21,874 nt of DNA from a virus. Of the stretch, positions 1 to 21,874 are shown piece after piece; the stretch's first letter is position 1; the number at the start of each line of letters is the position of its first letter. The notes below the pieces were generated by a model, which made no database searches, was not told the DNA's origin, and saw only the letters and a program-made list of their open reading frames with translations. Made by a program: the position numbers and the translations under genes. Location of the stretch: IMG/VR virus record IMGVR_UViG_3300020159_001855, positions 1 to 21,874 of that record, one strand, 5' to 3'.

Positions 1-1
1 A

Positions 2-520
2 GTGGGCAATAAACTAGGAACCCCTACTATTAAAATTATTATTGATGATTATGTTGTACTCTACGAAGGTGCCGCTATTGAATTATTTGAAAGAGAGTTT
101 GATTTAAACTTGGGCGAGCACGAATTGAAGATAGTTCACTACGGTAAAACAGATGAAGATCACATATATAATCCAGACGGCTCCATTGCAGTAGATAAGT
201 ACGTTTATATAAAAAGAATTACTATCGATAAAGTTACTTTATTAGATAAAGAATTACAAAGTGGACAATTTTGGCCTGTATATAGTAAATCGTATATTGA
301 TACTATAGTTGCAAAAAATCAAGAATTGCCTAGATTTATAAGTCCAAACTTATATTTAGGACATAATGGTATTTGGAAATACACTTTTTTTAACCCGTTC
401 GTAGAGTGGGTTATTGAAAATAGAAAACTAGGACCTAATTTAGAAAATACTATTTTTAAAACCAGCAATAATATATTAAAAGAAGCCAAAGACTTTTTCT
501 TAAATGCGCCAGATCTTTAA
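2..520 (+). CDS. Beta-rich protein of unknown function, possibly 5' truncated
   Basis: I do not recognise a named family. The frame opens with GTG at base 2, so the true start may lie upstream of the window. The 172 residues are rich in alternating hydrophobic and charged residues, as in a beta-sandwich: early strands around residues 8-50 (KIIIDDYVVLY, HELKIVHYGKT) and a Trp/Phe-rich C-terminal half (HNGIWKYTFFNPFVEWVI). The HxLKIV..KTD pattern recalls hypothetical proteins I associate with marine T4-like phages, where a carbohydrate-binding-like fold seems plausible; that is inference. Its stop overlaps the start of the radical SAM gene by 17 bases in another frame, so the two are probably translationally coupled. 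Confidence 0.6.
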   Translation: MGNKLGTPTIKIIIDDYVVLYEGAAIELFEREFDLNLGEHELKIVHYGKTDEDHIYNPDGSIAVDKYVYIKRITIDKVTLLDKELQSGQFWPVYSKSYIDTIVAKNQELPRFISPNLYLGHNGIWKYTFFNPFVEWVIENRKLGPNLENTIFKTSNNILKEAKDFFLNAPDL

Positions 521-1616
521 TTTAGACACCATCGACGAATATCAAATTGAGATAACTAGCTACTGTAATGCTGCTTGTCCACAATGCCCACGAAATAATT
601 TAGGAACAGGCATTAATCCTTATATGCCTTTAGTGCATTTAGATCGTAATATTATTAACGATTCATTTACTACAGAACTATGCACTAATCTTAGACAGGT
701 GTTCTTTTGCGGAAGTTATGGGGATCCAATTATGCATCCCGAGTTTTTAGATATTCTCAGTGATTTTAGACGCAAAAATCCAACACTGTGGCTGTATATA
801 CATACCAACGGCGGAGTACACGATATAAAATATTGGCAAGAAGTTGCTAAGATTTTCAACGGGTACGGTCAAATTGATTTCGGTATAGATGGACTAGAAG
901 ATACTTTACATTTGTACCGGCGCAATGTAAAATACAGCAAAGTTATAGAAAATGCAACAGCATTTATCTCTGCAGGAGGAAAGGCTCAATGGAACTTTAT
1001 TGTTTTCAAACACAATGAACATCAAGTTGAAATGGTTCGACAGTTAGGCAAAGAACTAGGATTTTTTAATGTGCTTGTTCGTAAAACTGGTCGTTTCTTA
1101 AATTTTCAAAATTTAACTGAAATGGCTGCATGGCCTATTGCAAAATCAGACTTTGTCATTGAACCACCGAGTAACGATGAATACAGAAATAAAAGTATGA
1201 TGTTATTGCCTACCTTAAAGAAGCAATACACAGATATAGAAGAATATTTCAAAACTACCCCCATTGAATGTGATGCATTATTAGGTAAAAAAGTTGCAAT
1301 TAATGCAGAAGGATTAGTTCTTCCTTGCAATTTCTTTAATCATAATTTATACGATGCCAGATTTAGGGATAATAGCTTGCCCGGAGCAAACTCATTAAGC
1401 ACTGTTGACGGTAAAAATCAAGTCAGAACATTCTTAGAATCGTATGGATTAGAAAATTTATCCATTAAACATAGGTCATTGACAGAAATTTTTGATAATG
1501 TTTTTTGGACAGATTTAATTAATTCGTTTACTAATAGTAACAGATTATTTGAGTGTGCAATGACTTGCGGAACAAAATTTACAAAAGTATGGGATCAAGG
1601 AGGATCCAAAAAATGA
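504..1616 (+). CDS. Radical SAM enzyme with SPASM-like C-terminal cysteines
   Basis: A 370-residue radical SAM protein. The N-terminal CX3CX2C motif (C21, C25, C28 in CNAACPQCP) would bind the [4Fe-4S] cluster that cleaves S-adenosylmethionine. A glycine-rich motif CGSYGDP (69-75) and LYIHTNGG (97-104) fit the radical SAM barrel. Further cysteines C256, C275, C351 and C355, with the pattern KVAINAEGLVLPC, look like a SPASM or twitch auxiliary-cluster region, which is typical of enzymes acting on peptides or other macromolecules. The substrate is unknown. The start overlaps the upstream gene, and the last four bases, ATGA, overlap the dehydrogenase start, so the three genes probably form one operon. 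Such enzymes are uncommon among virion genes; the pair may modify a phage or host molecule, which is inference. Confidence 0.88.
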   Translation: MRQIFNLDTIDEYQIEITSYCNAACPQCPRNNLGTGINPYMPLVHLDRNIINDSFTTELCTNLRQVFFCGSYGDPIMHPEFLDILSDFRRKNPTLWLYIHTNGGVHDIKYWQEVAKIFNGYGQIDFGIDGLEDTLHLYRRNVKYSKVIENATAFISAGGKAQWNFIVFKHNEHQVEMVRQLGKELGFFNVLVRKTGRFLNFQNLTEMAAWPIAKSDFVIEPPSNDEYRNKSMMLLPTLKKQYTDIEEYFKTTPIECDALLGKKVAINAEGLVLPCNFFNHNLYDARFRDNSLPGANSLSTVDGKNQVRTFLESYGLENLSIKHRSLTEIFDNVFWTDLINSFTNSNRLFECAMTCGTKFTKVWDQGGSKK

Positions 1617-2197
1617 AAGTTTTAGTTACAGGTGGTAATAGAGGGCTTGGGTTAGAGCTGGTCAAAAACTTAAATGGCACTAGCATCAGTAGAGAAGATG
1701 GCATAGATATTACCCGAGATCATAAACAAATTGCTGAAGCCAGCTTGAATTATGATGTGTTTATCAATAATGCCTTCGATGGACCCCCACAAGAGGACTG
1801 GGCAAACTTTGCACAGACAAATGTCTATATGGCAGTATACGATACATGGTCTGCTGCTAGAAAAAATGGTCATATATTTAATATTGGCAGTGTAGGTATG
1901 AAGACTGTTGTTGCTCCTGAACCCCGATTTGAAACATATCGTGTAAGTAAAGCAGCGTTAGAACATGCTAGCAAGCAAGGCACTCAAGCATTTAAACAAA
2001 ACAAAGTGCCTTTTAAAACAACATTAATTACGTTAGATAGACTAGATACGGAGTTATCCAGGAGTCGATCAAATTGGACTGGCAACGGAATCGGTTTAAC
2101 TGACGTATATAATTTTATCAATTATGGATTAAACGTAAACTCAAATACTTGCATTGAAGAAATAACATTTTATTGTAACTTAGACTATTTGGCATAA
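1613..2197 (+). CDS. Short-chain dehydrogenase/reductase (SDR)
   Basis: A 194-residue SDR. From the chosen ATG at 1613 it shows the Rossmann TGGNRGLG (residues 6-13, NAD(P) binding), NNA (52-54), a serine in NIGSVG (S93) and the catalytic YRVSK (Y109, K113). The family oxidises or reduces alcohols and ketones with NAD(P). The frame stays open upstream to 1553, but 1613 is preferred: the conserved SDR fold begins there, AAGGAGG stands just upstream at about 1598-1604, and the ATG shares ATGA with the stop of the radical SAM gene. It is shorter than the usual 240-260 residues, the shortfall being in the C-terminal substrate-binding part, so the substrate is not predictable. Tight coupling to the radical SAM gene suggests a shared pathway. 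Confidence 0.87.
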   Translation: MKVLVTGGNRGLGLELVKNLNGTSISREDGIDITRDHKQIAEASLNYDVFINNAFDGPPQEDWANFAQTNVYMAVYDTWSAARKNGHIFNIGSVGMKTVVAPEPRFETYRVSKAALEHASKQGTQAFKQNKVPFKTTLITLDRLDTELSRSRSNWTGNGIGLTDVYNFINYGLNVNSNTCIEEITFYCNLDYLA

Positions 2198-2234
2198 ATT
2201 AAAGTACACATCATGGAATCTCCACAAATACAAT

Positions 2235-2669
2235 ATGACTTGGTTATTCGAAGGCTCAGAGGTTGAGAATTTACCCGACAGTTGTGTTGGATTTGTATAT
2301 CTTATCACAAACAAAATATCAAACAAAAAATACATTGGCAAAAAACTGGCAAAATTCAGTAAAACTACTCAAAGAACAGTAAAATTAAAAAACGGCACTA
2401 AAAAGAAAAAGAAAATTCGCTCAAAAGTCGATTCAGACTGGAGAGATTATTATGGCTCAAGTCCTGAGTTACAAACAGATGTACAAACATTAGGCTCAGA
2501 CAATTTTACCAGAGAAATACTTTACTATTGTAATTCCAAAGCAATTTGTAGTTATATTGAAGCAAGAGAACAATTTACCAGGCGTGTATTAGAATCAGAC
2601 GAATATTACAACGGCATAATCAATTGTCGTATCCATGGCTCCCATATAAAAAATAAATTAAGCATTTAA
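2235..2669 (+). CDS. GIY-YIG nuclease-domain protein, phage Seg-like
   Basis: A 144-residue protein with a GIY-YIG nuclease core: GFVYLI (19-24) and KYIGKK (32-37) form the two-strand signature, and a downstream helix SYIEAREQF (about 110-118) carries the expected catalytic glutamate. A Lys-rich insertion (KLKNGTKKKKKIRSK) and SDWRDYYGSS follow. Family members cut or nick DNA; T4 Seg proteins and I-TevI are homing endonucleases. Close relatives occur, to my recollection, as free-standing genes in T4-like phages of aquatic bacteria. The ATG at 2235 is chosen because the motif-bearing frame begins there with MTWLFEG; no strong ribosome-binding site is visible. There is no added DNA-binding repeat domain, so homing activity is uncertain. 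It ends directly before the structured RNA region, which makes a functional link worth testing. Confidence 0.8.
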   Translation: MTWLFEGSEVENLPDSCVGFVYLITNKISNKKYIGKKLAKFSKTTQRTVKLKNGTKKKKKIRSKVDSDWRDYYGSSPELQTDVQTLGSDNFTREILYYCNSKAICSYIEAREQFTRRVLESDEYYNGIINCRIHGSHIKNKLSI

Positions 2670-2694
2670 GACTCGCACAAGTCAATATCATGTG

Positions 2695-2972
2695 CCCTAG
2701 ACCTGGATCTCGGATCGCAGGGATGGAAGACTCACCGTGCTAGTGAGCACTCAACCACTACCCGAAAGGATGACGATTGCCAATGCCGCAATTTGGTTGT
2801 TTGAAAAGGATTAACAGGCTAAAAAAGACGTAGCAGTGATGCTACACGGTTTATATGTATGTTAGCGTATAGATATAAACCTGCCGTTGTGATAAGAACT
2901 GAGCTCGAGGTACCGGACAACCGCCTCTGTAACTGCTTTAACGCTAATGACTGTGCTACTCGGATGAAGCAT
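2695..2972 (+). ncRNA. Structured non-coding RNA, candidate HEARO/omega-RNA-like
   Basis: No convincing gene lies here, yet the plus strand folds into consecutive stems. These are CCTGGATC/GATCgCAGG (2702-2721); CTCAC/GTGAG (2731-2747); CAACCA/TGGTTG (2752-2757 with 2794-2799), enclosing a GAAA-tetraloop hairpin (2762-2769) and ATTGC/GCAAT (2776-2792). Next comes AACaGGC/GCCGTT (2813-2819 with 2883-2888), enclosing GTAGC/GCTAC (2830-2845) and a 9-bp stem GGTTTATAT/ATATAAACC (2848-2881). Then GAGG-UAC-CGG/CCG-CCTC with an ACAA loop (2907-2927), and TGCTT/AAGCA (2934-2938 with 2967-2971). The base composition is less AT-rich than the neighbours. Segments such as ACCGCCTCTGT, CGCTAATGACT and GGAAGACTCACC resemble, from memory only, the HEARO (IscB omega-RNA) family. 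Exact ends and the family name are unproven; the existence of a structured RNA is the firmer claim. Confidence 0.55.
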
Positions 2973-2979
2973 TATCATT

Positions 2980-2998
2980 TTTGCCCTGTGCGGGCAAA
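2980..2998 (+). other. GC-rich hairpin 3' of the structured RNA
   Basis: A 7-bp perfect stem TTTGCCC/GGGCAAA closes a TGTGC loop. No T-run follows, so it is not a classical terminator on the plus strand. On the minus strand it would be followed by AATGATAATG, also without a T-run. It may be a further domain of the RNA or a 3' protective hairpin. Confidence 0.55.
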
Positions 2999-3029
2999 GT
3001 GTGACTGATTAATCTGGATGAAACTTATA

Positions 3030-3101
3030 TCGCTTCGCTCTTAAGAAATAACAATAGATCACTGAGCGACAGCGAAAGTGATAGATGTGCGTAGCACATC
3101 T
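3030..3101. terminator. Paired stems between convergent transcripts, possible bidirectional terminator
   Basis: TCGCTTCGCTC (3030-3040) can pair with GAGCGACAGCGA (3064-3075) with one bulged base; alternatively ATCACT/AGTGAT (3058-3063 with 3077-3082) can form. An 8-bp perfect hairpin AGATGTGC/GCACATCT with a GTA loop lies at 3083-3101, followed by only TTTAAAG. The region sits between the rightward RNA and the leftward baseplate operon that ends at 3127, where a terminator for both directions would be expected. The lack of a real T-run keeps the call weak. Confidence 0.35.
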
Positions 3102-3126
3102 TTAAAGAATGATAATATTGCTGTTT

Positions 3127-3345
3127 TTAGAAAAAGGGCAGCCCCGTTTCCTTTGTGGTATTAATGTTGTCTTCGATAATACCATTAATGATTTCTCTTT
3201 CTTGAAAACTTATTTCCAAAGCTTCGCTATAAGTTATTCCACCTCTCATATGCCAACAAATTTTTAATATATTCTTCTTAAGGGCTTTTGAATCTTTGTC
3301 GAAATCTTTGATCATTTCAACAATTGATTCATTGTCTAAACTCAA
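3127..3345 (-). CDS. Small conserved protein next to gp26-like gene (baseplate assembly?)
   Basis: A 72-residue protein beginning at a TTG codon (reverse complement of 3343-3345), five bases after the gp26-like stop, with AAGG just upstream. The first in-frame ATG (residue 11) would give 62 residues, but the TTG start keeps coupling to the upstream gene. The sequence is mainly helical: residues 1-30 are charged, then WHMRGGITYSEALEISFQEREIINGIIEDNI, and it ends ETGLPFF. From memory, similar short proteins ending in a KTG-hydrophobic-P motif accompany gp26-like genes in marine T4-like phages. In T4 gene 51, a baseplate-hub assembly catalyst, follows gene 26; this protein is far shorter than T4 gp51 (about 249 residues), so I do not assign that name. 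A baseplate chaperone role is inferred from context. Confidence 0.65.
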   Translation of the reverse strand: MSLDNESIVEMIKDFDKDSKALKKNILKICWHMRGGITYSEALEISFQEREIINGIIEDNINTTKETGLPFF

Positions 3346-3350
3346 AAGCC

Positions 3351-4193
3351 TTATGCGAAAAAACTTGCTTGCTCGAAAACTAATGGGGTTTCATAGGGTT
3401 TGTTACAGTCTTCGTGTTCACACGTTATAGGAACTTTTTTAAGTGGGCTTTGTTCTCCAAAGCTTTCTAACTTTGATTTAACTGAGTCCCACACTGTTTT
3501 ATTGCAATTTTGAAAGAATTCATGAATCTGATCAGGATCTTCTACTACAACACCTTCTTCTGTTTTAACTCCAGCTACACTTTTACTGATTTGTTCTACT
3601 GTAAGAGTTAATAATCTTTGAAAAACAACATTGAATTTTGCTAATTTTTCTTCCTCACTCAACGAGTCATCTCCCACCACAGATAATAATCGTTGATGCT
3701 CGTAGTTTTCTAAACTGGCTTTGTTAAATTGTTGGTAATCATGAGGCTTGATATAAATTTCCAGCCCTTCTACTTTTATAGTAGAATCGAAATCAGGACA
3801 GGTTATCTGCGACGACAATGCGCCTAGATCCGCAGTGTTTTCATTTTTTCTTTGACAATGGGGACAAACACTGACAAACTCCATGCCTGGACCATATGTT
3901 GCATGACGTATGGCTATCAGTACCGCATCTAAGTCGACAGCGGGCATTTTCCATGCATCTTTGATAGCAGGTACACAACTTTGTATAACGTCCACAGTGC
4001 TTTGTCCATTTAACAATGCATCGGGAGTTTTTAATATTAGCTCATCTTTGGCTGTCATTGGGTAAACAGGTAGTTCCCCGGTAACTGGTAGTTCTAAACT
4101 GCCCGGTGGGTACCAACGTCCATGACTGGGTAATTTAAGATATAATTGAGGCTGTCTAAAATGTTTAGCCAAAGGATTAGCACTATTAACCAT
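3351..4193 (-). CDS. 26: Baseplate hub protein, T4 gp26-like
   Basis: A 280-residue protein of the T4 baseplate family related to gp26, a component of the central baseplate hub at the tail tip. The N-terminus carries the recognisable run LYLKLPSHGRWYPPGS, GELPVYPMTAKDELIL and KTPDALLNGQ (about 17-65), followed by IQSCVPAIKD and a paired CPHC (about 109-112). A second pair CEHEDC lies near the C-terminus (about 258-263). Together these could bind one metal ion, as in related proteins of marine phages; metal binding is inference. It is somewhat longer than T4 gp26 (about 208 residues). It reads leftward, opposite to the rest of the window, as the first gene of a two-gene unit. The ATG at 4191-4193 begins directly after the divergent intergenic region. 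Confidence 0.83.
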   Translation of the reverse strand: MVNSANPLAKHFRQPQLYLKLPSHGRWYPPGSLELPVTGELPVYPMTAKDELILKTPDALLNGQSTVDVIQSCVPAIKDAWKMPAVDLDAVLIAIRHATYGPGMEFVSVCPHCQRKNENTADLGALSSQITCPDFDSTIKVEGLEIYIKPHDYQQFNKASLENYEHQRLLSVVGDDSLSEEEKLAKFNVVFQRLLTLTVEQISKSVAGVKTEEGVVVEDPDQIHEFFQNCNKTVWDSVKSKLESFGEQSPLKKVPITCEHEDCNKPYETPLVFEQASFFA

Positions 4194-4250
4194 ATTTTAT
4201 TCCAATAAATATATTAATACTTATCTTGGTAAATTTACAAAAAATAGATT
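4194..4250. promoter_or_regulatory. Divergent intergenic region with TAAATA box
   Basis: These 57 very AT-rich bases separate the leftward baseplate unit from the rightward tape-measure-like gene. AATAAATA lies at 4204-4211 on the plus strand, about 40 bases before the ATG at 4251, and resembles the T4 late promoter TATAAATA. No equally clear box is seen on the minus strand. The plus-strand leader lacks a strong Shine-Dalgarno sequence. Confidence 0.4.
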
Positions 4251-6329
4251 ATGGATGAAAGAACACAACAACTGCTGGAAAAACTTGGGTTAACAGCCAA
4301 TAACACCACTGGTGCGATGCAGCAGCTAATTTCTGCATTGAGTAAAACTGCATCAGCCAGTAACAATCAAACTAATGCAGCCACGTTGACTGCACAATCT
4401 TTACAACAATTGCAGGGTAGTTCTAGTAGACTCGCATCGGGTTTCGGTGCTGTTTTAAGTGTGGGCACTGGTTTTGTAAGTGGTTTAACAAGTTTAACAG
4501 CTACTATATACGGTGCAGACAAAGCTTTTTCCAGTGTTATTCCTACTTTAAGTTTCATTACTAATACTTTTACTAAAAGTGTTACAGCAGCTGGCACAGT
4601 ATTGAGTGGTTTTTCTGTTAAGGGTCTTAGCTTTGGTAGAGCCAGTGAAGCAGCAGCCGCAGGAGTAGCAGCTACAGCTGAAATTTTGTCGGATGTTATT
4701 AAATTTCAAATTGAAAGTGCTCAAAAAGTATCTGATCAATTTCAAGAACTGACCAAAGTTGGTGCAACATTTGGCGGCAGTATAGGAAGAATGGGTGCAG
4801 TTGCAGCAGAGTTACGTATACCGTTACTACAGTTTGGTAGAGTCATTACCGGTAACATAGAATCGTTGAGTAAAATGGGAGGTTCGATAACTGATGCGGG
4901 AGCTAGAGTAGTTAGTTTTGGCATGGATCTTTACGATAACGAGGACACTTTACTGGCCTTATACGGTAGCATAGAAAATATAAATTCTGGAGTAGCAGAT
5001 TTCATGGCCATGCAAGCCGGTATAGGCAAAGCTGAGACTGTTGACTATATTGCACAACGGAACGCAGTTAAAGAGTATTTGGTCAGACAAAAAGAATTAA
5101 CAGCATTAACGGGGCAAAGTGCAGATGCTCTTAAAAAAGCAGAAGAAAAACGTCAAACAGATTTAGCTTATCAATTGCAACTTAGATCTGAGACTGGCAA
5201 AGATACAAAAAACAATATGGCTGAAGCGTTTGCAATAGCAGGAGCCAAATTCAATGAGGAAGCTGCACAATATTTGCAAGCTTATTATTCTGGCAAAGTA
5301 GGTCCCGAAATGGAAAAATTTGAATCAATGAATCAAGAAGTTGCCCAGGCTATGCGTTTTCTGTCAGACAATCGGAATTTAGACGCAACTGAATTTAAAC
5401 GACAGGTTGGACAGTATTTACAACAAAATGCAGACTCTTTTATGGCTTTTGCTGAAAGTAGAAGAGATTTGGCACAGTTGCCACAGGACCAAATGCCTGA
5501 CGTTGTGAGATCTCAAGTTAATATGGGATCTGCACTGATTAAAAATATGGATTTTTTCCGAGATGCAAGTTCTACAATGGAAAGACTGATAGCTGAAGGT
5601 GGGAGATTGCGAGATACAATGACTGACCCTGCTACTAAAACATTTGTTGATGCTGAAAGAGATCGAGCTAAAGTTCAAAGAGAAATTGATTCAACGGTAT
5701 TAACTAATATGCAAAATATTGGAGGTACTATACGATATTTAAATGACATGACTTTGTCTATAGTAAAAACACAGAAAAGCGTTAATGAACTATTGGAAGA
5801 TCTTAAAAAAATGCCAATGCAAGCACAAAAATTTAACGACGCCGTTGGGGGTATTGTGGATGGCATTTTTAAAAGAATGGGCATAGACCTTCCTCCTAAT
5901 AGATCAGAACGTGGATCAGGATCAGACGCTCTATCAATACTGCGAGACATTTTTTCAGGAAATCGAAATATTCCAGTGTCAGTGAATCCAGGCCAATCTC
6001 CAATTCCTGTGACTGTGGTTTCTAATCCATCGTCGGCAGCTCCTGCTGCCCCGGCCACTCCAGCTGGTACATCAGTATCTCAAGCACCTGCTGTTTCTGA
6101 CATAGTTGCTACAAAATTGGCATCATTATCAACCGAAAATGAATCTCGTAATTTAGCGGCTGATATTACTAGATTACAAACACAAATTGCATCATTGGTT
6201 ACTGCAAATAATAACAACGAACAAATGGTAGCAGCACTGACTGATCAGAATGGGTTAATGGAAACATTGAATGACAAAATGGCAGAACTAGTAGATGCTA
6301 ATAGAAGCATATTCAATGCATTGGCTTAA
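4251..6329 (+). CDS. Large virion protein, tape-measure-like (uncertain)
   Basis: A 692-residue protein not assigned to a family by eye. Residues 1-50 are polar and Gln/Asn-rich. Residues 60-150 are hydrophobic and Ala/Gly/Ser/Thr-rich, with possible membrane-like helices (GAVLSVGTGFVSGLTSLTAT). The middle is helical and amphipathic (about 155-520), then comes a Pro/Ala linker (about 575-605, PVTVVSNPSSAAPAAPATPA) and a final coiled-coil-like helix rich in Asn/Gln (about 615-692). Long helical body, apolar segment and length fit a tail tape-measure protein; T4 gp29 has about 590 residues and also lies near gene 26. Alternatives are another tail or head structural protein. It is preceded by an AATAAATA box and followed by the portal gene, which has its own upstream box. 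Confidence 0.5.
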   Translation: MDERTQQLLEKLGLTANNTTGAMQQLISALSKTASASNNQTNAATLTAQSLQQLQGSSSRLASGFGAVLSVGTGFVSGLTSLTATIYGADKAFSSVIPTLSFITNTFTKSVTAAGTVLSGFSVKGLSFGRASEAAAAGVAATAEILSDVIKFQIESAQKVSDQFQELTKVGATFGGSIGRMGAVAAELRIPLLQFGRVITGNIESLSKMGGSITDAGARVVSFGMDLYDNEDTLLALYGSIENINSGVADFMAMQAGIGKAETVDYIAQRNAVKEYLVRQKELTALTGQSADALKKAEEKRQTDLAYQLQLRSETGKDTKNNMAEAFAIAGAKFNEEAAQYLQAYYSGKVGPEMEKFESMNQEVAQAMRFLSDNRNLDATEFKRQVGQYLQQNADSFMAFAESRRDLAQLPQDQMPDVVRSQVNMGSALIKNMDFFRDASSTMERLIAEGGRLRDTMTDPATKTFVDAERDRAKVQREIDSTVLTNMQNIGGTIRYLNDMTLSIVKTQKSVNELLEDLKKMPMQAQKFNDAVGGIVDGIFKRMGIDLPPNRSERGSGSDALSILRDIFSGNRNIPVSVNPGQSPIPVTVVSNPSSAAPAAPATPAGTSVSQAPAVSDIVATKLASLSTENESRNLAADITRLQTQIASLVTANNNNEQMVAALTDQNGLMETLNDKMAELVDANRSIFNALA

Positions 6330-6337
6330 TTTTTAGG

Positions 6338-6343
6338 TAAATA
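6338..6343 (+). promoter_or_regulatory. Candidate late promoter before the portal gene
   Basis: GGTAAATATCTG contains TAAATA 21 bases before the portal ATG at 6365, a suitable distance for a T4-type late promoter (TATAAATA, read by a gp55-like sigma factor). GGAGAAAAG just before the ATG can serve as ribosome-binding site. It differs from the T4 consensus in the first two bases, and AT-rich DNA gives such hexamers by chance. Confidence 0.45.
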
Positions 6344-6364
6344 TCTGACTGGAGAAAAGTTTTA

Positions 6365-8074
6365 ATGTCTTGGAAAAAGTATTTTAGGGTAGCAAATGTA
6401 GCTGGAGCAGTAAGTCCTATTAATGGCTCTCAAGCTCAAAATATGACCTATAGAAATTATCAAAGCAACTTACCTGAAGTTTATATAGGTCATCCCAATA
6501 GAATTGAACGTTATAACCAGTACGAACAAATGGACATGGACAGTGAAGTCAATGCTGCATTGGACATTTTGGCTGAATTTAGCACTCAAAGCAATGAAGA
6601 AAACGGCACAGCTTTTAAATTTTATTGGAAAGAACAGCCCACAGACAACGAAGTTAAGATTATTCGTGAACAGTTGACACAGTGGGTTAGCTTAAATGAG
6701 CTTAACAAAAGAATATTTAAAATGTTTCGAAACACTATCAAGTATGGTGATCAAGTGTTTATTCGTGATCCAGAAACATTTAAACTGTTTTGGGTAGAAG
6801 TTAGTAAAGTTGTCAAAGTTATTGTAAATGAAGCAGAAGGCAAAAAGCCTGAACAGTATATTCTCAAAGATATTGCTCCAAATTTTGAAAATTTAACAGC
6901 TACAACTATCAATACCAGTGATGTTAATGTTAATCATCCACAAGTAGGTGGCGGCAGTGGTGCATATATCCAACCAAAAAATCCAATCGGTGGCGGGTCA
7001 AGATTCAGTCATGCTCAAAATGAAGCAGCAGTAAATTCTGAACATATTGTGCATTTAACGTTGACAGAGGGATTAGATTTCAGCTGGCCTTTTGGTAACA
7101 GCGTATTAGAAAATGTGTTCAAAGTATTCAAACAAAAAGAATTACTAGAAGATGCTATCATTATCTATCGTGTACAGCGAGCACCAGAACGTAGAATTTT
7201 TTACATTGATGTAGGTAACATGCCCAGTCACATGGCCATGGCCTTTGTTGAACGAGTTAAAAACGAAGTGCATCAGCGCCGCATACCTACACAAACAGGT
7301 GGCGGTCAGAACATGATGGATGCCACATATAATCCTTTGAGCACTAACGAAGATTATTTCTTTCCCCAAACAGCAGAAGGTCGCGGCAGCAAAGTTGATA
7401 CACTGCCAGGCGGTAGTAATTTGGGGGAAATTACAGACCTACATTTCTTCACTAATAAACTATTCCGCGGACTAAGAATCCCCAGCAGCTATTTGCCAAC
7501 AGGATTGGATGACGGAACCAGTAACCCAAATTCATTCAGTGACGGTAGAGTAGGAACTGCGCTGATTCAAGAATGGCGATTTAATCAATACTGTATGCGC
7601 TTACAGCGTATGATCTGTGAAAAATTAGATCAAGAGTTCAAATTATTCCTTCGTTGGAGGGGTATTAATATTGACAGTAATTTGTTTGAATTACAGTTCA
7701 ATGAACCGCAAAACTTTGCCAGTTATCGTCAGGCTGAAGTAGATCAGGCTAGAATCGGATCGTTTACGCAATTGGAAGCTTTTCCGTATTTGAGCAAACG
7801 CTTCTTATTAACAAGATATCTTGGATTAACAGAAGAAGAAATAGCCGACAATGAACGTATGTGGGCCGAAGAGCAAGGGGACGTAGACAAAGCACCGCCA
7901 GGTGAAGCAGGTCTACGTAGTATTGGCATTAGTCCAGGCGGATTAGATGCTGATTTAGAAGCAGCAGCACCACCAGCAGAGGGCGAAGCAGGTGCTGCAC
8001 CACCAGCAGAAGTAGGAGCGCCAGCACCCGGGGCAGCAGCGGCAGCAGCACCAGCGCCTACTGGAACCCTATGA
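6365..8074 (+). CDS. 20: Portal vertex protein of head, gp20
   Basis: A 569-residue T4-type portal protein. It forms the dodecameric ring at one capsid vertex through which DNA is packaged and to which the tail attaches. Recognisable stretches are EVYIGHPNRIERYNQYEQMDMDSEVNAALDILAEF (about 39-73), FRNTIKYGDQVFIRD (about 121-135), VYRVQRAPERRIFYIDVGNMP (about 268-290) and LDDGTSNPNSFSDGRVGTALI (about 382-402). T4 gp20 has about 524 residues; the extra length is a C-terminal low-complexity tail of Ala, Pro and Gly (about 533-567). The gene is the first of the head module and is followed by two small core proteins, as in T4. The ATG at 6365 has a GGAGAAAAG site upstream. Confidence 0.94.
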   Translation: MSWKKYFRVANVAGAVSPINGSQAQNMTYRNYQSNLPEVYIGHPNRIERYNQYEQMDMDSEVNAALDILAEFSTQSNEENGTAFKFYWKEQPTDNEVKIIREQLTQWVSLNELNKRIFKMFRNTIKYGDQVFIRDPETFKLFWVEVSKVVKVIVNEAEGKKPEQYILKDIAPNFENLTATTINTSDVNVNHPQVGGGSGAYIQPKNPIGGGSRFSHAQNEAAVNSEHIVHLTLTEGLDFSWPFGNSVLENVFKVFKQKELLEDAIIIYRVQRAPERRIFYIDVGNMPSHMAMAFVERVKNEVHQRRIPTQTGGGQNMMDATYNPLSTNEDYFFPQTAEGRGSKVDTLPGGSNLGEITDLHFFTNKLFRGLRIPSSYLPTGLDDGTSNPNSFSDGRVGTALIQEWRFNQYCMRLQRMICEKLDQEFKLFLRWRGINIDSNLFELQFNEPQNFASYRQAEVDQARIGSFTQLEAFPYLSKRFLLTRYLGLTEEEIADNERMWAEEQGDVDKAPPGEAGLRSIGISPGGLDADLEAAAPPAEGEAGAAPPAEVGAPAPGAAAAAAPAPTGTL

Positions 8075-8098
8075 TTTTAATAAATTGGTAAATACCTG

Positions 8099-8323
8099 AT
8101 GCAGCTCTTAGAACTTTATAATGAGATTCCGGACGGTTATCGTAGTGAAAAAGACGATAATAGTGTCATTAAAATTGATGACACTAGAAAAACACGATTA
8201 ACTTTGGACCGATTGAATAAACTTCGCATTATGAACGACACTAGAAAATTAGAGCATGAAAAGAAACTGGAAAAAGTTTCCACTCAGTATAAATCAGCAG
8301 CTGAAGCCAGTGCTGGGCTTTAA
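8099..8323 (+). CDS. Small prohead-core-type protein (gp67 position)
   Basis: A 74-residue, strongly charged helical protein (DDTRKTRLTLDRLNKLRIMNDTRKLEHEKKLEKV) lying between the portal and the acidic core-like protein. In T4 this slot is gene 67 (80 residues, a prohead core protein). Length, charge and position agree; sequence similarity cannot be judged by eye, so the role is inferred from synteny. GGTAAATACC ends only five bases before the ATG, too close for a normal leader, so either the transcript is leaderless or the gene is read through from the portal gene. Confidence 0.72.
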   Translation: MQLLELYNEIPDGYRSEKDDNSVIKIDDTRKTRLTLDRLNKLRIMNDTRKLEHEKKLEKVSTQYKSAAEASAGL

Positions 8324-8352
8324 TTATTTTTTAAAAACATTCAAAAAACGCC

Positions 8353-8370
8353 CATTTAACCCATTAAATG
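8353..8370. other. AT-rich hairpin CATTTAA/TTAAATG
   Basis: A 7-bp perfect stem with a CCCA loop stands in the 107-base gap after the gp67-position gene and directly before the promoter-bearing inverted repeat. There is no T-run after it, so any terminator role is weak. Confidence 0.35.
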
Positions 8371-8375
8371 CTCAT

Positions 8376-8399
8376 ATTCTGTAAATAACTATACAGAAT
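8376..8399 (+). promoter_or_regulatory. Candidate late promoter inside an inverted repeat
   Basis: ATTCTGTA (8376-8383) and TACAGAAT (8392-8399) form a perfect 8-bp inverted repeat around AATAACTA. TGTAAATA (8380-8387), a T4-late-like box, overlaps its left arm. The next ATG is at 8431, with AAAAGGAAC as ribosome-binding site at about 8416-8424. The box lies a suitable distance from the start. Confidence 0.5.
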
Positions 8400-8430
8400 T
8401 CACAAACATATTTTTAAAAGGAACACAAAT

Positions 8431-9432
8431 ATGTCAAAATATGAGCAACTAATTGAATACATTATTAACGAGCAAGAAGATAAAGCTCGCGAACTTTTCC
8501 ACCAAATTGTGGTTGAAAAATCGCGTGATATCTACGAGTCGTTAATCGACGAGCAAGATCTTGAAGAAGTCGGTGGAAATGAAGTCGAATCTATGGTAGA
8601 CGAAATCACTGGTGACGAAGAAGGAATGCAAGAAGCCGAAGACGACATGGGCGATGACGAAGAAGACATGGACGCTGGCGATGACATGGGCGATGAAGAA
8701 GACATGGAAATGGACGCTGGCGATGACATGAGCGGTGACGATGACATGGGTATGGCCGGCGGCGACGACATGGAAAATCGTGTCATGGACCTTGAAGATG
8801 CGTTAGATGAACTTAAAGCAGAATTTGATGCTTTAATGGGTGGTGGCGATGACATGGGCATGGATGGTGACGACATGGGCATGGACGACGGTATGGGCAT
8901 GGGTGACGATGAAGGCGACGAAGATATGGGCGAAAATCTTATCGTAGTCCCTACAGGTGAAACAAATCCTCACGACATGGGGGATTATGACGAATCAGTC
9001 TACGAAGCTAAAAAGTCTAAAAAAGAAGAAATGCTTAAAGACAAAGACAAAAAAGCCAAAAAGATGACTGAAGCTGAATGGATCCGCGAATACGTGGAAA
9101 AAATTGGTGAGCCATTCCCAGGAAAGAATACAGAAACAGGTGAAGTTGGTGCAGGTGGCACAGCCAGTTTGAACACTAAATCCATTGTTGCTGGTAAAAA
9201 CGATATGGGCGGCACTGCTTCCAATATCGCTAAAGGTGGCGCAGAGTCTGATCCAAGTGGAACACCAAATAAAAAGCCCAGCGGTCTTTTAAAAGGCGGT
9301 TCTGACTTAATTGGTAAAGTACAAAACAGTCCAGGTGCTAATGCTGGTAAAACAGCTTATAAGAGCAAAGCTCCTGCTGCATCTAAGACAGAAGCAGGTG
9401 GAACTAACGACAAAAGTCCGTTAGCTAAGTAA
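8431..9432 (+). CDS. Acidic prohead-core-type protein with DDMG repeats (gp68 position)
   Basis: A 333-residue protein in the slot of T4 gene 68 (a prohead core protein). Residues 1-60 are helical (KARELFHQIVVEKSRDIYESLI), a type of N-terminus I recall from core proteins of T4-like cyanophages. Residues 60-170 are extremely acidic and methionine-rich, built from imperfect D-D-M-G repeats with a short helical break (VMDLEDALDELKAEFDALMG). Residues 190-225 are Lys-rich (KKSKKEEMLKDKDKKAKKM), then a Gly/Ser/Ala/Lys-rich tail follows. Such charge separation suits a core or scaffold-associated protein that binds capsid precursors and is later degraded by gp21; this role is inferred from position and composition. 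It has its own promoter-like box and a good Shine-Dalgarno sequence. Confidence 0.75.
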   Translation: MSKYEQLIEYIINEQEDKARELFHQIVVEKSRDIYESLIDEQDLEEVGGNEVESMVDEITGDEEGMQEAEDDMGDDEEDMDAGDDMGDEEDMEMDAGDDMSGDDDMGMAGGDDMENRVMDLEDALDELKAEFDALMGGGDDMGMDGDDMGMDDGMGMGDDEGDEDMGENLIVVPTGETNPHDMGDYDESVYEAKKSKKEEMLKDKDKKAKKMTEAEWIREYVEKIGEPFPGKNTETGEVGAGGTASLNTKSIVAGKNDMGGTASNIAKGGAESDPSGTPNKKPSGLLKGGSDLIGKVQNSPGANAGKTAYKSKAPAASKTEAGGTNDKSPLAK

Positions 9433-9442
9433 GGCAAATATT

Positions 9443-10081
9443 GTGCGCGGATTAATAAGAGAACACTTATCGTTTGACAATGCTAGAATGGAAGTTCTAG
9501 CAGAAGCTAGTGCTGATGGCCAAGGTAAGAATCTCTACATGAAAGGTATATTCGTTCAAGGCGGTGTTAAAAACGCTAATCAACGAGTATACCCTGTACA
9601 AGAAATATCGCAAGCAGTAGATTCTGTCAATAAACAACTTAAGGAAGGTTATAGCGTTTTAGGCGAACTAGACCATCCTGACGATTTAAAAATTAACTTA
9701 GACCGTGTGTGCCATATGATCACAGAAATGTGGATGGATGGACCAAATGGTTTTGGTAAATTAAAGATTCTTCCAACTCCAATGGGTAAACTGGTGGAAG
9801 CCATGTTAACCTCGGGAGTGAAGTTAGGAGTGTCCAGCAGAGGTAGCGGCAACGTTAACGAAAGCTCGGGCCATGTTAGTGACTTTGAAATAGTCACAGT
9901 TGATATAGTTGCACAACCTAGTGCCCCAAATGCATATCCAAAAGCTGTTTACGAAGGGCTTATGAACATGCGCCATGGACACAAAGTTTTCGAAATGGCA
10001 AAAGATGCCGGTGCAAATCAAAAAATCCAGAAGTATTTTCAAGAGGAAGTAAAACGCCTCATAAAAGACTTAAAAATATAA
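9443..10081 (+). CDS. 21: Prohead core protease, gp21
   Basis: A 212-residue protease, the same length as T4 gp21. It matures the prohead by cutting scaffold, core proteins and the major capsid precursor after (L/I)-x-E sites. The fold signature is clear: MKGIFVQGGVKNANQRVYP (about 33-51), GELDHP with the likely catalytic H78, and GVSSRGSG with the likely nucleophile at S131 or S132, then FEIVTVDIVAQPSAP (about 148-162). The start is GTG at 9443, ten bases after the stop of the acidic protein; an ATG at codon 16 is an alternative but would drop the N-terminal segment. The gene is followed 15 bases later by the scaffold gene, as in T4, so protease and substrate are expressed together. Confidence 0.93.
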   Translation: MRGLIREHLSFDNARMEVLAEASADGQGKNLYMKGIFVQGGVKNANQRVYPVQEISQAVDSVNKQLKEGYSVLGELDHPDDLKINLDRVCHMITEMWMDGPNGFGKLKILPTPMGKLVEAMLTSGVKLGVSSRGSGNVNESSGHVSDFEIVTVDIVAQPSAPNAYPKAVYEGLMNMRHGHKVFEMAKDAGANQKIQKYFQEEVKRLIKDLKI

Positions 10082-10096
10082 AAGGAAAAATGATCC

Positions 10097-11197
10097 ATGT
10101 TTGATGCTATCAAGCCATTAATCGACAGTGGTATCATTAACGAAGACACCAAGCAAGCTATCAGCGAAGCTTGGGAATCTAAGTTAAATGAAGCACGTGA
10201 ACAACTTCGCGCAGAAATTCGCGAAGAGTTTGCTAACCGCTATGAACACGACAAAGGTGTAATGGTCGAAGCTCTAGACAAAATGGTCACAGAAAGTCTA
10301 CAGTCAGAAATTCGTGAGTTTGCAGAAGAGAAAGAGCAACTAGCTGCTGATCGTGTACGTTTTAACAAACGTATGCAAGAAAGTGCTGGAAAATTTGATC
10401 AATTCCTAGTTGGAAAACTAGCAGAAGAAATCAAAGAATTGCGTAGCGATCGCAAAGTTCAAAAAGAAAGCGTAAGCCGTCTAGAGAAATTTGTTATCCG
10501 TGCTCTTGCTGAAGAAATTCAAGAATTTGCTAAAGATAAACAAGATGTAGTTGAAACAAAAGTTAAATTAGTTCGTGAAGCAAAAACCAAGCTTGACCAA
10601 TTACAGAAATCTTTTGTTACAAAATCTGCTGCTCTTGTAAAAGAATCTGTGGCTAACAAGCTAGAGTCAGAATTGACTCAACTAAAAGAAGACATCCAAA
10701 CTGCTCGCGAGAACAATTTTGGTCGTCGACTATTCGAAGCTTTTGCCAGCGAATTTGCGATTACTCATTTAAATGAGAATCAACAAATCGCTAAACTATC
10801 AAAAGCATTAGAACAAAAAGAAGCAATGATTGCAGAAGCTAAAAAGTCTGCTGCTGAAAAATCTGCTTTAGTTGAATCAAAAGACCGTGAAATCCGTATC
10901 ATTAAAGAATCTCAAGAACGTCAACAAGTAATGAGTGACTTAATGAAACCATTGAATAAAGAGAAGCAGGCTGTAATGAGCCAACTTCTTGAAACAGTGC
11001 AGACTAACAAATTGCAATCTGCATATGAAAAGTATCTACCCGCAGTTCTAAATAATTCTGTTGCACCAAAAGCTGAAAAAGCTCAAGTGTTAGCTGAATC
11101 CAGAGTAGAAGTGACAGGAGATAAATCTGCTAAGGTCGCCGTTGAATTTGATCATAATAATGTGATCGAAATTAAACGTTTAGCAGGGCTTAAGTAA
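10097..11197 (+). CDS. 22: Prohead scaffolding (core) protein, gp22
   Basis: A 366-residue, almost wholly helical protein rich in Glu, Lys, Ala and Gln, with heptad-like spacing over most of its length (about residues 20-310), lying between gp21 and gp23 as does T4 gene 22. It would form the inner scaffold around which the gp23 shell assembles and be degraded by gp21 before DNA packaging. The N-terminus MFDAIKPLIDSGIINEDTKQAISEAWE is typical of gp22-like proteins of aquatic T4-like phages. It is longer than T4 gp22 (about 269 residues). ATG at 10097 follows AAAGGAAAAA. The assignment rests on coiled-coil character and strict gene order. Confidence 0.88.
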   Translation: MFDAIKPLIDSGIINEDTKQAISEAWESKLNEAREQLRAEIREEFANRYEHDKGVMVEALDKMVTESLQSEIREFAEEKEQLAADRVRFNKRMQESAGKFDQFLVGKLAEEIKELRSDRKVQKESVSRLEKFVIRALAEEIQEFAKDKQDVVETKVKLVREAKTKLDQLQKSFVTKSAALVKESVANKLESELTQLKEDIQTARENNFGRRLFEAFASEFAITHLNENQQIAKLSKALEQKEAMIAEAKKSAAEKSALVESKDREIRIIKESQERQQVMSDLMKPLNKEKQAVMSQLLETVQTNKLQSAYEKYLPAVLNNSVAPKAEKAQVLAESRVEVTGDKSAKVAVEFDHNNVIEIKRLAGLK

Positions 11198-11219
11198 ACC
11201 CTAATAAGGAAAGAAAAAA

Positions 11220-12404
11220 ATGACACAAGCACTATTAGAAGGCCGTTGGGGCGAAACAAAAGACGCCCTGCTAGAAGGTCTTAACGGTTCACGTAGAACC
11301 ACTATGGGCGTTATCTTAGAAAACACCCGTAAGCACTTAGCTGAAGCTGCAACAGCTGGAGCAACAAGCGCAGGTAACGTAGCTACACTTAACCGTGTTA
11401 TTCTACCAGTTATTCGTCGTGTAATGCCTACAGTTATTGCTAACGAAATCGTTGGTGTTCAACCAATGACTGGACCTGTTGCACAGATCCACACATTACG
11501 TGTTCGTTATGCTGAAACAACCAATGTAACTGCACCAAGTCCATTTGAGACAGGTACAACAGCAGGTGATGAAGCACTAAGTCCATTCAAGATTGCTACA
11601 GCATATTCTGGTTCTTTGACAACCGGTCGTGCTACTAGCACATCTTCGTTAGAAGGTCAACCAGGCCGTAAGATCAACGTACAGATCTTAAAACAAGTTG
11701 TTGAAGCCAAAACTCGTAAGTTAAGCGCTCGCTGGACATTCGAGGCTGCACAAGATGCACAATCTATGCATGGCCTAGACATTGAAGCAGAAATCATGGC
11801 TGCTCTAGCACAAGAAATTACAGTTGAGATTGATCAAGAAGTTCTTGGTTCTCTACGTGCTCTTTCTGCTACAGACTTCGCTTATGACCAAGCTGCTGTT
11901 TCTGGTACTGCTACATTCGTTGGTGACGAACACGCTGCTTTGGCTGTTCTTATCAATCGTGCAGCTAACTTGATCGCTCAGCGTACACGTCGTGGTGCTG
12001 GTAATTGGGCTGTTGTAAGTCCAGCTGCATTGACTGTTCTACAGTCTGCAACAACCAGTGCTTTCGCTCGTACAACAGAAGGTACATTTGAAGCTCCAAC
12101 AAATACAAAGTTTGTTGGTACACTAAACGGAGCAATGCGTATTTACGTAGACAGCTATGCTAGCGATAGCACAGCCGTTCTAGTTGGATACAAAGGTTCG
12201 TCAGAGGCTGATGCCGCAGCATTCTACTGCCCATACATTCCTCTAATGAGTTCTGGCGTTGTTCTAGATCCAACAACATTCGAACCAGTCGTAGGCTTTA
12301 TGACTCGTTACGGATATGTTGAATTAACAAACACAGCATCGTCTCTAGGCAATGCTGGTGATTACTTAAGCGAGATTAGCGTAGCTAACCTATCATTCCA
12401 GTAA
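11220..12404 (+). CDS. 23: Major capsid protein precursor, gp23
   Basis: A 394-residue T4-type major capsid protein. Marks of the family are LNRVILPVIRRVMPTVIANEIVGVQPMTGPV (about 57-87), LRVRYAE (about 93-99), KTRKLSARWTFEAAQDAQSMHGLDIEAEIMA (about 167-197), RRGAGNWAVVSPAAL (about 259-273) and FEPVVGFMTRYGYVELTN (about 359-376). It is much shorter than T4 gp23 (521 residues) and toward the short end for aquatic relatives, which suggests that surface insertions are absent. The gp21 site is probably LAE at 40-42, so the mature protein would start at A43. The codon choice is visibly biased to C/T-ending codons, as expected for a very highly expressed gene. AAGGAAAG precedes the ATG; a strong terminator follows. 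Confidence 0.96.
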   Translation: MTQALLEGRWGETKDALLEGLNGSRRTTMGVILENTRKHLAEAATAGATSAGNVATLNRVILPVIRRVMPTVIANEIVGVQPMTGPVAQIHTLRVRYAETTNVTAPSPFETGTTAGDEALSPFKIATAYSGSLTTGRATSTSSLEGQPGRKINVQILKQVVEAKTRKLSARWTFEAAQDAQSMHGLDIEAEIMAALAQEITVEIDQEVLGSLRALSATDFAYDQAAVSGTATFVGDEHAALAVLINRAANLIAQRTRRGAGNWAVVSPAALTVLQSATTSAFARTTEGTFEAPTNTKFVGTLNGAMRIYVDSYASDSTAVLVGYKGSSEADAAAFYCPYIPLMSSGVVLDPTTFEPVVGFMTRYGYVELTNTASSLGNAGDYLSEISVANLSFQ

Positions 12405-12441
12405 TCAAGAGTTTACTTACCACTCGGGATGGGAAGACACT

Positions 12442-12465
12442 AAAGGGCCGCAAGGTCCTTTTTTG
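12442..12465 (+). terminator. Rho-independent terminator after gp23
   Basis: AAAGGGCC and GGTCCTTT pair (one G-U) around a GCAA tetraloop and are followed by an uninterrupted T-run (TTTTTT within 12459-12464). It stands 38 bases after the capsid stop codon and would end the head operon. Confidence 0.88.
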
Positions 12466-12473
12466 TTGAGTAT

Positions 12474-12490
12474 ACGATAAATATTATCGT
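12474..12490 (+). promoter_or_regulatory. Candidate late promoter inside an inverted repeat
   Basis: ACGATAA and TTATCGT form a perfect 7-bp inverted repeat around ATA. The centre reads GATAAATA, close to the T4 late box TATAAATA. It lies directly after the gp23 terminator and about 70 bases before the next gene, where a new promoter is needed. Confidence 0.6.
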
Positions 12491-12553
12491 ACTATGATTC
12501 TCGTGAGCGCCACTCCGGGTAGCCTAGAACGCTAACATAAAGGAATAAATGAA

Positions 12554-13303
12554 ATGGCAAAATTAAAAATACAACACACAAGAACAGGCGCCGCTGGATT
12601 TGAACAAGGCGCTACAATTGTCACAGACAGCTTTGTAAGTCCAACACAGATCAATGGCACGAACATTGGTGGTACTGGCGGTGACTTAGATCAAACAGTA
12701 CCAACTATCCGTTGCAGCTTCTTAAGAGACACTGGCGGTGCAGTTGATACAGGTTATATTATCTTCCAAAAAGGAATGCGTAAGTTTGAAGTTAATAACT
12801 CTGCAGAAGCAAATACAACTGTTGCTTCGTTGGTAAATGCTATTGCAAGTGAATTGACTACTGCAAACACAATGACTATATTAGCAAATGTAACAACTGT
12901 ACTTGGTGCTAATACTGCTAACATTGGAACAGGTGGCGGTGGATATACTGATAATAGAGCTTTTGCTTATGTAACATGGACAGCAGCTAACGTATCTGGT
13001 TATACTACTCCAAGCACAGAACATCAACTTTCTGGTACAGGACTAACTGGAAATGTTACTATTGTTGCTGTAAACAGTGCAACTAACGTCACTGTTAGCT
13101 GTGCATCACAGACTGTAAGCGCAGCTCAAGGTACAGTGACAGAACAATTCAACGTTTCACGAATCAGCAATAAATTTGTTTCGGAATGGGACAACACAAA
13201 ATGGCGTTACTACTTAGGTACACCATATTCTGATGGTGTAACAGTATTGAATTCGCAACCAGCATGGCAAGCAGTAACACTTGTTCGTGTAGACAATGCT
13301 TGA
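12554..13303 (+). CDS. Beta-rich virion-type protein of unknown function
   Basis: A 249-residue protein rich in Thr, Asn, Gly, Ala and Val with few charges. The stretch FLRDTGGAVDTGYIIFQKGMRKFEV (about 56-80) recalls small structural proteins next to gp23 in aquatic T4-like phages, many with a QKG.RKF motif; I cannot name the family. Two cysteines and the run of short strands in TGLTGNVTIVAVNSATNVTVSC suggest an Ig-like or beta-sandwich domain, possibly exposed on head or tail. ATG at 12554 is preceded by AAAGGAATAA. It is a single-gene unit bounded by its own promoter-like box and a terminator, so it is probably made in quantity. A head decoration or fibre-related role is inference. Confidence 0.7.
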   Translation: MAKLKIQHTRTGAAGFEQGATIVTDSFVSPTQINGTNIGGTGGDLDQTVPTIRCSFLRDTGGAVDTGYIIFQKGMRKFEVNNSAEANTTVASLVNAIASELTTANTMTILANVTTVLGANTANIGTGGGGYTDNRAFAYVTWTAANVSGYTTPSTEHQLSGTGLTGNVTIVAVNSATNVTVSCASQTVSAAQGTVTEQFNVSRISNKFVSEWDNTKWRYYLGTPYSDGVTVLNSQPAWQAVTLVRVDNA

Positions 13304-13320
13304 TTAATTTAAATTAATCC

Positions 13321-13351
13321 AAAAATAGGCTGGCAACAGCCTATTTTTTTC
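13321..13351 (+). terminator. Strong rho-independent terminator
   Basis: TAGGCTG (13326-13332) and CAGCCTA (13337-13343) pair around GCAA, extended by A-run/T-run pairing, and end in TTTTTTTC. It lies 18 bases after the stop of the preceding gene. Confidence 0.93.
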
Positions 13352-13377
13352 TTTGAAAAAGAGTTAATTATTATTTT

Positions 13378-13400
13378 GAATAAATACTCTAAACGAGAGT
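13378..13400 (+). promoter_or_regulatory. Candidate late promoter with adjoining small hairpin
   Basis: GAATAAATACTCT resembles the T4 late box (TAAATA at 13381-13386), 18 bases before the ATG at 13405. ACTCT/AGAGT (13386-13400) can form a small hairpin in the short leader, and GAGAG may also serve as ribosome-binding site. The site follows directly after a terminator, which supports a new transcription start. Confidence 0.6.
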
Positions 13401-13404
13401 CTCT

Positions 13405-13932
13405 ATGGGCGCAAGCAAAAGAATTAATACTGGTAATTATACTATAACAACGTTTCCCAATGACGGTAATCCTTTGGGAAATGTGGATATCACTACCAAC
13501 ACATTAATGGTATATGGTAATCTTAAGGTTACCGGAACTACTACCAATGTTCAAGCATACGATACCACACTTTCTATTTTTAGACTAAATGCTAATTTAA
13601 CAGTGGCCAATGCACCGGCACCTGGATTTAGCGGAATTGAAAACAAAAGAGGAAGTCAACCCAGTGTTGGTTTATATTGGGCTGAAGACGGAATTTTTCA
13701 AGGTCAATGGATAGCTAACAACTCTGTGGGAAATGCCGGACCGATATTAACCAGTTACAATGTAAAAGTTAATCAAACTACTAGTAATCCAATCGGAAAC
13801 GTGGGATATACAGTAGTCAGCGGTAACACAGCAGGAACTGGCGGTAGTGGATTATTTGTTAATGCCGGAACTAGTTCAGCTGAACTAGTTACAACTTTGG
13901 GCGCAAAAAAATACGCAATAATTTTTGGATAA
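13405..13932 (+). CDS. Fibre-module virion protein
   Basis: A 175-residue protein rich in Asn, Thr and Gly. The core LMVYGNLKVTGTTTNVQAYDTTLSIFRLNANLT (about 34-66) followed by ENKRGSQPSVGLYWAEDG (about 78-95) matches a module common in tail-fibre and virion proteins of T4-like phages of aquatic bacteria, of the type GNLxVxGTTTxVxSxxxxxxDPIxxL. The same module occurs in the partial gene at the right end of the window. The module probably forms trimeric beta-rich structures; its function is receptor contact or fibre assembly by inference. It starts a close-packed set of five genes that ends with the collagen-like fibre. Confidence 0.7.
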   Translation: MGASKRINTGNYTITTFPNDGNPLGNVDITTNTLMVYGNLKVTGTTTNVQAYDTTLSIFRLNANLTVANAPAPGFSGIENKRGSQPSVGLYWAEDGIFQGQWIANNSVGNAGPILTSYNVKVNQTTSNPIGNVGYTVVSGNTAGTGGSGLFVNAGTSSAELVTTLGAKKYAIIFG

Positions 13933-13935
13933 ACT

Positions 13936-14247
13936 ATGTCTTTACAAAGCACTTTATTAACTACATCACCGGGAGCAGTATATACCAGCGCTGGTAATAC
14001 TGCGGCAATGACTATCTATTTTACAAACTATTCTTCGAGTAATGTTGCAGCTTTTAGCTTATGGGCTGTAAAAAACGGAGATATTCCTGAAAATAAAAAC
14101 ATTTTGTATGTTAATGTAACAGTGCAACCTGGGGATACATATTTGGCTAGTACAGAAAGATTATTATTAGATAATAATGATGAACTTTATGCTAATACCA
14201 CAGCAAATACTACCATGTCAACTACTTTAACTTATACAAAAATATAA
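13936..14247 (+). CDS. Small beta-rich virion protein (paralogue of the gene at 15553)
   Basis: A 103-residue protein with a repeated strand pattern: TTSPGAVYTSAGNTAAMTIYFTNYSSSNVAAFSLWAV, then ILYVNVTVQPGDTYLAST and LYANTTANTTMSTTLTYTKI. The layout (opening strand, tolerant loop, VxPGDTYLAS, closing strand on Ala/Asn/Thr) is shared with the protein at 15553-15885, so the two look like diverged copies. Both resemble small beta-sandwich proteins of aquatic T4-like phages of unknown role. It starts three bases after the upstream stop without a clear Shine-Dalgarno sequence, which suggests translational coupling. Confidence 0.7.
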   Translation: MSLQSTLLTTSPGAVYTSAGNTAAMTIYFTNYSSSNVAAFSLWAVKNGDIPENKNILYVNVTVQPGDTYLASTERLLLDNNDELYANTTANTTMSTTLTYTKI

Positions 14248-14260
14248 AAGATTTAAGACC

Positions 14261-15547
14261 ATGGGACAATTAATTAAGAACACAGAGTTAGATATTAACA
14301 CAATAAATGCAGCGGTGTTGACTGCAAATAATAGTCCCGTATTGACTGTGGCTAACAGTACTTTTGACAATGTCATTTATGTAGCAAAAAACGGAAATGA
14401 TGCTAACGACGGCAGAAGTTTAGCTACACCAAAACTTACTATTGCTGGTGCAATGGCTATAGCTACATCAGGCACAGGAGTTAAAGTTGCCAGTGGAACT
14501 TATACTGAAGCTATGCCTTTTATAATTCCTGCTAATGTTGCTCTATTAGGTGACGATCTTCGTAGTGTGTTTGTTCAACCATCGGGTGGAACAGGTGACA
14601 TGTTCTACATGAAAGGCGGCAGTTACGTTTGGGGTATCACTGTTAGAAACTATACAGGAAAAGCATTTAGCTTCCCTCCTGATTTATCAGCAGGAGAAAT
14701 TTTTGTAAGCCCCTACATTCAAAATGTAACAAGTTTTACAACTACCGGTACTACCGTATATATCGACGGAGACTTAGTGCCTGGAACAAATTCTACTAGA
14801 GCATTTATTTTAGGATTTATTACCAATATTAACCGCGGTGGATACGGACTAGTAATGGTGAACAGATCCTACAGTCAAGCAGTTAACGTTTATACCATTG
14901 CCTGCGAAACTGGAATTTGGGTACAATCGGGCAGTTTCTTAACATTGAACGGCAGCGATTGTGGAATCGGTAATGTTGGATTAAAGGCGGAAGGTTTTAG
15001 CTCTCAGTTCACTGGTAATGTATTAGGTAATATTCAAATAGGGGAAACTTCTTGCAACATTGCTTATATGTCAAACTCCCCAAGAACAAATAATGGATTG
15101 TTATTTGCTGGCGATCCTAATATGTATTTTATTACTACATTCAGTAATATTACTGCTTTAGTTGGAAATACCTATGGTAATGTGTGGAATGTGAACATTT
15201 CGTCTAGATTTAGCACCAATACCGGAAATATTATTTCGAATGGCACTGGAGTAAGCGGATATCAAGTAAGCACTATTAGCGCCAGTGCTCATACGTTTGA
15301 GTATGTAGGGGCAGGTACTAATCCGGCAAATGCATTACCTCAGTACGGAGGTATACCTATCCCAGAACGCGAAGTAGTAGAATTAAATTATGGTAGAGTT
15401 AATTGGACTAGCACTGATCAAAAAGGCGATTTTAGAATAGGTCCCGGCCTTGCGGTAGTTAGGGCTACCGGAACAATCGAGGGAGATGATTTTAATCGAA
15501 GCTTATTCGCAGTCATGACCCCGTATATTCTATCAATTGAAGGATAA
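14261..15547 (+). CDS. DUF1565-like right-handed beta-helix virion protein
   Basis: A 428-residue protein. After a fibre-type N-terminus, residues about 44-75 read VIYVAKNGNDANDGRSLATPKLTIAGAMAIA, the signature of DUF1565/pectate-lyase-like right-handed beta-helix proteins; GTYTEAMPFIIPANVALLGDDLRSVFVQPSGG and later turns continue the helix. No pectate-lyase catalytic set can be pointed out. The C-terminus YGRVNWTSTDQKGDFRIGPGLAVVRATGTIEGDDFNRSLFAVMTPYILSIEG is, from memory, a conserved tail of such virion proteins in aquatic T4-like phages. A role as spike or fibre that binds or trims host surface sugars is inference. It lies between the two small paralogous proteins. Confidence 0.78.
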   Translation: MGQLIKNTELDINTINAAVLTANNSPVLTVANSTFDNVIYVAKNGNDANDGRSLATPKLTIAGAMAIATSGTGVKVASGTYTEAMPFIIPANVALLGDDLRSVFVQPSGGTGDMFYMKGGSYVWGITVRNYTGKAFSFPPDLSAGEIFVSPYIQNVTSFTTTGTTVYIDGDLVPGTNSTRAFILGFITNINRGGYGLVMVNRSYSQAVNVYTIACETGIWVQSGSFLTLNGSDCGIGNVGLKAEGFSSQFTGNVLGNIQIGETSCNIAYMSNSPRTNNGLLFAGDPNMYFITTFSNITALVGNTYGNVWNVNISSRFSTNTGNIISNGTGVSGYQVSTISASAHTFEYVGAGTNPANALPQYGGIPIPEREVVELNYGRVNWTSTDQKGDFRIGPGLAVVRATGTIEGDDFNRSLFAVMTPYILSIEG

Positions 15548-15552
15548 TAAAA

Positions 15553-15885
15553 ATGGCAACACCTATTAATACGTTTAAAACAGTAACAGCAAATCTTACA
15601 ACATCAGGCAATAATATAATGTATACTGCACCCCCTATTACGTCTACAATTATATTAATGGCACAGGTAACAAATGTTGGAAATTCAACAGAGGAAGTTA
15701 CTGCAAGTCATTATGATGGTACTAGTGTGACCACTGAATTAGTGAAGAATTTTTCTGTTCCGGTAGCAGATGCAGTTGGTGTTCTTGTGGGAAAATTAGT
15801 TTTAACGGCAGGTCAAAGTTTTCTAGCTTCAGCTAGTGCCAATTCTGCTCTTAAGCTAACTTTAAGTTTATTAGAAACAAAGTAA
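15553..15885 (+). CDS. Small beta-rich virion protein (paralogue of the gene at 13936)
   Basis: A 110-residue protein with no charged clusters and a Thr/Ser/Val/Ala-rich beta pattern. It shares the order of elements with the 13936 protein: an opening NNIMYTAPPITSTIILMAQVTNVGNST, a central VGKLVLTAGQSFLASASANSALKLTLSLL. The match LxAGQSFLAS/VQPGDTYLAS is the clearest. It starts five bases after the beta-helix gene and ends three bases before the giant fibre gene, so it is probably co-expressed with the fibre, perhaps as a small cap, decoration or connector subunit. No named family recognised. Confidence 0.72.
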   Translation: MATPINTFKTVTANLTTSGNNIMYTAPPITSTIILMAQVTNVGNSTEEVTASHYDGTSVTTELVKNFSVPVADAVGVLVGKLVLTAGQSFLASASANSALKLTLSLLETK

Positions 15886-15888
15886 AAT

Positions 15889-18800
15889 ATGTCTAAAAAG
15901 ATAAGTGACAACATCATAAGCGGACGAGTTCCGAAAACACCGAGTGCTAATGCTGATCCAGGTAGATATACATACTTAAATCTGCAAAACGCAGAACCAG
16001 ATTTGGGTTTACCAGCGGGCAATGCTTATGTATTAACAGGTAATGTTGATGGCGCACGTATTTGGGCTAACATAGCAGATCTTATCAGTGAAGGCGGGGG
16101 GTTGTCTGGTAACATTAATGTTAACGGTGGCGGATCATTTGGTGGAAATGTAGAAGCCAACGGCAGTGGTCTATTTGGTGGAAATGTACAAGCCAACGGC
16201 AGTGGTCTATTTGGCGGTAACGTTAGTGCCAATGGTTCTGGATCATTTGGCGGCAATCTTAATGTTAATGGTTCTGGATCATTTGGCGGAAATATCAGTG
16301 CCAATGGAGACGGAAACTTCGGTGGAAATATTAATGCCAATGGAGATGCTAGGATTGGCGGAAACATCAGCGCCAACGGAGACGGAGTATTTGGCGGAAA
16401 TGTTACAGCCAATGGAGACGGAAACTTTGGCGGAAATATTAATGCCAATGGCGATGGAAATTTTGGTGGTAATGTAAACGCTAATGGCGATGGAAATTTT
16501 GGTGGTAATGTAAACGCCAATGGCGATGGAAATTTCGGCGGTAATTTAAATGTAAACGGTAGTGCATTTTTTGGTAATGATGTTATTGTTACTGGTAACT
16601 TAACTGCCAACGGATTAACTGTAAATTACAGTGGTACTTTTGGTACTACCTTATGGGCTGGCGGCGGAATACAAAATACAGTACTAGGAAATCTACAACC
16701 AATTCCAGGTGCAAATGTAAATGTAGCAAATATAGGTGGTATTCAATATACTGGTAATACTATTTCAAGTTTAAACACCACTGCTAATATTAATTTAGCA
16801 CCCGGAGTTTCAAAATTAGTTAATATTCAAACAGTGGGGGCATTAGGTCTTCCTGCAGGTAGTACAGGTGATAGATCAAGTATCACAACACCTGGTGCAG
16901 TAAGGTATAACAGCGATACAACTGTAGTTGAATATTATAATGGCACTCAATGGATTCCGGTATCCGGGCTAGTAACAAGTCAAAATATACAAGGTAATGG
17001 TGCTGCTTCTTATCCTTTAGTTGCACAAACTACAACCACAGCTGGAGTTTTGGCTATACAAGGCGGAATACGATTCTTAGTGCCAAATGTTGATTATACT
17101 ATTACTACAAATGTAATTACTTTTGCATCTAACTTATATGTGTCGGATTCGAACGTCGATATTAGATTTTTGAGCGCAGGGCAGACTACTGTGATTGCCA
17201 GCGCGGCAGGTGCAAACACTCAAGTAATGTTTAACGATGCTGGTGTTTTGGGAGGATCTACTGGATTAACCTTTCAAAAACCTGCAAACTTATTAACAGT
17301 CAGCGGGAATGTTGACGCAAGTTATTTCTTAGGAAACGGTGCTTTACTGTCTGGATTGCCAGGCGGAACCAGTTTAATTAACGGTAACAGTAATGTTGTT
17401 GTTTACAATAATGGTAATGTAACAACTAGTATTCGAGGAACATCTAATGTTGTTGTAGTCAGTGCAAATGGAATTTTTGCCACTGATTATTTTTATTCCA
17501 ATGGAGTTAGATCAGTTGGTCCACAAGGTCCCAGAGGACCACAAGGGCCACAAGGACCTTCTGGAGTTTCTGGTCCACAAGGAGTTCAAGGCGCACAAGG
17601 ACCACGCGGACCTTCGGGTGTTCAAGGACCACAAGGACCAATCGGTCCACAAGGCGCACAAGGACCTTCTGGAGTTCAAGGACCACAGGGTGTTGAAGGC
17701 GCACAAGGACCACAAGGACCACAAGGACCAATTGGTCCACAAGGTCCTAGAGGACCACAAGGAATAGGAACACAAGGTCCACAAGGTCCACAAGGAGTTG
17801 TAGGAACACAGGGACCGCAGGGACCACAAGGCATAGGAGTGCAAGGACCACAAGGTCCGACTGGTACTCAAGGCCCTAGGGGTCTTCAAGGACCACAAGG
17901 ACCAACAGGAGAAACTGGAGTTGGCACACAAGGACCACAGGGACCACAAGGTCCACAAGGCCCACAAGGGCCAATTGGTAACTTAGGGGCGCAGGGACCA
18001 CAAGGACCTTCAGGGCCACAAGGACCTGGCGGCACTGGGCCACAAGGTCCACAAGGTCCACGCGGACCACAAGGTCCATCTGGGCCAGATGGTGCTGCTA
18101 GTAGTGTTCCAGGACCACAAGGCGCACAAGGGCCACAAGGACCACAAGGAGTAGGCGCTCAAGGTCCACAAGGCCCACAAGGGGTCCAAGGCGCACAAGG
18201 ACCGCAAGGACCGCAAGGGCCGCAAGGGCCGCAAGGACCAAGCGGAGTGCAAGGTCCACAAGGATTAGCAGGAGACAAATATACAACTACCAGTAGTACC
18301 AGTCTTACAATTGGCGCTGGCAGTAAAACTTTAACTGTTGAAACAGGATTAAGTCTTGCAGTTGGACAGACCGTTAATATTGCCTACGATGGCAGTAATT
18401 TTATGCAAGGTACAGTTACTGCATATAATTCAGGCACTGGGTCACTGACTGTAAATGTAACATCTACAACAGGATCTGGCACGTATGCAGTTTGGACTAT
18501 ATCATTAACTGGTGCGCCAGGTCCGTCAGGTCCAACAGGACCACAGGGATCACAAGGACCACAGGGATCACAAGGACCACAAGGACCGCAAGGCATACAA
18601 GGTCCACAAGGACCACAAGGACCGCAGGGACCACAAGGACCGCAAGGCGCTCAAGGACCACAGGGAGTTGGCGCTCAAGGACCACAAGGATCACAAGGAC
18701 CACAGGGTCCACAAGGACCACAGGGTCCACAAGGACCACAAGGACCACAAGGACCACAGGGAACAGGCGGTCAAACTGGATCTGGGTATGCAAATTTAAC

Positions 18801-20949
18801 TTCTACTAGTTCGGTAACGGTAGGCACAGGAACCAAAACTTTTACTACTTCGGCGGCAAGCACCACAGTAGCATTCGGTGTTGGTCAAAGAATTCGAGCA
18901 AGTTATACAACAACACCAACCATTTACATGGAAGGTATAATAACTTCTTTTAGTGGTACTACCTTATCTATTACTTCTGACTATATTGCAGGAGCAGGTA
19001 CATACAATTCTTGGGCATTTGCTGTTACGGGAGAAGTGGGGTCGCAGGGACCACAGGGACCAACAGGTCCACAAGGTGCAAGAGGACCACAGGGACCACA
19101 GGGACCACAGGGACCACAGGGACCAAGTGGTCCGCAAGGTGTTGGTACACAAGGTCCACAGGGTCCAAGCGGCGATAGATATCAAACTACTAGTAGTTCA
19201 ACGTTATCTATATCTACTGGATCTAAAACACTAACTATAGGAACAAGTTTAGCGTATTCTCCAGGTCAACCTATTATTATCGCTACTGATAGTACCAATT
19301 TAATGAGAGGTTCTGTTACTTCTTATAATAGTGGAACAGGTTCTTTAGTAGCAGATATCACTGAAACTGGTGGATCAGGTACATATGCTAGTTGGTCTGT
19401 AAATATTAATGGTGCACCTGGACCGCAAGGTCCACAAGGAATTCAAGGTCCACGTGGACCGCAAGGACCACAAGGTCCAATTGGAAACACAGGAGTTCAA
19501 GGCCCACAGGGACCACGGGGACCGGAAGGAATTCAGGGACCAACTGGGCCTGGAGACAAATATAATACCACAAGCTCAACGTCATTGGCAATTGGAACAG
19601 GGTCTAAGACTTTAACAGTTCAAACAGGTCTGGCATATTCAACAGGTCAGAATGTATTAATAAGTTTTGATAGTTCTAATTATATGATTGGCACTGTAAC
19701 TAGTTATACTACCGGAACTGGTGCATTAGTAGTTAATGTAGATTCTGCATTTGGATCAGGTACTTATAGTTCTTGGTCTGTTAACTTAAATGGTGCTGTC
19801 GGCGCGTCAGGGCCATCCGGCCCGCAGGGACCACGTGGTCCACAAGGCGCACAAGGCCCGCAAGGACCACAAGGTTCACAAGGTCCACAAGGTCCACAAG
19901 GTCCAAGTGGCCCACAGGGTGTTCAAGGGCCACAAGGAACAGGACCACAAGGACCCCGAGGACCAGAAGGCGCTCAAGGCCCACAAGGACCAAGCGGTCC
20001 ACCTAGCACTACTGGAGGACCACAAGGACCACAAGGTCCCCGAGGACCAGAAGGCGTTCAAGGACCACAAGGACCACAAGGTCTTGGAGTCCAAGGACCA
20101 CAGGGACCACAGGGACCACAAGGACCCCGAGGACCAGAAGGCGTTCAAGGACCACAAGGAACAGGACCACAAGGACCCCGAGGACCAGAAGGCGTTCAAG
20201 GACCACAAGGACCACGTGGTCCAGATGGTGCTTCTAGTAGTGTTCCAGGTCCACAAGGACCGCAAGGACCACAAGGAACAGGACCACAAGGACCACGAGG
20301 TCCACAGGGACCACAAGGACCACAAGGACCACAAGGACCACAAGGTCCAGCTGGTCCGTCTACGACCATCAATGCAGCAGATACTGCCACATCAAGCACT
20401 TTTTATCCAGTGTTTGTTGCAGCCGTAGGATCTAATCAAACAGCATCTGCAGATGATCCAGGATTAAGATATATACCATCAGTGGGAAATCTTACTGTAG
20501 TTGGAGGTAGTAGTGGTAACGTTATCAGTGGTAGATTTGTAGGAACTGCAACTTCTGCACTATACGCTGACCTTGCAGAAATATACAAAGCTGATGCAAA
20601 ATATCAAACTGGAACAGTAATGGTGTTTGATGGAGAGCAAGAAGTTACTATTAGCAATAACTACATGAGTACAAAAGTTGCTGGTGTGATTTCAGAAAAA
20701 CCTGCTTATTTGATGAATTCAAATTTACAGTCTGAATTTACAGCAATAATTGCACTTCAAGGACGAGTTCCAGCTAAGGTTTTAGGCCCAGTTGGCAAAG
20801 GCGATATGTTAGTCACTGCACCAGACGGTCATGTAACTGCATGTAGTTCTCCTATTGTTGGTAGTGTGGTGGGCAAATCATTGGAAAACTTTACAGCAAC
20901 CGACGATCTTCCTGCTACTATACTTGAAATAGTTGTTGGCAGAACATAA
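15889..20949 (+). CDS. Giant collagen-like fibre protein
   Basis: A 1686-residue modular fibre. Residues 1-72 ([13 protein letters not shown]) probably attach it to the virion. Residues 73-228 are thirteen 12-residue repeats of GGN-x-x-ANG-x-G-x-F. Residues 230-543 hold beta-rich fibre modules, including [22 protein letters not shown]. Residues 544-1491 alternate five Gly-x-y collagen blocks, mostly GPQ (starting near 544, 875, 1048, 1175, 1302), with four homologous 79-81-residue inserts of the type [17 protein letters not shown]...[13 protein letters not shown]...[11 protein letters not shown]. The C-terminal domain (about 1492-1686) includes [25 protein letters not shown] and resembles fibre-tip domains of aquatic phages. 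Gly-x-y blocks imply a trimer, giving a very long thin fibre for host contact. Proline hydroxylation is not expected; Gln often fills the y place. Start ATG lies three bases after the previous stop. Confidence 0.9.
16105..16572 (+). repeat. Thirteen tandem 36-bp coding repeats
   Basis: Thirteen consecutive in-frame 36-bp units encode SGN/GGN-x-x-(A/V)NG-x-G-x-F. The later units (around 16393-16536) are nearly identical, with GCCAATGGCGATGGAAAT recurring, whereas the first and last units have drifted. They are coding repeats with no spacers. Confidence 0.95.
17518..20361 (+). repeat. Collagen-type Gly-x-y repeat blocks
   Basis: Five blocks of CCA-CAA-GGA-like 9-bp units (17518-18273, 18511-about 18786, 19030-19173, 19411-19554, 19792-20361) are separated by four homologous non-collagen inserts (about 18274-18510, 18787-19029, 19174-19410, 19555-19791). 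Synonymous choices vary (ggt/gga/ggc, cca/ccg/ccc), which lowers exact identity between neighbours. Confidence 0.93.
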
Positions 20950-20951
20950 TA

Positions 20952-20975
20952 GGTAAAGCGGTCATCCGCTTTACC
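20952..20975 (+). terminator. Strong hairpin after the fibre gene, no T-run
   Basis: GGTAAAGCGG and CCGCTTTACC pair perfectly over 10 bp around a TCAT loop, three bases after the fibre stop codon. GAAATG follows instead of a T-run, so it may terminate poorly, act as a processing or stability element, or work with other factors. Confidence 0.55.
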
Positions 20976-20990
20976 GAAATGTACTATATT

Positions 20991-21016
20991 CGATTTTAAC
21001 TAAATACTTAAAATCG
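20991..21016 (+). promoter_or_regulatory. Candidate late promoter inside an inverted repeat
   Basis: CGATTTTAA (20991-20999) and TTAAAATCG (21008-21016) form a perfect 9-bp inverted repeat whose 8-base centre is CTAAATAC, a T4-late-like box. The next ATG is at 21030, a short-leader distance. Confidence 0.6.
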
Positions 21017-21029
21017 GAAAAAGTACGGG

Positions 21030-21874
21030 ATGTCACAACAAATAATAAATTTGGGTTCAGGTCCAGACACTCAAACTGGCGATACAGTCAGCGTCGCCTT
21101 TACAAAAGTTAATAATAATTTTACCGAATTATACTCTGTATTTGATGGTAATGGCATAACCACCATAAATGCCAACGTTATTTTTGCCAACAATATAGTT
21201 ACTTCTACTAATGTAAGAACAGGAAATTTACTTGCATACGGTAATATCGAATCTATTGGGTATGTTATCACAGCAGGCGCATTTTATCCTAACGGTGTGC
21301 CAATTGGTAGTATTGAATCTATAAATTCAAATTTAATACCAACAGTTTCAAATGTATATACGTTGGGTAACGTTACTCAGCAATTCAGTCAAGCATACAT
21401 AGGCTCAAATTTAACACTGGCTGGAGCAAATCTTACAGTAATCAACGGCAATTTATATATTAATGGCAGTATCGTTGGAAATTATGGAAATTCTAATGTA
21501 GCAGGATACTTGCCTTCGTATACAGGTAATTTAGGCGGAACTATTACAACCGCAAATCAACCGAATATTACCACTGTAGGTACTTTAACAGCCTTAGGTG
21601 TTAGTGGTAATCTTGTAGTTGGCGGAAATCTTAGAGTTGAAGGTAATGTAACTTATTTTAATGTTGAAAATTTAACCACAGAAGACCCTATTATTAATTT
21701 AAACACAGGAGCTAATGGAGCTCCGCTGTCGTTTAATAATGGATACGATTCTGGTGTTAAAACAAACTATTCTAGTTCAAGCAGCAGATCTGCGTTTTTT
21801 GGTAGAATAAACAGTTCTGGATTTTTTGAATATTATTCTAATGTAACTGCTGAAATCGGAAACATTGTTTCTGG
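21030..21874 (+). CDS. Fibre-type virion protein, 3' end outside the window
   Basis: The frame opens with ATG at 21030 and stays open to the last base (281 codons plus two bases), so the gene continues beyond the window. It begins MSQQIINLGSGPDTQTGDTVSVAFTKVNNNF, an N-terminus I associate with virion-attached fibre proteins of aquatic T4-like phages (GDTxRxAFxKxNxNF). Further on it has NVYTLGNVTQQFSQAYIGSNLTL (about 111-133), TGNLGGTITTANQPNITTVGTL (about 168-189) and GNLRVEGNVTYFNVENLTTEDPIINLNTGA (about 203-232), the last being the same module as in the gene at 13405. It has its own promoter-like box in an inverted repeat. Role: fibre or receptor-contact protein by family resemblance. Confidence 0.78.
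   Translation, partial: MSQQIINLGSGPDTQTGDTVSVAFTKVNNNFTELYSVFDGNGITTINANVIFANNIVTSTNVRTGNLLAYGNIESIGYVITAGAFYPNGVPIGSIESINSNLIPTVSNVYTLGNVTQQFSQAYIGSNLTLAGANLTVINGNLYINGSIVGNYGNSNVAGYLPSYTGNLGGTITTANQPNITTVGTLTALGVSGNLVVGGNLRVEGNVTYFNVENLTTEDPIINLNTGANGAPLSFNNGYDSGVKTNYSSSSSRSAFFGRINSSGFFEYYSNVTAEIGNIVS

Follow-up and report, generated by a model that had tools for sequence, protein, structure and literature searches.

A radical SAM enzyme coupled to a short-chain dehydrogenase in a variable slot of T4-like jumbo phages: a possible pair for sugar modification

In this work we have analysed a stretch of 21,874 nucleotides from a virus (IMG/VR record IMGVR_UViG_3300020159_001855, positions 1 to 21,874; hereafter the window), near the beginning of which a gene for a radical SAM enzyme is joined to one for a short-chain dehydrogenase (SDR). 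The two enzymes are one functional unit under purifying selection, and the cassette to which they belong occupies a slot of variable content in T4-like jumbo phages, mostly from freshwater, with the gp46 recombination gene on one side and the gene of the baseplate hub on the other. We see about an even chance that the pair performs a BtrN-like radical oxidation of an alcohol followed by reduction by the SDR, on a sugar or glycan, and that the product most likely changes the glycan on the envelope of the infected host. This reading is favoured because the genes are coupled, the active sites are invariant, the radical SAM enzyme has a four-cysteine twitch and a fold that Foldseek places closest to BlsE, AprD4/AprD3 offer a precedent and a partner protein is CBM60-like. 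It is also favoured because bacterial pairs lie near sugar genes (loci L406 and L371), the slot holds alternative cargo such as aminotransferase-like proteins and an amidinotransferase, the neighbouring genes in phages CP220 and Mosig point the same way, and the cassette leaves no space for a precursor peptide.

The cassette consists of three genes on the plus strand. A beta-rich protein is encoded at positions 2..520 (172 aa are visible, the 5' end being cut by the contig start), the radical SAM enzyme of 370 aa at 504..1616 and the SDR of 194 aa at 1613..2197. The first two reading frames share 17 nt (504-520), and the stop of the second and the start of the third share the letters ATGA (1613..1616, +), as the initial annotation had read; it had also supposed that the three products are made together, and the arrangement of the genes is indeed that of a single, translationally coupled unit. 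The ATGA overlap is kept at all 82 loci of our first IMG/VR scan, which comprise the window, its own copy L001 and 80 others, some of them near-identical contigs. It recurs in 51 of 78 further loci; another 26 of the 78 encode the two enzymes as a single-ORF fusion (568 aa in the L183 type), an arrangement in which they work jointly, and one is cut by the contig end. Of 119 distinct sequences, 21 are fused forms, which call for two changes on the tree. The dN/dS values of both enzymes lie between 0.05 and 0.23 (dS was computable in 6 of 8 locus pairs for the radical SAM gene and in 7 of 8 for the SDR gene). In two locus pairs the dS of the SDR was far above that of the radical SAM gene (0.56 vs 0.15 and 1.12 vs 0.15), so they do not invariably travel together. 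Our search of the open-licence PMC literature found no paper on a radical SAM enzyme and SDR together with a phage genome, nor one that joins radical SAM and SDR with a fusion protein and an epimerase.

The larger enzyme belongs to the radical SAM superfamily (PF04055, E 2.7e-9, 37.9 bits against a curated cut-off of 29.5). In alignment A1 (23 rows, mean column identity 78%) the CxxxCxxC motif of the SAM-binding [4Fe-4S] cluster (C21, C25 and C28; 564..587, +) is invariant in every row, and so are both halves of a C-terminal twitch, C256-x13-G270-x4-C275 (1269..1328, +) and C351-x3-C355 (1554..1568, +). The initial annotation had seen SPASM-like cysteines here. As given in PMC6231123, the seven-cysteine SPASM motif reads CX9-15GX4C-gap-CX2CX5CX3C-gap-C, and the first twitch half fits its CX9-15GX4C portion; the invariant C-terminal cysteines are only four (C256, C275, C351 and C355), which rules out a SPASM enzyme. 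Together with C351 and C355, that portion gives the pattern of a BtrN-type twitch, in which the four residues may ligate one cluster. BtrN, of butirosin synthesis, is the model for two-electron oxidation of a cyclitol alcohol, and its fully ligated twitch cluster is proposed to accept the electron of the substrate radical (PMC9012708 and PMC6231123). The phage enzyme resembles it in having CxxxCxxC and one auxiliary cluster expected from its four cysteines, a likeness of motifs. BtrN was not among the structural matches listed by Foldseek and VIA-align for the radical SAM half, which excludes nothing. A sequence search of the PDB found no relatives of this enzyme. We also tried to place it in a known cofactor pathway and rejected this, all NCBIfam matches being far below their cut-offs (the best, a tungsten-cofactor maturase, at 60.3 bits vs 380).

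The mechanically called ORF of the SDR starts at GTG 1553, but all relatives keep ATG 1613, within the ATGA, as start codon. The protein matches PF00106 above its cut-off (E 2.6e-7), and the residues of a classical SDR are invariant in all 19 rows of alignment A2, namely T6, G7, G8, G11, L12 and G13 of the TGG..GLG cofactor motif, S93, and Y109 and K113 of Tyr109-x3-Lys113; the mean column identity is 74%. Its modelled fold matches SDR structures (Z 16-17), and by sequence its PDB relatives were weak matches. A comparable partnership is that of AprD4 and AprD3 in apramycin synthesis, a radical SAM diol dehydratase and an NADPH reductase acting one after the other at the same position of a sugar, as PMC5461906 describes them. 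The phage radical SAM gene is likewise tied to a reductase gene, but in the phages the two are joined by ATGA or fused, and the enzyme of the window has a twitch motif and does not find the AprD4 model NF033070 among the 10 NCBIfam families that it matches at E up to 0.01. Work on hygromycin B reportedly also involves a twitch radical SAM enzyme and an SDR; our literature search did not find it and nothing here rests on it.

The initial annotation had asked for a conserved third partner, and the beta-rich protein is one, being present at 48 of the 82 loci; it was not found at the other 34, some of which are cut short. It had no match in Pfam, PHROG or NCBIfam. A full-length copy (L004:1637-2176, 97% identical, alignment A4) was folded at pLDDT 88.8, and by this model the protein is a CBM60-like beta-sandwich of the CBM60/CBM36 fold. 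The best PDB matches of the model were the CBM60 structures 2xfd (Z 10.9) and 2xhh (Z 10.4), the next reaching 6.1, and the superposition gave an rmsd of 2.8 over 103 of 109 residues at 10% identity. The predicted fold is shared with CBM60 modules, the phage version being a free protein.

Could the pair act on a peptide or protein instead? The radical SAM enzyme would then introduce a cross-link, ketone or epimer into a protein of the virion or host (the beta protein might be the one), with the SDR completing the product. We regard this as unlikely, though it is the alternative that survives best. By Foldseek the modelled radical SAM half is closest to BlsE (E 9.9e-11, 16% identity), which is described as a radical SAM decarboxylase of blasticidin S synthesis acting on cytosylglucuronic acid. 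By VIA-align, BlsE and MoaA are level with the peptide and protein enzymes SuiB, SkfB and anSME, the Z scores against these three and PqqE being 17.0-19.8. A Clostridial relative (L348) adjoins a SPASM radical SAM enzyme, a peptide-type context, and translational coupling links the beta protein to the radical SAM gene. Against this stand the twitch, which is not SPASM, and the spacing of the cassette, where median distances to the upstream gene are -8 to +5 nt in every class and the SDR-to-segE distance is 32 nt. No gap within the cassette could hold the small precursor gene that the initial annotation had suggested looking for, although a distant one is possible. As to a RiPP recognition element, the A1 alignment shows no N-terminal extension on the radical SAM enzyme. 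The beta protein, for its part, was not found at many of the loci and is far more variable than the enzymes (mean column identity 44% vs 78% and 74%), unlike a required substrate, and its predicted CBM60-like fold also argues against that role. The earlier proposal of a peptide or virion-protein substrate is therefore not borne out, given the lack of room for a precursor, the twitch motif and the glycosyltransferases in 5 of 9 Bdellovibrionota regions; its other half, a host surface factor, is close to the reading that we favour.

The position of the cassette was also informative. A SegE-like GIY-YIG homing endonuclease (2235..2669, +; PF19835, E 6.6e-32), found at 81 of the 82 loci, marks the slot outside the enzyme pair, and the gene of a T4-like baseplate hub protein (3351..4193, -; PF12322, E 1.9e-11) forms its far border. 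Pfam recognises baseplate hub, portal, protease and capsid genes downstream, which agrees with the virion gene cluster of the initial annotation, but upstream the relatives have gp46-like and gp47-like recombination genes (gp46-like at 72 of 82 loci, PHROG 77), so that head or tail genes do not lie on both sides. Among 80 loci examined, 31 were without the hub gene and 20 stopped short of gp46, and the remaining 29 contigs span the slot: 14 carry no radical SAM gene in it, 11 another radical SAM gene, three the radical SAM–SDR pair and one the fusion. A virion-protein maturase, suggested by position alone, was rejected on account of this occupancy. A cobalamin-type radical SAM enzyme and the CBM60-like protein often share the slot with the pair, and among the alternative cargo are PLP-aminotransferase-like proteins, supported by a PDB profile match with E 3.2e-5, and an enzyme of the amidinotransferase type (E 1.7e-10). 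By eye we also read phage proteins as GT-like, SGNH-like, 2OG-oxygenase-like and aminotransferase-like, which Pfam and NCBIfam did not recognise; independent support exists for the aminotransferase and amidinotransferase only.

Relatives of the pair also occur in bacteria. A first scan of bacterial genomes with profile A1 gave no relative, and the broader profile A10 gave 13 loci, in three of which (L350, L352 and L359) ORF calling found no radical SAM gene. The nearest pair (L402; 42% identity for the radical SAM enzyme and 48% for the SDR) is in a genome of the Bdellovibrionota, which we take to be the phylum name for the searched genomes, one match being a Bdellovibrionales MAG; Pfam recognised no sugar gene among the L402 neighbours tested. 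The locus L406 has a divergent radical SAM-to-SDR pair with a polysaccharide flippase, an NDP-sugar epimerase and two GT4 enzymes, L371 has three pairs and a GT2, and L404 has a pair amid what we read by eye as housekeeping genes. Glycosyltransferases lie beside radical SAM relatives in the 5 of 9 inspected Bdellovibrionota regions mentioned above, and the radical SAM gene is directly upstream of the SDR gene in 4 of 11 SDR loci of this phylum and one ORF further off in one more. From PLSDB came three plasmids of Nocardia, with 30% identity, and a single weak match in Kovacikia; the plasmid neighbourhood, with two radical SAM genes, methyltransferases and a phosphoketolase, matches no pathway that we could name. 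The initial annotation had held that a grouping of homologues with sugar synthesis would speak against it, and such a grouping is seen in part, not uniformly across loci.

These contexts also bear on a second alternative, which we consider improbable: modification of nucleotides, DNA or RNA, in which a nucleotide sugar or a base would be altered to protect the genome. The recombination genes gp46/gp47 are nearby and BlsE and MoaA, whose substrates are of nucleoside type, are among the best structural matches, but the slot position says little because 14 of the 29 spanning contigs lack a radical SAM gene, no base-modification gene was seen beside the slot, and the bacterial relatives are in chromosomal loci of glycan type. 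Least probable is a generic role in auxiliary metabolism or counter-defence, with a small metabolite or nucleotide analogue aiding replication or blocking host defence: phage contigs have up to 16 radical SAM genes and some slots hold a viperin-like one (cluster 29; best NCBIfam match viperin, 39.6 bits against a cut-off of 180), but the pair of the window has no viperin match in NCBIfam and no defence context was found.

Phages rich in radical SAM genes have been known for some time. The Campylobacter phages CP220 and CPt10 have 11 and 12 of them by the published account, and our Pfam search likewise gave 11 for CP220. Both resemble the carriers studied here in their many radical SAM genes, an amidinotransferase and nucleotide-sugar transferases, but the identity to the enzyme of the window is 24%. 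The cultured phages with the nearest radical SAM enzymes are CP220, with its nucleotide-sugar transferases, and Mosig, with an arnB-like aminotransferase and a carbamoyltransferase; the SDR, the beta protein and the cobalamin-type radical SAM enzyme had no match in any phage record. Pelagimyophages swap radical SAM cassettes in a hypervariable region that also has glycosyltransferases, for which the authors invoke a change of host LPS, and the freshwater genomes of that study are reported to be without radical SAM genes (PMC7029224). That is a different phage group and a different slot from those of the window.

How might the pair work on a sugar? The radical SAM enzyme would bind a sugar or cyclitol that bears a hydroxyl, whether free, attached to a nucleotide or part of a glycan, and the 5'-deoxyadenosyl radical would abstract hydrogen from the carbinol carbon. 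The twitch cluster, probably fully ligated by cysteines, could take up the second electron to give a ketone, as proposed for BtrN, and the SDR, made alongside or on the same chain, would reduce it with NAD(P)H from the opposite face, the net outcome being inversion of one hydroxyl (epimerisation). Alternatively, the radical step may be a dehydration as in AprD4, leading to a deoxy-sugar. The CBM60-like protein might hold or select the glycan, and in phages with the cobalamin-type enzyme a methyl group might be added. The purpose is probably a change of the host surface, for example against superinfection, and we infer that the infected cell's envelope glycan is the target. Weighing against the sugar reading are the tie of the radical SAM fold with SuiB, SkfB and anSME by VIA-align, the contexts of L402, L404 and L348, the SDR loci of Bdellovibrionota without a radical SAM gene directly upstream, and the unequal dS in two locus pairs.

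More tentatively, and with less confidence than in the reaction itself, we suggest that jumbo phages may carry a swappable toolkit for radical glycan editing, common to them and to the radical SAM-rich surface-glycan loci of Bdellovibrionota. Its core would be a bifunctional radical epimerase, a radical SAM oxidase and an SDR reductase coupled or fused and guided by the CBM60-like protein, writing new, hitherto undescribed sugars on the infected cell or on virions. If the sugar reading is correct, the fused form is a single protein in which radical oxidation and the matching reduction can be assayed together, the role of the many radical SAM genes in large phages, unexplained ever since the Campylobacter phages were sequenced in 2010, becomes testable, new catalysts for sugar epimerisation or deoxygenation would be at hand, and phage cargo would be concretely linked to the glycan loci of Bdellovibrionota. 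Even on a sober reading, a radical SAM gene that neighbours capsid genes proves to be cargo open to exchange rather than a gene of the virion. Lastly, a conserved structured non-coding RNA neighbours the cassette directly after segE (2670..3026, +). It matches RF01718 over 2670-2802 with 114.6 bits against a cut-off of 37, and its consensus structure (A12) has compensatory changes in 35 of 78 pairs.

The radical SAM (rSAM) gene at 504-1616 and the short-chain dehydrogenase (SDR) gene at 1613-2197 are close to certain to form one unit. These two genes and the beta-rich gene at 2-520, all three described in the initial annotation, were confirmed in place by ORF reading; the SDR starts at ATG 1613, and the GTG at 1553 of the mechanical ORF falls within the rSAM gene. 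An IMG/VR scan with the window rSAM protein gave 188 relatives, of which 80 were kept and compared, with the window and its own copy L001, as 82 records. Clustering of the neighbouring genes placed the SDR immediately 3' of the rSAM in all 82, and in every one the rSAM gene ends in ATGA. Scanning with the SDR yielded 346 relatives, and 78 of the 80 kept were new: in 51 the genes are separate with the ATGA, in 26 they are fused into one ORF (518-595 aa), and the remaining locus, L189, lies too close to a contig end to classify. In most fused ORFs the C-terminus of the rSAM runs into the start of the SDR almost without a linker (...KVWDQTKM(T/N)KTF(L/F)ITGGNRGLG...). Fusion is found in 21 of 119 distinct rSAM sequences and requires two changes on the tree. 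Because the genes are fused or overlapping, there is strong evidence that the two enzymes would act sequentially on the same substrate, and dN/dS values of 0.05-0.23 place both under purifying selection. A second, different rSAM-to-SDR pair, likewise with an ATGA overlap, lies on the minus strand at L119:9534-11350 in the 364-kb contig G001.

What could such a pair do? In the 23-row rSAM alignment the CxxxCxxC motif (C21, C25, C28) is invariant, as are four C-terminal cysteines, C256-x13-G-x4-C275 and C351-x3-C355, which by their spacing are the opening part of a SPASM motif and a CxxxC pair, and hence a predicted twitch domain. A twitch with four possible ligands is common to the window rSAM and BtrN of butirosin synthesis, which oxidises a cyclitol alcohol and whose fully ligated cluster is thought, in passages of PMC9012708 and PMC6231123, to take the substrate electron. 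When the fused protein was modelled (pLDDT 88.2), its best Foldseek match was BlsE, the blasticidin S rSAM, and VIA-align gave a near tie (SuiB 19.8, BlsE 18.6, MoaA 18.6, SkfB 18.5, anSME 17.8, PqqE 17.0), so that the fold leaves the substrate class undecided. The SDR half resembles many SDRs at Z 16-17, and the SDR cofactor and catalytic residues are kept. From the families of both enzymes, it is quite probable that the pair would perform an oxidation and then a reduction of one substrate.

The window, an entire IMG/VR record of 21,874 bases, is T4-like phage DNA, in which the portal, prohead protease, major capsid protein and T4-type baseplate protein match Pfam models. The capsid protein is nearest to those of jumbo phages, with Vibrio phage 2.275.O (349 kb) at 70.6%; also near are Phosso of Sinorhizobium (469 kb), the BF group of Erwinia/Serratia phages (~357 kb) and the phages grouped with PA5oct (287 kb). 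Contigs with relatives of the rSAM in the IMG/VR scan reach 364 kb. An ORF of 1,686 aa at 15889-20949 (+), probably a virion fibre, contains long GPQGPQGP repeats of collagen-like type. Relatives have, in this order, the gene for a gp55-like sigma factor, then gp47 and gp46, the variable slot, a segE-like endonuclease gene, a small gene, and the baseplate hub, portal and capsid genes. Cultured relatives have the same backbone and different slot content, a P-loop ATPase in Vibrio 2.275.O and a RusA resolvase with others in PA5oct. A slot survey anchored at the portal gene found 29 contigs reaching from gp46 to the hub: 14 without an rSAM, 11 with another rSAM only, three with rSAM and SDR (of which L299 has a divergent pair in reverse order) and one fused. 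Since slot content varies among these 29 contigs, the pair is cargo. Between loci L064 and L072, dS is 0.15-0.23 for the beta, rSAM and cobalamin-type rSAM genes and 1.52, 0.71 and 1.12 for gp46, segE and the SDR, a contrast that suggests exchange of the cassette, the breakpoint lying in the SDR or close to it. The segE endonuclease, present in 81 of 82 loci, is, we infer, a plausible driver of this exchange. In six loci (L010, L011, L016, L031, L041, L043) the beta gene and that of the cobalamin-type rSAM are replaced by a trio of proteins (clusters 27, 28 and 24; ~170, 175 and 253 aa), and Pfam and NCBIfam searches of this trio gave zero matches.

Of the 82 loci, 48 encode the beta protein, almost always downstream of a 500-residue rSAM that is itself present in 51. 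The label "cobalamin-type" for this rSAM is provisional: in NCBIfam it matches cobalamin-type families best, each with a score under cut-off, and the Pfam search hit no B12-binding domain. The beta model (pLDDT 88.8) best matches 2xfd, a vCBM60 with cellobiose (Z 10.9; Foldseek E 5e-3), and 2xhh (Z 10.4; E 4e-3), followed by 6.1; both are calcium-dependent carbohydrate-binding modules, which the beta protein resembles in predicted fold. In the slots of L244 (5546-8080), L253, L260, L261 and L221, two aminotransferase-like proteins (PDB profile match E 3.2e-5) flank a divergent beta protein instead of the rSAM-SDR pair. The beta protein thus partners different enzymes, as would be expected of a role in substrate recognition.

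Where else does the pair occur? Searches of the phage collection gave no match to the SDR, the beta protein or the cobalamin-type rSAM; for the rSAM of the pair there were matches in four records only, at ≤25.4% identity. Among bacteria, a broader alignment used in a second scan yielded 13 loci. In the phylum of the Bdellovibrionales match, rSAM relatives were found in 23 of 290 genomes (1e-20) and SDR relatives in 10 (1e-6). The best genome, G304 (rSAM 42% over 372 aligned positions, SDR 48% over 192), has rSAM then SDR as in the phages, with a 106-residue ORF in between. Among 11 SDR loci, four have a same-strand rSAM directly upstream and one more (L410) has it one ORF away; the remaining six are without an upstream rSAM or unreadable. 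Pfam-recognised glycosyltransferases are present in five of the nine inspected regions of this phylum (L371, L402-L409), namely L371/L349, L406 (with a flippase, an epimerase and two GT4), L407, L408 (also with a UDP-glucose/GDP-mannose dehydrogenase and PMT_2) and L409; an rSAM-to-SDR pair is also present in just two of these five, L371 and L406. There were none among the proteins tested from L402 and L403, L404 has housekeeping surroundings as judged by eye, and L405 was left out of this Pfam test. Two sulfotransferases lie next downstream in a Nitrospirales relative and a SPASM rSAM in a clostridial one. Families common to the bacterial regions and the phage islands include N-twitch rSAMs, the cobalamin-type rSAM (L405, 408 bits) and the aminotransferase-like protein, among others.

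The phages are themselves rich in rSAM genes. Ten large contigs have 16, 13, 11, 11, 8, 7, 4, 4, 3 and 7 PF04055 places, and the cultured phages Vibrio 2.275.O, PA5oct, Phosso, Mosig and Campylobacter CP220 have 0, 0, 4, 2 and 11. Such phages are already known, CP220 and CPt10 being termed highly unusual in a passage of PMC2853527 for their 11 and 12 rSAM genes. Five N-twitch rSAM genes share island L117 of G001 with genes for a carbamoyltransferase and an AMP-binding enzyme, and the island's N-twitch run at G001:C1:318583-327009 scores above the NF033640 cut-off; such runs occur in seven of the ten large contigs searched (G001, G305, G306, G307, G308, G310, G311).

On the CBM60 likeness, the bacterial neighbours, the companion enzymes and the absence of a precursor, a sugar or glycan is favoured as the substrate, as somewhat more likely than not. 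As the chemistry, epimerisation is tentatively preferred over deoxygenation, and the target may be the host envelope, a virion glycan or other. Sequential action of an rSAM and a reductase on a sugar is already described for AprD4/AprD3 of apramycin synthesis, and phage rSAM cassettes near glycosyltransferases in part of PMC7029224; an rSAM-SDR fusion, or this pair in phages, was not found reported in the open-licence PMC literature.

A structured non-coding RNA lies immediately 3' of the segE-like gene, at 2670-3026 (+) in the window and also in relatives. The Rfam family RF01718 (Polynucleobacter-1) is limited to 2670-2802, was at cut-off in five of ten other loci, and conservation extends to ~3026. 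In a 15-row alignment 35 of 78 pairs of the fold show compensatory change. Among 110 distinct 450-nt stretches after segE, 94 fall in a single similarity group, and the wider alignment suggests that there may be more than one sequence class. The phage records searched for the segE-adjacent RNA gave zero matches. A GIY-YIG gene with an RNA attached at its 3' end is an arrangement worth separate study.
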